The notes beneath the pieces were generated by a model. That model was not told where the DNA came from and did no database searches. It saw nothing but the letters and a program-made list of their open reading frames with translations. DNA of 64,000 nucleotides. Source: Halofilum ochraceum. Lineage in GTDB: Bacteria; Pseudomonadota; Gammaproteobacteria; XJ16; Halofilaceae. The stretch lies in assembly GCF_001614315.2 (NCBI RefSeq), contig NZ_LVEG02000005.1:372001-436000 (forward strand), written 5' to 3'. How positions within the stretch are numbered: the stretch's first letter is position 1; every line of letters starts with the position of its first letter. The position numbers were made by a program, and so were the translations under genes. This document shows, piece after piece, positions 1 to 64,000 of the stretch.

Positions 1-736
1 TCCGATAACCCAATTCGTCCGCATACGCGACATCGTCGCGTGTCACACCGCTGATTCCCTCCATGTACACGTGGTCGTACTGCAGCGGAATCCCGAACGC
101 GATGGAACCGAGAATGGTCAGTTTGTGCGCGGCGTCGATGCCGTCGACATCGAATGCCGGATCGGCCTCCGCATAGCCGAGGCGCTGCGCCTCCGCCAGC
201 ACGTCGGCGAACTCGCGGTCGTGATCGCGCATCTCGGTGAGGATGAAGTTGCCGGTGCCGTTCACGATCCCGGCGAGCCAACGGATATGGTTGCCCGCAA
301 GCCCCTCGCGGATCGATTTGATGATCGGGATCCCGCCGGCGACCGCGGCCTCGAAGGCCACCATGACACCCTTGCGCTGGGCCGCCGCGAAGATCTCGTT
401 GCCATTCAGCGCAATCAACGCCTTGTTGGCGGTGACGACGTGCTTGCCGTTCTCGATCGCCCGCATGACCAGTTCGAACGCGGGCTGCTGGCCACCGATC
501 AGTTCGACGATGACCTCCACGTCCGGGTCGTCCACGACGATCCGGGGATCTTCCGAGAGCCGGATATCTTGGGTGGCCAGTCCCTCGAGACGCGAGCGCG
601 TGCGGACCGAGGCGTGACTGACGACGATTCCGCGCCCCGCGCGGCGCGCGATCTCATCGGCGTTGCGCTGCAAGACGGTCAGTGTGCCGCTGCCCACGGT
701 ACCGAGGCCGAGGAGGCCGATTTTCACGGGATTCAC
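1..736 (-). CDS. hom: Homoserine dehydrogenase, N-terminal part (cut by window edge)
   Basis: Reduces aspartate semialdehyde to homoserine in the Thr/Met pathway. About 245 residues are visible; the C-terminus lies beyond the left edge. The N-terminus has the dinucleotide-binding loop GLGTVGSG, followed by ELIGG, NKALIA, the family signature around GIVNGTGNF and the substrate-site stretch [16 protein letters not shown] chose the GTG at 734-736 because AGGAGAG sits six bases upstream; a second GTG at 725-727 is possible. The GTG overlaps the alaC stop codon (GTGA), so the two genes are translationally coupled in an amino-acid operon. Confidence 0.93.
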
Positions 737-1935
737 GAATCACTCTCCTGAAAGACGTTGTCCTGACGAAACATATTGCGGATGCCCCGCAGCGCCTGGC
801 GCGTGCGATGCTCGTTCTCGATCAGCGCAAGGCGCACATGGTCGTCGCCGTACTGGCCGAAGCCGATCCCCGGCGATACGGCCACCTTCGCCTCGGCGAG
901 CAGCTTCTTGGCGAACTCCAGCGACCCCATATCCCGATACGCCGCCGGGATCGGGGCCCAGACGAACATGGTCGCGCGCGGCTTCTCGACCGGCCACCCG
1001 AGCGCATTGAGGCCATCGCACAGCGCATCGCGACGCCGTTGATACATCGCGCGGATATCGTCCACGCAGGACTGGTCGCTCTCGAGCGCGTGAATCGCGG
1101 CCACCTGGATCGGCGTGAACATGCCGTAGTCGAGGTAGGACTTGATCCGCGCGAGGGCGGCGATCAGGTCCGGGTTGCCGCAGACGAAGCCCACACGCCA
1201 TCCCGGCATGTTGTAGGTCTTGGACAGCGAATACGTCTCGACGGCGATTTCGCGCGCGCCCGGCACCTGCAGGATCGACGGGGCCCTGTAGCCGTCGAAC
1301 ACGATCTCCGCGTAGGCGATGTCGTGCACGACCCAGATACCGTATTCCCGGGCCATCGCGATCACGCGCTCGAAAAATTCGAGGTCCGCGCAGTGCGCCG
1401 TCGGATTACCCGGGAAATTCAGGACCAGCATCTTGGGCCGCGGCCAGGAATCGGTGATCGCCTTTTCCAGTTCCGCGAAGAAATCGACGTCGGGCGTCAG
1501 CGGTACGTGCCGGATGTCGGCGCCGGAGATCACGAAACCGTAGGGATGGATCGGATAGGCCGGATTCGGCACCAGCACGGCATCGCCGGGACCGGTGGTC
1601 GCGAGCGCCAGATGCGCGAGGCCTTCCTTGGAGCCGATCGTGACGATCGCCTCGGTCTCCGGATCCAGTTCGACATCGAATCGTTCCTGATACCAGCGGG
1701 TGATCGCCCGGCGCAGGCGGGGAATGCCGCGGGAGACCGAGTACCGATGGGTGTCGCCGCGCTGCGAGGCCTCGTTGAGCTTGTCCACGATATGCTGCGG
1801 CGTCGGCTGGTCCGGATTGCCCATGCCGAAGTCGACGATATCCTCGCCGCGCGCCCGGGCCGCCGCCTTCAGATCATTGACGATATTGAAGACGTACGGC
1901 GGTAACCGTTCGATACGGGGAAACTGTTTTTCCAC
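733..1935 (-). CDS. alaC: PLP-dependent aminotransferase, AlaC-like
   Basis: A 400-residue fold-type I aminotransferase resembling AlaC (glutamate-pyruvate transaminase), which links alanine and glutamate pools. Visible features are the N-terminal LPPYVF/GMGNPD motif, NFPGNPT around 173-179, the cofactor-contacting HDIAYAE region near 204, and the Schiff-base lysine K239 in [12 protein letters not shown]. The length matches the family. It lies directly upstream of hom with overlapping stop and start codons. Assignment as AlaC rather than another class I/II aminotransferase rests on overall resemblance. Confidence 0.85.
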
Positions 1936-2248
1936 GGCCGCTGGATCTCCGGAGCTGACGGGCGAGTGACGCTGCCAAACCGCTCATTATACGGCCGATC
2001 GCCCTGACAGGGCCAAGAGTACGTTGCGCCGCGTAATCGAACCCGTATCCGCGGCAAGACACCCCCGTGACGGCTTCCGCGCGGCCCATCGCACCACCCG
2101 GCCCGATTCATGCTTAGATAGGCTCAAGACTATTTGCATCGGACGCGGCCTCCGCCATCATACGGTCTTGAATCGCGAACACGCCCGGCCGTGGTGAGGC
2201 TGAACGGGGATTCGGATCGCTTCGCCCTGCAGACACTGGGAAACCGCC
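1936..2248. other. Divergent intergenic region, alaC / hemolysin III-like gene
   Basis: This 313-base region separates alaC (leftward) from the hemolysin III-like gene (rightward) and should hold both promoters. I see no convincing sigma-70 pair, operator, RNA gene or repeat in it. The open frames crossing it are short and lack ribosome binding sites. Confidence 0.5.
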
Positions 2249-2992
2249 ATGCCGACGGAACCGCTCATTGGAATCGCCGACCCGGTCAGCACGCTGACCC
2301 ACGGGCTCGGAGCGGTCGCCGCACTGTTGATGACCCGCCGGCTGATCATGCGCGGACGCGGGCGGCCCGGTGCCCGGTTAGCGCTCGCGGTGTTCGCCGC
2401 CAGTTGTATTCTGCTGCTGGCCACCAGCGGCATCTATCACGTCTTCGGCCACGGCACCGCCGTGGGCGCCGTCTTCCAGCGCCTCGACCACGCCGCCATT
2501 TTCGTGCTGATCGCCGGCACCTTCACCCCGGTCCATGCCATCCTTTTCCGGGGACCGTGGCGCTGGGGCGTGCTGCTGGCGGTCTGGACCGTTACCGTGA
2601 TTGCCATCCCGCTCAAAACCGTCTTCTTCGACGCAGTGCCCGAATCGCTGGGGCTGTCCGTCTATCTGGGCATGGGCTGGCTCGGCGCCGGCACGGCGTG
2701 GATCCTGTGGCGTCACCTCGGTTTTGATTTTATCCGGCCGGCGCTCGCCGGCGGTCTCGCGTACACCTTCGGTGCGCTCGTGGGGATTGCCGGCACGCCC
2801 AATCCGATCCCGGGGATCGTCGGGGCTCACGAAATGTTCCACTTCGCGTCACTGGTGGGAATGTGGCTGTTCTGGCGTTTCATGGGCGAAGTGCCCCGGA
2901 TGCCCGTCATCCGCCACCCGATGGCGATGCGGTCTGCCCGACCGGATTGTTCTGCCGAAGGGGTCGTGCAAAAGCCGGAGAATGCCGCCTGA
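2249..2992 (+). CDS. Hemolysin III / PAQR-family seven-helix membrane protein
   Basis: A 247-residue inner-membrane protein with about seven hydrophobic segments. It carries the conserved polar motifs of the PAQR/hemolysin III superfamily: SGIYHVFGH near residue 55, LDHAAIFVLIAGTFTP near 80-95 and GAHEMFHFAS near 190. These His/Asp residues would form the metal site typical of the superfamily, whose bacterial members have poorly defined function. The last 30 residues are hydrophilic and proline-rich. It stands alone, followed after 71 bases by the Mth938-like gene on the same strand. Confidence 0.85.
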   Translation: MPTEPLIGIADPVSTLTHGLGAVAALLMTRRLIMRGRGRPGARLALAVFAASCILLLATSGIYHVFGHGTAVGAVFQRLDHAAIFVLIAGTFTPVHAILFRGPWRWGVLLAVWTVTVIAIPLKTVFFDAVPESLGLSVYLGMGWLGAGTAWILWRHLGFDFIRPALAGGLAYTFGALVGIAGTPNPIPGIVGAHEMFHFASLVGMWLFWRFMGEVPRMPVIRHPMAMRSARPDCSAEGVVQKPENAA

Positions 2993-3063
2993 GGCCGATC
3001 CACCGACGGGGCTGTTACACTGACGGCTGAGCGCCACCCGACCGACGATCGACGGATCCCGCA

Positions 3064-3441
3064 ATGAAGGTCAGTCTCGACACCGGCACCGCCTCGCACC
3101 TGATCAAGGCCTACGGCGCGGGTAGCATCCAGGTCAATGAGACCGTCTACAGCCGCGATCTGATCGTAATGCCGGAATCGATCGAGCCCGAGTGGGCATC
3201 GGCACCCATCGCCGAGCTGACACCGGAGCATTTCGCCATCGTGCGCGAATATGCGCCCGAGATCCTGCTGCTCGGGACCGGTCGCAGCCAGATCTTTCCC
3301 CCTGCCCGGCTGATGGCTGAACTCGGCCGCCAGGGTATGGGCCTGGAGGTCATGGACACCGCCGCCGCGTGCCGCACGTACAACGTGCTGATGTCCGAAG
3401 ACCGGCGCGTCGCCGCGGCGCTCATGATGATCGAATCGTGA
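3064..3441 (+). CDS. Mth938-like (DUF498/NDUFAF3-like) small protein
   Basis: A 125-residue cytosolic protein of the Mth938-like family, which includes the mitochondrial complex I assembly factor NDUFAF3. Its bacterial role is not established. Visible family features are the GAGSIQVNETVYSRDLIVMP segment (residues 18-38), the central LLLGTGRSQIFPPARL stretch and the C-terminal EVMDTAAACRTYNVLMSEDRRVAAALM block. Length matches the family. The stop codon lies inside a hairpin that probably ends this transcript and that of the convergent rpoS copy. Confidence 0.88.
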   Translation: MKVSLDTGTASHLIKAYGAGSIQVNETVYSRDLIVMPESIEPEWASAPIAELTPEHFAIVREYAPEILLLGTGRSQIFPPARLMAELGRQGMGLEVMDTAAACRTYNVLMSEDRRVAAALMMIES

Positions 3442-3471
3442 TGGGCCCTGCGGCTACGCTGTGGCCCATCA
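3439..3471. terminator. Bidirectional hairpin between convergent genes
   Basis: A perfect 9-bp stem (TGATGGGCC at 3439-3447 with GGCCCATCA at 3463-3471) sits between the Mth938-like gene and rpoS copy 2, which converge here. It includes the TGA stop of the former. No long T-run follows on either side, so strength is uncertain. Confidence 0.6.
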
Positions 3472-3501
3472 GGACGGCTCGCCCTTTGCCCGGGCCGCGC
3501 A

Positions 3502-4455
3502 TCAGGCGCCGAACAGCGCCTCCAGCGAGTAGCCACGCGCTTCGAGGGTGTGCCGGAGCCTCTTAAGCGCCTCGATCTGGATCTGCCGGACCCGTTCCCG
3601 AGTAACCCCCAGCTCCTTGCCGATCTCTTCGAGTGTGGCGGTTTTGTGACCGCGGAGGCCGAAACGACGAACGACGACGGCCTGTTGTTTCTCCCCGAGC
3701 ACGTCGAGCCACCCATCGAATCGAATGCGGACATCCTCGTTCTCATACACGGTGGCTGGATCCGGTGCATCCTCGTCCGGAAGCAGATCGACCAGCGGCT
3801 GTTCGCTCTCACTCGAGACCGCAACGTCGACCGACCCCACCCGCTGGTTATAACGCAGCAGCCGTTCAACCTCGGCCAACGGCCGATCCATCAATTCACT
3901 GATCTCGTCGGGGGTCGGCTCGCGTTCCAGCCGCTGCTGGAGCTGCCGTCCCGCGCGCAGGTACGTATTGATCTCCTTGGTGATATGAATCGGCAACCGG
4001 ATCGTCCGGGTCTGATTCATCAACGCCCGCTCGATGGCCTGGCGTATCCACCATGTACCGTAGGTGGAGAAACGGAATCCGCGCTCCGGATCGAACTTGG
4101 TGATCGAGTGCATCAGTCCGAGATTGCCCTCCTCGATCAGATCGAGCAGCGGTAACCCGCGATTCATGTAGCGCCGCGCGATTTTGACGACCAGGCGCAG
4201 GTTGGACTCGATCATGCGGCGTCGCGCCGCACCATCCCCCTTTTGCGCCGCCCGCGTGAGCGCGCACTCTTCTTCCGCGGTCAACAGCGTCGTCCGGTCC
4301 AGCGCGCGCAGATACATGCGGGTCGCGTCCGGCTCGGCGGCCGCCGCCAGCGCGACGACCCCGGCCGCCTTGCCGATGCGCCGTGCCGGCCGCGGTCTCG
4401 GCCGATCGGGGCCCGGGGTCCGATTCACTGCCTGATTCGTGCTCATCGCGGTCAT
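3502..4455 (-). CDS. rpoS: RNA polymerase sigma factor RpoS, second copy
   Basis: A sigma-70 group 2 factor of the RpoS subfamily, the general stress/stationary-phase sigma. It contains the full set of regions: DATRMYLR (1.2), the [28 protein letters not shown] stretch (2.1-2.2), [17 protein letters not shown] (2.3-2.4), the region 3 PTPDEISEL helix, and a C-terminal [21 protein letters not shown] helix-turn-helix (4.2). The frame is open further upstream. I prefer the ATG at 4453-4455 (or 4444-4446), because residues before it are unlike RpoS. It lies 260 bases behind a near-identical paralogue and a terminator hairpin, so it probably has its own promoter. Confidence 0.9.
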
Positions 4456-4687
4456 CCGTATCCCATGTACCCGTCGATACTGAACCGCCAGGAGAGGCCG
4501 GCGCCTGACAAACGTCAAAAGCTGGACGACTATATAGCCCTGAATGGGCGGGACTGCCTGGATAAAACGCGGGAATGAGCCTGATCGGGGCGCGAATCGG
4601 GCAAAGTGAATGGGGTCGGTGGACAAACGGTCCACCGCGGGCCGTCACACGCATCGGGCTGCCGGTATTCAGGAGGCGGTCCGAGAA

Positions 4688-4707
4688 ACCCGGGCAGCCT
4701 CCCGGGT
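4688..4707 (-). terminator. Intrinsic terminator behind rpoS copy 1
   Basis: On the minus strand ACCCGGG pairs perfectly with CCCGGGT around a 6-base loop and is followed by TTTCTC, only a few bases after the rpoS copy 1 stop. A second 7-bp stem (GGTGGAC/GTCCACC, 4618-4636) follows. Together they suggest transcription from the nlpD side largely ends before copy 2. Confidence 0.6.
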
Positions 4708-4714
4708 CAGCCGC

Positions 4715-5680
4715 TCAGGGGTAAAAGAGCGTTTCGACGGAGTAGCCCCGCGCTTCGAGTATGCGCCGCAGCTTCTTCAGTGCATCGAGCTGGATCTGGC
4801 GAACACGCTCACGCGTGACACCGAGCTCACGCCCCACCTCCTCCAGGGTCGCGCTCTCGTATCCGCGCAGACCGAAGCGGCGGATCACCACTTCACGCTG
4901 CTTCTCGCCCAGTTCGTTCAGCCACTCGTCAAAATGCGACTGGACATCGGCGTTTTCGAGCATCACGGCCGGATCGGGCGTGGACTCGTCGGGCAACAGG
5001 TCGAGCAGCGGGCGCTCGCTGTCCTGCGACACCGGCACATCGACCGACGATACCCGTTCGTTGTAGCGCAGCAGGCGCTCGACGTCGGCGAGCGGACGGT
5101 TCATCAACTCGCTGATCTCTTCGGGGGTCGGCTCACGCTCAAGCTGCTGGCCGAGTCGCCGCGCAGCCCGCAGGTACGTGTTGATTTCCTTGATGATGTG
5201 GATCGGCAGCCGGATCGTGCGCGTCTGGTTCATCAGCGCGCGTTCGATGGTCTGGCGGATCCACCAGGTCGCATAGGTCGAGAAGCGATAGCCGAGTTCC
5301 GGATCGAATTTCTCGACTCCGTGCATGAGACCGAGATTGCCCTCTTCGATCAGGTCCAGCAGGGGCAGTCCGCGATTCATGTACCGGCGCGCGATCTTCA
5401 CGACCAGGCGCAGATTGGATTCGATCATCCGCCGCCGCGCCTGCACATCACCCTGCTGGGCCTTGCGTGCGAGGTCCCGTTCCTCCTCGGCGGTGAGCAG
5501 CGTGGAGAACTCGATGGCCTGCAGATACATCCGGGTCGCGTCGGCCTCGCGTACACCGAATTTTTTCTCTGCGACCTTTCGGGGGGTGGCGTCGCGCGGG
5601 GTCTGGTCGGACAACGGGTCGTCATCGCGCGCGCGCGGGTCGACGCCACCGTTTTCGTCTTTCTCGCCCTTGTCACTCAT
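4715..5680 (-). CDS. rpoS: RNA polymerase sigma factor RpoS, first copy
   Basis: A 321-residue RpoS with a hydrophilic acidic N-terminus, [11 protein letters not shown] (region 1.2), an intact core-binding region 2, [17 protein letters not shown] (-10 recognition), region 3 and the C-terminal [20 protein letters not shown] helix-turn-helix. It follows nlpD by 68 bases, the classical position for rpoS. It is therefore the likely orthologue of the standard gene, and the copy at 3.5-4.5 kb is the duplicate. The two proteins are alike over most of their length, differing mainly in the N-terminus and at scattered positions in regions 2 to 4. Confidence 0.95.
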
Positions 5681-5748
5681 CGGGGTCTCACCGTGGCCAT
5701 GACGGCCATTGCCGATCGTCCGTGACGACCCGTATTACGCGCGCCATA

Positions 5749-6540
5749 TCACTCGCGATCGGGCAGATAGTCAAGGGGGTCCACCGGGTTGCCGCCACGC
5801 CGGATCTCGAAATGCAGCAGCGCCGTCCCCTCACGGGTTCGACCCATCCGCGCGATCGGCTGGCCCGCCGCGACCCGATCACCCTCGGCGACCAGCAGCT
5901 CGCTGTTATGGGCATAGGCGCTGAGAAAATCGCCTTCGTGGCGAACGATCAGCAGCCTGCCGTACGCCTTGAGTCCGTCGCCACTGTACACGACGTCCCC
6001 GGCCGCCGTCGCGTGGACCGGCTGCCCCGGCTCCCCGGTGATATCGACACCCCGGCCGCCGGCCCGGCCGTCCCCAAAACGCGCCACGACCGTCCCGCGC
6101 GTCGGCCAGCGCCAGCGCCCGGGCGGATCACCGGACGGTGCGCGTTCAGCCGGTTCCGGGCTCGCTGTTGATGCGGCGCTCGCGCCGGAGCCGGCCTCGG
6201 TCCTGCTGCCGGTATCCTTGCGATTCGCTCTGGACGGGGCAGCGGGCTCGGCTTCGCGCGGTCCGGTCGACGCCGTGGCCGTCGAGGCCGTCGACGATGA
6301 ACCCGCCACACCATCGGGCCTCAGCCTGAGCCGCTGCCCCACACGAAGATTCCGCGGATTATCGATGCCGTTCCAGCGCATCAGATTCTGATGATCGATG
6401 TGATAGCGCCAGGCGATCGAGTACAGGGTGTCACCAGAGCGCACGGTATAGACCTCCGGCCGGAAGCGATTGCCGACCAGACTGCCCGCACATCCGGCGA
6501 TCAGCAGACCCGCGAGCCCGATGGCGAGCCACCGCTTCAT
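5749..6540 (-). CDS. nlpD: NlpD, murein hydrolase activator lipoprotein
   Basis: A 263-residue outer-membrane lipoprotein with a signal peptide ending in the lipobox LIAGC (Cys17), a LysM peptidoglycan-binding domain (about 35-77, starting YTVRSGDTLYSIAWRY), a low-complexity Ser/Ala/Glu linker and a C-terminal M23 (LytM) domain (about 150-263). The zinc ligands are degenerate: GVDITG replaces the usual HxxxD site and LHFEIR replaces HxH. This is as in NlpD/EnvC proteins that activate amidases rather than cut murein. The start at 6538-6540 overlaps the YqaA-like stop by ATGA. Confidence 0.93.
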   Translation of the reverse strand: MKRWLAIGLAGLLIAGCAGSLVGNRFRPEVYTVRSGDTLYSIAWRYHIDHQNLMRWNGIDNPRNLRVGQRLRLRPDGVAGSSSTASTATASTGPREAEPAAPSRANRKDTGSRTEAGSGASAASTASPEPAERAPSGDPPGRWRWPTRGTVVARFGDGRAGGRGVDITGEPGQPVHATAAGDVVYSGDGLKAYGRLLIVRHEGDFLSAYAHNSELLVAEGDRVAAGQPIARMGRTREGTALLHFEIRRGGNPVDPLDYLPDRE

Positions 6541-7121
6541 CCGCTGCCCCGGTACATCACCCAGACGACGGCGGCCAGCGCCAGCACGCCCCAGCCGAAC
6601 CACTCGATCCAGCGGCGCAGGAAGGGCTCAACCCGGGGACCAACCTTGCCGGCGATCCCGCTCACGAGGAAGAAGCGCGCGCCGCGCCCGATGAATGAAC
6701 CGACCAGAAACGGGATCAGCGCCAGATTCAGGGCGCCCGCCGCGATGGTGAAAAGCTTATACGGCAGCGGCGTGAATCCCGCGAGCAGCACGACCCACAG
6801 CCCCCATGCATTGAACCAGCTGACCGCCTCACGGTACTCGCGCAGCATTCCCGCCTCTTCGATCCAGGGCAGTAACAGCTCGAGGGCGAAGTAGCCGATC
6901 ACATACCCCAGCAGGGCCCCGGCAACCGAGGCCACGGTGGTGATCAGCGCGAACCACCAGCAGCGTTCGGGCCGGCTGACCGCCATCGGTGCCAGCATCA
7001 CATCGGGGGGGATCGGGAAGAAGGACGATTCGGTGAACGACAGCACGGCCAGGTAGCGCGGCGCATGGCGGTGCCCGGACCAGGTAATCACGCGGTCGTA
7101 CAGGGGGCCAAACAGACGCAC
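6537..7121 (-). CDS. YqaA/DedA-type (SNARE-associated) membrane protein
   Basis: A 194-residue inner-membrane protein of the YqaA branch of the DedA/VTT superfamily, which is linked to lipid handling at the membrane. Typical motifs are FTESSFFPIPPDVMLAP (residues 29-45), ATVASVAGALLGY-like helix 2, and GFTPLPYKLFTIAAGALN near 115-130, followed by the GSFIGRGARF stretch. It lies between pcm (5 bases away) and nlpD (4-base overlap), so it is cotranscribed with the stationary-phase block. Confidence 0.88.
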   Translation of the reverse strand: MRLFGPLYDRVITWSGHRHAPRYLAVLSFTESSFFPIPPDVMLAPMAVSRPERCWWFALITTVASVAGALLGYVIGYFALELLLPWIEEAGMLREYREAVSWFNAWGLWVVLLAGFTPLPYKLFTIAAGALNLALIPFLVGSFIGRGARFFLVSGIAGKVGPRVEPFLRRWIEWFGWGVLALAAVVWVMYRGSG

Positions 7122-7126
7122 GCCGC

Positions 7127-7822
7127 TCAGTCCCTGCCGCCAAGAAAGGGCACGAAACTGACCATGTCCAGTTCCTGCCGTTCAAGGCCGTTGTCGCCGG
7201 TGCGGGTATACGCGAACAGGCGCTGGCCCGCGGCGCCACCGACCGGCGCAATGAGCGTCCCCGTCGGCGCGAGCTGACTGAACAGCTCATCCGGAACGCG
7301 TTCGGGGGCCGCCGTCAGCATGATCCCGTCAAAAGGCCCCTGGTCCGGCCAGCCCATGTGCCCGTCGGCATATTTGACGTGAATATTGCGCAGTTCCAGT
7401 TGACGGAACCGTTCACGCGCGCGCTCGAGCAGGTAGCCGATCCGTTCAACCGTATGGACGGATTCAACCAGCCCCGACAGCACGGCCGCCTGGTAGCCGG
7501 AGCCGGTCCCGATCTCGAGTACCCGCCCCCCACCGGCCGGCAGGCTGGCGATCAGGGCCTCGGTCATCCGGGCCACGATGAACGGCTGCGAGATGGTCTG
7601 CCCGCAGCCGATCGGCAACGAGCTGTCCTCATAGGCCCGGGTCGACAGCGCCTCGTCCATGAACAGGTGTCGGGGTACATGGCGCATCACCTCGAGGACG
7701 CGCTCGTCGGCTATACCCTTGTCGCGCAGACGCTCGATCAGGCGATCCCGCGTGCGCTGCGAGGTCATACCGACACCGACGATGTCGTTACGGGTCAGGC
7801 GTCGGAGCATACTGCCATCCAC
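7127..7822 (-). CDS. pcm: Protein-L-isoaspartate O-methyltransferase
   Basis: Methylates L-isoaspartyl residues with SAM so that damaged proteins can be repaired. It shows the PCMT pattern: [24 protein letters not shown] motif [27 protein letters not shown], the [17 protein letters not shown] segment and [11 protein letters not shown]. The longest frame (GTG at 7822) overlaps surE by 28 bases. Internal starts at 7810 or 7768 ([10 protein letters not shown]) would give a protein nearer the usual length, and the sequence does not decide between them. Confidence 0.95.
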
Positions 7823-8544
7823 TCCCCCAGTCGTGGCAGTGTATCGAACCGCGTGAGATCGCAGTTCAGCGGTGTGACGGATACGCGCCCGCGGGCCACG
7901 GCATCGAAGTCCGTACCTTCACCGGCATCCTGTTCCGCCCCCGGCGGACCGATCCAGTAGCACGTACGCCCACGCGGATCATGGTCGACCAGCACGGGCT
8001 CGGAGCGATGGCGATTGCCGAGGCGCGTACCGCTCCAGCAATCGATATCTTCCCACGCGCGATCCGGCACATTGACGTTCAGGATCGTGTCCGCCGGCAA
8101 CGGATCGCGGGCAAGGCGTTCGACGAGTTCGCGCGCCACCCGGGCCGCGGTGTCGAATTGACGCTCGCCGACCAGCGATACCGCGATCGCCGGCAGCCCG
8201 AGAAAACGGCCCTCCATCGCGGCGGCCACCGTGCCGGAATAGAGCACATCATCGCCCATATTGGCGCCGTGATTGATGCCACTCACCACCATATCCGGCA
8301 CCCGGTCCAGCATCCCGTTGATCGCGAGGTGCACACAATCGGTGGGCGTACCCTGCACGGCGATGAAACCGTTGTCCTGGCGCTGGGCGTGCAGGGGCCG
8401 ATCCAGCGTCAGCGAGCTGCTCGCGCCGCTGCGATCGCGATCCGGGGCCACGACGGTACACTCGGCGACCGACTCCAGCGCCGCCGCGAGTGCGGCCAGG
8501 CCGGGGGCACGAAAACCGTCATCGTTGGAAATCAGTATATGCAT
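7795..8544 (-). CDS. surE: 5'/3'-nucleotidase SurE
   Basis: A 249-residue metal-dependent nucleotidase/exopolyphosphatase. It has the SurE N-terminus [10 protein letters not shown] with the metal-binding Asp pair, the SGASSSLTL segment, and the active-site loop [25 protein letters not shown] near residues 90-115. It is the first gene of the surE-pcm-yqaA-nlpD-rpoS block, which maintains proteins and nucleotide pools in stationary phase. Length and order match other gammaproteobacteria. Confidence 0.97.
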
Positions 8545-8714
8545 GCCTGGGTCATCGGTTGGCCACGTGCGCGACGCACACCGGCGCGAAATAACCGTAA
8601 ACTATACGCGAATCCCGGCGGGTAGCGCAGCGGCTTGATCCGGGAACTTTACGGAATCGGCAAAGACTAACCCGCGAACCGTCACCCGAGCCCGCAACCA
8701 CCGGAGCTGCCTCT

Positions 8715-10178
8715 ATGCTGGACAGTCATTTCACGCCATTAGTCGCCCTGCTCGCGGTTGTCGCCCTCATCAGTATCGTGATCGCCCCACGGGTGCGCAC
8801 CGCCGACGGCTTCTTCCGCGGCTGGAACGACATGGGGGCCGCGCCAGGCGTGTTCACCCTCACTTTCTCGCAGGTGACAACCTGGATCTTCGCGCGGTCT
8901 CTGCTCAATGCCGGCATCCTCGGGTACTTCTACGGCATCGCCGGCGCCCTCGCCTATGCGGCCTACTATGGGTCTTTCCTGACCGGCTGGCTGATCATCG
9001 ACCGCCTGCGGTTCCACCACGGCAATGGCAACGTCCAATCTTTCCTCAGCGAGCGCTTCGGGGCCCTCGGCACCGGATATTTCAACGGCCTCGTCTCCCT
9101 GCGCCTGCTCAGCGAGGTGTTCGCCAACCTGCTGGTGGTCGGGATCGTTTTCGAGGCAGCGGGTGGCGGCGCATCGACCGCCGCGATACTGGCCGTTGCC
9201 GGCATTACCCTCGTGTACTCGATGACCGGAGGGCTGCGCGCCTCGCTGCGCACGGATGTCCTGCAGATGACCCTGCTACTGGCCCTGATCACTGCGCTCA
9301 GCGCGTTGATGTTCATTCACCCGGCATTCGACTTACCGGCCGTTATCGGCAGCAGTCCGGATGCCGCCGGTCCCGGCTGGATCCTGCTCGCAGTCGCACT
9401 GCTCCAGGTCTGGAGCTACCCGCTGCATGACCCCGTCATGATGGATCGAGGGTTCATCGCGGATCGTGATTCGACACGCCGGAGCTTCATGCACGCCGCG
9501 TGGATCTCGACCCTGTGCATCCTCGCCTTTGGACTGCTCGGTGTTTTCGCCGGCCTCAATGCCAGCGAGGGTGAAGCCCTGCTCGACACGCTGGCACGAC
9601 TGCTCGGTGGCCCCGCGACGATCATGCTTGCGGCGGCGCTGGTGATATCGGCCTCCTCGACGCTCGACTCGACCTTCTCGAGCGCCTCGAAACTCGCGAT
9701 CCAGGATATGGGCCTGGCCCGCGCGAGCGCCCGTAACGGTCGCATCGCGATGCTGTTGTTCTGTGTGGGTGGCGTAGGGCTGGTATTCGTCGGCACCGAT
9801 GATCTTTTCGCGGCCGTCGCCGTGAGCGGTACGGCCTCGATGTTCCTCACGCCGGTGATCGTATTCTGCATCTGGGGCGGACGCGATGTCGCACGCTGGA
9901 GTTTCAGCGTCGCGTTCGCGGCGGCCATCGCGGGTGCGGTCCTCTATTTCGTGGAGAATTCCGGTTACATCGCGGTGCTGCAGCCATTGACCGGGCTCGA
10001 TCACAAGTACGACCGCCTGCTTCTCATCAGCGTGGCTGTGCTGGCGATCGGCATGAGCGCGTTCGCCCTCGGGCTCCGGCGTTCACGGCCTGGGGCCTGG
10101 CGGGAAAGTTTCGGGGGTGGGTGTGTTTTTTGGTTCTCGCCAAGGCGCAGAGAACGCCAAGGGACGCCCAGGAGGTGA
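8715..10178 (+). CDS. Sodium:solute symporter (SSS) family transporter
   Basis: A 487-residue inner-membrane transporter with about 12-13 hydrophobic helices. Family features include FSQVTTWIFARSLLNAG in an early helix, SMTGGLRASLRTDVLQM after helix 5, and the sodium-site helix with SASSTLDSTFSSASKLAIQDM near residues 313-333. The substrate cannot be named. The last 18 or so residues (from VFWFSPRRRERQG) are encoded by the dispersed repeat that starts at 10121, so the C-terminus has probably been replaced or extended by repeat insertion. Confidence 0.85.
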   Translation: MLDSHFTPLVALLAVVALISIVIAPRVRTADGFFRGWNDMGAAPGVFTLTFSQVTTWIFARSLLNAGILGYFYGIAGALAYAAYYGSFLTGWLIIDRLRFHHGNGNVQSFLSERFGALGTGYFNGLVSLRLLSEVFANLLVVGIVFEAAGGGASTAAILAVAGITLVYSMTGGLRASLRTDVLQMTLLLALITALSALMFIHPAFDLPAVIGSSPDAAGPGWILLAVALLQVWSYPLHDPVMMDRGFIADRDSTRRSFMHAAWISTLCILAFGLLGVFAGLNASEGEALLDTLARLLGGPATIMLAAALVISASSTLDSTFSSASKLAIQDMGLARASARNGRIAMLLFCVGGVGLVFVGTDDLFAAVAVSGTASMFLTPVIVFCIWGGRDVARWSFSVAFAAAIAGAVLYFVENSGYIAVLQPLTGLDHKYDRLLLISVAVLAIGMSAFALGLRRSRPGAWRESFGGGCVFWFSPRRRERQGTPRR

Positions 10179-10412
10179 AAAGAGAGAGCAGGAGCGAGCT
10201 TGCTCGCGAACCGGTGTCCGCGTCCACGGTCCCTCGGTCAATCGATCAGCTCAGCTGGCAAACGTGATTGCCTGGATTCCCGAGCAAGCGTGCGCAGGTA
10301 ATGAGCGAACCGGCCGCAACACTGGAGAGCGGTTCGCGGCCAAGGCCGCTCCTACGGTTTCTCTTCGCGTCCCCTGGCGTGCTTCGCGCCTTGGCGAGAA
10401 CCCCAAACACAC
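10121..10412. repeat. Inverted pair of ~60-bp repeats enclosing two REP-like palindromes
   Basis: A left arm (10121-10184) containing GGTTCTCGCCAAGGCGC and a right arm (10357-10412) containing its imperfect reverse complement GCGCCTTGGCGAGAACC face each other across about 170 bases. Between them lie a GCGAGCTTGCTCGC palindrome (10194-10207) and a GCGGCCAAGGCCGCTCCTAC unit (10337-10356), which resemble GTAG-type REP elements. The left arm encodes the end of the upstream symporter. The layout resembles a BIME. Confidence 0.75.
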
Positions 10413-10464
10413 GTTTCCGGCGCCCCGGCTGCATCACCACCCCCGGCGGTCCTATACTGCGGCC

Positions 10465-11016
10465 ATGAGCGACCGGTCCGACAATCTGCCGGAAGACGAA
10501 CGGCGGCTGTTCCGCGAGGCCATGGCGGAGGTCGATCCCATCGAGACCGACCGGCGACCACCCGAGGCCGAGCGCCCGCGGCCGGAGCCGCGCGCACGCC
10601 AGCGCGAGGCCGATGAGGCCGAGGCGCGGGAGGCACTGGCTTCCGGGGCGCTCGACAACGCCGATGAGGATCTGGCGGAGGAGCTGTTTCACGCGCGTCC
10701 CGGCATCCAGCGGCGCGTACTGCGCCGGCTGCGCCGGGGCCAGTACGCCATGCAGGCCGAACTCGATCTGCACGGGTTCACTCGCGCGGAGGCGGCGGTG
10801 GCGCTGCGGGATTTCCTCTTCGATTGCCGGGCGCGGGGACTGACCGGCGTGCGCATCATCCACGGCAAGGGGCGCCGCTCCGCCAACGAGGGCCCCATTC
10901 TCAAGCCCGCCGTCGCCGGCTGGCTGCGGCGCCGCGCCGAGGTCATGGCGTTCTGCAGCGCCCGCCCGGTCGACGGCGGTTCCGGGGCGCTGTATGTGCT
11001 CCTCGCCCGCAGTTGA
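10465..11016 (+). CDS. Smr-domain protein
   Basis: A 183-residue protein with a charged Arg/Glu/Pro-rich N-terminus (1-90) and a C-terminal Smr domain (about 95-183). The domain shows the hallmark ELDLHGFTRAEA, RIIHGKGRRS (the HGKG catalytic-type motif) and the closing MAFCSARPVDGGSGALYVLL. Smr proteins act on nucleic acids, and SmrB cleaves mRNA at collided ribosomes. Which subgroup this belongs to is not clear. I chose the start at 10465 because the frame upstream is repeat sequence. Confidence 0.9.
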   Translation: MSDRSDNLPEDERRLFREAMAEVDPIETDRRPPEAERPRPEPRARQREADEAEAREALASGALDNADEDLAEELFHARPGIQRRVLRRLRRGQYAMQAELDLHGFTRAEAAVALRDFLFDCRARGLTGVRIIHGKGRRSANEGPILKPAVAGWLRRRAEVMAFCSARPVDGGSGALYVLLARS

Positions 11017-12049
11017 TCCCGTGAACGCGCGGGGCCGCATCTGTCCGCTGTCGTATCGCCACGGCGCCGGCGCGCTCGTTGATGCGACCTCGCTGGCCGC
11101 CGATGCGGCATGGATCGTGGGCGGCCTGTACGGGAACGTGAACGCGCTCGCGGCCATCGAGGCGCGTGTCGCCGCCGACGCGGATCGCGATCGGGACCGC
11201 ACGCGCCTGATCTTCAACGGGGATTTCCACTGGTTCGATACCGATCCCGAGGATTTCGCCACGATCCAGCGGCATGTCCTCGCGCACACGGCCCTCGCCG
11301 GCAATGTGGAGGCCGAACTCGCGGCCCCGGATGACGAAGCCGGTTGCGGCTGCGCTTATCCGGAGTTCATCGACGACGCGACGGTTGAGCGCTCGAACCA
11401 AATCATCGAACAGCTGCGCGCCACCGCGGCCGGGTTACCGGGCGCAACGGACGCGCTCGCCACCCTCCCCCGGCTGCTGCGGCTCGGGATCGCCGACCGT
11501 ACCGTCGGCGTGATCCATGGCGATCCGGACGCCCTGGCGGGCTGGGGACTGGCCGTCGAGCGGATGAATGGCGCGGCGCCCGGGACCGACGCCGCCACCG
11601 TGCGCCAATGGGCCCGAGCCGCGCGGGTCGATGCCTTCGCCTGCACCCACACCTGCCTGCCATGGACCGGAATACCCGCTGGCGTCCCGGTCATCAACAA
11701 TGGTTCTGCAGGGATGCCGAATTTCCGCGGGCGGGTCGACGAGGTCCTGGTGAGCCGCATTGCCCCGATCGACCGACCCGCACCGGACGCGCTGTACGCG
11801 ATCACCGCCGATGGCCTGCGCTACGAGGCCATCCCGATCACGATCGATGGCGATGGGTGGCGTAAACGATTCAACACGAACTGGCCGCCGGGATCTCCCG
11901 CGCACGAGTCGTATTACCGACGCCTGGCCGCCGGACCGGCCCACGCGATCGGCGACGCAGTGCCCCTGCAAGCGGATCAGAGCGTTCACCAGGGCGATCC
12001 TCCGAGCGGAGGTAACGCCGTTGATCGCCGCGGGCGCCGAGACCCGTGA
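10994..12049 (+). CDS. Calcineurin-like metallophosphoesterase family protein
   Basis: A protein of up to 351 residues that reads as a phosphoesterase-fold protein: VGGLYGNVNALAAIEARV (near 40), LIFNGDFHWFD (metal-site Asn-Gly-Asp), LAGNVEAEL, GVIHGDPDALAGWG, CTHTCLPW and NNGSAGMPNFRG. These fit the GNHD/GHTH-like series in degenerate form: GLYGN stands for the usual DxHGN and THTC for GHTH. The start is uncertain: ATG at 10994 overlaps the Smr gene by 23 bases, while GTG at 11021 follows it. The metal site may not be fully functional. Confidence 0.7.
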   Translation: MCSSPAVDPVNARGRICPLSYRHGAGALVDATSLAADAAWIVGGLYGNVNALAAIEARVAADADRDRDRTRLIFNGDFHWFDTDPEDFATIQRHVLAHTALAGNVEAELAAPDDEAGCGCAYPEFIDDATVERSNQIIEQLRATAAGLPGATDALATLPRLLRLGIADRTVGVIHGDPDALAGWGLAVERMNGAAPGTDAATVRQWARAARVDAFACTHTCLPWTGIPAGVPVINNGSAGMPNFRGRVDEVLVSRIAPIDRPAPDALYAITADGLRYEAIPITIDGDGWRKRFNTNWPPGSPAHESYYRRLAAGPAHAIGDAVPLQADQSVHQGDPPSGGNAVDRRGRRDP

Positions 12050-12167
12050 ATCGTTCACGGGCGGCGGTTGCTCCATAACGCTCGGTTCGGCCGCCAGGCC
12101 GTTCCGAGGGAGCCCCGGGCAACATGAGCGGGCTTACAATAGCGCAAGAGAAACACGTTTTTTCAAT

Positions 12168-12695
12168 ATGATACGACGCATATCTGGAACAATTATCAGG
12201 TTCATGCCTCTGGCACTGCTCCTCGCACCCCTCGCTTCGGCCATTGCGGCGGGAGAACATGAGGGGGGTCACGGCCACCAGGACGGACACGGAAACGGTG
12301 GCCATGAGGTCGCCTTTGGCCAACCCGCGGATCCCGGAGATGCCGATCGCACCGTCGAAGTGATCGCGCACGATACGATGCGCTTCGAGCCGGACCGGAT
12401 CGACGTCGAAGCCGGCGATACCATCCGTTTCGTGGTCCGGAACGTTGGCCAACTGCAGCATTCATTCACGCTCGGAACACCGACGGGCCAGGAAGCACAC
12501 GAAAAGGAGATGCAGGGAATGGCCCTGGAGGACATGGCCGGCCACATGGCCAACGATCCAACCGGAATGGTGATTCAGCCCGGTGAGACGGGCCGATTGA
12601 CCTGGCGCTTCACGAAATCGGGACCGGTCGAATTCGCCTGTCATATCCCCGGGCATTACCCCGCCGGGATGAAGGGCCGGATCCGGATCAAGTAA
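12168..12695 (+). CDS. Periplasmic cupredoxin-like copper-binding protein
   Basis: A 175-residue secreted protein with a hydrophobic signal peptide (cut likely after ASAIAA, about residue 28) and a His/Gly-rich segment (HEGGHGHQDGHGNGGHE) that could bind metal loosely. A cupredoxin domain (about 55-175) follows. The type 1 copper ligands are visible as the His in QLQHSFTLG and Cys, His and Met in CHIPGHYPAGM. Members of this group take part in copper tolerance or electron transfer. No copper pump or oxidase is adjacent. Confidence 0.88.
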   Translation: MIRRISGTIIRFMPLALLLAPLASAIAAGEHEGGHGHQDGHGNGGHEVAFGQPADPGDADRTVEVIAHDTMRFEPDRIDVEAGDTIRFVVRNVGQLQHSFTLGTPTGQEAHEKEMQGMALEDMAGHMANDPTGMVIQPGETGRLTWRFTKSGPVEFACHIPGHYPAGMKGRIRIK

Positions 12696-12764
12696 GCTTG
12701 TTCCTGTTCACGCCGGAGATGATCCGGGCCGGTCGGAGAGAACGGATAGTCGGACGAACACGCC

Positions 12765-12986
12765 ATGTTTCTGCGCGAAGCCACGAGCCGTCATCTGGTC
12801 GAGGTACTCGATCTGCATGAACTGATGGATCCGCACTGCCCGGAGTTGCGCGGCCGCTACCACTGGGGCGAGGACCTGCCGGAACCGGAGACCTTCAGCA
12901 AGTCCTCGCTGCTGTTTCCCTCCGGCGAGCTTTTGCCCCGTTGCTGGTGCGACCCGCATTATCGCGACCACGAATTGCGGCGCTGA
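12765..12986 (+). CDS. Conserved small protein of unknown function
   Basis: A 73-residue soluble protein resembling short gammaproteobacterial proteins that are sometimes labelled acetyltransferase without support. Visible features are an N-terminal VEVLDLHELMDPHC segment, an acidic GEDLPEPETFSKSSLLFPSGE middle and a CWCDPHYR end with two Cys and a His. It follows the cupredoxin gene by 69 bases and converges with sixA. I do not assign a function. Confidence 0.6.
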   Translation: MFLREATSRHLVEVLDLHELMDPHCPELRGRYHWGEDLPEPETFSKSSLLFPSGELLPRCWCDPHYRDHELRR

Positions 12987-13019
12987 CCGCGCGGTATCTT
13001 CCCGGCCCGTATCCGCGGG

Positions 13020-13541
13020 TCAGGATTCGGCGTCCGCCTGGAGCCCGACCGCGCGCAGGTGGCGCGGTTCCATGACCCAGTCCAGGGTCGCGTTACCCGC
13101 ACGCGGGGTCGCCGGGAATTCCAGCAGGCAGGCTCCGCCCTTGCGCGGGGAATGGAATCCGCGTGCCGATGCAGCCAGTGCATAGCTGATAAAGCGGCCG
13201 AGATCGGGCTCGTGGCCAACGACGGCAAAACCGCCGCCCGGCTGCTCGCAGCGGTGCGCGAGCGTCGCGAGGATATCGGCGGCCGAGGCACCCGAGCCGA
13301 GCGCGTCGAGTGCTTCCACGGGAAAACCGCCGAAGGCCTGCGCGACGATATCGGCTGTTTCACGCGCCCGCTTGAATGGACTGCTGAGAATCACGGCCGG
13401 CGCGGGCGCGGTGACCGCGAGTCCGCGTGCCACATCGGTCATCATCGCGCGTCCGTCCGCCGTCAGCGCCCGATCCGCGTCGAGCCCTGACGGGGCACGG
13501 TCTTCGGCCGCGCCGTGACGGATTACGAGGCAGGGGTGCAT
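13020..13541 (-). CDS. sixA: Phosphohistidine phosphatase SixA
   Basis: A 173-residue histidine-phosphatase-superfamily protein that removes phosphate from phosphohistidine, for example on HPt domains or PTS proteins. The catalytic RHGAAE (residues 8-13) is shortened to RHG as in SixA, with LSSPFKRARETADI near 52-65 and the second catalytic His in VVGHEPDLGRFI. The 5' end overlaps the scpB 3' end by 19 bases, so it is probably cotranscribed after scpA-scpB. Confidence 0.9.
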   Translation of the reverse strand: MHPCLVIRHGAAEDRAPSGLDADRALTADGRAMMTDVARGLAVTAPAPAVILSSPFKRARETADIVAQAFGGFPVEALDALGSGASAADILATLAHRCEQPGGGFAVVGHEPDLGRFISYALAASARGFHSPRKGGACLLEFPATPRAGNATLDWVMEPRHLRAVGLQADAES

Positions 13542-14638
13542 GGTGACTCCTCCGCGTCGTCTTGATCCGGATCATCGTCGTCCGTGGAGGACGGCGTATC
13601 CATATCGGCTGGCGCTTCCTCCGCGGCGGGTGCGTCGTCCGGAAAATCGTCGCCGTCCTCACTACCCGTATTCGTATCGTCCCCGTCAGCGGAGGCACCC
13701 GTCCGTTCTCCTTCCGGGGTCTCAGCCGTGTGCCCATCATCGACATCGTGGCCTTGCGGTGATGCCGCTCCATCGTCCGGTGCAGCAACCGCTCCCTCGC
13801 CCGATGCCCCCGCCCCGGACGCCGGCTCCGCTTCGAAACCGAGTTCGGGGTACTGGCCCTCCAGATCCTTGATATCGCTGATCGGCGGGAGCTGATCCAG
13901 CGTCTTGAGATTGAAGTAGTCCAGGAACTCCCGGGTGGTCCCATACATGGCGGGCCGTCCGGGCGCTTCGCGGTGTCCCACCACACGGATCCACTCGCGC
14001 TCGCTCAGGGTGCGGATGATCTGCGAACTGACCGACACGCCACGAATGTCCTCGATCTCGGAGCGCGTCATCGGCTGACGGTAGGCGATGATCGCCAGCG
14101 TCTCCAGCAGGGCACGGGAATAGCGCGGCGGCTTTTCGTCCCAAAGCCGCGCGATCCACGGCTCGAATTCGGCGCGCACCTGGGCGCGCCAGCCGCTGGC
14201 GACCTCCTGCAGTGTCAGACTGCGCCCGGACCAGTCCGTGGCCAGCTCGGCCAGTGCGCCGCGGATCGCATTGCGCGGCGGCGCTTCGGTACTCCCCCCG
14301 AACAGCTTCTCGAAATCGGTGATCGCGAGCGGGCGCCCGGCCACCAGCAACGCTGCTTCCAGGATCCGCTTGATCGACTCCGTCGCATAACCGTCACCGG
14401 TGGCCGCCGCGTCCGCGGACCCTTCATTCACCGCCTCGGCGGTCGGTTCATCCGTCACGGCCTCGTCGGCGCTCTCGCCGGGCGCATCATCACCGACGTC
14501 TGCCCGCGAATCGACCGTCGCCCGATCAGGGTCCCGTTCCGGGCCGTCGTCTACCGGTCCATCCCCGTGATCCGCAGATGCGTCGTCCGCGCCCTCCGTG
14601 CCGGGATCGGGTTCGTGGTCTTCAATCGCCATATTCAT
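13523..14638 (-). CDS. scpB: Segregation and condensation protein ScpB with long acidic tails
   Basis: The kleisin-associated winged-helix subunit of the SMC-ScpAB condensin. The conserved core (about residues 85-245) includes KRILEAALLVAGRPLAI, WSGRSLTLQEVASGWRAQ, PPRYSRALLETLAIIAYRQPMTRSEIEDIRGV and GRPAMYGTTREFLDYFNLKTLDQLPPI. It is flanked by an 85-residue N-terminal and a 125-residue C-terminal extension rich in Asp, Glu, Ala and Gly. At 371 residues it is much longer than a typical ScpB of about 200. It overlaps scpA (17 bases) and sixA (19 bases). Confidence 0.93.
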   Translation of the reverse strand: MNMAIEDHEPDPGTEGADDASADHGDGPVDDGPERDPDRATVDSRADVGDDAPGESADEAVTDEPTAEAVNEGSADAAATGDGYATESIKRILEAALLVAGRPLAITDFEKLFGGSTEAPPRNAIRGALAELATDWSGRSLTLQEVASGWRAQVRAEFEPWIARLWDEKPPRYSRALLETLAIIAYRQPMTRSEIEDIRGVSVSSQIIRTLSEREWIRVVGHREAPGRPAMYGTTREFLDYFNLKTLDQLPPISDIKDLEGQYPELGFEAEPASGAGASGEGAVAAPDDGAASPQGHDVDDGHTAETPEGERTGASADGDDTNTGSEDGDDFPDDAPAAEEAPADMDTPSSTDDDDPDQDDAEESPCTPAS

Positions 14639-15494
14639 CCGGTTCCGTCGTTTCGGTGTCGGCGTATGCCCGCGCGCCCTCCACCGCCTGCAGCCAGATC
14701 GGAGCGAACGGCTCCGACTGCACCGCCTCGATCAGATGTTCCTTGAGCAGTTCCAGCGTCGCGAGCAATGTGACCACCACGCCGGCGCGGCCATCCTCGA
14801 GCCGGAACAGCGAGCGGAAATCGACGAACGCGCCACCGCCAAGGGCCGAGAGCACGTCGGACATGCGCTGGCGGACCGACAGGGGTTCGCGCTCGATATC
14901 GTGGTGACTGAACATCTCGGCACGCCGCACCACCTCGGCGAACACCGCGAGCAGTTCACGCAGATCGACATCGGGCTCCGGCGCACGTTTCTCGATCGGT
15001 GGCGCTTCCGCCTCGGCCGGAAAGACGTCACGCTCGACCCGCGGGAGCCGATCGAGCTCCTCGGCGGCGCGCCGGTAGCGCTCGTATTCCTGCAGCCGGC
15101 GGACCAGCTCGGCCCTGGGGTCCTCCTCCTCGTCCTCCGGCTCCGGGCGTGGCAGCAGCATCCGCGACTTGATCTCCGCCAGCATGGCGGCCATCAGCAG
15201 ATATTCGGCGGCCAGTTCCAGGCGCATATCGGTCATCAGCGCGATGTACTCCATGTACTGGCGCGTGATGTCGAAGATCGGGATGTCGAGGATGTCGAGG
15301 TTCTGGCGCCGGATCAGATACAGCAGCAGATCCAGCGGCCCCTCGAACGCCTCCAGGATCACCTCGAGCGCGTCCGGCGGGATGTAGAGATCGCGCGGCA
15401 GTTCGGTCAGCGGCTCACCCCGGATCAGGGCGAACGGCATTTCTTCCTGCTGCGTCGCCGCTACCGCCGGATCGGTTGTCCCGTCCGCCGTCAT
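14622..15494 (-). CDS. scpA: Segregation and condensation protein ScpA (kleisin)
   Basis: A 290-residue kleisin bridging SMC heads. The N-terminal signature FEGPLDLLLYLIRRQNLDILDIPI and the DITRQYMEYI helix (about 50-85) are clear, followed by AAEYLLMAAMLAEIKSRMLLP, an acidic linker and a C-terminal winged-helix region. The start at 15492-15494 gives a short Thr/Ala-rich leader before the family begins. It heads the scpA-scpB-sixA operon, just downstream of trpS. Confidence 0.95.
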   Translation of the reverse strand: MTADGTTDPAVAATQQEEMPFALIRGEPLTELPRDLYIPPDALEVILEAFEGPLDLLLYLIRRQNLDILDIPIFDITRQYMEYIALMTDMRLELAAEYLLMAAMLAEIKSRMLLPRPEPEDEEEDPRAELVRRLQEYERYRRAAEELDRLPRVERDVFPAEAEAPPIEKRAPEPDVDLRELLAVFAEVVRRAEMFSHHDIEREPLSVRQRMSDVLSALGGGAFVDFRSLFRLEDGRAGVVVTLLATLELLKEHLIEAVQSEPFAPIWLQAVEGARAYADTETTEPDEYGD

Positions 15495-15522
15495 ACCCGA
15501 TTCCCGTGAGGCCCGCAGACCA

Positions 15523-16740
15523 TCAGCGCTGGACCAGGCCCATCACCCGGCGTACTTCCTCGAGCGTGTCGCGGGCCATGTCGCGCGCCGCCTCGGTGCC
15601 CTCGGAGAGGATCGCCCGCACCTGCCCCGGGTCGTCCTCGTACTCGCGTGCGCGCTCGCGCATCGGGGCCAGCTCTTCGAGCACGCTGTCGACGACGCAC
15701 TGCTTGCACTCCAGGCAACCGATACCCGCCGTCGTGCAGCCTTCCCAGACCCACTCGCGGGTGGATTCGTCCGAATACACCTGGTGCAGCGGCCAGACCG
15801 GGCACTTCTCCGGATTGCCGGGATCGCTGCGGCGGACCCGGGCGGGGTCGGTCGGCATGGTGCGGACCTTCTTCGCGACCGCGTCCGGATCCTCGCGCAG
15901 GGAGATCGTATTGTTGTAGGACTTGGACATCTTCTGGCCATCGAGGCCCGGCATCTTCGGCGCGGCCGTCAGCAGCGGCTGCGGTTCCGGCAGAATGACC
16001 TTGGCCGAGCCGTCCAGGTACCCGAACAGCCGCTCGCGATCGCCCACCGAGATATTCTGCTGCGATTCCAGCAGCGCGCGCGCGACGTCGAGCGCGTCCT
16101 CGTCGCCCTGCTCCTGATAGCGCCGGCGCAGATCGCGGTACAGGCGGGCATTCTTCTTGCCCATCTTGTGGATGGCGCGCTCGGCGTTCTGTTCGAAATC
16201 CACCTCGCGGCCATAGAAGTGGTTGAACCGCCGCGCGATCTCCCGCGTCAATTCGACATGCGAGACCTGGTCCTCGCCGACCGGAACGTGTCCGGCCCGG
16301 TAGATCAGGATGTCGGCGCTCTGCAGCAGCGGATACCCCAGAAAACCGTACGTGGCCAGGTCGTGCTCTTTGAGCTTCTCCTGCTGATCCTTGTAACTCG
16401 GCACGCGCTCCAGCCAGCCCAGCGGCGTCAACATCCCCAGCAGGAGGTGCAGTTCCGCGTGTTCGGGGACGCGCGACTGCAGGAACAGGGTCGCGGAGCC
16501 GGGATCCACACCCGCGGCGAGCCAGTCGATGACCATGTCCCAGCCGTGGCCGGCGATGTCGCCAGGATCCTCGTAATGGGTTGTAAGCGCGTGCCAGTCC
16601 GCGACGAAGAACAGGCACTCGTAGCTGTGCTGCAGCTCGACCCAGTTCTTCAGGACACCGTGATAGTGGCCGAGATGGAGATGGCCCGTGGGCCGCATGC
16701 CCGAGAGCACGCGCTGATTCTGGGATGGTACGGAACTCAA
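15523..16740 (-). CDS. trpS: Tryptophanyl-tRNA synthetase with Fe-S-type Cys motif
   Basis: A 405-residue class I aminoacyl-tRNA synthetase charging tRNA-Trp. HLHLGHY (HIGH motif, residues 20-26) and KMSKS (270-274) are intact. Near the C-terminus Cys313, 335, 342 and 345 (plus 348) form C-x21-C-x6-C-x2-C, close to the [4Fe-4S] motif described for the Thermotoga enzyme. A helical insertion (about 182-245) precedes KMSKS. The best start is TTG at 16738-16740, giving LSSVPSQNQRVLSGMRPTG; the frame upstream is unlike the family. Confidence 0.93.
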   Translation of the reverse strand: MSSVPSQNQRVLSGMRPTGHLHLGHYHGVLKNWVELQHSYECLFFVADWHALTTHYEDPGDIAGHGWDMVIDWLAAGVDPGSATLFLQSRVPEHAELHLLLGMLTPLGWLERVPSYKDQQEKLKEHDLATYGFLGYPLLQSADILIYRAGHVPVGEDQVSHVELTREIARRFNHFYGREVDFEQNAERAIHKMGKKNARLYRDLRRRYQEQGDEDALDVARALLESQQNISVGDRERLFGYLDGSAKVILPEPQPLLTAAPKMPGLDGQKMSKSYNNTISLREDPDAVAKKVRTMPTDPARVRRSDPGNPEKCPVWPLHQVYSDESTREWVWEGCTTAGIGCLECKQCVVDSVLEELAPMRERAREYEDDPGQVRAILSEGTEAARDMARDTLEEVRRVMGLVQR

Positions 16741-16855
16741 GCGTTCGACCTCTGGTCGGGATGGAATACGGCAAGGCGCGCGATTATACGCCACGCACAG
16801 CGCCGGCGCCCAACCCGGGCCACGCCCGCCCGGGTCAGCGCCGTTTTTTCGTCGG

Positions 16856-17485
16856 TTACGGGGTCGCCTCGAGGAAATCCACCGGCCCGCGCCCATGCCG
16901 GGTGACCTCGACGCGATCGTTGTCCAGCCGGACGACGGTGGTGGGCTCCAGACCGCAGCTGCCCCCGTCGATCACCAGATCCACGTGGTGCTCGAGGCGA
17001 TCGCGGATATCCGCCGCATCGGTCATCGGGTAATCATCCCCCGGCAGCAGCAGGGTGCTCGTCATCAGGGGCTGACCGAGTTCCGCCAGCAGCGCCTGAC
17101 AGATGGCATTGTCCGGGACGCGGATGCCGATGGTCTTGCGTTTGGGGTGCTGGAGGCGCCGCGGCACCTCGTGCGTCGCGCGCAGAATGAACGTATAGGG
17201 TCCCGGCGTGAGGCTTTTGACCAGTCGATAGTCGGACTTGTCGACACGCGCATAGGTCGAGATCTCGGACAGATCCCGGCAGACCAGTGTGAAGTTGTGA
17301 TCCCGGTCGACCCTGCGGATCTGGCGCAACCGTTCGGCGGCCGCCTTGTCATCGAGATGGCAGCCGATGGCGTAACAGGAATCCGTCGGCAGGACCACCA
17401 GGCCGCCGTCATGAATGATGCGCGCCGCCTGGCGGATCAGGCGGTGCTGTGGGGTTTCGGGATGAATCGCGAAAAACTGGCTCAT
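16856..17485 (-). CDS. YciO/Sua5/YrdC-family protein (threonylcarbamoyl-AMP synthase-like)
   Basis: A 209-residue YrdC-domain protein. The start [13 protein letters not shown] and motifs [67 protein letters not shown] and [16 protein letters not shown] match the YciO branch. Family members such as TsaC make threonylcarbamoyl-AMP for the t6A tRNA modification; the YciO branch is less well characterised. The start at 17485 is chosen from this conserved N-terminus although the frame is open upstream. It lies just upstream of trpS on the same strand. Confidence 0.9.
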
Positions 17486-17831
17486 GGGGCAGGGCCTCCA
17501 TAACGCGAGGTGGCGACACCATTGTGCCGCCGTTGGCGCCATCTGCATACGCCGCCGCCGGCATATCGCACACGCCGCACCCTGCGCTACCATGTCGGCC
17601 TGTGCCCGGCACATCGGGGCTCCGCGCCTGGCGCGCCGCGCGGGCTCGGCTCGCGGGCGAGTGACAGATCCTTCATCCCGGGCCCGGCTGTGCTCGTGTA
17701 TCTTGCGGCGTCGGATGGACCATGCGAGGCCGTCCCGTCGACACTGCCCGACAGCCCGCTTCACGCCCGGCCACTGGTTCGTGACCGGCCCGCGGAGATC
17801 GGGAGAGACCATTACATCCGGAGGCAGAGGC
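17486..17831. other. Divergent intergenic region, yciO-like / yciI-like
   Basis: 346 bases between the leftward YciO-type gene and the rightward YciI-type gene. A reading frame crosses it in phase with the YciI gene but has no ribosome binding site and atypical composition. I see no RNA gene, repeat or clear operator; it should contain two divergent promoters. Confidence 0.5.
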
Positions 17832-18134
17832 ATGCTGTACGCCATCCTCAGTGAAGACGTCGAGGACAGCGGTGCGCGCCGGGCGAGCGCACGCGCCGCC
17901 CACCTCGAACGGCTCGAGACCCTGCAGGCGGCTGGCCGGCTCGTGCTGGCGGGTCCACATCCCGCGATCGACGCCGCCGATCCCGGCGACGCCGGCTTTA
18001 CCGGCAGCCTGATCGTGGCCGAATTCGACTCGCTGGAAGACGCCCGGGCGTGGGCCGACGCCGACCCCTATATCGAGGCCGGCGTCTACCGCAACGTAGA
18101 AGTGAAACCCTTCAAACGGGTCCTGCCGCGCTGA
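17832..18134 (+). CDS. YciI-like protein
   Basis: A 100-residue YCII-family protein (ferredoxin-like fold). It shows the [20 protein letters not shown] core with the conserved His, [29 protein letters not shown], and the closing [11 protein letters not shown]. Family members are small homodimers of mostly unknown chemistry. I chose the start at 17832 for the family-typical MLYAI. It is followed after 68 bases by the parvulin lipoprotein gene on the same strand. Confidence 0.9.
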
Positions 18135-18202
18135 CGCACGGGGCGGCCTACGCCAGCACCCGGTCCATACAGAAGTCCATCAATCAGGGAGACAACCACC
18201 CA

Positions 18203-19066
18203 ATGATCCACCGCTCACTTACCGCCGTACTCGCAGTCGGCGCGCTTGCATTGACCGCCTGCGGCGGCGAATCCGGCGCCTCCACCGATCAACAAAGCGC
18301 CTCATCGGCACCGGACGCCGAAAACGTCGTCGCCCGGGTCAATGGCGAGGCACTTACCGCCGTCGACCTCCAGTCCCAGATCCAGGCCATGTCCCAGCGC
18401 GGCCAGGGCGTGAATCGCGACCAGGCGCTGCAGGAACTGATCGAACTCGAACTGATGAGCCAGAAGGCCGAGGCCGAAGGACTGCCCGAGCAGCCCGAGA
18501 TCGCCGCCACCATCGAGCGCCAGCGTGCGAGCCTGCTCGCCCAGCACCTGATCCGGTCACAGCTCCAGGACTTCGAGGTCAGCGAGGAAGAACTGCGCGC
18601 CGCTTATGAAGAGCGGACGGCTGACACCCAGGGCACGGAATACAAGGCCCGCCACATCCTGCTCGAGGAGAAAGAGCAGGCCGAAGAGATGATCCAGCAG
18701 CTCGACGATGGCGCCGAATTCGCGGAGCTCGCCAAGAACAACTCCACCGGGCCGACCAAGAGCCGTGGTGGCGATCTGGGCTGGTTCAGCGCCGAGCAGA
18801 TGGTCGAGCCGTTCATGAACGAGGTGAAGGCCCTCGAGCCCGGAAACTACACGACCGAGCCGGTCGAAACGCAGTACGGCTGGCACGTCATCCAGCTGGA
18901 CGAGACCCGCGAGGCGCAGAAGCCGGGCTTCGAGCAGATGAAGCGTGAACTGCGCAACGAACTCGTCGGCAAGAAGATCCAGGACTACGTCGGTTCGCTG
19001 CGCGATGACGCGGAGATCGAGATCACCGACGGCGGCGGCGAAGCCGACTCCGGCTCCAGCAACTGA
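18203..19066 (+). CDS. Parvulin-type peptidyl-prolyl isomerase lipoprotein
   Basis: A 287-residue exported protein with a lipobox LTAC (Cys20), an N-terminal SurA/PrsA-like helical region with VARVNGEALTAVDL, and a PpiC rotamase domain (about 145-245) with YKARHILLEEKEQA, GAEFAELAKNNSTGPTKSRGGDLGWF and TQYGWHVIQLDE. It probably assists folding of envelope proteins. The acidic tail ends GGEADSGSSN. A GC-only hairpin follows the stop. Confidence 0.9.
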   Translation: MIHRSLTAVLAVGALALTACGGESGASTDQQSASSAPDAENVVARVNGEALTAVDLQSQIQAMSQRGQGVNRDQALQELIELELMSQKAEAEGLPEQPEIAATIERQRASLLAQHLIRSQLQDFEVSEEELRAAYEERTADTQGTEYKARHILLEEKEQAEEMIQQLDDGAEFAELAKNNSTGPTKSRGGDLGWFSAEQMVEPFMNEVKALEPGNYTTEPVETQYGWHVIQLDETREAQKPGFEQMKRELRNELVGKKIQDYVGSLRDDAEIEITDGGGEADSGSSN

Positions 19067-19080
19067 TCGGGGGTCACGGA

Positions 19081-19118
19081 CGGCCGCGCCGCCGGGCACC
19101 CGCCCGGCGGCGCGGCCG
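19081..19118. terminator. Perfect 17-bp hairpin between convergent genes
   Basis: 19081-19097 pairs perfectly with 19102-19118 around a 4-base ACCC loop, entirely G/C in the stem. It lies between the parvulin gene (rightward) and metZ (leftward), so it can serve as terminator for both. No T-tract follows on either strand. Confidence 0.75.
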
Positions 19119-19123
19119 GAACG

Positions 19124-20314
19124 TCAGAGCGAATCCAGCCCGCGCGCCAGATCCGCGCGGATATCCCGCACCGACTCCAGCCCCGCCGAAACGCGGATCA
19201 GGCCGTCATCGATGCCCGCGGCCGCCCGCTGCTCGGGTGCCAGTCGCCCATGCGTCGTCGAGGCGGGGTGCGTCACCGTCGTCTTCGCATCGCCGAGATT
19301 CGCGGTGATCGACAGCAGACGCGTGTGATCGATCACGTGCCACGCCGCCGGCTGCCCGCCGACCACCTCGAACGATACGATGCCACCGAACGCCGACTGC
19401 TGGCGCCGCGCCAGTTCGTGCTGCGGGTGGTCTTCCAGGCCCGGGTAATGCACGCGTGCGACGGCCGAATGCGAGGCCAGCCACTGCGCCAGTTCGAATG
19501 CGTGTGCGCAGTGGGCCTGCATGCGCAGCTCGAGCGTCTCCAGACCCTTGAGGAACACCCACGCATTGAACGGACTCATGCAGGGCCCAGCGGTGCGTAG
19601 AAACCCGAACACCTTTTCGCCGACCGTCTCCTCATCGCCGACGACGGCGCCACCGATGCAGCGACCCTGACCGTCCAGATATTTCGTCGCCGAGTGGATG
19701 ACGATATCCGCGCCGAATTCGAACGGGCGTTGCAGCGCCGGCGTACAGAAGCAGTTGTCCACTACCAGCAGCGCGCCGTGCGCATGGGCGATATCGGCGA
19801 TCGCCCGGATATCCGCGATCTCGGTCAGCGGATTCGTGGGGGTCTCGAGATAGAGGATTTTCGTCTCCGGCCGCAACGCCTCACGCCAACGCCGTGGATC
19901 CGTCGGCGACACCCAGGTCGTGTCGATGCCCAGCTTCGACAGGTAGTTGTTGAACAACGAGGTCGTGGCCCCGAAGACACCGGTCGAAGAGATGATGTGA
20001 TCCCCGCTCGACAGGAGCGCCAGGCAAGTGGACAGGATCGCGGCCATGCCGGAGCCGGTCGCGACGCAGCAGCTCCCACCCTCCAGCGCCGCCAGGCGCC
20101 GCTCGAACGCCCGCACGGTCGGATTGGTAAAGCGCGAATAGACGTTGCCGGACCGGTTTCCGGCGAACGATTCCGCCGCCTCGCCGGCCGAGGAGAAGCA
20201 GAAACTGGAGGTGGCGAAAATCGGTTCGCTGTTTTCCCACTCCTGTGTGCGGACGTGGCCCGCACGGACAGCGCGCGTCGCCGGATCGAACTCGGACCAG
20301 TCGTCGATGGTCAT
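19124..20314 (-). CDS. metZ: O-succinylhomoserine sulfhydrylase
   Basis: A 396-residue Cys/Met-metabolism PLP enzyme converting O-succinylhomoserine and sulfide to homocysteine. It has SGNVYSRFTNPT, VATGSGMAAI, the PLP-lysine loop HSATKYLDGQG (near 210), FLRTAGPCMSPFNAW and the SLGDAKT-like NLGDAKTTVTHPASTTH segment. Call as MetZ rather than a gamma-lyase rests on overall resemblance and on the SAM-II riboswitch in its leader. It shares the methionine pathway with hom at the left edge. Confidence 0.92.
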   Translation of the reverse strand: MTIDDWSEFDPATRAVRAGHVRTQEWENSEPIFATSSFCFSSAGEAAESFAGNRSGNVYSRFTNPTVRAFERRLAALEGGSCCVATGSGMAAILSTCLALLSSGDHIISSTGVFGATTSLFNNYLSKLGIDTTWVSPTDPRRWREALRPETKILYLETPTNPLTEIADIRAIADIAHAHGALLVVDNCFCTPALQRPFEFGADIVIHSATKYLDGQGRCIGGAVVGDEETVGEKVFGFLRTAGPCMSPFNAWVFLKGLETLELRMQAHCAHAFELAQWLASHSAVARVHYPGLEDHPQHELARRQQSAFGGIVSFEVVGGQPAAWHVIDHTRLLSITANLGDAKTTVTHPASTTHGRLAPEQRAAAGIDDGLIRVSAGLESVRDIRADLARGLDSL

Positions 20315-20366
20315 GGCGGTGAACCCCCGGTGCGGTAAACGGGCGGATTACGGTGAATCCATGGGG

Positions 20367-20398
20367 GCTAAAGCGGGCAGCAACCAGCTCGCTTTAGC
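20367..20398 (-). promoter_or_regulatory. Anti-aptamer hairpin in the metZ leader
   Basis: On the minus strand GCTAAAGCGAGC (20398-20387) can pair with GCCCGCTTTAGC (20378-20367), 11 of 12 positions. It uses the GCTAAA and P2 strand that the SAM-II pseudoknot also needs, so the two structures exclude each other. A GCCCCC run right after it could also pair with the GGGGG close to the metZ start. This suggests the expression platform; the mechanism is inferred. Confidence 0.6.
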
Positions 20399-20445
20399 GG
20401 TATTTATAAGGCGCCCGCAAGCTGATGCAGTCAAATCGGCGCCAA
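20386..20445 (-). promoter_or_regulatory. SAM-II riboswitch aptamer upstream of metZ
   Basis: On the minus strand the order of elements matches the SAM-II (SAM_alpha) pseudoknot: P1 GGCGCC (20443-20438), the conserved GATTTGA loop start, the P2 strand AGCTTGC (20423-20417), P1 partner GGCGCC (20415-20410), an A/U-rich joint containing ATAAAT, the conserved GCTAAA (20398-20393), and the P2 partner GCGAGCT (20392-20386). P1 is 6 bp and P2 is 7 bp with one G-U pair. The aptamer ends 71 bases before the metZ start and should lower metZ expression when SAM is abundant. Confidence 0.9.
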
Positions 20446-20582
20446 TCCAGAGCCCGCGATACTAGGCAGACATACGAATCGGGTCAATACGCGCGTTCAG
20501 GTCACCATTGGCCCGCCAGGCACGTCGCCTTGCGACCGAAGCGGACCAGCCCGCCAAGAGGCGTGCGGCTCCATCCAATGGC

Positions 20583-20616
20583 GGGCCGACTGTCGACTGG
20601 AGGCGACAGCCGGCCC
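20583..20616 (-). terminator. Hairpin downstream of the osmoprotectant ABC operon
   Basis: GGGCCGACTGTCG (20583-20595) pairs with CGACAGCCGGCCC (20604-20616), 12 of 13 positions, around an 8-base loop. It lies 19 bases after the stop of the binding-protein gene and before the metZ leader. There is no T-tract, so efficiency is unknown. Copies of GGCCCGCCA/TGGCGGGCC nearby form a weaker outer pairing. Confidence 0.5.
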
Positions 20617-20634
20617 GTGACCGCAATGGCGGGA

Positions 20635-21519
20635 TCAGTCGTCGACCAGACCGTTGTCGCGAACCCATTCCCGCGCAACATCCTCGGGTTCGCGCTCGTC
20701 GATGCCGACCGCCCGGTTCATCTGCTGCAGATCCCTGTCGCTCAGGTTCGCGGAGATCTCGTTGAGCGCGCCGCGGATGGTGTCATTGAGCACCTCGGCG
20801 CGCGCCACCGGCACCAGGTTCTGCGCCGGCTCGAGTCCCTTATCGTCCGCCAGCACGACCCAGCCGCGCGCATCGATCACACCCTGCGTCGTGAACATGC
20901 GCGCCACATCGATATCGCCGTTCTCCAGTGCGCCGACCGTGACGGGACCGCCCGCGTCGAGCGGCCGGAACTGCGCGAATTCGATCCCGTAGACGTCTTT
21001 CAGACCCTCGAGCCCCGTCTTGCGCGTCTTCATCTCGGGCGGCCCGCCGACGATCATGTCACCCGACACCGCCGCCAGATCGGAGAACGTCTCCAGGTCG
21101 TGTTTCTCTGCGGTCTCCGGGCGAACCACCAGCGTATTCTTGTTCTGCGCATCGGCCGGTTCCAGCAGCTCCAGGCCATCCGGCAGTGCCTCACGGAGTT
21201 GGCGTGCCACCGCATCGGATTCCCGCGCGGGGATCTCGCCCCCCTCGCTCAGGTACGCCAGCAACGACCCGGTATACTCCGGCAGGATATCGATCTCGCC
21301 GGAGGTGAGCGCCGGATAGACGATCTCGCGCGAACCGAGATTGAGCCGTTTTTCGACTTCGACACCCCGATCTTCAAGCACTTCGGCGTAGATGTTCGCG
21401 AGGATCAACTGCTCCGCGAAATTGGTTGATCCCACGACCACGCGCGCGGCCGAAGCCGTGGTGGCCACCGCCAGCATCATGAAGCCCGCAAGCGTGACCT
21501 GCAGCCATTTCATGCTCAT
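20635..21519 (-). CDS. Osmoprotectant/glycine betaine ABC importer, binding protein
   Basis: A 294-residue periplasmic protein of the OpuAC/OsmF (YehZ) type with a signal peptide cut after TASA (about residue 24). Typical stretches are VVVGSTNFAEQLILANIYAEVLE, LGSREIVYPALTSGEIDILPEYTGSLL and ENGDIDVARMFTTQGVI. The ATG at 21517-21519 has AAGGAA seven bases upstream. It is the last gene of an ATPase-permease-permease-binding protein operon, with a 103-base gap before it. Substrate is inferred from the family only. Confidence 0.9.
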   Translation of the reverse strand: MSMKWLQVTLAGFMMLAVATTASAARVVVGSTNFAEQLILANIYAEVLEDRGVEVEKRLNLGSREIVYPALTSGEIDILPEYTGSLLAYLSEGGEIPARESDAVARQLREALPDGLELLEPADAQNKNTLVVRPETAEKHDLETFSDLAAVSGDMIVGGPPEMKTRKTGLEGLKDVYGIEFAQFRPLDAGGPVTVGALENGDIDVARMFTTQGVIDARGWVVLADDKGLEPAQNLVPVARAEVLNDTIRGALNEISANLSDRDLQQMNRAVGIDEREPEDVAREWVRDNGLVDD

Positions 21520-21622
21520 AACGCGTTCCTTTTCCGGCCTGTACCGGATCGCTCAGGGGATAAGGTAGCGGTCTACGGCTACTGTCCGGAGTCCTTCTCG
21601 CACCGACGGGATCCGGATTCAC

Positions 21623-22402
21623 TCAACCGCGAATACCTTCCGACACGACCTGCTTCTGGATCACCGCAAGAATAGCCTCGATGGCAATCGCGAGCAAAGC
21701 GACCACGATGGCGCCCCCGACCACCTGCGTCAGCTCGCGTGTCGCGAGTCCGTCGATCAGATAACGCCCGAGGCCGCCCAGGCCCACATAGGCGGCGAGC
21801 GTGGCCGTCGACATGACCTGCACCGCCGAAGTCCGGATACCCGCCATGATGACCGGCAGCGCAATCGGCAATTCGATCTGCCACAGGCTCTGCCAGCCGG
21901 TCATGCCTACACCGCGTGCAGCCTGACGTATATCGGGGTCAATCGAGCGCATACCGACATAGCTGTTGGTCACGATCGGCGGTACGCCCAGAGCGACCAG
22001 CGCCACGAGGATCGGTGTGTCGCCGTAGCCGACGAGCAGGAATACGAGGATCACCACACCGAATTCCGGTACCGCCCGACCGATATTCGATACGTTGATC
22101 GCCAGCAGACCACCCCGGCCCAGATGACCGAGACCGATACCCAGCGGCAGTGCGATCAGCATGGCGATGCCCATGGAGACCAGGACGTAGTACACATGCT
22201 CGACGGTGCGTACCGGAATTCCGGTACGCCCCTGCCAGTTGGCCGGATCGGCGAACCAGTTCAGGGTACTGACAAGGATCCCGACATCGCCGCCCGCACC
22301 CGCGGCCCACGCCGCCGACACGGTGCACACCGCGAGCAGGAGTACCGTTGCGGCCGCAGGAGCGGCAAAGCGCGGCAGGATCAGGCGCCGTAATCGGATC
22401 AT
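21623..22402 (-). CDS. Osmoprotectant ABC importer, permease 2
   Basis: A 259-residue inner-membrane permease of the YehY/OpuBD type with an N-terminal anchor and about six helices. The EAA-type loop is QAARGVGMTGWQSLWQIELPIALPVIMAG, followed by TLAAYVGLGGLGRYL. The ATG at 22400-22402 overlaps the stop of permease 1 as ATGA, so translation is coupled. A large periplasmic loop after helix 1 contains WFADPANWQGR. Confidence 0.9.
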   Translation of the reverse strand: MIRLRRLILPRFAAPAAATVLLLAVCTVSAAWAAGAGGDVGILVSTLNWFADPANWQGRTGIPVRTVEHVYYVLVSMGIAMLIALPLGIGLGHLGRGGLLAINVSNIGRAVPEFGVVILVFLLVGYGDTPILVALVALGVPPIVTNSYVGMRSIDPDIRQAARGVGMTGWQSLWQIELPIALPVIMAGIRTSAVQVMSTATLAAYVGLGGLGRYLIDGLATRELTQVVGGAIVVALLAIAIEAILAVIQKQVVSEGIRG

Positions 22403-23043
22403 TCGCGACCCCGTCGCCACGGCGTCAGCAGCCACAGCAGCCCCACCAAAGCGAGATCCACCACGACGGCGAGCGCCACGGACAGGACAAACCCAACGAT
22501 CAGCGGCGTCGTGCGTTGCAGCGTGAAACCGGTGATGAACAGCTGTCCCAGACCGCCCTGCCCGATCAGCGCCGTCACCGTGACCAGCCCTATGGTGGTG
22601 ACCGCCGCGATCCGCACACCGGCCATGATCACGGGCAGTGCCACCGGGAGTTCAACCATGAACAACTGCCGCGCGCGCGTATATCCCATCGCCCTGGCCG
22701 CCTCGCTGATATCCCATGGCACACCATTGAAGCCCGCCACGATGTTGCGGAACAGGATCAGCAGCGTATAGATGGTAAGCCCGATCAGTGAGGTCGCTAC
22801 CGACAGCCCCGTGAACGGTATCAGCAGGATGAACAGCGCCAGTGAGGGGATGGTGAAGGCCACCCCGGTCGCGGCCAGCGAGGGCCCGTACAGCCGGGGC
22901 CAATGGATGGCCGCCAGCGCCAGCGGGAACGCGATCAGGAAACCGATCAGCATCGCCAGACCGGTCAGGTGGATATGCTCCAGCGTCTTGTCGAGCAGCA
23001 GGTCCGTATTGCTGCCGATCCAGGACCAGCGCACGAGATTCAT
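22399..23043 (-). CDS. Osmoprotectant ABC importer, permease 1
   Basis: A 214-residue permease with the EAA loop SEAARAMGYTRARQLFMVELPVALPVIMAG and the following VTALIGQGGLGQLF, as in OpuBB/YehW proteins. The start at 23041-23043 overlaps the ATPase stop (ATGA), and the stop overlaps the next permease start the same way. This tight coupling is typical of importers with two different permeases. Confidence 0.9.
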   Translation of the reverse strand: MNLVRWSWIGSNTDLLLDKTLEHIHLTGLAMLIGFLIAFPLALAAIHWPRLYGPSLAATGVAFTIPSLALFILLIPFTGLSVATSLIGLTIYTLLILFRNIVAGFNGVPWDISEAARAMGYTRARQLFMVELPVALPVIMAGVRIAAVTTIGLVTVTALIGQGGLGQLFITGFTLQRTTPLIVGFVLSVALAVVVDLALVGLLWLLTPWRRGRE

Positions 23044-24128
23044 GCCAGTACCGGGTTCAGACTGGCTTGGGTGAGCACGCCCTCCAGCCGCCCCTGGCTG
23101 TCGACGCGCGGCGCCACCCCGATGGTGGAAGCGACCATCGCGTTTACCGCCGCGCGCAGCGACTCGCCAGTGGTCACGGTGTAACGGAATGGCCTCGTCG
23201 CGGCATCCGCAACCGTGGCACCGGTCAAGGCATCGACCGCGAGCCAACCCCGGAGGCGTTGTTGATCATCAACCACGATCACCCACTCGCGCCCGTGGCG
23301 CCGTGCGACCTCGCGTGCGGCCTCGGCGCTGTCCCCCGGTACGACCAGCGGCGCTTCTTCCACCCCCACGTCGGCCACGTCGATCAGTGCAAGACGCCGC
23401 AGCTCACGATCACGGCCCAGAAAGTCGACCACAAAATCGTTCGCCGGGGCCGCCAACAGTTCCGTCGGTGATGCGTACTGTGCAATCCGCCCGCCATTCT
23501 GGAATACGGCGATGCTGTCACCGATCCTGATCGCCTCCTCGATATCGTGGGTCACGAATACGATCGTCTTGCCCAGACGCCGCTGCAGCCGCACCAGCTC
23601 GTCCTGGAGATGCGCACGCACGACCGGATCGACCGCCGCGAACGGCTCGTCCATCAGCATCAACGGCGGATCCGCGGCGAGCGCGCGCGCGACGCCCACG
23701 CGCTGCCGCTGCCCGCCCGAAAGCGCATGCGGAAAGCGGTCCAGCAGATCCGGTGCGAGGCCCACCAGGTCGGCCAGTTCCTCGACACGCCGGTCGATCG
23801 TAGCCCGCGACCAGCCGAGCAGTCGCGGGACAGTACCGATATTCGCGCGGATCCGGCGGTGCGGGAACAACCCTGAGGTCTGCATGACATAGCCGATGCC
23901 GCGCCGGAGCTCGATCCGATCCTGGCTCATGACATCGGTGCCATTGACCAGCACGCGACCGGAACTCGGATCCTCGAGGCGGTTGATCATCCGCAGTGAG
24001 GTCGTTTTGCCGCAGCCGGACGGACCGACCAGCACGGTCAGTTCACCGTCGCGGATTTCGAGGTCCAGGTCATCGACCGCCGGAGCGCCGCGGTCAAACC
24101 GCTTGGTTACCGATTCGAATCGGATCAT
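23040..24128 (-). CDS. Osmoprotectant ABC importer, ATPase with CBS domains
   Basis: A 362-residue cytosolic ATPase with Walker A GPSGCGKTT, signature LSGGQRQRVGVARAL, Walker B LMLMDEPFAAVD and the switch His in VTHDIEEA. The last 120 residues form a CBS pair, as in OpuA-type ATPases where CBS domains sense ionic strength. The start MIRFESVTKRF at 24128 fits the family; an in-frame TTG at 24167 would add 13 residues. It heads the four-gene operon. Confidence 0.92.
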   Translation of the reverse strand: MIRFESVTKRFDRGAPAVDDLDLEIRDGELTVLVGPSGCGKTTSLRMINRLEDPSSGRVLVNGTDVMSQDRIELRRGIGYVMQTSGLFPHRRIRANIGTVPRLLGWSRATIDRRVEELADLVGLAPDLLDRFPHALSGGQRQRVGVARALAADPPLMLMDEPFAAVDPVVRAHLQDELVRLQRRLGKTIVFVTHDIEEAIRIGDSIAVFQNGGRIAQYASPTELLAAPANDFVVDFLGRDRELRRLALIDVADVGVEEAPLVVPGDSAEAAREVARRHGREWVIVVDDQQRLRGWLAVDALTGATVADAATRPFRYTVTTGESLRAAVNAMVASTIGVAPRVDSQGRLEGVLTQASLNPVLA

Positions 24129-24310
24129 GGAAGTTTCGCCGGTCGGGATCGATGGATAAACGGACAACGCTCACCGCGGCCAGAAGAGATCATCCCCTGG
24201 CTGGCCGCATGACGCGCGGACGAGGATCAACGACGAAAGCATGATCCTGGACTTTGCGGGCGGTGTCGACCCTGGCCCACGGCCGACGCCATCCCGACAG
24301 GCCGACGAAA

Positions 24311-24326
24311 CAGGCTTACAAGCCTG
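24311..24326. repeat. REP-like palindrome
   Basis: CAGGCTT and AAGCCTG face each other around a 2-base loop, inside a stretch (24295-24350) with further short inverted pieces. It lies in the 282-base region between the osmoprotectant ATPase start and the end of the small membrane protein gene. It resembles single REP units; nothing else is evident in that region. Confidence 0.45.
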
Positions 24327-24410
24327 CTCCCGGCGCAGGCGCCTACAGCGCGTACGGCGGGGACCGCACCACTCGCAAGTCGGCTTGACCTCGGGGGAGG
24401 AAAGTACGGA

Positions 24411-24791
24411 TCAGTACCCGAGACCCCGCAGCAGAAGATCGCCATAGCCCCATATCACGGTCCCGATCAGACTCATGGTGAAACCGCCGAACTCATCCAT
24501 CAGGATCCTGCGCGTGTGGGACAGATCGCGCTCATACGCCACCGTGCCGCGAACCGGCGGCGCATGGCCCCGCCGATAGTGCAGCTTTTCCATCATCGCC
24601 GATTCGAGGTCAGCGCCGGCGCAGAGGACGCTGTGTTTCACCAGCAGCAGCAGGCCGAAGACCGTCATGATGGAACCGGAGCGGGCGAACCATTGCGGGT
24701 CACCCGTTGCCGTCGAGAGCGTCAGCGATCCGGCCGTGATGCCGATGGCGATGCCGCCGACCGCCCAGGTATTGATCAGGATTTCACGCAT
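24411..24791 (-). CDS. Small membrane protein of unknown function
   Basis: A 126-residue protein with three hydrophobic stretches (about 7-28, 36-56 and 101-122) separated by a charged loop containing MMEKLHYRRGHAPPVRGTVAYERDLSHTRRILMDEFGG. I do not recognise the family. It is the last gene of the minus-strand group that contains the ligase-like protein, DoxX and the acidic-repeat protein, 156 bases behind the latter. Membership in the same functional unit is inferred from position only. A weak GGGGTGA precedes the ATG. Confidence 0.6.
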   Translation of the reverse strand: MREILINTWAVGGIAIGITAGSLTLSTATGDPQWFARSGSIMTVFGLLLLVKHSVLCAGADLESAMMEKLHYRRGHAPPVRGTVAYERDLSHTRRILMDEFGGFTMSLIGTVIWGYGDLLLRGLGY

Positions 24792-24947
24792 GGCCGGTCA
24801 CCCCGATCGCATTCCGAAATCCGCTGCTCCCGATCGTGGCACGGCTGCCTTGTGCCAAAAGGTATACCGCACCGGGCGATTCGGCCGCTCGCGAGAACGG
24901 CAGAGCGCCCGATACGGTATACCCGTCATGAGTCCGCAAGCGACTGT

Positions 24948-25253
24948 TCAGTAGCCGCTTTCGGACTCACCTTCCGCTTCGCCTTCAGCTTCACCTTCGG
25001 CCTCGCCTTCGGCTTCACCTTCAGCTTCGCCTTCGGCCTCACCTTCGGCCTCGGCTTCGCCTTCCGCTTTGCCTTCGGCTTCACCTTCGGCCTCAGCCAC
25101 GGTCATCTGGTACCCGTCTTCCGCGACCGCATCGGAGACAATCGCATGCCCTCCCGATACGCCCGCCACGAGTGCCAGCACCGGTGCCGCATAGGCGATA
25201 CCGCGTGACAGCCTGCGAAGCAGTTGCTGCCGTTGCGCTTCTTCTTGAGACAT
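24948..25253 (-). CDS. Small membrane-anchored protein with acidic GEAE-repeat tail ending in Tyr
   Basis: A 101-residue protein with three parts: a charged N-terminus (MSQEEAQRQQLLRRLSR), one hydrophobic helix (about 18-40, AYAAPVLALVAGVSGGHAIV) and a 47-residue tail from about residue 53 composed of Glu, Ala and Gly in a GEAE register. The tail has one Lys (EGKAEGEAE) and ends ESESGY. The coding DNA is a degenerate 12-bp tandem repeat. A strong AGGAGGAGAT lies directly before the ATG, so it is very likely translated well. The composition recalls both the repeat part of HvfA-type RiPP precursors (without Cys) and the glutamate-rich tubulin tail that ends in Tyr. It could be a substrate of the ligase-like protein encoded upstream; this is inference. 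Confidence 0.8.
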   Translation of the reverse strand: MSQEEAQRQQLLRRLSRGIAYAAPVLALVAGVSGGHAIVSDAVAEDGYQMTVAEAEGEAEGKAEGEAEAEGEAEGEAEGEAEGEAEGEAEGEAEGESESGY

Positions 25254-25343
25254 ATCTCCTCCTGAGACTTTGCGACCTGAGTCGCATTACACGAGGTCAA
25301 AACGCACCTCGATCGGCTCACCGCCCGGGCATGAGGGGAACGA

Positions 25344-25763
25344 TCAGAAATCATTACCCCTCACGAGGATGTACAGCGCCACGAACAGCAGTGTGACCTG
25401 GAACATCATGCCCCCGAGCGGGTGAGTCGGCGTGGCCATAAAATGCCACTGCCCCCAGTGCTCCATGACGATCGCACCCAGAAGAACGGGTACGGTCATC
25501 ACGGCACCAAGACGGGTAATCCAGCCGTTGGTCAGCGCGCCGAGCACGATCAACACGCCGGCACCGATTTCGGCAAGGGCTACGGGCAGCGCCATCAGAT
25601 ACGGCAGGTCCATCGCCGCGGCAAAACCGGCGATGCCGCTCCCCATGAACTTGTCGATACCCATGTACAGAAACACGGACACGAACGCCGCCCGTACGAA
25701 CCAGTGCGCATGCCGGCCGACGTTATCGAGGGTTTCGTCTCCGGTATTGATCGGCGCCCCCAT
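25344..25763 (-). CDS. DoxX-family membrane protein
   Basis: A 139-residue protein with four helices. DoxX-type features include FVRAAFVSVFLYMGIDKFMG in helix 1, ALAEIGAGVLIVLGALT, and a C-terminal MMFQVTLLFVALYILVRG. DoxX proteins are quinone- or redox-linked membrane proteins of unclear function and occur in many RiPP-like clusters. GAGGAGGATCAGATC precedes the ATG at 25761-25763. It lies 108 bases after the ligase-like gene and 90 bases before the acidic-repeat gene. Confidence 0.85.
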   Translation of the reverse strand: MGAPINTGDETLDNVGRHAHWFVRAAFVSVFLYMGIDKFMGSGIAGFAAAMDLPYLMALPVALAEIGAGVLIVLGALTNGWITRLGAVMTVPVLLGAIVMEHWGQWHFMATPTHPLGGMMFQVTLLFVALYILVRGNDF

Positions 25764-25871
25764 GATCTGATCCTCCTCTTGTCATCCGTGCAGCGATTGC
25801 CGCGCAATCGCAGTGTGGCCATCACTTCGGCATCGTGGCCTTCCGTAATGTGTGGTTGAGCATGGCAGGTA

Positions 25872-28370
25872 TCACCGCTCCGCAGAATCCGTAGTTGTAC
25901 GGACCGCTTCCGCGTTATCCGCCGTCGACGCATCACGGTCCGCGGTCGCGATCAGTTCCAGTACCCGTTCCACCGAAATATCCGCATCAACGGCGTATAT
26001 CGGCCGTTCATGCAGCCATTCGGCGATACGCGATACGGTCTGCCGGCCTGGGTGTTCCACACCCGGCTCGGAGACCTGGGGCAGCAGATATGCGAGGGCC
26101 GCATGGACCCCGATACATTCGGCTTGGTCACTGCCATGTTCATCCGTCGCGTTCCGCGCGATCACGATGGCCTCGACCGCCTGCAGTGCGCGTCCCGGTT
26201 CCGATGCCTCCAGTATCCCGGTGCAGCCGAACGACCAGAGTGGCATCCCGCGTGTCGATCCGTCGGTCGCTTTGGGATCATGCGCGCGCCGCAAGGGCAA
26301 TCCGATCCCGTGCACACAGCCGGTCTCCGCCAGATCGATCCGTACACCACCGCTGACCTCGTTCCCCGTTTCTTCGCGGATGGCCAGTGCAAGGCGATCG
26401 TCAGCAGCGCGCCCCTCTCGGCACAGCAACACGTTGCGCGGCGCAGACTGGTCGCCCGTACTCGGGAACCGGACGAGTGCCGCCGGCAATGCGATTTCAC
26501 CGGCCTCCGGCGCCCGTGCCAGGAAATCTTCGACCAACCAGGGCCCCAGCGCCGCAAGTGAGAGGTTTTCCGCGATGGCCGTACCATCGGTCATCACGCT
26601 GAAACCGCGGCGCGATCGCACGATCTCGACCTGTCGTGCGGCCGCATCACTACCACTGCGCTGCATGGGTCCGAAGATCCGTTCCAGGCGCCGAAACGCG
26701 GGGCGGCTCCAGCCGCGAACCTCGAGCGGGTTTGCGCCACAGAGAAGCCCCAGCCGATGGATAGGCTCCGCCACGTCGATGCGGCCCGCATCGCTATTCG
26801 TCCGTGGTTCGGTATCCTCCCGATCAGCCCCATGGGGCGACGTCTGGATCAGGAGTCCATCGCGCGACCAGTCAGCAAACGCATCCCAGACCTGGCGTTC
26901 AACCGCGGCGACGGCCTGCGGATCACTGTCGGGTGCGAGTCCGCTGGCGGCAACGACCTCGCGCACCACCGTATCCGGATCACCACCGTCGCTCGCATGC
27001 AGCCAGATCAATGAGGCCGTCGGATTTGGCGCAAAGACCTCTCCACTGGCTTCGGCGTACAGCGTGAGCTGATCGTCGGCGATCACTTCCGCGACCCGCC
27101 AGCGGCGTGCGCTCGGATTGCGCATGGGCCGGCCCGCGACGTGCCGCGCAAGGATCATGTCCGCGCGCCGCGGGAACGGGAAGAACGGGAGATACCGCTC
27201 GGGTTCCGCTGTCGGGTATACGCGCCGAAATCCCCCTGCACGCCCCGCTTCCGCATCGGCCTCGGCGGCGAGCTCTTCCGGGGTGCCATCGGCGCCGACA
27301 CGCTGACGGTCGGGTTCATTGAGCCCGACCAGGGCAACCATGTCGGTCACCAGCTGGTGTTTGACCTGTTCCTCGACGACACCACCGTCGTTGGGGGCGG
27401 CACAGACCCCCAGCGAGGGGCTCAGATTGCATTCGAGCAGCCAGGGATTGAGGTCTTCGTCGACCAGACAGTCGAGTCCGATCAGTTCGTAGCACCCACG
27501 TGGATCGGCCTCGAAACGGGCGGTCGCCGATCGCATGGGCTCGCGCGCCCCGATCATGGTAAGGGCGATCAGATCGTCAATACGTTCAAACAGCAGCTGA
27601 TCGTCATGTCCCTGTTCCCGGAGCCAGGCGCGATAGCGCGTGAAATCGATGAATACGACCGGCGATTCGGCATCGGTGTTGCGCGCATTCACATCGGGAT
27701 TGGTCTGGTGGACGTAGGGATTCGACCGGTCCTCGAGCGTGTACGGACAGGACGCCAGTTTGGCGAATCCCTGTTCGTATACGTAAACGCGTAGCGGTTC
27801 GATCGAACTCACAAGGACATACAGGCGCAGGACGTATTTGCGGTCCTTCATCAAGTGAGGTCGGTGCAGATACCCCTGGACCAACCAGCGGTCATCAGTC
27901 GGCGTCTCGGCTACATCGTCCAGCAGCCGGATATCGCGTCCGCGTGCGCCGTTTTTCGGTTTCAGCATCCAGAGCTGATCGGGATTATCCGCCGCCGCTG
28001 ACAACAGTGCATGATAATCCCTCGGCATGCTGTAGACGGTCGGGACGAAGGCCGTCCGCCAGGCCAGCGCACTGCCCTCGCCGTACGCCGCTGTCGCGCG
28101 TTCGCGCATCGCGCGCAGGGTCGCGTCCAGGCGACTCTTGATCGTCAGGCAATTGTTGCCGGGGATATGGTTGACTGTGCGGTTCGGCGCCGTGGCCCGG
28201 AAAACCGCACGCTCGGGCATACCGGTATGCCAGCACGTATCCCACTCGCCTTCATCGCCCGGCTCCCACAGCGCCGGGTCCAGGGCGTCCTCGAAGAAAA
28301 CATCCTGTTCGCGTTCCCTCCGGCCCGACAGCCGGTAGCGGAAACGGGCTGACTGATCGGCTTCACTCAT
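25872..28370 (-). CDS. Fusion protein: tubulin-tyrosine-ligase-like ATP-grasp + PqqD-like + degenerate HprK-like domains
   Basis: An 832-residue cytosolic protein. Residues about 60-350 read as a TTL-family ATP-grasp ligase: NHIPGNNCLTIKSRL, P-(T)VYSMPRDY, the ATP-binding LWMLKPKNGARGRDIRLL (about 133-150), WLVQGYLHRP, KYVLRLYVLV and the metal-site ELIGLDCLVDEDLNPWLLECNLSPSL. Residues about 425-510 resemble PqqD peptide-binding domains (SGEVFAPNPTASLIWLHASDGG ... WSRDGLLIQ). The C-terminal third (about 585-720) resembles HprK-like kinases, but the P-loop position reads CREGRAADDRLALAI instead of a GxGKS/T loop, so it cannot bind nucleotide in the usual way. The start at 28368-28370 has GGAGGT four bases upstream. 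A role in ATP-dependent tailoring of a peptide or protein end is inferred. Confidence 0.75.
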   Translation of the reverse strand: MSEADQSARFRYRLSGRREREQDVFFEDALDPALWEPGDEGEWDTCWHTGMPERAVFRATAPNRTVNHIPGNNCLTIKSRLDATLRAMRERATAAYGEGSALAWRTAFVPTVYSMPRDYHALLSAAADNPDQLWMLKPKNGARGRDIRLLDDVAETPTDDRWLVQGYLHRPHLMKDRKYVLRLYVLVSSIEPLRVYVYEQGFAKLASCPYTLEDRSNPYVHQTNPDVNARNTDAESPVVFIDFTRYRAWLREQGHDDQLLFERIDDLIALTMIGAREPMRSATARFEADPRGCYELIGLDCLVDEDLNPWLLECNLSPSLGVCAAPNDGGVVEEQVKHQLVTDMVALVGLNEPDRQRVGADGTPEELAAEADAEAGRAGGFRRVYPTAEPERYLPFFPFPRRADMILARHVAGRPMRNPSARRWRVAEVIADDQLTLYAEASGEVFAPNPTASLIWLHASDGGDPDTVVREVVAASGLAPDSDPQAVAAVERQVWDAFADWSRDGLLIQTSPHGADREDTEPRTNSDAGRIDVAEPIHRLGLLCGANPLEVRGWSRPAFRRLERIFGPMQRSGSDAAARQVEIVRSRRGFSVMTDGTAIAENLSLAALGPWLVEDFLARAPEAGEIALPAALVRFPSTGDQSAPRNVLLCREGRAADDRLALAIREETGNEVSGGVRIDLAETGCVHGIGLPLRRAHDPKATDGSTRGMPLWSFGCTGILEASEPGRALQAVEAIVIARNATDEHGSDQAECIGVHAALAYLLPQVSEPGVEHPGRQTVSRIAEWLHERPIYAVDADISVERVLELIATADRDASTADNAEAVRTTTDSAER

Positions 28371-28625
28371 GAGGACCTCCATTATCGCGCTCGCGAGCCA
28401 GCGAGGACCGGCCCACTACACGCATTGCAGCGCGCGTGCACAGCTCCCCCGCGACAGTACGAACAGGGCATTCGACCGTCTTCCGGATTGAATGTAGCCA
28501 CGGATACCCCGGCGCGAAATATGGGGAACTACGTATAGGCCGCGCCGGGCACCATTCGCGAAACTGGCAGCCGCTCCCGGGCCATTGTCGGCAAAGGGGG
28601 ACAGAATGAATGTGGAGGTGACAGT

Positions 28626-29117
28626 ATGGCTGCGGTATTTGACGAACGGTTCTATGACGGATTTGGCCCGCGCTGGACGGAACCGCTTGAGCGCATCGCG
28701 GGCGAAACCGGCATCGACTCGCTGCTGATCATGCGCTCAACCCCGACGCACATGGTCACGGCGGCCAGTGCCGGACCGCGACGCGACAGCTATCATCCGG
28801 GGGATGCCGGTCCGAAGAGCGTCAACCCGGGCTGTCACAAGCTCTACTGCGAGCAGGTCGTGAATGATGGCCAGCCGCTCGAGGTGCGCGATGCCCGCAC
28901 GGACCCCGAATGGGAAGGCAACGAGGATCTCGTCCAGTTCGGTCTGGGCACATACCTCGGCTTCCCGCTGCGCGGACCGGACAACGAGATCCTCGGCACG
29001 ATCTGCGCGCTCCATCACGAGCCGTTCGATTTCGATGCCGGCGAGCCGAGCCTGCGCAGCCAGTTGCAGGCCCTGCGGCAAGAAATCGAGCGCGATCTGA
29101 TGGCGACCGCGGCCTGA
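28626..29117 (+). CDS. GAF-domain protein
   Basis: A 163-residue stand-alone GAF domain. The sequence from SLLIMRSTPTHMVTAASAG through GCHKLYCEQVVNDGQPLEVRDARTDPEWEGN to YLGFPLRGPDNEILGTICALHHEPFDF is typical of small-molecule-binding GAF modules with C-H-x-Y-C residues in the pocket loop. No output domain is present, so it may act as a free sensor. GGAGGTGACAGT precedes the ATG. It is divergent from the ligase-like gene across 255 bases in which I see nothing distinctive. Confidence 0.85.
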   Translation: MAAVFDERFYDGFGPRWTEPLERIAGETGIDSLLIMRSTPTHMVTAASAGPRRDSYHPGDAGPKSVNPGCHKLYCEQVVNDGQPLEVRDARTDPEWEGNEDLVQFGLGTYLGFPLRGPDNEILGTICALHHEPFDFDAGEPSLRSQLQALRQEIERDLMATAA

Positions 29118-29156
29118 CCTGCACGGCACCCGTCGCAGGCATCAGCCGCCGTAAGA

Positions 29157-29203
29157 CCCGACTGAACGCCGCGGGCACCACATGCCGGCGGGGTTCAGTC
29201 GGG
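29157..29203. terminator. Long hairpin between convergent GAF and DinB-like genes
   Basis: CCCGACTGAAC (29157-29167) pairs perfectly with GTTCAGTCGGG (29193-29203), with further GCC/GGC pairing inside. It sits between two convergent genes and can terminate both; no T-run follows. Confidence 0.65.
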
Positions 29204-29266
29204 GCCTACCGGGAGCGCCCCATCCGGGCCGACGATGGCGAACGCTGACGCGTCACCGCCGCACGC

Positions 29267-29797
29267 TCACCCGAGCGCCGCGCGGTACCGCAGGGTCGAA
29301 CCGGCCACGCCGAACTCTTGCGGCACACCGTGACCATGCCGCTGCGCGAGCAATGCGATCAATGCCATATGGTGGATGGTATGGCTCAGGACGAAGTGGC
29401 ACTCACGCTCGAGTGTTGATTCGATCCCGGTGACGGTCCGGTCATCGGCGGCGCAGGTATACCGCACCCGGACCGACACGGGCGCATCCAGGTTGGGCAG
29501 CACCGCCAGACGCTCACGGATCCCGGCGATACGCTCGCGGGCGACCCGCGGATCCGTTTCGACCGCCGGGTCCCGCGCACGGGTCTCATAGTCAATGCGT
29601 CCATCGGTTCCCTGGAGCAGGCTCTCGTAGTGCTCCAGCACATGACGCACATGTTTGCCGATAGGATCCGCCGAAACCTGTTGGTGGGTGTACTCGTCCG
29701 GATCGAGACCGGCCAGCAGCCCGTCGATCCGGTCAAGCTGGTCCAGATTGTCGCGGCAGAGTGCCGCAAGATTCGCCGTCGCAGCCTCGGTCATCAT
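29267..29797 (-). CDS. DinB-like four-helix protein
   Basis: A 176-residue protein of the DinB/YfiT-like superfamily. The likely metal-site histidines are in GKHVRHVLEHYESLL (near 47-54) and LSHTIHHMALIALLAQRHG (near 138-143). Family members include thiol-dependent transferases and many proteins of unknown activity; no specific reaction can be named. GGAGG lies upstream of the double ATG at 29792-29797. The 253 bases between it and the next gene hold no clear feature. Confidence 0.8.
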   Translation of the reverse strand: MMTEAATANLAALCRDNLDQLDRIDGLLAGLDPDEYTHQQVSADPIGKHVRHVLEHYESLLQGTDGRIDYETRARDPAVETDPRVARERIAGIRERLAVLPNLDAPVSVRVRYTCAADDRTVTGIESTLERECHFVLSHTIHHMALIALLAQRHGHGVPQEFGVAGSTLRYRAALG

Positions 29798-30050
29798 CCC
29801 GAATCCTCCGTGGTCAGTCGGCGTGGCGAATCCCGCGTGCAGGGGTCTCGCCTTTCAGCCGTTATCGGGATATTTCCACGCCACACGCCACCCGACCATG
29901 CGTATTTGTACGGATAGGTCGTGAGTGCGCGTTCGCGTGCCGGAGAACTCGACATCCGTGACTGAGGGACCCAGGCCGGCTTCCCCGGCATTGCGATCCG
30001 GGTGTGGTGCGGTCAAGCGGATGCGCCGGGCAATGCCGGCACGCACGCGT

Positions 30051-30497
30051 TTATCCGGCTGACTCGAGCGGCCGTGCAGCCTCCCGCACCTCGTCGGGTA
30101 ACGTCATGCCACGCCCCGTGTCCGGATCGACCAGCACCACCACCGATTCGGTTGTGGCGATACAGCGGTCGCCCACAAACAGCCCCTGACCGAGCGTGAT
30201 CGAGCTGTTGCCGATGCGCAGAACGCGAGTCCCGATCTCCACCGTACCCGGGTAATGCGACTGCGCACGGAACTGGACGTCGAGGCGCGCGATCACCCAG
30301 ATCGACGCGTTGCCGGCCGTCAGCGCTGTCGGCATTACGGCATCCAGGAATTCAACACGGCCGGATTCCGCGTAGATGGTGATGGCCACATTGTTTACGT
30401 GACCGAGCCGATCGATGTCCTGGAAGCGGATCTTTTCGCGGGTCCAGTGCGGGAACGCCGATCGGTCCATCAGATCAGGGCCGGACTCCCCGCTCAT
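30051..30497 (-). CDS. 4HBT-type acyl-CoA thioesterase
   Basis: A 148-residue hotdog-fold thioesterase of the YbgC/FadM/betainyl-CoA thioesterase type. It has the catalytic RFQDIDRLGHVNNVAI segment with the usual Asp (residue 26-28 region), the YAESGRVEFLD helix and the IWVIARLDVQFRAQSHYPGTVEIGTRV strand pattern. The ATG overlaps the RidA stop (ATGA). As last gene of the cluster it may release the CoA ester made by the beta-keto acid cleavage enzyme, as in the carnitine pathway; this is inference. Confidence 0.85.
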   Translation of the reverse strand: MSGESGPDLMDRSAFPHWTREKIRFQDIDRLGHVNNVAITIYAESGRVEFLDAVMPTALTAGNASIWVIARLDVQFRAQSHYPGTVEIGTRVLRIGNSSITLGQGLFVGDRCIATTESVVVLVDPDTGRGMTLPDEVREAARPLESAG

Positions 30498-30844
30498 GCC
30501 CGGGCCGCGACCGCGATGATCTCCACCTTGAGTTCCGGCAGCGCCAGCTTGGCCTCACCTGCTGCCCGCACGGGCGCCGCGCCCTCCGGCACCCACGCAT
30601 CCCAGACCGCATTCACTTCATCGAAATGCGCAGCCATGCTGGCCACCCAGATCGTGACCTGAAGGAGGTGTTCGCGACTGCTGCCGCAGCGGGCGAGCAG
30701 GTCGTCCACTCGCTGCAACGCCTGTTCGGTCTGCTTTTCGGCCGTGTCGCCCGGGTCACCGACCTGTCCGGCGAGGTAAATCGTGTCGCCGTGAATGACG
30801 GCCTGGCTCATGCGGGTGCCTGTATCGAGGCGTTCGATGCTCAT
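30494..30844 (-). CDS. RidA-family protein
   Basis: A 116-residue Rid/YjgF protein. RidA members hydrolyse reactive imines or enamines formed by PLP or flavin enzymes. Visible are VIHGDTIYLAGQVG, TEQALQRVDDLLARCGSSREHLLQVTIWVASM and the C-terminal KLALPELKVEIIAVAA. The usual catalytic Arg of archetypal RidA (in the R-A-x-x-V region) appears as APVRAAGEAKLA, so activity is plausible. Its neighbour is an FAD amine oxidase, which would supply imine substrates. Confidence 0.88.
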   Translation of the reverse strand: MSIERLDTGTRMSQAVIHGDTIYLAGQVGDPGDTAEKQTEQALQRVDDLLARCGSSREHLLQVTIWVASMAAHFDEVNAVWDAWVPEGAAPVRAAGEAKLALPELKVEIIAVAARA

Positions 30845-30884
30845 GCGTGTCTCGACTCCGGAGAATGAGTGAATCAGTGACGTG

Positions 30885-32171
30885 TCATTGCGGTTCCGTC
30901 AGTGGACGGGTTCCGCACCAACGGGCGATGAACAGGGCCAGCACCGCAGCGACATCCATCATGCTGTCGAGATCGACCGATTCGTCGATGCCGTGGATCG
31001 CATCCGCAGCGGGGCCGTAGCAGGTCGCTGGCGTGTCGCCGTAGAGCTGGAAGAATCGGGCATCCGTGGTCGCGGTCGATGCCAGATGCACGGCGGATTG
31101 CCCCATGATCTCCCGGTGGCTGTCCGCCAGCAACTGCATCATCGGATCTTCGGGATCCATCTCGCAGCCCTCGGCCTGGAAACCGCGCCATTCGACCCGC
31201 GCCGTAACGCCGGTGAGACGCGGATCATTCCGCGTCGCCTCATCGATACGCGCTTCAACCTGCCCGCGGATGTCGTCCAGCGCCATGCCGGGAAAGAAAC
31301 CGATGCGCACATCGGCGACCGCTGCCGGCGGCACCGTCGAAGTCCAGTCGCCGCCATCGAGGTGGCCAAGATTGAAATTCAGCGGGTGCGGATGATCGTC
31401 CCATGCCGGATGCCGCGAATCCGGATCGTTCCAGTCTTCCACCATCTGCCGCAGTACGTCACACAGTCTGAATACGGCATCGATCGCGTTCACGCCCGCG
31501 GAGGTATCGAGCACATGCGCGGGCCGGCCGGACACATGCAGGCGGGCCCACATGACTCCCACCTGGGCCGTCATCATGCACTGCCCGAAGGGCTCGGGGA
31601 TGACGGCAGCGTCCGCGGTGTAGCCCGCCGCCAGGCAGGCGAGTGCGCCATTGCCGGTGCATTCCTCCTCGACCACGGACTGCAGCCACACCGGCGCCGC
31701 CGGTTCCACGCCGAGGCTGCGCAATGCGGCGAAGGCCGTCGTGTAGGCGACGATGCCGGCCTTCATGTCACCTGCACCGCGCCCGTACATGCGGCCATCC
31801 CGCACGACGGGCTCAAACGGGAGGTCTGTCCAAAGGTGTTCCGGTCCCGCCGGGACGACGTCGATATGGCCGTTGAGGATCAACGACCGACCGGTGGTTG
31901 TCGCCGGGCGATGGACACCGACGACATTCTCGCGTCCGGAGTAATCGATCAGCGGCGGCGAGAAGCCCGCGCGATCGCGCAGGGCGTCGAGATCGATCGG
32001 CACCCGTCGGACCTCGAGCCCGAGTTCCGCGAACCAGTCCGCCATCCGGCACTGCGCCCCGGCCTCGTCGCCCAGCACGCTCGGCTCGCGCACGAGGCCC
32101 GCCAGGCGCTCGATCGCTTCGTCGCGGAGACCGGCGACCGCGTGACGAATGTCTTCCGTTGCCACACTCAT
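30885..32171 (-). CDS. M20-family deacylase (ArgE/DapE-like)
   Basis: A 428-residue zinc amidohydrolase. Metal-site motifs are LILNGHIDVVPAG, RGAGDMKAGIVAY, the catalytic VVEEECTGNG and VIPEPFG, with the lid domain starting near SGRPAHVLDTSAGVNA. It most resembles ArgE/DapE-like deacylases of acetylated amino acids. The ATG at 32169-32171 overlaps the stop of the FAD oxidoreductase. In this cluster it would remove an acyl group from an amino acid intermediate. Confidence 0.88.
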   Translation of the reverse strand: MSVATEDIRHAVAGLRDEAIERLAGLVREPSVLGDEAGAQCRMADWFAELGLEVRRVPIDLDALRDRAGFSPPLIDYSGRENVVGVHRPATTTGRSLILNGHIDVVPAGPEHLWTDLPFEPVVRDGRMYGRGAGDMKAGIVAYTTAFAALRSLGVEPAAPVWLQSVVEEECTGNGALACLAAGYTADAAVIPEPFGQCMMTAQVGVMWARLHVSGRPAHVLDTSAGVNAIDAVFRLCDVLRQMVEDWNDPDSRHPAWDDHPHPLNFNLGHLDGGDWTSTVPPAAVADVRIGFFPGMALDDIRGQVEARIDEATRNDPRLTGVTARVEWRGFQAEGCEMDPEDPMMQLLADSHREIMGQSAVHLASTATTDARFFQLYGDTPATCYGPAADAIHGIDESVDLDSMMDVAAVLALFIARWCGTRPLTEPQ

Positions 32172-33313
32172 GGTTTCTTCAGTCCCGGGCGATCCGGGGC
32201 CAGCTGATCGGCCGCCAGCCCGAGCGCCGTCATATCCGCGGGCAATGGCTGCCTTTGCAGCAGCGCACAGGCCGCCCGGCCCATGCCCACGGCCGTCTGG
32301 ATACCATAGCCACCCTGCCCCGCCAACCAGAAGAACCCCGCGGCATCCGGTGCATAGCCGGCGACCGGCTCGCCGTCCGCGACGAAACTGCGCAGTCCGG
32401 CCCAGGTCTCGCCCGGGCGCTCGACCTCGACGGTCGTCACTTCCATGAAGCGCTCGATCACCGTCGCCACGTCCTCGATTTCCGGCTGCGCGTCCTGCGG
32501 TGCGGTCGGCGTCGCATCCGCCGGTGACAGCATCAGCCGGCCCGCGTCCGGTTTGAAGTAGAACGTCTCGCCGAGATCCGCGGTCAACGGCCATCCGCCC
32601 GGCTCCGTGCCGGCCGGCAGGTCGATCATCACGCCGGTCCGACGCTTCGGGACGAGACCGAGTGGCGCCACGCCCGCCTGCTCGGCGGTCACATCCGCCC
32701 AGGCCCCGGCCGCGTCCACCAGCAACGGCGCTTCATAAACGGCACCATGACGCGTCGTGATCCGCCAGCCATCCGCGGTCCGTTCGATGCGCTCGGCCTC
32801 GGCGTTGTTCACCACCGCGCCGCCGGCATGGCGCAGCCCCCGCAGGAATCCCTGGTGCAGGGCCGCCACGTCCATGTCCATGGCGTCCGGCTCCAGTAAT
32901 CCCGAGGAGAATATCCCCGGGCGCAGGATCGGTACCCGAGCGGGCAGTTCGCCGCCGTCCAGCCGCTCGATCGCGGCCCCGTTCGCCTGCCCCTCGGCGG
33001 CCAGCGCGTCGATACGTCCGGCTTCCGCGTCGGAGCCCAGCACGAGCAGGCCACGCGGGGTCAGCAGCGGACGGTCGGCGAAGCCCTTTGGTGGTTCGAC
33101 GAGAAACGGCCGGCTCGCCGTCGACAGCCGTCGCACGGACGCCGGCCCGTAGGTCTCGCTGAACAGGGCCGCGGAGCGCCCGGTCGAGTGATAGCCGGGC
33201 TGCGCCTCCCGCTCGAGCAGCAACACCCGCAGGCCATCGTGCGCGAGAAAATAACCGGCGGACGCCCCGGCCATGCCGGCGCCCACGATCAGGATGTCGG
33301 CCGTCCCGTTCAT
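32168..33313 (-). CDS. FAD-dependent amine/amino acid oxidoreductase (DAO family)
   Basis: A 381-residue flavoprotein with the N-terminal Rossmann loop DILIVGAGMAGASAGYFLA, the EREAQPGYHSTGRSAALFSETYG segment typical of glycine oxidase/DadA-like enzymes, VDAAGAWADVTAEQAG and the C-terminal GFFWLAGQGGYGIQTAVGMG. It would oxidise an amine or amino acid to an imine. It is coupled by ATGA overlaps to the genes on both sides. The start MNGTADILIVGAG at 33313 is chosen for the family N-terminus. Confidence 0.9.
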   Translation of the reverse strand: MNGTADILIVGAGMAGASAGYFLAHDGLRVLLLEREAQPGYHSTGRSAALFSETYGPASVRRLSTASRPFLVEPPKGFADRPLLTPRGLLVLGSDAEAGRIDALAAEGQANGAAIERLDGGELPARVPILRPGIFSSGLLEPDAMDMDVAALHQGFLRGLRHAGGAVVNNAEAERIERTADGWRITTRHGAVYEAPLLVDAAGAWADVTAEQAGVAPLGLVPKRRTGVMIDLPAGTEPGGWPLTADLGETFYFKPDAGRLMLSPADATPTAPQDAQPEIEDVATVIERFMEVTTVEVERPGETWAGLRSFVADGEPVAGYAPDAAGFFWLAGQGGYGIQTAVGMGRAACALLQRQPLPADMTALGLAADQLAPDRPGLKKP

Positions 33314-34332
33314 CGCGCCTCCAGGAATGCGCCGAGAAATCGGTACAGGTTCTCGCCCAGCACGTCGCTCAGGTAACCGCCTTCCTGGATCAGTGCGACG
33401 GGGCACGTCACTGCCCCGATGCGGCGCCCGATCGCGGCAAAGCCATCGCTCGTCACCGTGAGCCCGCCGAACGGGTCTTCGGCCGACGCATCGAGCCCGA
33501 GCGAGAGGACCATACAGCCCGGGGCGAACGCCTCGATCCGCGCCAGCGCCGCCTCCAGAGCCGCCAGGAACGCGTCATCACCGGCGCCCAGTGGCAGCGG
33601 CAGGTTGTGGTTATAACCGAGTCCAGCCCCCTCGCCGCGTTCCGAGGCATGCCCCCAGAAGAATGGATAGAAATCGCTCGGATCGACGTGGACCGAGACC
33701 GTGAGCACATCATCACGCCGGTAAAACACCCCCTGCGTGCCGTTGCCGTGATGCAGGTCGATGTCGAGCACGGCCACGCGATCAACGGCGGTGCGCAGCG
33801 TCTGTGCGGCGATCGCGGCGTTGTTCAGGTAACAGAAGCCGCCCGCCATGTCGGCGTATGCGTGATGCCCCGGCGGCCGGCACAGCGCATACGCATGGCG
33901 AGCGCCTTCGCGAACGGTATGAGCGGCAGCGACGGCGGCATTGGCGCTCGTGCGCACCGCATCCCAGGTCTCGGCGCTGACTGGACAGGCCGTATCGGCC
34001 AGATGGTAGCCGGCCCGGCCGACCGCCGCGCGCGGATACACACCGTTGCGGTAATTCGGGTGGACGCTCGGGACGACATCGCGGCTGCCACCAAGCGCCT
34101 GCCACTCGGCGTGGATGTTCTGCAGGAACTCGAGATATTCCGGTGTGTGCACCGCCGCCAGCGGCGCAAGACCGGCGTCAACCGGTTCCTCCGCCTGCAG
34201 ACCGAGACGTTCAATGGCACCCAGCAGCCGATCCGCGCGCTCGGGCACCTCGGGGATCGGGCGCAGCGCACCGGCCACGAGGAATGTCTCCGGCCTGTGG
34301 GTTTTCTGAGCAGGTGTGAAATAGACTTTCAC
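33310..34332 (-). CDS. Histone-deacetylase-fold amidohydrolase (acetylpolyamine amidohydrolase-like)
   Basis: A 340-residue zinc hydrolase of the HDAC/AphA family. The charge-relay RPPGHHAYADMAGGFCYLNN, the zinc-site DIDLHHGNGTQGVFY and LGLDASAEDPFGGLTVT are intact. Bacterial members near Pot-type transporters act on acetylated polyamines or similar amides, which fits the adjacent importer. The start is GTG at 34330-34332, with AAAGGTGATAT just before it. The stop overlaps the FAD oxidoreductase start. Confidence 0.92.
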   Translation of the reverse strand: MKVYFTPAQKTHRPETFLVAGALRPIPEVPERADRLLGAIERLGLQAEEPVDAGLAPLAAVHTPEYLEFLQNIHAEWQALGGSRDVVPSVHPNYRNGVYPRAAVGRAGYHLADTACPVSAETWDAVRTSANAAVAAAHTVREGARHAYALCRPPGHHAYADMAGGFCYLNNAAIAAQTLRTAVDRVAVLDIDLHHGNGTQGVFYRRDDVLTVSVHVDPSDFYPFFWGHASERGEGAGLGYNHNLPLPLGAGDDAFLAALEAALARIEAFAPGCMVLSLGLDASAEDPFGGLTVTSDGFAAIGRRIGAVTCPVALIQEGGYLSDVLGENLYRFLGAFLEAR

Positions 34333-34367
34333 ATATCACCTTTCATTCAGTGTTGATGGCCGGCGGC

Positions 34368-35297
34368 TCAAAACGCGACCTGATCGCGGCCTTTCAGCCC
34401 CAGCAGTTCACGGGTTTCCGCCGGGGTCGCCACTTCCAGCGACAGGCCCTCGAGAATGCCGCGGATACGGGTTACCTCCTCGGCGTTATTCCGTGCCGGC
34501 ACCCCCTTGTCGAGAAACAGATTGTCTTCCAGGCCCACCCGTACGTTCCCGCCCATGGCGGCGCTCATCGAGGCCAGAGGCATCTGGTGACGTCCGGCGC
34601 CGAGCACGGAGAAGCGGTACGCATCGCCGAACAGTTTGTCGGCGGTGCGCTTCATGAACGCGAGGTTGTCGGGATCCGCGCCGATGCCGCCGAGAATCCC
34701 GAGCACGAACTGCACGAACAGCGGCGGCCGCACAAGCCCGCGGTCGAGGAAATGCGCGAGCGTATACAGGTGCCCGACGTCGTAGCACTCGAACTCGAAG
34801 CGCGTACCGCAACCCTCGCCCAGTTCCGCGAGCAGCGTTTCGATATCCGCGAACGTATTCCGGAACACGAAGTCGCGACTGGATTCGAGGAACGCCGGCT
34901 CCCAGTCGTATTTCCACTCGCTGTAGCGCTCGGCCGCCGGATAGAGTCCGAAATTCATCGTGCCCATATTGAGCGACGCCATCTCGGGCTCGGCGCGTAA
35001 CGCCGCCTGCATGCGATCATGCACGGTCATCGGCATGCCGCCGCCGGTGGAGATGTTGACCACGGCATCGGTCGCCGCCCGGATCCGCGGCAGGAACTGC
35101 ATGAACACATCCGGATCCGGGCTCGGCTGCCCATCGGCGGGATTGCGTGCATGCAGATGGAGAACGGACGCCCCCGCCTCCGCGGCGCCGATCGCCTGTT
35201 CGGCGATCTCGTCCGGCGTGATCGGCAGGTAATCGCTCATGGTCGGTGTATGCACCGAGCCCGTCACGGCACAGGTGATAATGACCTTCCGCGCCAT
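34368..35297 (-). CDS. Beta-keto acid cleavage enzyme (BKACE, DUF849)
   Basis: A 309-residue TIM-barrel enzyme of the BKACE family, which condenses a beta-keto acid with acetyl-CoA to give acetoacetate and a new CoA ester. It has VIITCAVTGSVHTPTMSDYLPITPDEIA, the metal-site VLHLHARNP (His-x-His), VNISTGGGMPM and the GRHQMPLASMSAAMGGNVRVGLEDNL region. Known members include the 3-keto-5-aminohexanoate and dehydrocarnitine enzymes; this substrate is unknown. It lies 2 bases from the aminotransferase gene. Confidence 0.93.
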   Translation of the reverse strand: MARKVIITCAVTGSVHTPTMSDYLPITPDEIAEQAIGAAEAGASVLHLHARNPADGQPSPDPDVFMQFLPRIRAATDAVVNISTGGGMPMTVHDRMQAALRAEPEMASLNMGTMNFGLYPAAERYSEWKYDWEPAFLESSRDFVFRNTFADIETLLAELGEGCGTRFEFECYDVGHLYTLAHFLDRGLVRPPLFVQFVLGILGGIGADPDNLAFMKRTADKLFGDAYRFSVLGAGRHQMPLASMSAAMGGNVRVGLEDNLFLDKGVPARNNAEEVTRIRGILEGLSLEVATPAETRELLGLKGRDQVAF

Positions 35298-35299
35298 GT

Positions 35300-36661
35300 T
35301 TATCTCCCGAGTTCGCCGCGCAGTACTTCGAGCGAGTCGTCGAGCATCCCGACCAGTTCGTCGATCTGCCCGGTCGTGACGATCAGGGGCGGGCAGACCA
35401 TGATGTGATCGCCCAGATCACCCCCGCGCGTGCGCCGCCAGTACAGGATGAGTCCACGCTCGAACGCGATCTCGCACAGACGGCGGGATGCCATGGCCGC
35501 GGCTGGCAAAGGTTCCATCGTCTCCTGATCGGCGACCAGTTCGAGCGCCAGCAATAACCCTTTACCGCGCACGTCGCCGATAAAATCGAAGCGTCCCATC
35601 AACAACCGCAGACGCTCGTGAAGCAGAGCGCCCATGCGGGTGGCGTTGGTCATGAGATCCCGTTCGAGCACCTCGTCGAGCACGGCATTGCCCGTCGCGC
35701 AGGCCAGGGGATTCCCCGCGTAGGTGAAGCCGTGGATGAATCCGCCGGCATCCAGCACCGGTTCGACGATGCGCCCCGGGGCGATCGCCGCGCCGAGCGC
35801 GGCGTAGCCAGCCGCGAACCCCTTCGACATGGCGACAAGATCCGGCGCTACACCCCAGTGTTCGCCCGCCAGGAAGCGGCCGGTGCGCCCGGCGCCCGAC
35901 ATCACTTCGTCGTGGATCAGCAGAATGCCGTACCGGTCACAGATCTCACGGATGCGCGGGTAGTACGTGTCCGGAGCGACCAGCGCACCGGTCGAAGCCC
36001 CGCCCACCGGTTCCATGATGAACGCGAGCACCGTCTCCGGCCCCTGCCGACGGATCTCCGCCTCGAGCAGGTCGGCATACCGCCGGCCGCTCTCCTCCGC
36101 GCTCAATCCGTCCCGGTCCAGATAGCAGGTCGGTGCCGCGATCTTCGGCATTTCGTGCATCATCGGCGCGAACGGCGCGGTCATGGGCGCATAGCCGGTC
36201 ACGGCAAGCGCGCCGAGCGTCGAGCCGTGGTAGCTCGGAAAGCGCGAGATGACCTTGTAGCGGCTCCCCTCCCCGACGGCGAGCGCATACTGGCGCGCGA
36301 GCTTGATACAGCTCTCGACCGCTTCCGACCCGCCCGATACGAAAAACACGCGATCCATGCCTTCGGGCATGAGACCGGCGACCCGCGCCGCCAGCGTCTC
36401 GGCCGGCTCGTTCTCGAAATGCAGCCGGTACCCGAAGGTCGCCTTCTCCATCTGGCGCTGCATCGCGGCCAGCACGCGCGGATTCGAATGGCCGATATTG
36501 CTCACCATCGCGCCCGAGCAGCCGTCCAGGTATCGGTTGCCGTCCCGATCCCACATGTACACGCCCTCGGCGCGGTCGAGCAGAGGCTGGCGCTGGCGCG
36601 ACTGGTAGAACAGATTCGAGGGCGGGCGCGTCGCCGCCGCGTTGGCATGACTGCTGGTCAC
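35300..36661 (-). CDS. Class III PLP aminotransferase
   Basis: A 453-residue fold-type I omega-type aminotransferase. It has DRDGNRYLDGCSGAMVSNIGHSNP, FFVSGGSEAVESCIKLARQY, the cofactor-binding LLIHDEVMSGAGRTGRF and the lysine loop DLVAMSKGFAAGYAALGA, then FIHGFTYAGNPLAC. It would transaminate the terminal amine of the imported compound or of its intermediate, giving an aldehyde or keto acid. It follows the importer ATPase by 23 bases and precedes the BKACE gene. Confidence 0.9.
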   Translation of the reverse strand: MTSSHANAAATRPPSNLFYQSRQRQPLLDRAEGVYMWDRDGNRYLDGCSGAMVSNIGHSNPRVLAAMQRQMEKATFGYRLHFENEPAETLAARVAGLMPEGMDRVFFVSGGSEAVESCIKLARQYALAVGEGSRYKVISRFPSYHGSTLGALAVTGYAPMTAPFAPMMHEMPKIAAPTCYLDRDGLSAEESGRRYADLLEAEIRRQGPETVLAFIMEPVGGASTGALVAPDTYYPRIREICDRYGILLIHDEVMSGAGRTGRFLAGEHWGVAPDLVAMSKGFAAGYAALGAAIAPGRIVEPVLDAGGFIHGFTYAGNPLACATGNAVLDEVLERDLMTNATRMGALLHERLRLLMGRFDFIGDVRGKGLLLALELVADQETMEPLPAAAMASRRLCEIAFERGLILYWRRTRGGDLGDHIMVCPPLIVTTGQIDELVGMLDDSLEVLRGELGR

Positions 36662-36684
36662 GAATTCGGATCCCTGGTTGCGGT

Positions 36685-37785
36685 TCAGTCGTCGTGATCG
36701 TCCAGTAGCACACAGTCCCTCGCACGGAGGCGCAGCTGAACGTTGGCGCTTTCATCGAATGGACGCATGTCGATCGGGTTGATGGCCTGCAGGGACGTGC
36801 CCTTCGCGTCCACGAAATAGCGCGCGAGTTGTCCCTGATAATCGACGGCAGTAACCCGGGCATCGAAGATCGAATCCCCCGGTTCGGCTTCGTGGCGCTC
36901 GCGCAGGAGCAGCTTCTCCGCCCGCAGCACCACCCGCACACGATCGCCCTCGGCGCGGGTCTTCGCCGCGTTGGGTCGAGCGAGCAGTTCATGCCCATCA
37001 TCGAGGCGCACGCGGAAGCAGTCGTTTTCCTGACCGACGATCGCGCCGGGCAGGATATTGGAATGGCCGAGGAACCCGGCGACGAATCCCGTCCGCGGCT
37101 CGTTGTAGACCTCCTCGGGAGAGCCCATCTGCTCGATCACGCCCTGGCGCATCACCACGATCTTGTCGGACATCGCCAACGCTTCCGACTGATCGTGGGT
37201 CACGAATACCGTCGAGACGCCGAGTTCACGCTGGATGCGCTTGAGTTCCACGCGCATCTCCTCACGCAGGTTGGCATCGAGCGCGGACAGCGGTTCATCC
37301 AGTAACAGCACATCCGGACGGATCACGACGGCACGCGCAAGCGCGATGCGCTGCTGCTGGCCACCGGAGAGCTGATTCGGGAGACGATCACCGGTATCGG
37401 GCAACTGGACGAGTTCCAGTGCCTCCTGCACGCGGCGCTTGATCTCGTCCTTCGATACCTTGCGATAACGCAGGCCGAACGCGACATTGTCGAAAATCGT
37501 CTTGTGCGGAAACAGCGCGTAGTTCTGGAAAACCAGTCCGAGATTGCGGCGATGGATCGGTACGTCATTGATGCGTCGCCCGCGGACGCGGATGTCGCCC
37601 TCGGTCGGTTCCAGCAGCCCCGCAATCATGCGCAGCGTCGTCGTCTTCCCGCAGCCGGACGGGCCCAGAAAGGTCACGAAGCTGCCTTCGGGCACATCCA
37701 GGTCGGCGCTGTGCATCGCCGTGAAGTCGCCAAAGCGCTTGACGATACCCCGCAGTTCGACCGCGTTTCCCGCTTCTTGCGTCAT
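36685..37785 (-). CDS. Spermidine/putrescine-type ABC importer, ATPase (PotA-like)
   Basis: A 366-residue ATPase with Walker A GPSGCGKTTTLRM, Q-loop QNYALFPHKTIFDNVAFGL, signature LSGGQQQRIALARA, Walker B LLLDEPLSALD and switch VTHDQSEAL. A C-terminal TOBE domain (about 270-366) follows. The start at 37783-37785 has GGAGGACAGG upstream. It belongs with the binding protein and permeases at 38-41 kb, but a REP-type inverted repeat separates it from the binding-protein gene. Confidence 0.92.
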   Translation of the reverse strand: MTQEAGNAVELRGIVKRFGDFTAMHSADLDVPEGSFVTFLGPSGCGKTTTLRMIAGLLEPTEGDIRVRGRRINDVPIHRRNLGLVFQNYALFPHKTIFDNVAFGLRYRKVSKDEIKRRVQEALELVQLPDTGDRLPNQLSGGQQQRIALARAVVIRPDVLLLDEPLSALDANLREEMRVELKRIQRELGVSTVFVTHDQSEALAMSDKIVVMRQGVIEQMGSPEEVYNEPRTGFVAGFLGHSNILPGAIVGQENDCFRVRLDDGHELLARPNAAKTRAEGDRVRVVLRAEKLLLRERHEAEPGDSIFDARVTAVDYQGQLARYFVDAKGTSLQAINPIDMRPFDESANVQLRLRARDCVLLDDHDD

Positions 37786-37875
37786 CAGTACCTGTCCTCC
37801 GGCCGGCGAGCACACGCGCGCGTCATTCGACGGCTCCGGTCACCGTGGCCCGTTTTTCGCGATCATCACCCAACT

Positions 37876-37975
37876 CCCGTAGGCCGGCTTGCGACCGAAG
37901 GGAGCCAGCCGGCGATCCAGACCTGCCGGGGCCGGATACGCCGGCTGTTGCCTACGGCAAAAGCCGGCCTACGGG
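37876..37975. repeat. BIME-like inverted repeat between importer genes
   Basis: CCCGTAGGCCGGCTT (37876-37890) and AAGCCGGCCTACGGG (37961-37975) are perfect 15-bp inverted copies. Two further GCCGGC pieces lie between them. The unit occupies the gap between the binding-protein and ATPase genes and may attenuate transcription, so that the upstream binding protein is made in excess. Confidence 0.8.
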
Positions 37976-37999
37976 TGATCTTCCGTTGGTTGCCTGGCC

Positions 38000-39154
38000 T
38001 CAGTAACCCCGCTTGACCCGACCCCAGGTCTCCGACCATTCCTGCTCTTTGCTGTTCCAGTAGGCCGGATCGAAGAAGTTGAGCCCGTCGAGCTTCCCGC
38101 TGGGGTCGAAGGCGGGCAGATCCGGGATCTTGTCGCCGAGATCGACCTTCTGCGGATCCAGCGCGGGCGGGTATCCCTGCCCCTCGGCCACCGCGATCGC
38201 GACCTCCGGCTCGAGCATGAAGTTGAGCAGCTCTTCGCAGGCCTCCATCGGGCTGCCGCGCATCACGAACAGGCACTCCTGCCAGCCGAGACCGCCCGGC
38301 GGGTCCATGTAGCCGATGTCGTGACCCTGTTCGCGCAATGCGACCATGCGGCCCGACCACGCCTCGGTCGCGTAGATCTCCTCCTCCGCGAGCAGGCTCA
38401 TCAGTTCCGAACCGGAGCTCCAGTACTTGCGCACGAGGCCGCGATGCTCGCGCACGGCCTCCCACATCGCCTCGGGATCCTGGATATCGTTCGGATCCTG
38501 GCCGGTCTGGAGGGCCCCGTACCAGATGCGCGTCTTCCACTCGTCCCAACCGCCGATCCGATCCTTGTACTTCTCTTCGAGCAGCAGGCGGGCACCCTTC
38601 TCCTGCGCTTCCTCGTCGCTGATGTACTTGCGGTTGTAGGCGATGCCCGTAGTGCCGTAGTCATACGGCACGGCCGACAACGATCCATTGGTAACTTTAC
38701 GCAGCGGCTCCTGCAGACGCGGGATCACCAGATCGAGGTTCGGGATATTCTTCTCGTTCAACTCCGAAGTCAGATCGAAGTTGTGATAACGCGCATAATC
38801 GAAAACCCCGGAAAGGTGAGCGATGTTGAACGCGCCGGGCTGGCTGCTGCGTACTCGCGCCAGGTACTCGTCCGCATTGCCGAAGGTACCGTCGACGACC
38901 TCGATACCGGTCGCCTTCTGATACGGCTCAAAGGCATGCTTGCGGAAGGCCTCGGAGACCACGCCGCCCCAGCCGTCAAACCGCACCTGATCCGGTTTCG
39001 CGGCCATGGCCTGCCGCGTCATCCATCCCATCGGGCCGCCGGCCACGCCCGCCGCGAGGCCCGCGAAGCCCAGCATCTTGATGAACGTACGTCGATCGAT
39101 ATCGCCATTGCGATACCGTTGCAGAAGTTTCTCGTATCGTTTGGAATCACTCAT
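38000..39154 (-). CDS. Spermidine/putrescine-type ABC importer, binding protein (PotD-like)
   Basis: A 384-residue periplasmic protein with a Tat-type signal (DRRTFIKMLGFAGLAAGVAGG, residues about 20-40, cleavage near AMA). Mature features are DQVRFDGWGGVVSEAFRKHAFEPY, the TGIEVVDGTFGNADEYLARV lobe, SAVPYDYGTTGIAYNRKYI and the C-terminal KEQEWSETWGRVKRGY. It resembles PotD/PotF-type amine binders. The start at 39154 has GGGAGAGGGG just upstream. Confidence 0.9.
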   Translation of the reverse strand: MSDSKRYEKLLQRYRNGDIDRRTFIKMLGFAGLAAGVAGGPMGWMTRQAMAAKPDQVRFDGWGGVVSEAFRKHAFEPYQKATGIEVVDGTFGNADEYLARVRSSQPGAFNIAHLSGVFDYARYHNFDLTSELNEKNIPNLDLVIPRLQEPLRKVTNGSLSAVPYDYGTTGIAYNRKYISDEEAQEKGARLLLEEKYKDRIGGWDEWKTRIWYGALQTGQDPNDIQDPEAMWEAVREHRGLVRKYWSSGSELMSLLAEEEIYATEAWSGRMVALREQGHDIGYMDPPGGLGWQECLFVMRGSPMEACEELLNFMLEPEVAIAVAEGQGYPPALDPQKVDLGDKIPDLPAFDPSGKLDGLNFFDPAYWNSKEQEWSETWGRVKRGY

Positions 39155-39222
39155 TGACCCCTCTCCCATCATCGTCTTGCGGTCCGCCGATCGGACCGGC
39201 CTGTTGACGTTCCTGCGATCGC

Positions 39223-40023
39223 TCAGCGGCCACGCATGCGTGCGGCCATCCTTCGCGCAACGGCGACGCCGGCGAGCGGCAACACTACGGTTACAACCAC
39301 CATGACGGCGGCGAGCGCATTGATCTCCGGACTGATCGAGTTGCGCAGCATCGCGAAGATCTGTGTAGGTACGGTCTCAACGCCGCCCGGTTTCCAGAAC
39401 AGCGTGCCGGTGATGTCGTCGAACGAAATCGTGAACGCGAACAGCATGCCGGCGAGCACGGCCGGCAGCATCAGCGGCAGCGTTACACTGAAAAAGGTCT
39501 GGACGGCGTTCGCGCCGAGGCTCAACGCCGCCTCTTCGTATTCCCGCCGTATACCGACCAGGCGTGCCTGCACCACCAGTACCACGAACGGGAGCGTGAA
39601 AATCACGTGCCCGGCCAACAGCAGCATGAAGCTCTTCGGCAGGCCCAGCCAGCGCAGGAACAGCAACAGCGCGACGGCGAGGACAACCTCCGGGATCAGG
39701 ATCGGCGCGACCAGCGCGGTCGACACCAGGCGTTTGCCGGGGAAGTCGTAGCGCACCATCGCGAGCGCGGCGAGTACGCCCAGCGTCGTCGAAAGCACGG
39801 CGGTCAACGCGCCCAGCATGAGCGAGATCCGGAACGCCCGCATGATCGCGTCGTTCTCCCAGAGCTCCACGAACCACTGGAACGTGAAGCCGGTCATCGG
39901 GAACGCACCGAACTGGTTCGCGTTGAACGCCAGCATGATCACGATGATCACCGGGATGAACATGAAGCCGTACACCAGTGCGGTGAACGCGGAGATCGAG
40001 AACCATGCGGGATTGAATCTCAT
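39223..40023 (-). CDS. Spermidine/putrescine-type ABC importer, permease (PotC-like)
   Basis: A 266-residue permease with six helices and the EAA loop REYEEAALSLGANAVQTFFSVTLPLMLPAVLAG, followed by FAFTISFDDITGTLFWKPGG, a PotC/PotI hallmark. It lies 9 bases behind the PotB-like gene. A 68-base gap separates it from the binding-protein gene. Confidence 0.92.
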   Translation of the reverse strand: MRFNPAWFSISAFTALVYGFMFIPVIIVIMLAFNANQFGAFPMTGFTFQWFVELWENDAIMRAFRISLMLGALTAVLSTTLGVLAALAMVRYDFPGKRLVSTALVAPILIPEVVLAVALLLFLRWLGLPKSFMLLLAGHVIFTLPFVVLVVQARLVGIRREYEEAALSLGANAVQTFFSVTLPLMLPAVLAGMLFAFTISFDDITGTLFWKPGGVETVPTQIFAMLRNSISPEINALAAVMVVVTVVLPLAGVAVARRMAARMRGR

Positions 40024-40032
40024 GGGGCGGCC

Positions 40033-40908
40033 TCAGCGGAAACTCTTGGCGATCTGATCGATGCCGAGATAACGCGTGTAGATCATCACGAGCGCACCAA
40101 GGAGTATCAGCAGAACCAGCGACAGCGCCGACCCCAGCGGCCAGTTCAGCTGCGTGATGATCGCTTCGAACACCAGATTCGCGAACATCGCATCGCCGGG
40201 CCCACCCAGCACCATCGGTGTGATGTAGGTGCCCGCCGCCAGCACGAAGCAGAGGATCGTACCGGCCCCCAGGCCAGGCAGGGACAGCGGCAGCGTCACT
40301 TCGCGGAACGCCTGCCAACCGGTACAGCCGAGCGACTTCGCGGCATCGGTAAGATTCCGATCGATGCCCTCCAGGCTGACGTAGATATTCAGCACCATGA
40401 AGGGGAGCAGAAAGTGCACGAGGCCGAGCACCACCGACATCTCGTTATAGAGCATCTGGATCGGCTCGCCGATGATCCCCAGCCACTGCAGGACGGTATT
40501 CACGATGCCCGATGCGCCGAGCACGTGAATCCACGACATGGTGCGAATGATGTAACTGATCCAGAAAGGCAGCATCAGCAGCAGGATCAGCAGGACCTTG
40601 TGCCGGGTGTTCGCATAGGCGAGGAAATACGCCGGGACGTATCCCATCACGATGCATAGCAGCGTCGAAACGGCGGCAATGCGCAGGGTCTGGAAAAGGA
40701 TATCGCGGTAAAACGCGTCGCCGAGGACCTTCTGCCAGTTGTCGAGATAAAACCCGACCTGTTCATCACCGATCGAGGTCCGCAGCCAGAAGGAATACAC
40801 GACCACGAACAGGATGGGGATCAACAGCAGGAAGGTGACCGCCGTCAGAGCGGGCGCGAGCAGGACCCATGGTCTGCGGTCCCTGAACGACTCGGCGGTA
40901 TCGGCCAT
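40033..40908 (-). CDS. Spermidine/putrescine-type ABC importer, permease (PotB-like)
   Basis: A 291-residue permease with the PotB-type N-terminus (WVLLAPALTAVTFLLLIPILFVVVYSF), the segment FWISYIIRTMSWIHVLGASGIVN and the EAA loop TDAAKSLGCTGWQAFREVTLPLSLPGLGAG. GGGGGAG precedes the ATG. It is the promoter-proximal gene of the 11-gene cluster running to 30051 and is divergent from the LysR gene. Confidence 0.92.
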   Translation of the reverse strand: MADTAESFRDRRPWVLLAPALTAVTFLLLIPILFVVVYSFWLRTSIGDEQVGFYLDNWQKVLGDAFYRDILFQTLRIAAVSTLLCIVMGYVPAYFLAYANTRHKVLLILLLMLPFWISYIIRTMSWIHVLGASGIVNTVLQWLGIIGEPIQMLYNEMSVVLGLVHFLLPFMVLNIYVSLEGIDRNLTDAAKSLGCTGWQAFREVTLPLSLPGLGAGTILCFVLAAGTYITPMVLGGPGDAMFANLVFEAIITQLNWPLGSALSLVLLILLGALVMIYTRYLGIDQIAKSFR

Positions 40909-41062
40909 TGAACTCCCCCGGCTGCGGGTCGGGCGCGTCTCCAGACCGATCGTCCGACCGGGGAGGCCACGTCCCGCATACGTTTCAACCGATTACAGAC
41001 CCCGATTCGACATTTAGCAAATAGATAATCAAAATACTGCTCATTCACAGAGGGAATGCGGA

Positions 41063-42043
41063 ATGCACGCCGAACCGCCCGGAGGCCGCTCACGCCGCGG
41101 TTTCGACTGGAATCTGCTGCACACTTTCCTGGTCATCGTGCAGGAACAGTCGATCAGCCGCGCCGCTGATCGCCTGCTGCTGTGCCAGCCCACGGTCAGC
41201 AACGCGCTCAAACGCCTCGAGGATCAACTCGGCAAGCGCCTGATCGAGCGCGGATCGGGCCGATTCGAACCGACCGAGCACGGCATCGTGCTCTATCGCG
41301 AGTGCCAGGAGATCTGCGGCACCATCGGTCGGCTTGAGCAACTTATGGACGAGAGCGCTACGGAGATCACCGGTGAGCTCCATATCCACATGGCCAGCCA
41401 CGTGGTGTTCCCGCCTCTCGACGCCACACTGGCGGCCTTCCATGAGCGTTACCCGAAGGTCAGCTTCGACATAGAGGTCGCGACCTCGGCGAGCGTCATC
41501 GAGGCCGTGCGCTCAAAGCAGGCCTCGCTCGGAATCTGCCTCGTGAGCCAGCCGGATCCCCAGCTGGATTTCCACGAACTGTTCCGCGAGCATTTCGGAT
41601 TTTTCTGCGGTCCAGGCCATCGCCTGTTCGGGCAATCCGGGCTCGAGGTACAGGACCTGCGGGGCGAGTCGTTCGTCTCGTTCAAAACCGACCGCCTTGC
41701 GGACGCCCTGCGCCCCGTCGCCGTGCTGCGGGCGCAACTGCAGATGTACGGCCAGGTGGTCGGGACCTCGTCCAATCTGGAGGAAGTGCGCCGCATGATC
41801 GTCAGCGGCCTCGGAATCGGCCCGCTACCGATTCACGTCGTCGAGCGCGACGTCCGCGCGGGCCTGCTGTGGCGCCTGCCGCCGTTCGACGACCCGCCCG
41901 CCATCGCCATTTACCTGGTCACGAATCCACGGGCGACCCTGGGGCGCGCCGAACAGCTGTTCCTGGAGATGCTGATCACGCAGGCCGGCGGCCGGGATTC
42001 GACACCGCCCACCTACCCGTCCATCACCTCGGCGACCGCCTGA
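41063..42043 (+). CDS. LysR-family transcriptional regulator
   Basis: A 326-residue LysR regulator. It has an N-terminal winged helix (about 15-75: FDWNLLHTFLVIVQEQSISRAADRLLLCQPTVSNALKRLEDQLGKRLIERG) and a two-lobed effector domain with SASVIEAVRSKQASLGICLVSQP and VRRMIVSGLGIGPLPIHV. It is divergent from the importer/catabolic cluster, which it most likely controls. The shared 154-base region has an AT-rich stretch (41011-41045) suited to a promoter and LysR site. Confidence 0.93.
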   Translation: MHAEPPGGRSRRGFDWNLLHTFLVIVQEQSISRAADRLLLCQPTVSNALKRLEDQLGKRLIERGSGRFEPTEHGIVLYRECQEICGTIGRLEQLMDESATEITGELHIHMASHVVFPPLDATLAAFHERYPKVSFDIEVATSASVIEAVRSKQASLGICLVSQPDPQLDFHELFREHFGFFCGPGHRLFGQSGLEVQDLRGESFVSFKTDRLADALRPVAVLRAQLQMYGQVVGTSSNLEEVRRMIVSGLGIGPLPIHVVERDVRAGLLWRLPPFDDPPAIAIYLVTNPRATLGRAEQLFLEMLITQAGGRDSTPPTYPSITSATA

Positions 42044-42054
42044 AAACACCCCCC

Positions 42055-45000
42055 TCAACGCCCCCGGGAGCGGTCGAACAGAACCAGCATCGCCGGCGTG
42101 AACAGCAGCGTGAGCGGTGTCGCGAACAGGAGCCCACCCGCGACGCCCGTGGCGAGCTGGATCCAGTAGTCGGTGGACGGCGCACCGATGTGGAAATCGC
42201 GGCCCACGAAGTCCACGGTCCAGCCGAGGACCATCGGCATCAGCCCCAGGATGGTCGTGACGGCCGTCAGTACGACCGGCCGGAAACGCAGTGCCGCGGT
42301 GCGAAGCGCCGCATCCACGGACGCCAGACCCTCACCCCGTTTTTCGTTGTAGGTGTCGATCAACACGATATTGTTGTTGACCACGATCCCCGCGAGCGCG
42401 AGCACGCCGATCCCGCTCATGACGATGCTGAACGGCTCGCCACGCACCAGTAGCCCGAGCAGCACACCCGCGGTCGAGAACAGGATGGCCGACAGGACCA
42501 GCAGGGCCTGGCCGAATCGGTTGAACTGGGTCACCATCAGAGCGAGCATCAGCACCAGGGCCAGCGCGAACGCGAGAAACAGGAAATCGCGTGCCTCGGC
42601 CTGGTCTTCCGTTTCGCCGCGGAAGCGTAGGCTCACGTCATCGGACAGGTCCGCCGACGCGAACTCCTGTTGCAGCCGATCCACCCGTTCATCCACCAGC
42701 AGACCCGATGCGACATCGGCCATGATCATGTGTGCCCGCTGTCCGTCGCGGCGTTTGATCAGCCCGGTGGTCGGGACGGGCACGAGCCGGGCGAAATTGG
42801 CCAGTGGCACGAGGCCGTCAGCCGTCGGCAGATCGAGATTGGCCAGCTGTTGCAGATGGCGCTTCTCGGTGGGCAGGCGCATGCGGATATCGACCTCTTC
42901 ATCCGTGCCTTCCGGCCGATAAGTGCCGAGCAGCAGGCCATCCGTCAGAAGCTGCACGCCTTGCCCGATCTGCGGTACGTCGATGCCGAAACGTGCCGCC
43001 TGCTCCCGATCGAACCGGACCTCCAGATCAATCCCCGGCAGCGGCAGATCATCCTCGATATCGACGAAACCGCCCACACGTTCCATCGCCGCCCGGATTT
43101 CACGCACGGTTGCCGTGATCGGCTCCGGATCCTCGCCCCGCACCTCGATCTGGATGGGTCGCGCGGAAGTCGGTCCGCGCTGCTGGGCCCGCACCTGAAT
43201 GCGCAAGCCGGGCACGTCGGCGGTCCGTTCACGTATCCGCTCGATCACCCCGGTCGCCGGCTCACGGATCCGCCATGACGTCAGTTCGAGCTGAATCACG
43301 CCGATAACATCCTCGGCATAGTCGCCCTCGAGCCGACCCAGTTGCGTGCCGATGGTGCGTGCGTAAATGGATTTGATCTCCGGGATACCCTGCACCCGGG
43401 ATTCCACCCGCTGTACGAGGGCATCCGCCTCCCATACGGAAAGATCGCCGCGTGCCTGGACCTGTACCTGGACGAAGTCCGGTTCGATTTCCGGGAAGAA
43501 CTCGACACCCCGCCCGTGCACACCGTATGCGAGCCAGGTCAGCACGAGGATGGTCAGCACACCCGCAAGCGTCCACCACGGGTGCCCGACCAACGGCCGC
43601 AGGGCACGAACGTAACCCGCGGTGACCCCACTGAGACGGTCGAAGTCGCCCTGCTCGGCCGCCTCGACCTGGCGAACCTGTTCGGCATTGACCGCCCGGC
43701 GCGAACCGAAGACGGCCCCCAGCGTCGGCACGAAGATCAACGCCATGGCCAGCGACGCCGTCAACGTGACGATGACGGTCACGGGGAGATAGACGATGAA
43801 CTCACCGACCATGCCCGGCCAGAAAATCATCGGCGCGAATACCGCGATCGTGGTCGCCACGCCGGCCGTAATTGGCCACAGCATGCGTTGCGCCGCACTG
43901 CGGAATGCCTCGGCCTTGTCCATCCCCCGCGCGAGATAGCGATCGGCCAGTTCACCGACCACGACGGCCCCATCGACCAGCATCCCGACCACCAGGATCA
44001 GGGCGAACAGCACGACGATGTTGAGCGTGAATCCGGCCAACCAGAGGACCAGGATACCGGTGAGAAAGGCACCCGGAATGGCGATACCGACCAGCAGCGC
44101 CAGGCGCAACCCCATGGCACCAAGGATCACCAGGGCAACAATGACCACGGCGGTGATCACGTTATTCTCGAGGTCACCGAGCAGATCCTCGACGTCTTTC
44201 GCCCCGTCCTGCAGATAGGTGACTTCGAGCGAGTCGGGCAGGTTAGCCACTTCCCGCTCGATCGTGGCGCGCGCACGCGCGACGACATCGAGGATATTGG
44301 CTCCGGTCGCCTTGCTGATTTCCAGCGAAACGGAGGGCTGACCGTTGATGCGCGTAAAGCCTTCGGGGTCGTGATAGGTCGAACGCACGTCGGCGACATC
44401 ACCGACCGTCACGACCGCATCGCCCTCGACCCGGATCGCCGTATCACGCACATCCTGCGGCCCATCGATGGTGCCGGGCACGCGCAAAGGCACACGCCCC
44501 GCACCGGTATCGACGGCACCGGCCGCGATCAGCTGATTGTTGCGCCGGATGGAGCCGGTGAGTTCCTGATAGGAGAGCGCGTAGCTCTCGAGCACCAGTG
44601 GATCGGCGAGCACCTCCAGCAGTTCCTCGCGATCGCCGCCGATATCCACCTCGAGCACGCCCGGCAGCGCCTCGATCTCGTCACGCAGTTCACGCGCAAC
44701 GCGGACGAGCGTGCGCTCGGCCATGGGCCCGGACAGATTGACCGTGAGCACCGGGAACAGCGACAGATCGACTTCGCGGACTTCCGGCTCATGTGCGTCC
44801 GCCGGCAGTTCGGGTTGGACGCTGTCCACCTCCTCGCGGACGTCCGCGAGCGCCTGGCGGTTGTCAGCGCCCGCCTCGAAATCGAGCCGCACCAGCGCGA
44901 ATCCCTCGCCGGCCCAAGATTGCAGCTCGTCGACGCCGCGTATGCTCTGGAGCTCGCGCTCCAGTGGCCGCAACATCAAACGCTCCGCGTCGTCCGCGCT

Positions 45001-45165
45001 CACGCCCGGATACGGCACCGTCACGAAGAAGATCGGGATATCGACTTCCGGGTTGGCTTCCTTGGCGATCGTGACGTACGCGCCGGAGCCCGCCAGCAGG
45101 AGGACCAAAAGCGCCAACAGCACGGTGCGTGCATGCGCGACAGACCAGGCGACCAGCCCCTTCAT
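42055..45165 (-). CDS. RND-family efflux permease
   Basis: A 1036-residue inner-membrane proton-driven pump of the AcrB-type (HAE1) superfamily with 12 helices in two repeats and two large periplasmic loops. Visible are FVTVPYPGVSADDAERLMLRPLE near the N-terminus, GMLVDGAVVVGELADRYLARGMDKAEAF with the conserved helix 4 Asp, and the second-half ALAGIVVNNNIVLIDTYNEKR. It overlaps the adaptor gene (ATGA). No outer-membrane channel gene is present. Substrate unknown. Confidence 0.95.
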   Translation of the reverse strand: MKGLVAWSVAHARTVLLALLVLLLAGSGAYVTIAKEANPEVDIPIFFVTVPYPGVSADDAERLMLRPLERELQSIRGVDELQSWAGEGFALVRLDFEAGADNRQALADVREEVDSVQPELPADAHEPEVREVDLSLFPVLTVNLSGPMAERTLVRVARELRDEIEALPGVLEVDIGGDREELLEVLADPLVLESYALSYQELTGSIRRNNQLIAAGAVDTGAGRVPLRVPGTIDGPQDVRDTAIRVEGDAVVTVGDVADVRSTYHDPEGFTRINGQPSVSLEISKATGANILDVVARARATIEREVANLPDSLEVTYLQDGAKDVEDLLGDLENNVITAVVIVALVILGAMGLRLALLVGIAIPGAFLTGILVLWLAGFTLNIVVLFALILVVGMLVDGAVVVGELADRYLARGMDKAEAFRSAAQRMLWPITAGVATTIAVFAPMIFWPGMVGEFIVYLPVTVIVTLTASLAMALIFVPTLGAVFGSRRAVNAEQVRQVEAAEQGDFDRLSGVTAGYVRALRPLVGHPWWTLAGVLTILVLTWLAYGVHGRGVEFFPEIEPDFVQVQVQARGDLSVWEADALVQRVESRVQGIPEIKSIYARTIGTQLGRLEGDYAEDVIGVIQLELTSWRIREPATGVIERIRERTADVPGLRIQVRAQQRGPTSARPIQIEVRGEDPEPITATVREIRAAMERVGGFVDIEDDLPLPGIDLEVRFDREQAARFGIDVPQIGQGVQLLTDGLLLGTYRPEGTDEEVDIRMRLPTEKRHLQQLANLDLPTADGLVPLANFARLVPVPTTGLIKRRDGQRAHMIMADVASGLLVDERVDRLQQEFASADLSDDVSLRFRGETEDQAEARDFLFLAFALALVLMLALMVTQFNRFGQALLVLSAILFSTAGVLLGLLVRGEPFSIVMSGIGVLALAGIVVNNNIVLIDTYNEKRGEGLASVDAALRTAALRFRPVVLTAVTTILGLMPMVLGWTVDFVGRDFHIGAPSTDYWIQLATGVAGGLLFATPLTLLFTPAMLVLFDRSRGR

Positions 45166-46277
45166 GAATCACCGGCGCCGTCGGAGCGCGCGGGCAACAT
45201 CTCCCCTTCCGCCGTCCGTGGGCGAACCCGCTCACCGGCGGAAACGAAGTCCTGACCGACCGTGATCAGCCGGATCCGCTCGGGCAAACCCGTGACCCAG
45301 ACCCCGTCCGGCGCCGTACGGATGACCTCGATCGGATGGAATACCACCTGATTATCGGCGTCGACGGTCTTCGCCCCCACCCGGCCCGCGTCGTCGAGGC
45401 TGATGACGGCGGCGGAGACCTTGTGCGCATCCACCTCCTCGGTCGGGATCTCCACCTCGGCACTGATCCCCGAAGGCAGGGCGCGCCCTGGATTCGGCAC
45501 CTCCACCTCGACCCGGAAGGTACGCGTGCCGGGCCGCGCAACCCTGGAGACGAACGTCACCCGACCGTCGGCCCGGCGACCATCGAGAAAGCGCAGGCGC
45601 GCCGACTGCCCCGGCTCGATCCGTTCGATCTGGTGCTGCGGTACCTGGACCACGCCCAGCAGGGGATCGTTGTCGACCACTTCAGCAATCGGATCCCCCA
45701 CGGAGACGAAGTCTCCCTGCTCCGCGATCCGCCGATTGAGCGACCCCTCGATCGGTGAACGGATCCGGGTATTCTCGATATCCAGTTCGATGGCCTCCAG
45801 ACGCGCGCGTGCGGCGGCCACCTCGGCCTCACGGGCATCGAGCTGGATGGGCGGGGCAGCGCCGTCCTCGACCAGTCGCGCGGTCGCGTCGCGTTCGCTC
45901 TGGCGGTCACGCAACCGGGCAATCGCTTCCTGGCGCTTGGCCTCACGATCGTCCATGCGCAGACGCGCCATGCGCTCGCCCTGGTCCAGATCCGCGCCCA
46001 GCTGGACATCCCACTCGGCCACCTGGCCGGCGGTCTCGGCGCGCACCTGGATGCGCTGATGGGGTTCCACGTCGCCCTGCAAGGCAACGATACGCTCGAC
46101 GCGCTCGGCACGCCGTTCCTCGACCGCGACCGTCATGGGCTCCGAACCCACCGCTTCGGGTGCCTCGGGGGGCTCGCGCGTAATGACACCGGATGCGATC
46201 CAGGCGACCGCGACAAGGGCCAACAGCGTCACGCCGATCGGGCGCGGGTGGCGTCGAACAAAGGCAGCGATGGACAA
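45162..46277 (-). CDS. RND efflux adaptor (membrane fusion protein)
   Basis: A 371-residue periplasmic adaptor with an N-terminal anchor (about 14-31) and the HlyD-type lipoyl halves around VALQGDVEPHQRIQVRAETAGQVAEWDVQLG and IENTRIRSPIEGSLNRRIAEQGDFVSVGDPIAEVV. A coiled-coil hairpin (AKRQEAIARLRDRQSERDATARLV) lies between them, with a beta-barrel domain beyond. The likely start is TTG at 46275-46277, with AGGAGAC seven bases upstream. It is coupled to the pump gene by an ATGA overlap. Confidence 0.92.
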   Translation of the reverse strand: MSIAAFVRRHPRPIGVTLLALVAVAWIASGVITREPPEAPEAVGSEPMTVAVEERRAERVERIVALQGDVEPHQRIQVRAETAGQVAEWDVQLGADLDQGERMARLRMDDREAKRQEAIARLRDRQSERDATARLVEDGAAPPIQLDAREAEVAAARARLEAIELDIENTRIRSPIEGSLNRRIAEQGDFVSVGDPIAEVVDNDPLLGVVQVPQHQIERIEPGQSARLRFLDGRRADGRVTFVSRVARPGTRTFRVEVEVPNPGRALPSGISAEVEIPTEEVDAHKVSAAVISLDDAGRVGAKTVDADNQVVFHPIEVIRTAPDGVWVTGLPERIRLITVGQDFVSAGERVRPRTAEGEMLPARSDGAGDS

Positions 46278-46469
46278 GCGGATGTCTCCTGACCAATAGG
46301 TGGTGTGAGGCGGAACCCGCAGCGGCCACGCCTGGTCACGGAGGCGACCGCACCGCGCCTTCGTCTCACGCTACAGGGCCGAGCGCCCAACGCGCCGGCC
46401 AGGCCTCACGGGAACCGCTGTGGATTCTACGCCGGCAAAGCGCCCCTGACATGCCAGCCGGATACGGAT

Positions 46470-47369
46470 TCAAGGCGAATCGCAGGTGGGTTCGACCGGA
46501 ACGGAACGCCGCCGGACCCGCCCTTCGCGCCAGATGGTGTACAGCCCGGCCCCCACGATCAACGTGGCGCCGGTCAGCATCAACATGTCCGGCCGCTCCC
46601 CGAATGCCAGCCCACCGAGGATCATCGCGAACACCAACCGCGTATAGCGGAACGGAACCACGACGGCGACATCACCGGTGCGCGTCGCCGCGACAATGGC
46701 GTAGTAACCGAGCCCGCCGACCACGAAGGCGGCCCCGAGCCGGGCAAGGTCGGTCGTCCCCGGCATGGCGGGCGGCGTTCCCATGAACAGCATCATGAGC
46801 AGCCCGGTCGGGACCACGACCGCGAATCCCCATACGGAGAGCTGAGCACTGGTCACTTCCGGCGGCACGTGCCGCACCGCGAGATCGCGCAGGGCGAGCC
46901 CGGCGACCGCGATCACCGCAAGCAGGGATTCCGGAGCGAAGCCCTCAAGCCCCGGTCGGATGATCAGCAATACACCGGCGAAGCCGACACCGATCGCCGA
47001 CCAGCGGCGCCAACCGACCGGCTCATGCAGAAACAGCGCAGCCCCGAGCGTCACCGCGAGCGGTGTCGCCTGGAGAATCGCGGACGCGCTGGAGAGCGTC
47101 GTCAGCACGATCGCCGCAACGAAACCGGACGTGGCGATAATCTCGCCCAGACTGCGGAGAATAATGGGCCAGGACAACAACGCCCGCGACCAGACCCGCT
47201 GTCCGCGCATCAGCGTCACGGTGCTGAAACTGACCGTCCCGCCAAGGCCGATCATCGCGATCACCTGCCCCATCGGCAGCGCATCGGCCATCTGCTTGAT
47301 GAGCATGTCCTCGAGCGCGAAGCCCAGCATCGAGGCCACCATCAACAGACTGCCGCGAATGTTTTCCAT
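46470..47369 (-). CDS. EamA/DMT-family transporter
   Basis: A 299-residue inner-membrane protein with ten helices in two EamA repeats. It starts MENIRGSLLMVASMLGFALEDMLIKQMADALPMGQ, with ATPLAVTLGAALFLHEPVGWRRWSAIGVGFAGVLLIIRPG closing the first half and PFRYTRLVFAMILGGLAFGERPDMLMLTGATLIVGAGLYTIWRE the second. It is probably a metabolite or drug exporter of unknown substrate. The frame continues upstream but loses membrane character there, so I use the ATG at 47369. Confidence 0.9.
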   Translation of the reverse strand: MENIRGSLLMVASMLGFALEDMLIKQMADALPMGQVIAMIGLGGTVSFSTVTLMRGQRVWSRALLSWPIILRSLGEIIATSGFVAAIVLTTLSSASAILQATPLAVTLGAALFLHEPVGWRRWSAIGVGFAGVLLIIRPGLEGFAPESLLAVIAVAGLALRDLAVRHVPPEVTSAQLSVWGFAVVVPTGLLMMLFMGTPPAMPGTTDLARLGAAFVVGGLGYYAIVAATRTGDVAVVVPFRYTRLVFAMILGGLAFGERPDMLMLTGATLIVGAGLYTIWREGRVRRRSVPVEPTCDSP

Positions 47370-47516
47370 CAGTCCCGCTCCCGACAGGACGGTCCGGATC
47401 GGCCGTCCGCGCAAAACCTCAACGCACGGCAACCGCCGGCATTGCCTCCGCTTCACTCCGGCAAGGCCGGCCTGCGTAACGCGGGCGGACTCCATCGACA
47501 TGGTCCGCACACACGC

Positions 47517-47553
47517 AAACGGCCCCACCGCCGAACAATCGACGGTGGGGCCG
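47517..47553 (-). terminator. Intrinsic terminator after the ProX-like gene
   Basis: On the minus strand CGGCCCCACCG (47553-47543) pairs perfectly with CGGTGGGGCCG (47530-47520) and is followed by TTT. It begins 26 bases after the stop of the binding-protein gene and marks a clear transcript end. Confidence 0.8.
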
Positions 47554-47578
47554 ATATTGCCGATTGGCAAAAAGGGGG

Positions 47579-48541
47579 TTACAGGCCGTACTCGGCCTTC
47601 ACCGCCTCGAATGCCGACTCGCCATCGACGGTCGTTACACCATCGAGCCATTCACGAACCCGCTCCGGGTTCGCCGCGATCCACTCGCGCGCGACCTCGG
47701 CTTCCGGCCGCTCATTATAGCTGTGCTCGTAGATCCAGCGGCTCTGCGTCTGCGGCTGCACCTGATACTGACTGAAGAACCGATGCACGTTCGGCAGGCG
47801 CGCCTCGAGATCCGTCGGCGTCAGCGTATATACCGTCGCCTCCGTATGCGCGATCTGGCTGTCGTCCGGCGCCTCCAGGTAGTGCAGATCATACGTGATA
47901 TTCATCCAGTGCGGCCGCCAGCCGTAGAATGCCACCCAGTCCTCGCGCTCGGTCGCGCGCCCGACCTGGGCCAGCATCGCGGTCGTACCACTGGACACCA
48001 GTTCCCAGTCACCAAGGTTATGCCGATTCTCCTTGATGGCTTCCTTGACGCCGGTGTTCCAGGTACTGCCCGACTCGATGCCGTAGATTTTACTCTCGAA
48101 GCGATCGGCATACTCGTTCAGGTCCGACATCGACTCGACGCCCGCGTCCCGCACGTACGTCGGTACCGCCACGCCGGAGAGAGCGCCCTCGAGATTCGCC
48201 GTCAGTCGCACGATCTTGCCTTCCTGGACCAGCGGATCGATCATCGAAGACGAGACCGGATACCAGCCCCCGAGGCCGACATCCAGATCCTTGTTGGACA
48301 GCCCTTCGAGTGTCAGCGGGGTGTTCAGCTCTTTCGTGTCGGTTTCGTAACCGGCGGCTTCCAGCAGCTGGGCCGAGACCTCGCTCTTGACGGTCACGCC
48401 CGGCCACGGCTGCACGCCGAAACGCACTTCTTTCGGCTCTGCGGCCTGAACCGCGCCCGTAGCCGTCGCCAGGCTCAGCGCGCCGGCCGCCAGGCCGCGC
48501 GCCAGGGGATTCGAGAAATAACGCCTCGAATGGAACTTCAT
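47579..48541 (-). CDS. Glycine betaine/choline-type ABC binding protein (ProX-like), orphan
   Basis: A 320-residue periplasmic protein with a signal peptide cut near VQA (residue 32-33). Aromatic-box candidates are VGLGGWYPVSSSMID, VAFYGWRPHWMNITYDLHYLE and the Trp in the VQPWPGV strand, as in betaine binders. GGAGGG precedes the ATG at 48541. No ATPase or permease is adjacent, so it either feeds a transporter encoded elsewhere or acts alone. It has its own terminator. Confidence 0.88.
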   Translation of the reverse strand: MKFHSRRYFSNPLARGLAAGALSLATATGAVQAAEPKEVRFGVQPWPGVTVKSEVSAQLLEAAGYETDTKELNTPLTLEGLSNKDLDVGLGGWYPVSSSMIDPLVQEGKIVRLTANLEGALSGVAVPTYVRDAGVESMSDLNEYADRFESKIYGIESGSTWNTGVKEAIKENRHNLGDWELVSSGTTAMLAQVGRATEREDWVAFYGWRPHWMNITYDLHYLEAPDDSQIAHTEATVYTLTPTDLEARLPNVHRFFSQYQVQPQTQSRWIYEHSYNERPEAEVAREWIAANPERVREWLDGVTTVDGESAFEAVKAEYGL

Positions 48542-49050
48542 AAAAACCCTCCATCGGTCCCGCGCGATCCGCGCTGCACGCAGCAGCGGACCAGCAGTCG
48601 GGATGTGGTTTTCGATCCGTGGCCGGCGTGCCACGAGGAGAGTCTATCCTGCGCTCTGAGGCGGACGATCTATAACGCAAACCGACAGAAACTTTACCGA
48701 TTCCGCCATAAACGGTGGGGGCTCCGCCTCGATCATTCATGATCCCGCGCGCGATCGCCGCCGCAAAGAGGCCGAGCTCCTGATGTACACCGAGGAGAAA
48801 CGCGGTCTGCGCGGCCACGAAAGACCACGGCACAGAAACGACTGACGGGCTGCGCGGATACGGCGGTATAAGAAAAACGAACAAACCGACGGTGAATATT
48901 GTGATCGGGCACGGCACCCCGAACGTGGGCATCTACGGATCGGGTGCCCCGCGTACCACGATCAGGCCCGATCGATATTACCCGTGCTCATTGGTTCCGC
49001 TTCTATTTTTCTTCCCCGGAATCTCTCGACCGTCGCGCAGGCATCCGGCG
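48542..49050. other. Intergenic region upstream of the ProX-like gene
   Basis: 509 bases with no supported gene. It must contain the promoter of the leftward binding-protein gene and the end of the next leftward gene. I see no palindromic operator, RNA gene or repeat that I would defend; frames crossing it lack ribosome binding sites. Confidence 0.45.
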
Positions 49051-49452
49051 CTACCTCACCCGCCTGACTCGGGCGGCAAGGCAGGGCGCGCAAGCCGAAG
49101 CGATAAGCACGATCGGCCAAATGTTGCCGTCCCGGAACGTATACGCTTCCAACATGACCTGCCACGACTTGCCCTGCCACAGCCCGAACGAAAATTCGAA
49201 GACGAGTGTCAACGCGACCCAACCGAGGCCAATTCCAATCAGTTCAGCGGGACGGCGAGCACCCAGCCATGGCAGCGACAGGCATGCAACGACCACGATG
49301 AGCGCCGAGAGGAAGAGACCGCTCAGGACAAAGCCGGCCGTGGAACCGAAATGCGGCGTCAGGGCATTTTCCCGCAATATGCCGTTTAACACGGCCAGTA
49401 TCAGAATACCCACCCACACTGCCAGCGCTTTACCGGCTACGCGCAAGGACAT
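49051..49452 (-). CDS. Four-helix membrane protein of unknown function
   Basis: A 133-residue protein with four hydrophobic segments (about 10-27, 38-60, 70-88, 106-125) and a Trp/Phe-rich loop FEFSFGLWQGKSWQVMLEAYTFRDGNIWP between helices 3 and 4. I cannot name the family with confidence. I chose the ATG at 49450-49452 because AAGGAG lies six bases before it; the ATG two codons upstream directly abuts that site. It is followed by no close partner on the same strand. Confidence 0.7.
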   Translation of the reverse strand: MSLRVAGKALAVWVGILILAVLNGILRENALTPHFGSTAGFVLSGLFLSALIVVVACLSLPWLGARRPAELIGIGLGWVALTLVFEFSFGLWQGKSWQVMLEAYTFRDGNIWPIVLIASACAPCLAARVRRVR

Positions 49453-49524
49453 TGACATCTCCTTCGAGTGCCCGGCCCCACAACCCGGCCATCGAGTCCA
49501 ATCTCCACGAACTTCTAATATTCC

Positions 49525-49890
49525 CTACTGCTTTTCCTGCCACGGCCATCGACCGTTGATCTCGACTTCAAGGGTGAAACTCAGGAACGTACGGATCAGT
49601 ACGACGACCGCCAGCACCCCTACCGTCGTAAAGGTCAGCTCGATCGCAACCGTATAGATAATGTCCGCCGCAATGAGAAACTCGAGTCCAAGCAGAATAC
49701 CGCGCCCAAGGAACTGACGGACGCCATAAAACACCGAGTCGTTGTCTTCTCTTGTGGCCAGTCGAACCGCCGCGTTAAGCAGCGCATACAGCGCGAAAAC
49801 GGTAATAATACCGATGCCCAGAATCTCGATTATTCCTGCGCACCAGGCGGCCAAATCAGTTATGAAGCCATCCACGATCCATTCTCCCAT
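49525..49890 (-). CDS. DUF1622 membrane protein
   Basis: A 121-residue protein with three helices and the conserved pattern of DUF1622: FLGRGILLGLEFLIAADIIYTVAIELT and the C-terminal VLIRTFLSFTLEVEINGRWPW. Function is unknown. An in-frame GTG directly before the ATG could add one residue. It lies 72 bases upstream of the four-helix membrane protein gene on the same strand. The 196 bases upstream show nothing specific. Confidence 0.85.
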   Translation of the reverse strand: MGEWIVDGFITDLAAWCAGIIEILGIGIITVFALYALLNAAVRLATREDNDSVFYGVRQFLGRGILLGLEFLIAADIIYTVAIELTFTTVGVLAVVVLIRTFLSFTLEVEINGRWPWQEKQ

Positions 49891-50086
49891 CACTACGCTA
49901 ACGGTTCACTGATCGCGGCGAGACACGAGCGTAGCGCGGCTCGCCGTGGTCTTTCGGTTCCGGGGGAGCGTTCCCGGAGAGGCCGACAGACCAATCCGGT
50001 CCCTGGTCAGAATAGAATCACGGAGGAATCGGTGTGCGCCTGGCTTCCCCCACCGGGTTCATGAACTCGGGCTTAACTGTCTCGCA

Positions 50087-50455
50087 TCAATCACCATGCC
50101 GTTCGCCGCCAACCGGGCCGTAAAAAATCACCCAGGTTGCGAAGTCCTCACTGAAATGCTCGAAGTAGTGCTCGACACCCGCCGGGACAAACAACACTTC
50201 CCCGGCTTCAAACCGTCGGCGGGTCTCCCCGTTGACGAACTCCCCGGATCCGGAGATCACCACATACACCTCGTCGCGGTCGTGAGGTTCCTGCTCATCC
50301 ACCCGGTCCGGCTGATACAGCTCGATGTGCAGACTACCGTGCCGAAACAGTTCCACGAACGGCTGTGGCGCGACCTCGCGCAACCGCGCCGCGGCATGAT
50401 CAACCGTAAGCCGCTCCGGCAGCGGCGCTTTTTTCCCGCCCTCGCTTGCGCTCAT
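50087..50455 (-). CDS. Single-domain cupin protein
   Basis: A 122-residue beta-barrel protein with cupin motif 1 (EPHDRDEVYVVISGSGEFVNGE) and motif 2 (FEAGEVLFVPAGVEHYFEHFS), whose His/Glu residues can bind one metal. Motif 1 has PHDRDE in place of the usual H-x-H, so the site may use fewer ligands. Possible roles include a small dioxygenase, isomerase or sensor. It starts just before a 347-base region shared with the divergent lipoprotein gene. Confidence 0.85.
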   Translation of the reverse strand: MSASEGGKKAPLPERLTVDHAAARLREVAPQPFVELFRHGSLHIELYQPDRVDEQEPHDRDEVYVVISGSGEFVNGETRRRFEAGEVLFVPAGVEHYFEHFSEDFATWVIFYGPVGGERHGD

Positions 50456-50802
50456 CCCCTGCTCTCCTCTACCTGTCTCGCCGCGAGCGGCAGACGCTGA
50501 CTGCCTGACGCCCGCTCACGATTGTAGACGCGAGGACCCAGGCAACGCCTCCGGGCCCTGCAGCGGAGAATTTCAGACCGAATCCCAAGATCCGAACCGG
50601 CCCCGTCGCCCGGCGGGCTTCGCCGCCCGCGATAGGCACAACTTGCCCCGGCATGAATCCTTGCCGATGGCCCCGGCGAATCCAACGGATGTCACGCTCG
50701 AGGGGGGCAGTTCTCTCGGAGACGGTGACAAACGCAAGCACTTGAAAATCGACAATCGCAAACGCGGAGAGTGCGGGAACCGCAATTGCAGGAGATGCAA
50801 TC
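50456..50802. other. Divergent intergenic region, cupin / DUF4397 lipoprotein
   Basis: 347 bases between two divergent genes. Only a GGAGATGCAATC ribosome binding site for the rightward gene stands out at its end. No operator or repeat is evident. Confidence 0.45.
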
Positions 50803-52203
50803 ATGCGCAGAAACGCACTCACGGTGGGCATCATCATTGCCACGACCGGCCTTCTCACGGCCTGCGGCGGCGATGACAACGACTCGGCCGATCGGGCCGA
50901 AGTCCGGGCCATTCACGCGTCGTCAAACGCCCCCGATGTCGATATCGCCCTCAACGGCGACGTCGCGATCCCGATGTTGGCCTTCGCCACTGCTTCCGAT
51001 CTTCTTGCCGTCAATCCCGGTACCTTTACCGTAACGGTTGAGGCCATTACCCCGACCGGCGATGTCGAAGTCATCAATGCCAATGTACCGCTCGTCGCCG
51101 ACCAGGAGACCACGATCATCGCCCTCGGCAACGTGGGTGGCAGTGGTGATCTGGCGCTCGGCCCGCTCGTCGTGACCGCCCCCGATGCCGATCCAGGCGC
51201 GGGAGAAGTACGCGTGCAGGTAGTCCACGCCTCCGCGGCTGCAGCCGCAACCGGCCCGCTGGATGTCTACGTGACCGCACCAGGCGACGCACTCGCCGAC
51301 TCGGATCCGATCGGGACATTCGGGTTCAAGGAGACGCTGGGCCCGCTGACGGTCCCCGCCGCCGACTACCGTATCCGGGTTACGCCGGAGAACGACGCCG
51401 GAACGGTCGTGTTCGATTCCGGCACGGTGTCGCTGGCGGGCGGCGCCGATCTCGTCATCAGCGCGATCGACAATGTCGGGCCCGAGTCCGCGCCGGTGCG
51501 GCTGCTGGTCGCTCCCGAGGGCGCCGATTCCTTCCTGCTCCTGGATGACGGCGCCGAGGCCGCGGTCGGTGTCGGGCATTTGTCCGCCGATACACCCAAC
51601 GTCGACGTAGCGCTCGACGGCAACTTCAGTCCGCCCGCGTTCGAGAACCTATCGTTTCCATCGGTCACGGATTTCGCGGAGGTCCCGGCCGGCACGTACG
51701 ACATCGACGCGGCCACGACCGGCAACACGGCCTCGGCGGTGGGTGCAGACGACGTCGAACTCGTCGCAGGCGAGCGTTTCACGGGCTATGCGGTCGGTCT
51801 CCTCAACGGAGCCCCCGGACTGGAACTGATCTTCAGTGAGGACGATATCCGCTCCATCGCCACCGAAGCCCGCCTGCGCGTCATTCACGCGGCGAGCCAG
51901 GTGCCCGGAACGAACGGCGCGGTCGACATCTACCTCACGCCAGAAGGCACGCAAGCGGGCGCTCTGGCGACAACCGATCCCACCATCGAGGACTTCCCCT
52001 ACAAGGAGATCAGCGAGTTTCTCTCGGTAGCACCCGCGACGTACGAGGTCTTCGTCACGCCCGCCGACACCACCATCGCCTCCATCGGACCGGTGACCGT
52101 CATGCTCGAAGCCGGCGATGTAACGACAGCCATCGCGCACGATGATGAAAACGACATTGGTGGGTCATTCGCCCTGTTGCCAGTCGACGAGACCACACGC
52201 TGA
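50803..52203 (+). CDS. DUF4397-domain lipoprotein
   Basis: A 466-residue secreted protein with the lipobox LLTAC (Cys21) and two to four DUF4397-like beta-sandwich repeats. Each opens with an H(A/V)S-type strand followed by a VD-(I/V)-(A/Y) core: IHASSNAPDVDIALNG, VVHASAAAAATGPLDVYVT, LSADTPNVDVALDG and IHAASQVPGTNGAVDIYLT. It is very acidic, as expected for an exposed protein of a salt-adapted cell. The function of the family is unknown; cell-surface adhesion is a guess. A hairpin follows the stop. Confidence 0.88.
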   Translation: MRRNALTVGIIIATTGLLTACGGDDNDSADRAEVRAIHASSNAPDVDIALNGDVAIPMLAFATASDLLAVNPGTFTVTVEAITPTGDVEVINANVPLVADQETTIIALGNVGGSGDLALGPLVVTAPDADPGAGEVRVQVVHASAAAAATGPLDVYVTAPGDALADSDPIGTFGFKETLGPLTVPAADYRIRVTPENDAGTVVFDSGTVSLAGGADLVISAIDNVGPESAPVRLLVAPEGADSFLLLDDGAEAAVGVGHLSADTPNVDVALDGNFSPPAFENLSFPSVTDFAEVPAGTYDIDAATTGNTASAVGADDVELVAGERFTGYAVGLLNGAPGLELIFSEDDIRSIATEARLRVIHAASQVPGTNGAVDIYLTPEGTQAGALATTDPTIEDFPYKEISEFLSVAPATYEVFVTPADTTIASIGPVTVMLEAGDVTTAIAHDDENDIGGSFALLPVDETTR

Positions 52204-52233
52204 ACCAGCGTAGTAAAGGAGCCGTAAAGCGAG

Positions 52234-52258
52234 ACGGGCGGTCCCACGGGCCGCCCGT
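52234..52258. terminator. Hairpin between convergent DUF4397 and DUF2058 genes
   Basis: ACGGGCGG (52234-52241) pairs perfectly with CCGCCCGT (52251-52258). It sits between two convergent stops and lacks a clear T-tract. Confidence 0.6.
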
Positions 52259-52279
52259 GCCCGCGACAGGCTTCACCGC

Positions 52280-52822
52280 TCACCACATCAGGTCATCCGG
52301 AACCGGAAAGTCCGCGTACGGGTCATCGCCCGAGTCCCCACTCCCACTGTTCAGCACGAGCACCGCCGCCGCATCGATCTCGCGGATCCGTTCCGCCGTC
52401 GCTTTCGACACCAGTTCATAGCGGTCACCGACGGCCACGAGCCCGATCTCGCCCTCGGCGAGACGCCGATGCTGGGCCTTGCTCAGCCACAGTTCCTTGA
52501 TCCGGCTGCCGTACGTGAAGTGATAGGCCACATCGCCTTTCTCGCGCTCGACGCGGTTCGTCTGCGCGATCTGGCGAACGCGCGCGGCGGTCTCCTTCGC
52601 CTGACGCTCTGCCTGGCGCTCCGACTCGAGCCGGCGATCGCGCTCGGCCTTCTCCGCGCGCTCCCGCTTTGCCGACTCGGTTTCCGGCTCGGGCGCGGCG
52701 GCCTCACTGCGCGTCGGCTTGCGGTTACCCTTCTTTTTCTTCTTGCCCTGCCGGGCCTTGCGCACCTGCTTCTCGTTGGCGAGACCCAGCTCCTTGAACT
52801 GGTCTTCCAGGGACTTCGACAT
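52280..52822 (-). CDS. DUF2058 family protein (YaiL-like)
   Basis: A 180-residue protein with the DUF2058 N-terminus MSKSLEDQFKELGLANEKQVRKARQGKKKKKG, a highly charged Glu/Arg helix (about 45-95) and a C-terminal domain with AYHFTYGSRIKELWLSKAQHRRLAEGEIGLVAVGDRYELVSKATAERI. Family members are described as nucleoid- or RNA-associated without firm function. Basic N-terminus and long charged helix fit nucleic-acid contact. It stands alone on the minus strand. Confidence 0.9.
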   Translation of the reverse strand: MSKSLEDQFKELGLANEKQVRKARQGKKKKKGNRKPTRSEAAAPEPETESAKRERAEKAERDRRLESERQAERQAKETAARVRQIAQTNRVEREKGDVAYHFTYGSRIKELWLSKAQHRRLAEGEIGLVAVGDRYELVSKATAERIREIDAAAVLVLNSGSGDSGDDPYADFPVPDDLMW

Positions 52823-52981
52823 GACTCTTCTCGGGATAAGGGACGTGGAAACCGAAGGATAACCGACACACCGGCCCGACCCCAGGAATGCGGCCCGCCA
52901 GGGGAACTCCGCTCAAAACCGTGTAGCGCGACGGGGGAACGACGCTGGACGGACTTCCGAGAGCGCCCCGGCTTCACGGCA

Positions 52982-53626
52982 TCATAAAATCAAAGAGGTG
53001 GCCCCGGAACTCTGTTCCGACGCGGACTTTCTCCCCCGCCGACGACGCCGCTGCATGAGCCGCAGCAACATCCACAGACCCACGGCCACTACAGCGCCCG
53101 CGATTACGCCGTTGAAATCGGCGGCGAACTCGGCGACGGCGGGGAGACTCTCGGCGAACACGTACCCCAGGGCGATATAGAGCCCGACCCAGATCATCTC
53201 CCCGGCCGCGCCCCACACGCTGAAACGAGCCCAGTGCATGCGCCCCGCCCCGCCCGCGAAGTTGACGTACGGCCCGAGCGGACTGACAAGCCAGCGGCTG
53301 AGAAAAACCCCAACCCCGCCCCACTCATCAATAGACGCCCGCGCCCGCGCCAGCAGGAAAGCCCGGCTCCGCCCGGCGGCCGCCCACCGCTCCAGCGGAC
53401 CCGCACAGGACCGACCAATCACGTACCCGGCCTGGTCACCGGCCACGGCGCCGCCATACGCCGACAGGATGGCCGTGGTAAGCACCAGATCCCCGGAGGC
53501 CGCAAAGGCGCCACCCGTGAGCATCATCAGGGAGGCCGGGACCGGAACGGCCAGACAGCTCAGGAAAGTGACGGCAAACAGGGCGGCCCAGCCGTAGTTC
53601 GCGACGATGGCGAAGAGGGCATCCAT
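52982..53626 (-). CDS. DedA-family membrane protein
   Basis: A 214-residue VTT/DedA inner-membrane protein with FLSCLAVPVPASLMMLTGGAFAASG, AGYVIGRSCAGPLERW, and the signature FLSRWLVSPLGPYVNFAGGAGRMHWARFSVWGAAGEMIWVGLYIALGY, where FLSRWLV stands for the usual F-x-x-R-(F/W). DedA proteins help move lipids such as undecaprenyl phosphate across the membrane. The ATG overlaps the upstream gene's TGA by one base. The basic C-terminus is RRRRRGRK. Confidence 0.88.
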   Translation of the reverse strand: MDALFAIVANYGWAALFAVTFLSCLAVPVPASLMMLTGGAFAASGDLVLTTAILSAYGGAVAGDQAGYVIGRSCAGPLERWAAAGRSRAFLLARARASIDEWGGVGVFLSRWLVSPLGPYVNFAGGAGRMHWARFSVWGAAGEMIWVGLYIALGYVFAESLPAVAEFAADFNGVIAGAVVAVGLWMLLRLMQRRRRRGRKSASEQSSGATSLIL

Positions 53627-53976
53627 CAGTCCTGACCGGCCCCCTCCTCACGTGCAGCCTCATCAATGCGCCGCTGGATCTCGGCGAGGGTCAGTTCAGA
53701 GGTCTCTATGATATCGGCCAGCGTGCGACGCTTGGCGTCGCCGGGATCCAGTTCCAGGACCTCACGAACCTCCTCGAGCGACAGGTCATACGAATGCGCC
53801 ACATACCGCGGCGTCATCCAGTCTTCCAGCGACTGCTGACGGTGATCGGGGTCGACCCAGTACACGGTGAACAGCAGGAGCCGCACGGCGAAAAACGCCG
53901 TGACCGCGATAGCCACGACGAACGCCAGAAAGAGTAAGCGGTGTCTTCGCCAGAGCGTACGTGCAGCGGTCAACAT
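53626..53976 (-). CDS. Single-pass membrane protein of unknown function
   Basis: A 116-residue protein with one N-terminal helix (about 15-38) preceded by basic residues, then an acidic soluble part (WMTPRYVAHSYDLSLEEVREVLELDPGDAKRRTLADIIETSELTLAEIQRRIDEA). The soluble part looks like a short helix-turn-helix-like pair of helices. It is coupled to the DedA gene by a TGATG overlap, suggesting an accessory to it. I do not recognise the family. Confidence 0.75.
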   Translation of the reverse strand: MLTAARTLWRRHRLLFLAFVVAIAVTAFFAVRLLLFTVYWVDPDHRQQSLEDWMTPRYVAHSYDLSLEEVREVLELDPGDAKRRTLADIIETSELTLAEIQRRIDEAAREEGAGQD

Positions 53977-54342
53977 AAGAAGGCGATCCCACGTATCGCA
54001 TAGGCCGGATTACGGCGGCGAGCCAGGTGACGACGCCGGGCGGTCATGCTTTCGCGCGGCGGGCCTCCAGTTTCTCACGCACTGCAGACGAAATCGAAGT
54101 ACAGCCAGGAATGCCGGAAACCGCCGATCACCTCATGCCGAATGCCGGAAACCGGATGAGCCGGCGCGATTCCTGGCTCCGGCCTGTTCCGTCAAAAGGC
54201 GATAGCCGCTCGACTACGACCCGGCGGGTCGTCTTGAAGAGTAGATCGAAGGGGAAGAACCGAACGCGACGGCCCTGCTCAGAGCCATGTCAGGCCCGGC
54301 GTCTCCTATTAGAAAGACGCCGGCCTGCACTCCGACCATGAA
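53977..54342. other. Intergenic region with hairpin behind the dioxygenase gene
   Basis: 366 bases upstream of the DedA pair and downstream of the TauD-type gene. An imperfect inverted repeat (54292-54304 with 54315-54326, GGCGTCT/AGACGCC core) lies 16 bases after the dioxygenase stop and may be its terminator, without T-tract. A degenerate GGCCGGATTACGGC piece at 54003 recalls the REP family. No gene is supported. Confidence 0.5.
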
Positions 54343-55356
54343 TCAATTCTGCATCGGAACGCCGTCGTCCCACCGGAAGCCGATCCCGCCGGCCTGCCAG
54401 ACGCCATCTCCAAACGGGCTGGGTGCGCGCAGGTCGCAATAGCGCGGCAATCCATAATACGGAGAGAGTTCTTCCACGCCCCGAACCGTGCTGCGGTGCA
54501 TGATCCGCAAACCCTGTTCCTCCGCGGGCAGATGCGCCTCGGGGGCCGCCCGGTGCGCCACGGCCAGGTTGTCGATGAAAATGCAGTCGTTTTCCTGATA
54601 CTCGTACCCGGTCGCGTAGCCGTTTTCGAGGCCGGCATTGAGGATGTCGTTGTACTCATGGCAGAGCTGCTTGAGCTCTTCCGCATCCAGCAGGCGAAAC
54701 TCGTCCTCTCCCGGCAGCTTCTCGATCACCGCGCCCGTCATGCCCAGATGCAGCCAGATCGACTTCCGACCGGAGACCGGGTGCACATGGACCGCCGGAT
54801 GCACGACCCCGGTGCCCGAGTTGACCGACGAAAGCCGGCTCCAGAACGCCTGGCGCTCGTCGGGCAACGCATCAAAGGCCGCGCCCTGGTGCGCGAAATA
54901 CGTTCCGCCGCCTTTCTCAGGCGGCCGGATGATGTGGTAGCCCGCGTGCGAAAACGTGGTCGTGTTGAAGCTGCCGTCGTTGTGCCACTGCGGCCCCACG
55001 CCGGGAATCCCATGCCGACTGTCGTTCGACAGCCGAAAAATATGCGGATTGCCGCCGGGCGTCGCCGGATGGACGCCATGCGTGCTGTGCAGTTCGCGGC
55101 CGCCCCACCAGCGGCTGACGCGCAGGAAATCGTCGACTTCCAGCTGCTGGTCATTCTTGAACACCAGGAACCCGCGACACGCCATCTCGTGTTCGAGCGC
55201 CTCGACCACCTCCGCCGGCGGGTTTTCTTCAGAGGCCAGGTCGATGCCCTCGACCTGTGCGCCAATCGGCTCCAATGGCGTGATTTTCGCGCCATATTTT
55301 TCGATGGTGGCAACGCGGGCGGGATCTAGCGGCGGCAGTGTCGATGGATTCGTCAT
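54343..55356 (-). CDS. TauD/TfdA-family Fe(II)/2-oxoglutarate dioxygenase
   Basis: A 337-residue non-haem iron oxygenase. The facial-triad His-x-Asp is in PQWHNDGSF, and the distal His is in the AVAHRAAPEAHLPAEEQGLRIMHRSTVRG region with the 2-oxoglutarate-binding Arg. Residues 60-75 (RGFLVFKNDQQLEVDDFL) fit the family N-terminal domain. The substrate is unknown; taurine or aryloxyacetate are not indicated by neighbours. A TetR-like palindrome lies 45 bases upstream of the start. Confidence 0.9.
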   Translation of the reverse strand: MTNPSTLPPLDPARVATIEKYGAKITPLEPIGAQVEGIDLASEENPPAEVVEALEHEMACRGFLVFKNDQQLEVDDFLRVSRWWGGRELHSTHGVHPATPGGNPHIFRLSNDSRHGIPGVGPQWHNDGSFNTTTFSHAGYHIIRPPEKGGGTYFAHQGAAFDALPDERQAFWSRLSSVNSGTGVVHPAVHVHPVSGRKSIWLHLGMTGAVIEKLPGEDEFRLLDAEELKQLCHEYNDILNAGLENGYATGYEYQENDCIFIDNLAVAHRAAPEAHLPAEEQGLRIMHRSTVRGVEELSPYYGLPRYCDLRAPSPFGDGVWQAGGIGFRWDDGVPMQN

Positions 55357-55400
55357 AAATCCGGGGCTCCTGTGGTCGATGTTGATCGGTCACTACTTTT

Positions 55401-55416
55401 TAGACCGATCAGTCTA
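55401..55416. promoter_or_regulatory. TetR-type palindromic operator candidate
   Basis: TAGACCGATCAGTCTA is a 16-bp palindrome with two mismatched positions (TAGAC-N6-GTCTA), a form common at TetR-family operators. It lies 45 bases upstream of the dioxygenase start, in a promoter-like position. No TetR gene is present in the window. Confidence 0.6.
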
Positions 55417-55503
55417 TCATCGAGAGCCGCTAAGGATCGAACTCGGGCCGTATCACGCCTAACGATCGGGCGCAGCCGAGGGAGTCGGACCGGAGTGGCT
55501 TTT

Positions 55504-56676
55504 TCAGGGTCTCGTGGCTTCTTTGGCCCAGCGCAGCGCAAGTCGCGTCATCGGTGGTCCCAGGATTTCGAACACCACGGTCGAAGCCAGCACCACCGGC
55601 AGCAACACCTCGGCGCGCTCCGGGAACCGCTGGGCGGCCACAAGCGCCATACCCACGGCGATGCCCGCCTGGGGTAACAGTGCAGCACCCAACCAGGGCC
55701 CCGTGCCGGTCCGCATGGCGCGCCACCGCGCGCCGGCCGAGGCGCCCAGCAGGCGACCGGCGATCCGGGCCAGAACGTATGCAGCCCCCAGCCACCCCAC
55801 CGCCGGCAGCACTTCCAGTTCCAGCGCCGCACCGGCGAGCAGGAAGAACACCAGCATGAAGGGCCACTGGATGTGCTCGATGGCATGGAACGGTCGGTTG
55901 TGGTGACGGGCCAGGTTGGCCACAACTATGCCCATGACCACTGCGGCAAGCAGGAAAGACACCTCTAACCAGCGAGCCAGCCCCAGGCATAGGAAGACAA
56001 GTCCAAGCGCCTCAGCCAGAGTCGGATCGCCGCGCGCCACGCGACCCGTGGCGAAAGCGGCGGGAATGCCCAGGACCACACCAAGGCCCAGCGCGCCGCC
56101 GATCTCCCACGCCCCATGGATCAGCATGCCCATACCGTCGCCGCCATCCAGAATCGCCACCACGGTCATCAGCAGACTGAACGCGAGCACGCCCCACACG
56201 TCGTCCACGGCCACCACGCCCAGCAGGGTCTCCGTGAACGGCCCCTTGGCGCCACTCTCGAGCACGACATCCGTGGTCGCCGCCGGCGCTCTTGCGGTCG
56301 CCAGGGCGCCCAGCAGCAAAGAGAGACCGAGGTCATCGGAGATAAACCAGGTCACTGCGAACACCGACACGGCGGTAACAACCACCACCGCAAGTGACAA
56401 CGTCAGCACGTCGCCCCCGTGGCGCTTCAGGTTTCGGCCGGTCAGGTGGCCTCCCAACAGGAAGCCCACCATGGTAAGGGCCACCTGGGACACGACGCTG
56501 AACCACTGGGTTCCGGAAGGCAACAGCCACCCCAGCACCGAGGGGCCAAAGACCACGCCGGCAATGATCAATAGCGTCACCCGGGGAAGCGGTGTCCACC
56601 GGCCCAACGATTCCGCGGTCAGGCCCACGAGAAACACGAGGCCCAGGAGGAGAATCATCGAGGTCAAGTCGGTCAT
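55504..56676 (-). CDS. CPA2-family cation:proton antiporter
   Basis: A 390-residue antiporter with about 12 helices. The core motifs are ATARAPAATTDVVLESGAKGPFTETLLGVVAVDDVWGVLAFSLLM (residues about 125-170), which carries the paired acidic residues near VDDVW, and LLPQAGIAVGMALVA near 335. The length covers the membrane domain only, with no cytosolic TrkA/KefC part. It likely exchanges Na+ or K+ for H+. It lies 14 bases after the lipoprotein gene on the same strand. Confidence 0.9.
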   Translation of the reverse strand: MTDLTSMILLLGLVFLVGLTAESLGRWTPLPRVTLLIIAGVVFGPSVLGWLLPSGTQWFSVVSQVALTMVGFLLGGHLTGRNLKRHGGDVLTLSLAVVVVTAVSVFAVTWFISDDLGLSLLLGALATARAPAATTDVVLESGAKGPFTETLLGVVAVDDVWGVLAFSLLMTVVAILDGGDGMGMLIHGAWEIGGALGLGVVLGIPAAFATGRVARGDPTLAEALGLVFLCLGLARWLEVSFLLAAVVMGIVVANLARHHNRPFHAIEHIQWPFMLVFFLLAGAALELEVLPAVGWLGAAYVLARIAGRLLGASAGARWRAMRTGTGPWLGAALLPQAGIAVGMALVAAQRFPERAEVLLPVVLASTVVFEILGPPMTRLALRWAKEATRP

Positions 56677-56690
56677 GAAGATTCCGGATT

Positions 56691-57257
56691 TCAGTGCCGC
56701 ACGTCCACGACAAGGCGCGGCGGATCGGTCAGCTCATGGATCCGATAACGGTTCGGCGACTCGACGCCCAGAACCCATGTCACGACGGCCTCGAAATCGC
56801 ACGTCAGCTCCAGCTCGGCGACTACTGGCAGGTTTGGCATGCGCTCACGCTCGGTGACCGTCGACCCGCCCTCTTCGGTATGCGCACGCGCAGGGGACAT
56901 CCGCACCTCGAGCCACCCGTCGCCGGCAATCGGTGTGACGTTGCCCGACCCGCACTTCCGCACGGGTCGGTCGATGTACTCGGTGTGATAGCCCGGGATC
57001 CGTTCGTCGAACTCGAACACGACCCGATCGAAGCCCGAGTGGGTGCCGGTACGGACGGCGACAAGCGTTGCGATGGGCGAACCCGGCCGCGGCCGGTCGA
57101 TAATGCCGGCCGTCCACGCCCGATCGCGAGCACCATCCCGTGCGGCTTCGCCCTCCGCCGAGTCGTCACGATCCCGCACCACACCGCTGCATCCGGTTAC
57201 CACGAGAACGACGATCGCGGCGACCGCCGCGGCGCGAGCTTGGATCGTCCGCTGCAT
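56691..57257 (-). CDS. AMIN-like-domain lipoprotein starting in an attC remnant
   Basis: A 188-residue lipoprotein with signal AAAVAAIVVLVVTGC (lipobox Cys near 23) and a beta-rich domain resembling AMIN-like (cell-wall-associated) modules: LVAVRTGTHSGFDRVVFEFDERIPGYHTEYID and PNRYRIHELTDPPRLVVDVRH. The likely ATG (57255-57257, or 57272 for MHNQAMQ) lies within the half attC that ends the cassette array. The coding start therefore derives from, or was captured by, integron sequence. No strong ribosome binding site precedes either start. Confidence 0.7.
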   Translation of the reverse strand: MQRTIQARAAAVAAIVVLVVTGCSGVVRDRDDSAEGEAARDGARDRAWTAGIIDRPRPGSPIATLVAVRTGTHSGFDRVVFEFDERIPGYHTEYIDRPVRKCGSGNVTPIAGDGWLEVRMSPARAHTEEGGSTVTERERMPNLPVVAELELTCDFEAVVTWVLGVESPNRYRIHELTDPPRLVVDVRH

Positions 57258-57270
57258 GGCCTGGTTATGC
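57246..57270 (-). repeat. attC remnant (left half only)
   Basis: On the minus strand GCATAACCAGGC followed by ATGCAGCGGACG reproduces the R''-L'' half of typical attC sites. No GTTRRRY core follows in the next 150 bases, so the right half has been lost. The glyoxalase-like gene's TAA stop is inside GCATAAC, as in the intact cassettes. Confidence 0.7.
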
Positions 57271-57681
57271 ATCCTGATCTTTCGGGCCGACCCAAAAGAA
57301 GGGGTTATGTGCCACCTCCCACAAATAGCCGTCCGGATCGGCAAAATAGCCAGAGTAGCCACCCCAGAACACCTTCCGGGCGGGTTTTATCAGTGTGGCG
57401 CCTACTGAGACCGCCCGCTCCAGAAGCTCGTCAACCGCCGCTTCCGAGTCCACGTAATGCGCCAACGTGAAACCGGCGAACCCCGTGCCACCGGCCGGCA
57501 CACCCGCATCATCTGCCAACGACTCCCGACCGTATAGCCCCAGCCAGCTCCCATTGAGCGTAAAGAATGCCACCTCCGGCGGCGACTCCATTCTGGGCAG
57601 GCCAAGGCCCTGCTCATAGAAGTGAACCGACTGCGCCAGATCCCTCACGCCCAGCGTAATCATGCTGATCCGTGGCTTCAT
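57265..57681 (-). CDS. VOC (glyoxalase/bleomycin-resistance-like) protein, integron cassette gene
   Basis: A 138-residue VOC-fold protein with MITLGVRDLAQSVHFYEQGLGLP, FFTLNGSWLGLYGRESLA and GGYSGYFADPDGYLWEVAHNP, the last carrying the second-half Glu typical of glyoxalase-like proteins. Related proteins range from metal-dependent enzymes to antibiotic-binding proteins; the partner is unknown. AAAGGAGAATGC precedes the ATG. It is the last recognisable gene of the cassette array. The boundary upstream of it shows no proper attC. Confidence 0.9.
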   Translation of the reverse strand: MKPRISMITLGVRDLAQSVHFYEQGLGLPRMESPPEVAFFTLNGSWLGLYGRESLADDAGVPAGGTGFAGFTLAHYVDSEAAVDELLERAVSVGATLIKPARKVFWGGYSGYFADPDGYLWEVAHNPFFWVGPKDQDA

Positions 57682-57784
57682 GCAGCATTCTCCTTTGATG
57701 CATCACGGTCGAGGTCCGCCGCCGCCGAAGGCGGTCGGCTGAACCGAGTCGTCGGGACGCGCTATTCCGCAGTAACGTTCCTCA

Positions 57785-58390
57785 TTAGTCTTCGTCCTGG
57801 CGGAAGAATCGCGATAGCACCAACGCCGCGATCGGGAGCCCGATGCCGTAGCCAAGTATACCGATCCGCTGAAGCGCCATGTCCCCGACGATGGGGCCAA
57901 CGACCCCAATCAGCGACAGGGCACCCGCGACAGCGAGAGACCATCGGGACAAAGCCCGGATGCCGGAACCGACGAAAACAGGGGCGGCGCACAGAAGGGA
58001 CAGCCCCAGAAAGAAATCCCATGCGAGCAACTCGACGGCGTACAGCGTCGATGGCCATTCCAGAACGGCGAAATCGGTCTGGCGCCCGGATGTCAGCGCT
58101 ACGAAGTGGACGGCGCTGATCAGACCCGCCATGACTCCGGCGAAAACCAGGGCCATGGCACCAAATACCCTGCGGTCCCGGCTCGCGGTCTCATAGATCG
58201 ACGCCATGAGGGCAATGATGAGCGGAGCCGACACCAAGGTCAGCGCCTCCATCACGGCGAGGGTCGGATCAACGATCGGGTCGTCGAGACCGGCCCGGAA
58301 AATGCCGAAGCCAGCGACTAGGACGTACGCTGCGCCCACGACGAAAAGGCCGATCGAAGAAATATATCCAACTCTGCTACTCGGACTCAT
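57785..58390 (-). CDS. Multi-helix membrane protein, integron cassette gene
   Basis: A 201-residue protein with about six helices. It has DDPIVDPTLAVMEALTLVSAPLIIALMASIYETASRDRR in the first half and AGALSLIGVVGPIVGDMALQRIGILGYGIGLPIAALVLSRF near the C-terminus. It resembles uncharacterised membrane proteins found in cassettes; I assign no function. Its cassette begins at the attC core at 58413-58419. The sequence after its TAA (57682-57784) is a G/C-rich region without a convincing attC. Confidence 0.75.
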   Translation of the reverse strand: MSPSSRVGYISSIGLFVVGAAYVLVAGFGIFRAGLDDPIVDPTLAVMEALTLVSAPLIIALMASIYETASRDRRVFGAMALVFAGVMAGLISAVHFVALTSGRQTDFAVLEWPSTLYAVELLAWDFFLGLSLLCAAPVFVGSGIRALSRWSLAVAGALSLIGVVGPIVGDMALQRIGILGYGIGLPIAALVLSRFFRQDED

Positions 58391-58412
58391 CCGCAGTCTC
58401 TCGGATGCCGCG

Positions 58413-58485
58413 CCCTAACGTGCGCGTTAAACTGTCCAGACACTACCGCACCGCTTTTCCGGTCCGTTTGAACGCCTGGTTAGCC
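58413..58485 (-). repeat. attC site 5
   Basis: On the minus strand R'' GGCTAAC, then CAGGCGTTCAAA (L''), an imperfect central stem, TTTAACGCGCAC (L') and the R' core GTTAGGG. L'' and L' pair over GCGTT(C)AAA/TTTAACGC with an unpaired base, the attC hallmark. 73 bases. Confidence 0.88.
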
Positions 58486-59091
58486 AATCCCAAAGGTAGC
58501 ACGAAGGTCGCTCGCCCCGTCCGAAAGTAGCAGCCATGCTAGCGCCACCATATTGGCTACGACCGCACTCCAGAAGATGAACTGGAACGGCTGCTTCCTG
58601 GTTTTGTGCCGGAATACGCGCTGCGCGACCAGGGCACCTGGCCACCCACCTATTAGCTCTACAAGATGAAGGCTCGCCTCTGTAGTGCGCCAGCCACCAC
58701 GTTTTGCCGCCGCCTTGTCCAGCGCGTACATGACAAACGACACGACGCTCATCAGAGCGTAAAAGCCAACGACCGCTAAAGGCGCACGCCCGGAAACCAC
58801 CGAGTACAATATTGCGGCAAAGAAAGCCGCCAATATGAAAAGTGCCGGAATCAACCCGCGCGCTCGTACCAGGTCATGCGTTCCCCTTTGCTGGTGCAAA
58901 ACCTTCTCGGCTTTCAGCCTTTTCCGGGCATCGCGGGTCACACTGTAGGTAACCGCGTCATTTGCCATCGGCCGTCGGCCGCGGGGAAACGCGCTAATGT
59001 GCACGAATACCGGCGCACCGCCATTCGACGGCGTGATAAAGCCGAAGCCCTTCGCGTCATTCCAGGAAGTCACTTTACCTTGTTGCCGCAT
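58480..59091 (-). CDS. Cold-shock domain + DUF1294 membrane protein, integron cassette gene
   Basis: A 203-residue fusion with an N-terminal cold-shock domain (1-65, MRQQGKVTSWNDAKGFGFITPS ... VFVHISAFPRGRRP), retaining KGFGFI and VFVHIS RNA-binding motifs. It is joined to a DUF1294 membrane domain (about 85-200) with SFVMYALDKAAAKRGGWRTTEASLHLVELIGGWPGALVAQRVFRHKTRK. Such proteins are common in integron cassettes. The stop is within attC 5. GAAGGA precedes the ATG. The biological role is unknown; RNA binding at the membrane is implied. Confidence 0.92.
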   Translation of the reverse strand: MRQQGKVTSWNDAKGFGFITPSNGGAPVFVHISAFPRGRRPMANDAVTYSVTRDARKRLKAEKVLHQQRGTHDLVRARGLIPALFILAAFFAAILYSVVSGRAPLAVVGFYALMSVVSFVMYALDKAAAKRGGWRTTEASLHLVELIGGWPGALVAQRVFRHKTRKQPFQFIFWSAVVANMVALAWLLLSDGASDLRATFGIG

Positions 59092-59104
59092 CCAATCCTT
59101 CTCT

Positions 59105-59176
59105 GGCTAACGACACCGCTTAGGTTCGCAGGAACCGCCTCGCAGTCCCTGCGTCCGCTGCAGCACATAGTTAGAA
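59105..59176 (-). repeat. attC site 4
   Basis: On the minus strand TTCTAAC (R''), TATGTGCTGCAGCGGACGCAGG, a central loop, CCTAAGCGGTGTC (L' side) and GTTAGCC (R'). 72 bases. The upstream gene's TAA is inside R''. Confidence 0.85.
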
Positions 59177-59614
59177 TCCATACTCGATCAACTTAAAGGC
59201 AAAGAAACCAAGGAGCGCAAGCGCGGCCGCGATGCCGGTCGCAAGGGTTGGCACGAAGAACCATAACCACAGATTTACCCAGCCTGTACCATATTTTTGG
59301 AGTTGATAATGGAACCGCTGTATCGCTTCGGGAGGTGACTGACTACCCACCAACGAGCTCCGCAGCCGACGAAGCTCCATTTGACCGCCAACCATCTTTA
59401 CGAGCTCCCATACGATGAACAGTAGAATAGAGGTTCCGATCAAGAGGCCGGTCGTGGAGAACAAGATCGGCGGAAGATCCGGCTTAAGCTTTGACCATAG
59501 AGTCAGAAAACCCGCGTACCCTACAACCATTATCAGATTCGTATATGAGACCGATTGGGAGTGAAGCGTTGCAATCAGCTCGTGTGCGGCCCGCAGGTTT
59601 TTGTCTTCATCCAT
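59171..59614 (-). CDS. Three-helix membrane protein, integron cassette gene
   Basis: A 147-residue protein with hydrophobic segments at about 23-42, 50-72 and 115-142, an N-terminal acidic helix (MDEDKNLRAAHELIATLHSQS) and a cytosolic loop (GGQMELRRLRSSLVGSQSPPEAIQRFHYQLQKYG). The gene is noticeably richer in A/T than its surroundings, a sign of foreign origin. I recognise no family. A GTG-led extension upstream is possible; the ATG at 59612-59614 has only a weak ribosome binding site. Confidence 0.75.
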   Translation of the reverse strand: MDEDKNLRAAHELIATLHSQSVSYTNLIMVVGYAGFLTLWSKLKPDLPPILFSTTGLLIGTSILLFIVWELVKMVGGQMELRRLRSSLVGSQSPPEAIQRFHYQLQKYGTGWVNLWLWFFVPTLATGIAAALALLGFFAFKLIEYGF

Positions 59615-59717
59615 AGTCGATCCACTTCAATCGGATACGTACATATGCTCACGCAACTTTTCCTGTCCTGATAAGAGCCGCGTGAGCGAACGGTCTTTCT
59701 GTGGAAAGAACCCTCGC

Positions 59718-59777
59718 TCCTAACGTCTACGCTCAGGCGCGCAGCTTTGCTGCGTCGGCTGCAGCGACTTGTTAGCC
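59718..59777 (-). repeat. attC site 3
   Basis: On the minus strand GGCTAAC (R''), AAGTCGCTGCAGCCGACGC, loop, GCGCCTGAGCGTAGAC and GTTAGGA (R', last base off consensus). 60 bases, strongly similar to attC 2. Confidence 0.9.
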
Positions 59778-60254
59778 AATATCGTCCTTTGCTTGTTCCC
59801 ATGCGTACTTGGTGATGGACCGGGCCTTGTCTCGAATAAAGGTCAGTGCCGAAAAGTAATTGTCCGCATCACCGGCGATCGCGGCATTTGTTGCGTCTTC
59901 AAGAGCCTTGCTTATCTCCATATGCTCTTTGTCGTGGGCTGACAGCATCAGGTCAATCTTGTGCCGCAGAAGCGCAAGGCGCTGAATATCTACCTTGCTG
60001 TCCGGGTCGTCTGCGATCGAGTCCTTGTCCTCTTCAACCTGCAACCGATTTGCCCGGGACATCCACTCCGCCAGATGGTCCCGCAAGGAATCCACCCATT
60101 CCTGACGTCGCGTGGACAAGAACTCCGCCCGGACCCGTCTCTCGGTCGCTACCACGGTGGCGCGGCCGGAGAGCCAAGCCCCTACTGCTGAGCCCGCCAC
60201 TACGAGAACGCCCGTGACAAGGGCGCTAACTATCGCGGTAACGGCTGGATCCAT
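59772..60254 (-). CDS. Membrane-anchored helical protein, integron cassette gene
   Basis: A 160-residue protein with an N-terminal transmembrane segment (about 5-30, AIVSALVTGVLVVAGSAVGAWLSG), followed by a long charged helical part (TERRVRAEFLSTRRQEWVDSLRDHLAEWMSRANRL ... RLALLRHKIDLMLSAHDKEHMEISKALEDA). The pattern of a membrane anchor plus coiled-coil-like bundle recurs in uncharacterised phage-defence-type proteins, but no catalytic motif is visible. GAGGAA precedes the ATG. The TAA stop lies in attC 3. Confidence 0.8.
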   Translation of the reverse strand: MDPAVTAIVSALVTGVLVVAGSAVGAWLSGRATVVATERRVRAEFLSTRRQEWVDSLRDHLAEWMSRANRLQVEEDKDSIADDPDSKVDIQRLALLRHKIDLMLSAHDKEHMEISKALEDATNAAIAGDADNYFSALTFIRDKARSITKYAWEQAKDDIG

Positions 60255-60267
60255 AGGGATTCCTCAT

Positions 60268-60327
60268 GGCTAACGACGACGCTCAGCCGCGCGGCTTTTC
60301 CGCGTCGGCTGCAGCGTATTGTTGGGT
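60268..60327 (-). repeat. attC site 2
   Basis: On the minus strand ACCCAAC (R'', matches RYYYAAC), AATACGCTGCAGCCGACGC, loop GGAAAAGCC, GCGCGGCTGAGCGTC and GTTAGCC (R'). L'' ACGCT(G)CAG and L' CTGAGCGT pair with an extrahelical base. 60 bases; the clearest attC of the array. Confidence 0.93.
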
Positions 60328-60346
60328 TGTACTGCCGCGAAGTTAT

Positions 60347-60898
60347 CTACCACGGTCGTCGCCCCGTTTCCGCTTCGACGCGATCGGCAGCGATCTCATC
60401 AAGCTTGCTCGCCAACCTCTCTGCGAAATCGCGCCAAGCGGTCAATGTCTGCTTCCTCACGATCCGAGAACCGCCGTGTGCTAGCTGGTTCCGTGCCTTT
60501 GAGAGGTTGCGCAGCCGCTCTTGGACTTTGGCGTTTGAACATTTCTGCCACCGCATCTTTCGGTGACTCATCACCCATGGAACACCCAAATAGAAATACA
60601 GGGTATTTACCTGGTGCACGTTAGCGTTGTTGTTGCGCCGGCTCGTGTGCTCTTTCAACTCGGTCCTGTCGCCGACCGGAATGTGTTGGTATAGCTCGTC
60701 CACTGCTAATTCGTAGAGCTCTTCAAGGAAACCTTCCAATAGCGCCGACAAAAGCACAGTGCCGCCGGATATTACTGCGGCTCCCTTTTGCCTTGCTGGA
60801 CGGCCGGCGCCTGTAGGGCAGATAGCGTCTCTCGCTGCGACTATCTCGTCGACCTCCTGTAGACGGTGCTTGAATTTGGTAAGAGGGACCGACGACAT
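60347..60898 (-). CDS. HEPN-domain protein (MAE_28990-like), integron cassette gene
   Basis: A 183-residue all-helical protein with the HEPN ribonuclease motif R-x4-H in LSKARNQLAHGGS (about residues 142-147). An acidic helix with SALLEGFLEELYELAVDELY and a TLYFYLGVPWVMSHRKMRW segment are typical of the MAE_28990/RiboL-PSP-HEPN group, which occurs in toxin and antiphage contexts. Catalytic Arg and His are intact. Its position in a cassette next to other small unknown genes suggests a defence or addiction role. Start at 60896-60898 chosen for AAGGA six bases upstream. Confidence 0.8.
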   Translation of the reverse strand: MSSVPLTKFKHRLQEVDEIVAARDAICPTGAGRPARQKGAAVISGGTVLLSALLEGFLEELYELAVDELYQHIPVGDRTELKEHTSRRNNNANVHQVNTLYFYLGVPWVMSHRKMRWQKCSNAKVQERLRNLSKARNQLAHGGSRIVRKQTLTAWRDFAERLASKLDEIAADRVEAETGRRPW

Positions 60899-60950
60899 CT
60901 GCATCCTTCCATGTTTTCAGCGAAACGAATTCTGACGGCAACGATCCACA

Positions 60951-61031
60951 ATCCAACGGTTTGCTTGAGCCGCGGCTCACGATGGAGCGAAGCGGAAGGG
61001 CGAGCCGTCGGCCTCCAAGCAATTGTTAGGG
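60951..61031 (-). repeat. attC site 1 (closest to attI)
   Basis: On the minus strand CCCTAAC (R''), AATTGCTTGGAG, a GC-rich central region, CTCAAGCAAACC and GTTGGAT (R', exact GTTRRRY). L'' TTGCTTG(G)AG pairs with CTCAAGCAA with one unpaired G. 81 bases. Confidence 0.92.
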
Positions 61032-61466
61032 TTTGTTTCCAGCATGCAACCGCCGCGCGCGTTCAAGGCGCTCCTTTAGCTTACTTGGACCAGCGCCGGG
61101 CGCCTTTGGCTGCGCTTCGTAACGTTCGAGAATTTCAATCTCATCGGCTATTCGCTTCTCTTTCCGATAAATAATGGCAAGTTGCTCGTAATACCAAGGC
61201 GCCACTCCCCAACCCTGCCCTGCGGTCTTCGACTCAGACTCGGTGGCCCGGACCAGATTCATAAGGAGCTCGATTGCCTCCTCGTGCCGTCTTTCGCGTT
61301 TGAGCTGCTTAACCCGCTCGACATAATCTGTGTAGTGACCGCCGTCGTGCGATCCGGCCGCACGAATCCTAGCCTGCTCTGCATTGAACTGTTCTACAAT
61401 CTCGCTTGCGGCGGATGCAGGTTCTTTGCGTTGCCCTCTCGCCAGCAATTTTCGAAGGAAATTCAT
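61026..61466 (-). CDS. TPR-like protein, first integron cassette gene
   Basis: A 146-residue soluble helical protein. The middle (about 50-125: VKQLKRERRHEEAIELLMNLVRATESESKTAG ... APWYYEQLAIIYRKEKRIADEIEILERY) resembles two degenerate TPR motifs, suggesting protein-protein contact. The N-terminus MNFLRKLLARGQRKEPAS is basic and amphipathic. No catalytic residues are evident. Being first behind attI, it is the cassette best placed for expression from the cassette promoter. AGGTAGGTGAT precedes the ATG. Confidence 0.8.
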   Translation of the reverse strand: MNFLRKLLARGQRKEPASAASEIVEQFNAEQARIRAAGSHDGGHYTDYVERVKQLKRERRHEEAIELLMNLVRATESESKTAGQGWGVAPWYYEQLAIIYRKEKRIADEIEILERYEAQPKAPGAGPSKLKERLERARRLHAGNKP

Positions 61467-61479
61467 ATCACCTACCTAG

Positions 61480-61486
61480 CCCTAAC
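61480..61486 (-). other. attI-like recombination core
   Basis: On the minus strand the first cassette is preceded by GTTAGGG in the context TACCTGTTAGGGCTAGG. It has no paired R'' or stem, as expected for attI rather than attC. It sits between the array and the integrase gene. The last base differs from GTTRRRY. Confidence 0.7.
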
Positions 61487-61651
61487 AGGTACTAGCCGGC
61501 GATTGGGCGTGATTAAACACGGCATATCGCCGTCGATCATGAATTGATCTTCCCTGCACGAAGCATCGCCGTACCCGCCAGCCCAAGCCTTGCGCGGCCC
61601 CCGCACTCTGCCCTCTCTGCATGATAGACGGCGCCCCGCCGCCTATCCCGC

Positions 61652-61693
61652 TTGCACCGCACGATTCTGCCGATATACTGTTTATTTGTACAG
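61652..61693 (+). promoter_or_regulatory. Integrase promoter with LexA (SOS) box
   Basis: TTGCAC (61652-61657), 16 bases, TATACT (61674-61679) form a sigma-70 promoter for the integrase. Overlapping its -10 is CTGTTTATTTGTACAG (61678-61693), an exact CTGT-N8-ACAG LexA box. SOS control is known for many integron integrases, and the site is kept here although the gene is broken. Confidence 0.85.
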
Positions 61694-61701
61694 CACTGCA
61701 A
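61672..61701 (-). promoter_or_regulatory. Candidate cassette promoter (Pc) facing the array
   Basis: On the minus strand TTGCAG (61701-61696), 18 bases, TATATC (61677-61672) point toward attI and the cassettes. It overlaps the integrase promoter and LexA box in opposite orientation. Spacing is one over the optimum, so the call is tentative. Confidence 0.4.
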
Positions 61702-61712
61702 GGGAGGGCAGT

Positions 61713-62346
61713 ATGAGCGGCAAGACCAGTCGGTCTCCTTTCATTGACGAAGTGCGCGCGGCGATCCGTGAGCGCCACTACAGCATCCGCACCGAGCGCG
61801 CCTACATGGACTAAATCCGGCGCTTCATTCTCTATCACGAGAAGCGCCATCCCCGGGATATGGGCGAACCCGAGGTCGCGGCCTTTCTCACCCATCTGGC
61901 GATCGATGGACAGGTCGCCGCGGCGACACAGAACCAGGCGCCGAATGCACTGGCGCGGAAGTATCCGAATGCCGCGTTTGATTGGGGTTGGCAGTATGTT
62001 TTTCCCGCCGAGCGGATCAGTCTCGATCCGCGCTCGGGTATGCGGCGTCGGCATCGCGTCGGCATCGCGTCGGCATCACGTCGGAGAGACGGCGATGCAG
62101 AAGGCGGTTCGCGCCGCGGCGCGCGCCGCCGGGATCGAGCGGCCGGCGAGTTGTCATACGCTGCGGCATTCGTTTGCCACGCACCTGCTGGAGGGTGGCG
62201 CCGATATCCGGACGGTGCAGGAGCAGCTGGGGCATGCGGATGTGCGTACGACGCAGATCTACACGCATGTGATCGAGCGCGGTGGGCGTGGGGTGAAGAG
62301 TCCGCTCGGTCGTGTGCTTGCGGGGATGCGGCCTGCATCCGTTTGA
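61713..62346 (+). pseudogene. intI: Integron integrase, inactivated
   Basis: The reading frame begins [32 protein letters not shown] at an ATG with GAGGGCAGT upstream. It then shows three lesions. A TAA replaces the Trp codon at 61812-61814. About 130 residues, including the first catalytic Arg box, are missing between NQAPNAL and ARKYPNA (near 61940). Three copies of an 11-bp GTCGGCATCGC-type unit at about 62045-62080 add 22 bases and shift the frame. Remaining parts are diagnostic: the integron-specific segment [32 protein letters not shown] and [14 protein letters not shown] with the catalytic Tyr. Confidence 0.93.
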
Positions 62347-62570
62347 ACGCGGCGGTGGGCGTTGGGTGTGTGACTGCCGGTTGGTTTCCATACCTTTTTG
62401 CCGGGTTCGGGTGTGGTCGATCGGGTCGGCCATGCCCGGTTGGTTGTTCTGGGTGATCCTGGCAGGTGTGGGGGTGGGCGTCCAGGTGGGGTGGGATGCC
62501 TAGTGGAGGTCTGATTTTGGGGAATTGTGTTGGCGTGGTTTGTGGGTTGTTGTTTTTGAGGCGTTGATCT

Positions 62571-62668
62571 GTCGGGCTGGAAGCCCGACCTACGGCCTTT
62601 TTTGTTGTGGGGGTGGGTGTTTTTTTTGGTTGCTGTTGTTGGGCGTGGTTTTTCGCGAGCGAGCTCGC
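62571..62668. repeat. Two REP-like palindromes
   Basis: GTCGGGCTGGAAGCCCGAC followed by CTACGG (62571-62596), and GCGAGCGAGCTCGC followed by TCCTAC (62655-62674), are stem-loops of two REP types. They lie in the 346-base gap after the integrase pseudogene, which otherwise holds T/G-rich sequence without a gene. The second matches the type seen at 10.19 and 10.34 kb. Confidence 0.7.
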
Positions 62669-62692
62669 TCCTACAGGGGCGTGGAACGGGGT

Positions 62693-63421
62693 TCAGGTGG
62701 TTAGGGTCTGGAGGATTCTTGCGACTTTGTTCATGCCGGTTTTCAGGTGGCCGCGGATTTCTTCGAGGCTGATTTCTTTGTCGGTTTTGCCGCCGGCGGG
62801 GTTTACGACTACGGCGAGGCAGGCGTAGGGAATGTTGAGTTCTCTGGCCAGGGCCGCTTCGGGCATTCCGGTCATGCCTACGATGGTGCAGCCGTCGCGT
62901 TCGAGGCGTTGGATTTCGGCGGCGGTTTCCAGGCGCGGGCCCTGGGTAGCGGCGTAGCAGCCGCCGTCGGTCGCCGGAATGTCGGCTTGTTGTGCGGCTT
63001 CGAGCAGGGACTGGCGGACGGACTGGCTGTAGGGCCAGGTGAAGTCGATGTGTTCGACCTCGGCGCCCTCGCCTTCGAAGAAGGTGGACGGGCGCCCCCA
63101 AGTGTAGTCGATGAGCTGGTCGGGGATGACGATGCCGCCCGGCCCGGGTTGTTCGGGGATGCCGCCTACGGCGGCTACGGCAACGATGCGGTCGACGCCG
63201 GCGTCCGCGAGTGCGCGCAGGTTGGCGCGGTAGTTGATCTCATGCGGGGCGACGGAGTGGTCGTGGCCGTGGCGTGGGAGGAAGGCGACCCGGGTGTTTT
63301 CGATTGTTCCGGTAACGAGGCCGGCCGAGGGGGTGCCCCAGGGGGTGGTCGGGGCGTGTTCCATGCGGCCCTGGATGAGGTCGAGTTGGTCGAGGCCGGT
63401 GCCGCCGATGATGCCCAGCAT
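62693..63421 (-). CDS. S-methyl-5'-thioinosine/6-oxopurine nucleoside phosphorylase (MTAP family)
   Basis: A 242-residue PNP/MTAP-family phosphorylase. It has the N-terminus MLGIIGGTGLD, the phosphate-site FLPRHGHDHSVAPHEINYRANL, QGPRLETAAEI, VGMTGMPEAALARELNIPYACLAVVVNPAGGK. Asn in VVNPAGG replaces the Asp of adenosine-type MTAP and favours 6-oxopurines, as in the S-methyl-5'-thioinosine phosphorylase of Pseudomonas. It would salvage the purine from deaminated methylthioadenosine. It lies downstream of the phosphoribosyltransferase gene on the same strand. Confidence 0.88.
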   Translation of the reverse strand: MLGIIGGTGLDQLDLIQGRMEHAPTTPWGTPSAGLVTGTIENTRVAFLPRHGHDHSVAPHEINYRANLRALADAGVDRIVAVAAVGGIPEQPGPGGIVIPDQLIDYTWGRPSTFFEGEGAEVEHIDFTWPYSQSVRQSLLEAAQQADIPATDGGCYAATQGPRLETAAEIQRLERDGCTIVGMTGMPEAALARELNIPYACLAVVVNPAGGKTDKEISLEEIRGHLKTGMNKVARILQTLTT

Positions 63422-63478
63422 TTTTTGTCGTCCCGTCGTGCGCGCGTGAAGGTGTGGAATTATGACGTGTTGTTGATG

Positions 63479-63501
63479 TCGGGTTAAAACCCGACCTACG
63501 G
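63479..63501. repeat. REP-like palindrome
   Basis: GTCGGGTTAAAACCCGACC followed by TACGG, the same unit as at 62571, with TTAAAA loop. It lies in the 173-base gap between the two purine-salvage genes. Confidence 0.7.
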
Positions 63502-63594
63502 TGGTTTGGGTGCACGTTCGATCCGGGTCCCGTCGTGCGTCGATGCGGCGGTGTTGGTGGGTGTCGGATCCGTGATGTTGGTGCGGGTCAGATT

Positions 63595-64000
63595 CTATTC
63601 CGGCAGGGCGTAGATGCCGGGGGCGTTGCGGTGCCAGCCGTGGTAGTCCATGCCGTAGCCGAAGACGTAGCGGTCGGGAATCTCGAGGCCGATGAAGTCG
63701 GCATGGGCTTCGGGGGTTTTGCGGTCGTGGTGTTTGTTGACGAGTACGGCGGCGCGGACTTCGGCGGCGCCCTGTTCGTTGCACCAGGCTTCGACGGCGG
63801 CGAGGGAGTGGCCTTCGTCGAGGATGTCGTCGATGATCAGTACCCGCCGGCCCTTGAGCGGTGTGCGCGGTGAGGCGAACCACTCGAGGTCGTGGCCGCG
63901 GGTGGTGTTGCGGTAGCGCGTGACGTGGATCGAGTCGAGCTGCAGCGGTGCATGCACGCGCGGCAGCAGCATGCCGGTGGTGACGATCGCGCCCTGCAGC
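63595..64000 (-). CDS. Hypoxanthine-guanine phosphoribosyltransferase, C-terminal part (cut by window edge)
   Basis: The C-terminal 134 residues of a purine phosphoribosyltransferase; the N-terminus lies beyond the right edge. The PRPP-binding VLIIDDILDEGHS (residues about 45-57 of the visible part) and the IPDRYVFGYGMDYHGWHRNAPGIY closing region identify the hypoxanthine/guanine type. It would convert the hypoxanthine released by the adjacent phosphorylase into IMP. Confidence 0.88.
   Translation of the reverse strand, partial: LQGAIVTTGMLLPRVHAPLQLDSIHVTRYRNTTRGHDLEWFASPRTPLKGRRVLIIDDILDEGHSLAAVEAWCNEQGAAEVRAAVLVNKHHDRKTPEAHADFIGLEIPDRYVFGYGMDYHGWHRNAPGIYALPE

Follow-up and report, generated by a model that had tools for sequence, protein, structure and literature searches.

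Enzymes of the TTLL family glutamylate proteins, an activity that has been studied as a means by which eukaryotes regulate their microtubules and cilia. In human RPGR, TTLL5 glutamylates the Glu-Gly repeats (PMC13052805); in TTLL6, elongase selectivity is reported to depend above all on residue Q180 (PMC12366701). The window presented here, which is the whole stretch of 64,000 nucleotides of Halofilum ochraceum that was analysed, bears an 832-aa ligase related to these enzymes and, on the same strand, a 101-aa protein with a Glu-rich repeat. Salt-loving bacteria carry this TTLL-like enzyme together with small exported Glu-repeat partners in every genome examined that holds an intact copy, and the partners look like the dedicated substrates of the ligase. 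The features of the locus are the following:

24411..24791, minus strand, 126-aa membrane protein (ORF)
24948..25253, minus strand, 101-aa protein with leader and Glu-rich repeat, predicted substrate of the DoxX-associated subtype (ORF, locus comparison)
25134..25253, minus strand, leader of the 101-aa protein, residues 1-40 (RQQLLRRLSRGIAYAAPVLALVAG), common to other partner types
24951..25097, minus strand, E-(G/A)-E-(G/A) tail of the 101-aa protein, residues 53-101, ending ...ESESGY (repeat and composition analysis)
25344..25763, minus strand, DoxX-family membrane protein (PF07681, E-value = 1.9e-9)
25872..28370, minus strand, 832-aa ligase with TTL ATP-grasp, PqqD-like and P-loop-less PEPCK/HprK-like parts (ORF, Pfam, PDB, models)
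27336..28184, minus strand, TTL catalytic core of the ligase, residues 63-345 (Pfam PF03133, E-value = 2.5e-56)
26841..27119, minus strand, PqqD-like domain of the ligase, about residues 418-510 (PF05402 in 40/41 family members)
25875..26771, minus strand, C-terminal PEPCK/HprK-superfamily fold of the ligase without P-loop, residues 534-832 (structure model)
29267..29797, minus strand, DinB_2-superfamily protein, conserved neighbour (PF12867, E-value = 6.5e-7)

The initial annotation described the 832-residue protein (836 aa, if an ATG further upstream is the start) as a TTL-type ATP-grasp domain joined to a PqqD-like domain and a degenerate HprK-like C-terminus. The first of these assignments is borne out by a PF03133 match of 191.5 bits against a curated cut-off of 20.1, and the TTL domain was matched by Pfam in all 41 members of the ligase family. 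The core of the window member displays the motifs KPKNGARGR, KYVLRLYVLV, TNPDVN, LDCLVD and LLECNLSPSL. Concerning the PqqD-like domain, the assignment holds at the level of the family, where 40 of the 41 members match PF05402 (best E-value = 9.6e-9), but the window member lies below the cut-off (E-value = 0.015). Profile searches returned no sequence family for the last 299 residues; nevertheless, the model of residues 534-832 (pLDDT 82.7) matched PEP carboxykinases along its full length in a fold search (E. coli PEPCK: Z 15.1, 262 residues, rmsd 4.2), and a Walker A P-loop was found in 0/40 family members. HprK is a member of the PEP carboxykinase superfamily; it was not among the matches listed in the fold search, to which no weight was given. 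Since the fold is PEPCK-like and the P-loop is absent, the degenerate HprK-like label is reasonable for a fold and not for a kinase. In three members (G266, G750 and G732) the TTL domain is there, but the C-terminal part is not complete within a single frame; all three keep the partner. In G266, the third species of the genus (L011:3427-5646), a deletion cuts the ligase inside its PqqD-like domain and fuses it, in a different frame, to DoxX. The acidic partner of G266 is intact, and the deletion may be genuine or may stem from faulty assembly.

A PDB search with the ligase gave TTLL6 (E-value = 1.9e-34), TTLL7 (E-value = 6.4e-28), 5vlq (E-value = 1.8e-13), which we take to be a TTLL3-type chain, and TTL (E-value of about 1e-9). 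The predicted structure, built from 41 family members with a mean pLDDT of 81.4, was aligned with TTLL6 at Z 34.0 (rmsd 2.4, 364 residues) and with TTL at Z 23.8. By sequence and by fold the 832-aa ligase belongs to the TTL fold family and, with glutamylases as its closest solved relatives, it is a putative glutamylase. The Mg/ATP ligands D300, E313 and N315, as well as K178 and R182, are invariant in 41/41 members. At the position equivalent to Q180 of TTLL6 the family has Arg (20) or Lys (21) and never Gln, so that all 41 members show the non-Gln residue of a glutamyl initiase (TTLL4/5 type), and the position equivalent to H362 is Leu in 41/41. The engineered TTLL6 chains 6vzq-6vzs have Ala-Arg at the Q180 site and Ile at the H362 site, substitutions that reportedly served to convert an elongase into an initiase.

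Two active-site motifs depart from those of the eukaryotic enzymes. In the motif K-F-D-(L/I)-R, as found in the chains of TTLL6 and TTLL7, the Asp, a residue not taken here as a defining feature of the TTL fold family, is replaced by Val in 41/41 members with K and R retained (V180 in the window ligase, at 27831-27833), and TNYSIN is changed to TNPD(I/V)N. Because of these two changes, the handling of ATP or substrate may differ from that of TTLL6 and TTLL7. The invariance of the KYVLR and TNPD changes, and the fact that members of the TTLL family use Glu, Gly or Tyr, would also suit a different donor on the same substrate, with glycine, tyrosine or another amine added to the Glu side chains. 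We consider such a donor unlikely, since in sequence and fold the glutamylases are closer to the ligase than either the TTLL3-type chain or TTL.

The 101-aa protein belongs to a family of partners with a common build: a short basic start leads into the motif RxLLxxLSR and a hydrophobic stretch that contains Y..P, and after a short spacer, in many cases with (Y/L)MLA at its end, come the E-(G/A)-E-(G/A) repeats. In the window member, the hydrophobic stretch of the leader spans 17 residues from residue 23 (hydropathy 1.72), and the acidic repeat that was originally noticed is coded by a tandem array at 24956-25094. Neither Pfam nor NCBIfam has an entry that matches the family specifically; the Pfam matches of the 101-aa protein to Trypan_PARP, NESP55 and TrAA12 were of low complexity and under the cut-off, and were discarded. 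Type A partners consist of the tail only and are usually located 20-160 bp past the ligase. Type A', the form of the window, was found at 8 loci and has a spacer like IYSDV..GYYM, with a DoxX gene always present. Type B (26 proteins) has the leader and an acidic stretch followed by a c-type cytochrome domain with CxxCH, of the SoxA/TsdA type. In type B partners (L113-L130, L053, L133, L136 and others) the Glu repeat is a linker, and some of these proteins are encoded on contigs other than the ligase's. The leaders of types A and B are near-identical in some genomes (33 of 40 residues at L136 and L140), while the remainder of the proteins differs, and the leader may represent an address label common to tail-only proteins and acidic-linker cytochromes.

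Over 72 tails the composition is 40% Glu, 25% Ala, 25% Gly and 0.6% Asp, and Glu is nearly always flanked by Gly or Ala. As the tails are A/G/E low-complexity sequence, their conserved composition alone is weak evidence. The reading of the tail as mere halophilic acidity was set aside, because negative charge alone would tolerate Asp, which is nearly absent. An extension of the partner at its C-terminus, as performed by TTL on tubulin, is suggested by the partners of the window's genus, which end in GY and recall the terminal Tyr of alpha-tubulin. However, the last residue is variable (Gly 28, Ala 6, Ser 4, Tyr 3; n = 46) and the acidic stretch of type B lies far from the C-terminus, so we regard this extension as highly improbable. 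With an internal stretch in type B and no fixed final residue in type A, modification is more likely to fall on internal Glu side chains than on the C-terminus. The original idea of a TTL enzyme acting on an acidic tail is supported as a system by the co-occurrence described below, with the correction that the acidic stretches in front of cytochromes point to a reaction on side chains. Another alternative is that Glu side chains are cross-linked, as in graspetides, to Lys, Ser or Thr residues within their own tail. The combination of an ATP-grasp enzyme, its peptide-binding domain and a small protein with a leader would bring this to mind, and Lys is present in many tails. In a graspetide such nucleophiles are expected in every core, whereas 31 of the 72 tails lack Lys and 16 lack Lys, Ser and Thr altogether, making cross-links of this type impossible in the latter; with a catalytic domain that is TTLL-like, there is very little likelihood in this alternative.

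The ligase was present in 3/3 genomes examined of the window's genus. A single-protein scan of GTDB-species contigs, which relied on exact short patterns, gave one close relative in an uncultured Ectothiorhodospiraceae bacterium, and a plasmid collection searched with the ligase gave no match. A phylum-wide sample of 398 genomes led to two further gammaproteobacterial families, with ligase matches in 29/163 and 45/201 genomes. Comparison of 45 loci around the ligase, 43 of which have a complete TTL domain, revealed at least one protein with leader and Glu repeat in 43/43 of the latter. The partner profile was then run on the same 364 genomes of the two families, counting only matches that include the leader and leaving out a few weak tail-only matches elsewhere. 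Partners were found in 28/28 and 44/44 genomes with an intact TTL domain (72/72) vs. 0/135 and 1/157 genomes without one (1/292), an association with a Fisher p of 3e-76 when shared ancestry is ignored. The single exception (G928) has a type B protein and no ligase that could be found. Ligase presence is patchy inside genera, and ligase and partner are lost together in two genomes: G752 retains a 60-residue ligase remnant with stops, adjoining the DinB gene, and G832 a truncated ligase, both without partner. In three genomes (G762, G980 and G1003) partners are established on contigs other than the ligase's, and for this reason simple local hitch-hiking is disfavoured. The link between ligase and acidic protein had been drawn from neighbourhood, with the reservation that ligase homologues might never occur near acidic-repeat proteins. 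The opposite was found in loci and genomes alike, and the link is strengthened by these counts and by the co-loss.

Fewer of the other neighbours remain with the system. The four ORFs of the proposed neighbourhood unit are on the minus strand as placed, the DoxX assignment stands and the acidic protein belongs to the unit; DoxX, however, is restricted to 8 loci, exactly those with a type A' partner, and homologues of the 126-aa membrane protein occur at two other loci only, one of which is the truncated-ligase locus. A GAF gene near the ligase is confined to the window's genus, and both this gene and the 126-aa protein are outside the system. The DinB-like gene belongs instead, being the second most conserved neighbour with a homologue in 41/45 loci. 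Genes for an ECF sigma factor, a zf-HC2 anti-sigma-like protein, DUF302 and DUF3047-like proteins recur nearby as well (L131, L136, L140, L145 and others). The frequency of the DinB gene, and the fact that the acidic proteins are linked to the ligase by co-occurrence only, could be taken to mean that these proteins are a scaffold or effector and not substrates, with, for instance, the DinB protein, a cytochrome or a small molecule as the actual target. Against this, Glu-rich tails are the usual targets of TTL enzymes, the leader and the Glu repeat are all that the partners have in common, and G752 keeps its DinB gene despite the loss of ligase and partner; we therefore judge a non-substrate role very unlikely.

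Other TTL-like genes were met in the same searches. Most Pfam TTL matches over 274 gammaproteobacteria were short stretches over the final motif of the ATP-grasp domain, in ORFs of 300-350 aa that are not TTLs, and were rejected. In other gammaproteobacteria, four TTL-like genes that stand alone and code for about 330 aa (G222, G182, G105 and G041; L048-L051) have no adjacent acidic partner, and the partner link is thus specific to the fused ligase. One of these genes is located downstream of motor/flagellar-type genes. Additionally, G194 (L012:11759-13804) has a TTL-only gene of 367 aa, without PqqD/HprK part, followed by a gene for a 248-aa exported protein with the leader TRRKALKSI...SEWTRPLVESVVLPAHAQTS; this protein may be a TTL partner of a different kind.

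Taking these data together, the reading that we find reasonably probable is a bacterial leader-guided modification, in which an amino acid, probably Glu, would be ligated onto Glu side chains of the partner before export. The conserved N-terminal leader would be gripped by the PqqD-like domain, possibly helped by the kinase-like domain fused to it, and the TTL domain with ATP would activate Glu side-chain carboxylates in the E-(G/A) repeat. A free amino acid, most likely glutamate, could then be joined to the activated carboxylates, giving branched glutamyl side chains like those that TTLL enzymes build on tubulin tails and RPGR. The modification would take place in the cytoplasm, with export of the partner via its hydrophobic leader afterwards; for the type B cytochrome, haem attachment requires arrival in the periplasm. 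This would leave the partner with a densely charged, polyanionic tail or linker, either within the periplasm or on the outer side of the inner membrane, and one may speculate that it is used for metal or cation binding or for docking of redox partners.

Neither a bacterial polyglutamylase of this kind nor the partner repeat was found in the literature searched, which left out the survey of ATP-grasp amidoligases by Iyer et al. 2009, said to discuss bacterial TTLs. Tentatively, and with slightly less than even confidence, we propose that bacteria have their own version of the glutamylation code known from tubulin and RPGR. In it, a TTLL-type enzyme guided by the leader would place Glu branches on dedicated exported Glu-repeat proteins and on periplasmic cytochromes. 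The polyanionic surface created in this way would be tunable and would serve metal binding or docking for electron transfer, and the system might reflect a bacterial ancestry of TTL enzymes. If this holds, acceptor choice by TTLL-type enzymes could be studied in a simple, soluble and genetically tractable model, leader-guided protein modifications would gain a new class, and the system would be informative on the origin of the TTL family.

Among described systems, the HPr-rel-A system (NCBIfam TIGR04353, PqqD_rel_X) likewise has PqqD-like and HprK-like parts together, but in the ligase these are fused to TTL and the P-loop is lost; TIGR04353 matched 5/41 members, weakly (best 0.0018). The resemblance extends to the PqqD/RRE RiPP pathways, graspetides included, through a small ribosomal protein with a conserved leader, a PqqD-like domain that putatively binds it, and an ATP-grasp ligase. 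As in those pathways, a conserved-leader precursor is linked to the enzyme, here by loci and by genome counts. Unlike them, the system has a TTL catalytic domain and a long repeat core, often without Lys, Ser or Thr; its leader also fronts a cytochrome, and no protease or transporter was seen with it. With the eukaryotic glutamylases TTLL5, TTLL6 and TTLL7 the ligase shares the fold (Z 34 to TTLL6) and the Mg-ligand residues, while it differs in being bacterial, in its fused PqqD-like and PEPCK/HprK-like domains and in the D-to-V change in KFDLR. Instead of tubulin, the predicted acceptors are exported proteins with a leader, or cytochromes. The known acceptor that comes nearest to the partner tails is the Glu-Gly repeat of RPGR; Gly/Glu-rich and disordered, these tails are like the TTLL glutamylase targets, tubulin tails and RPGR.
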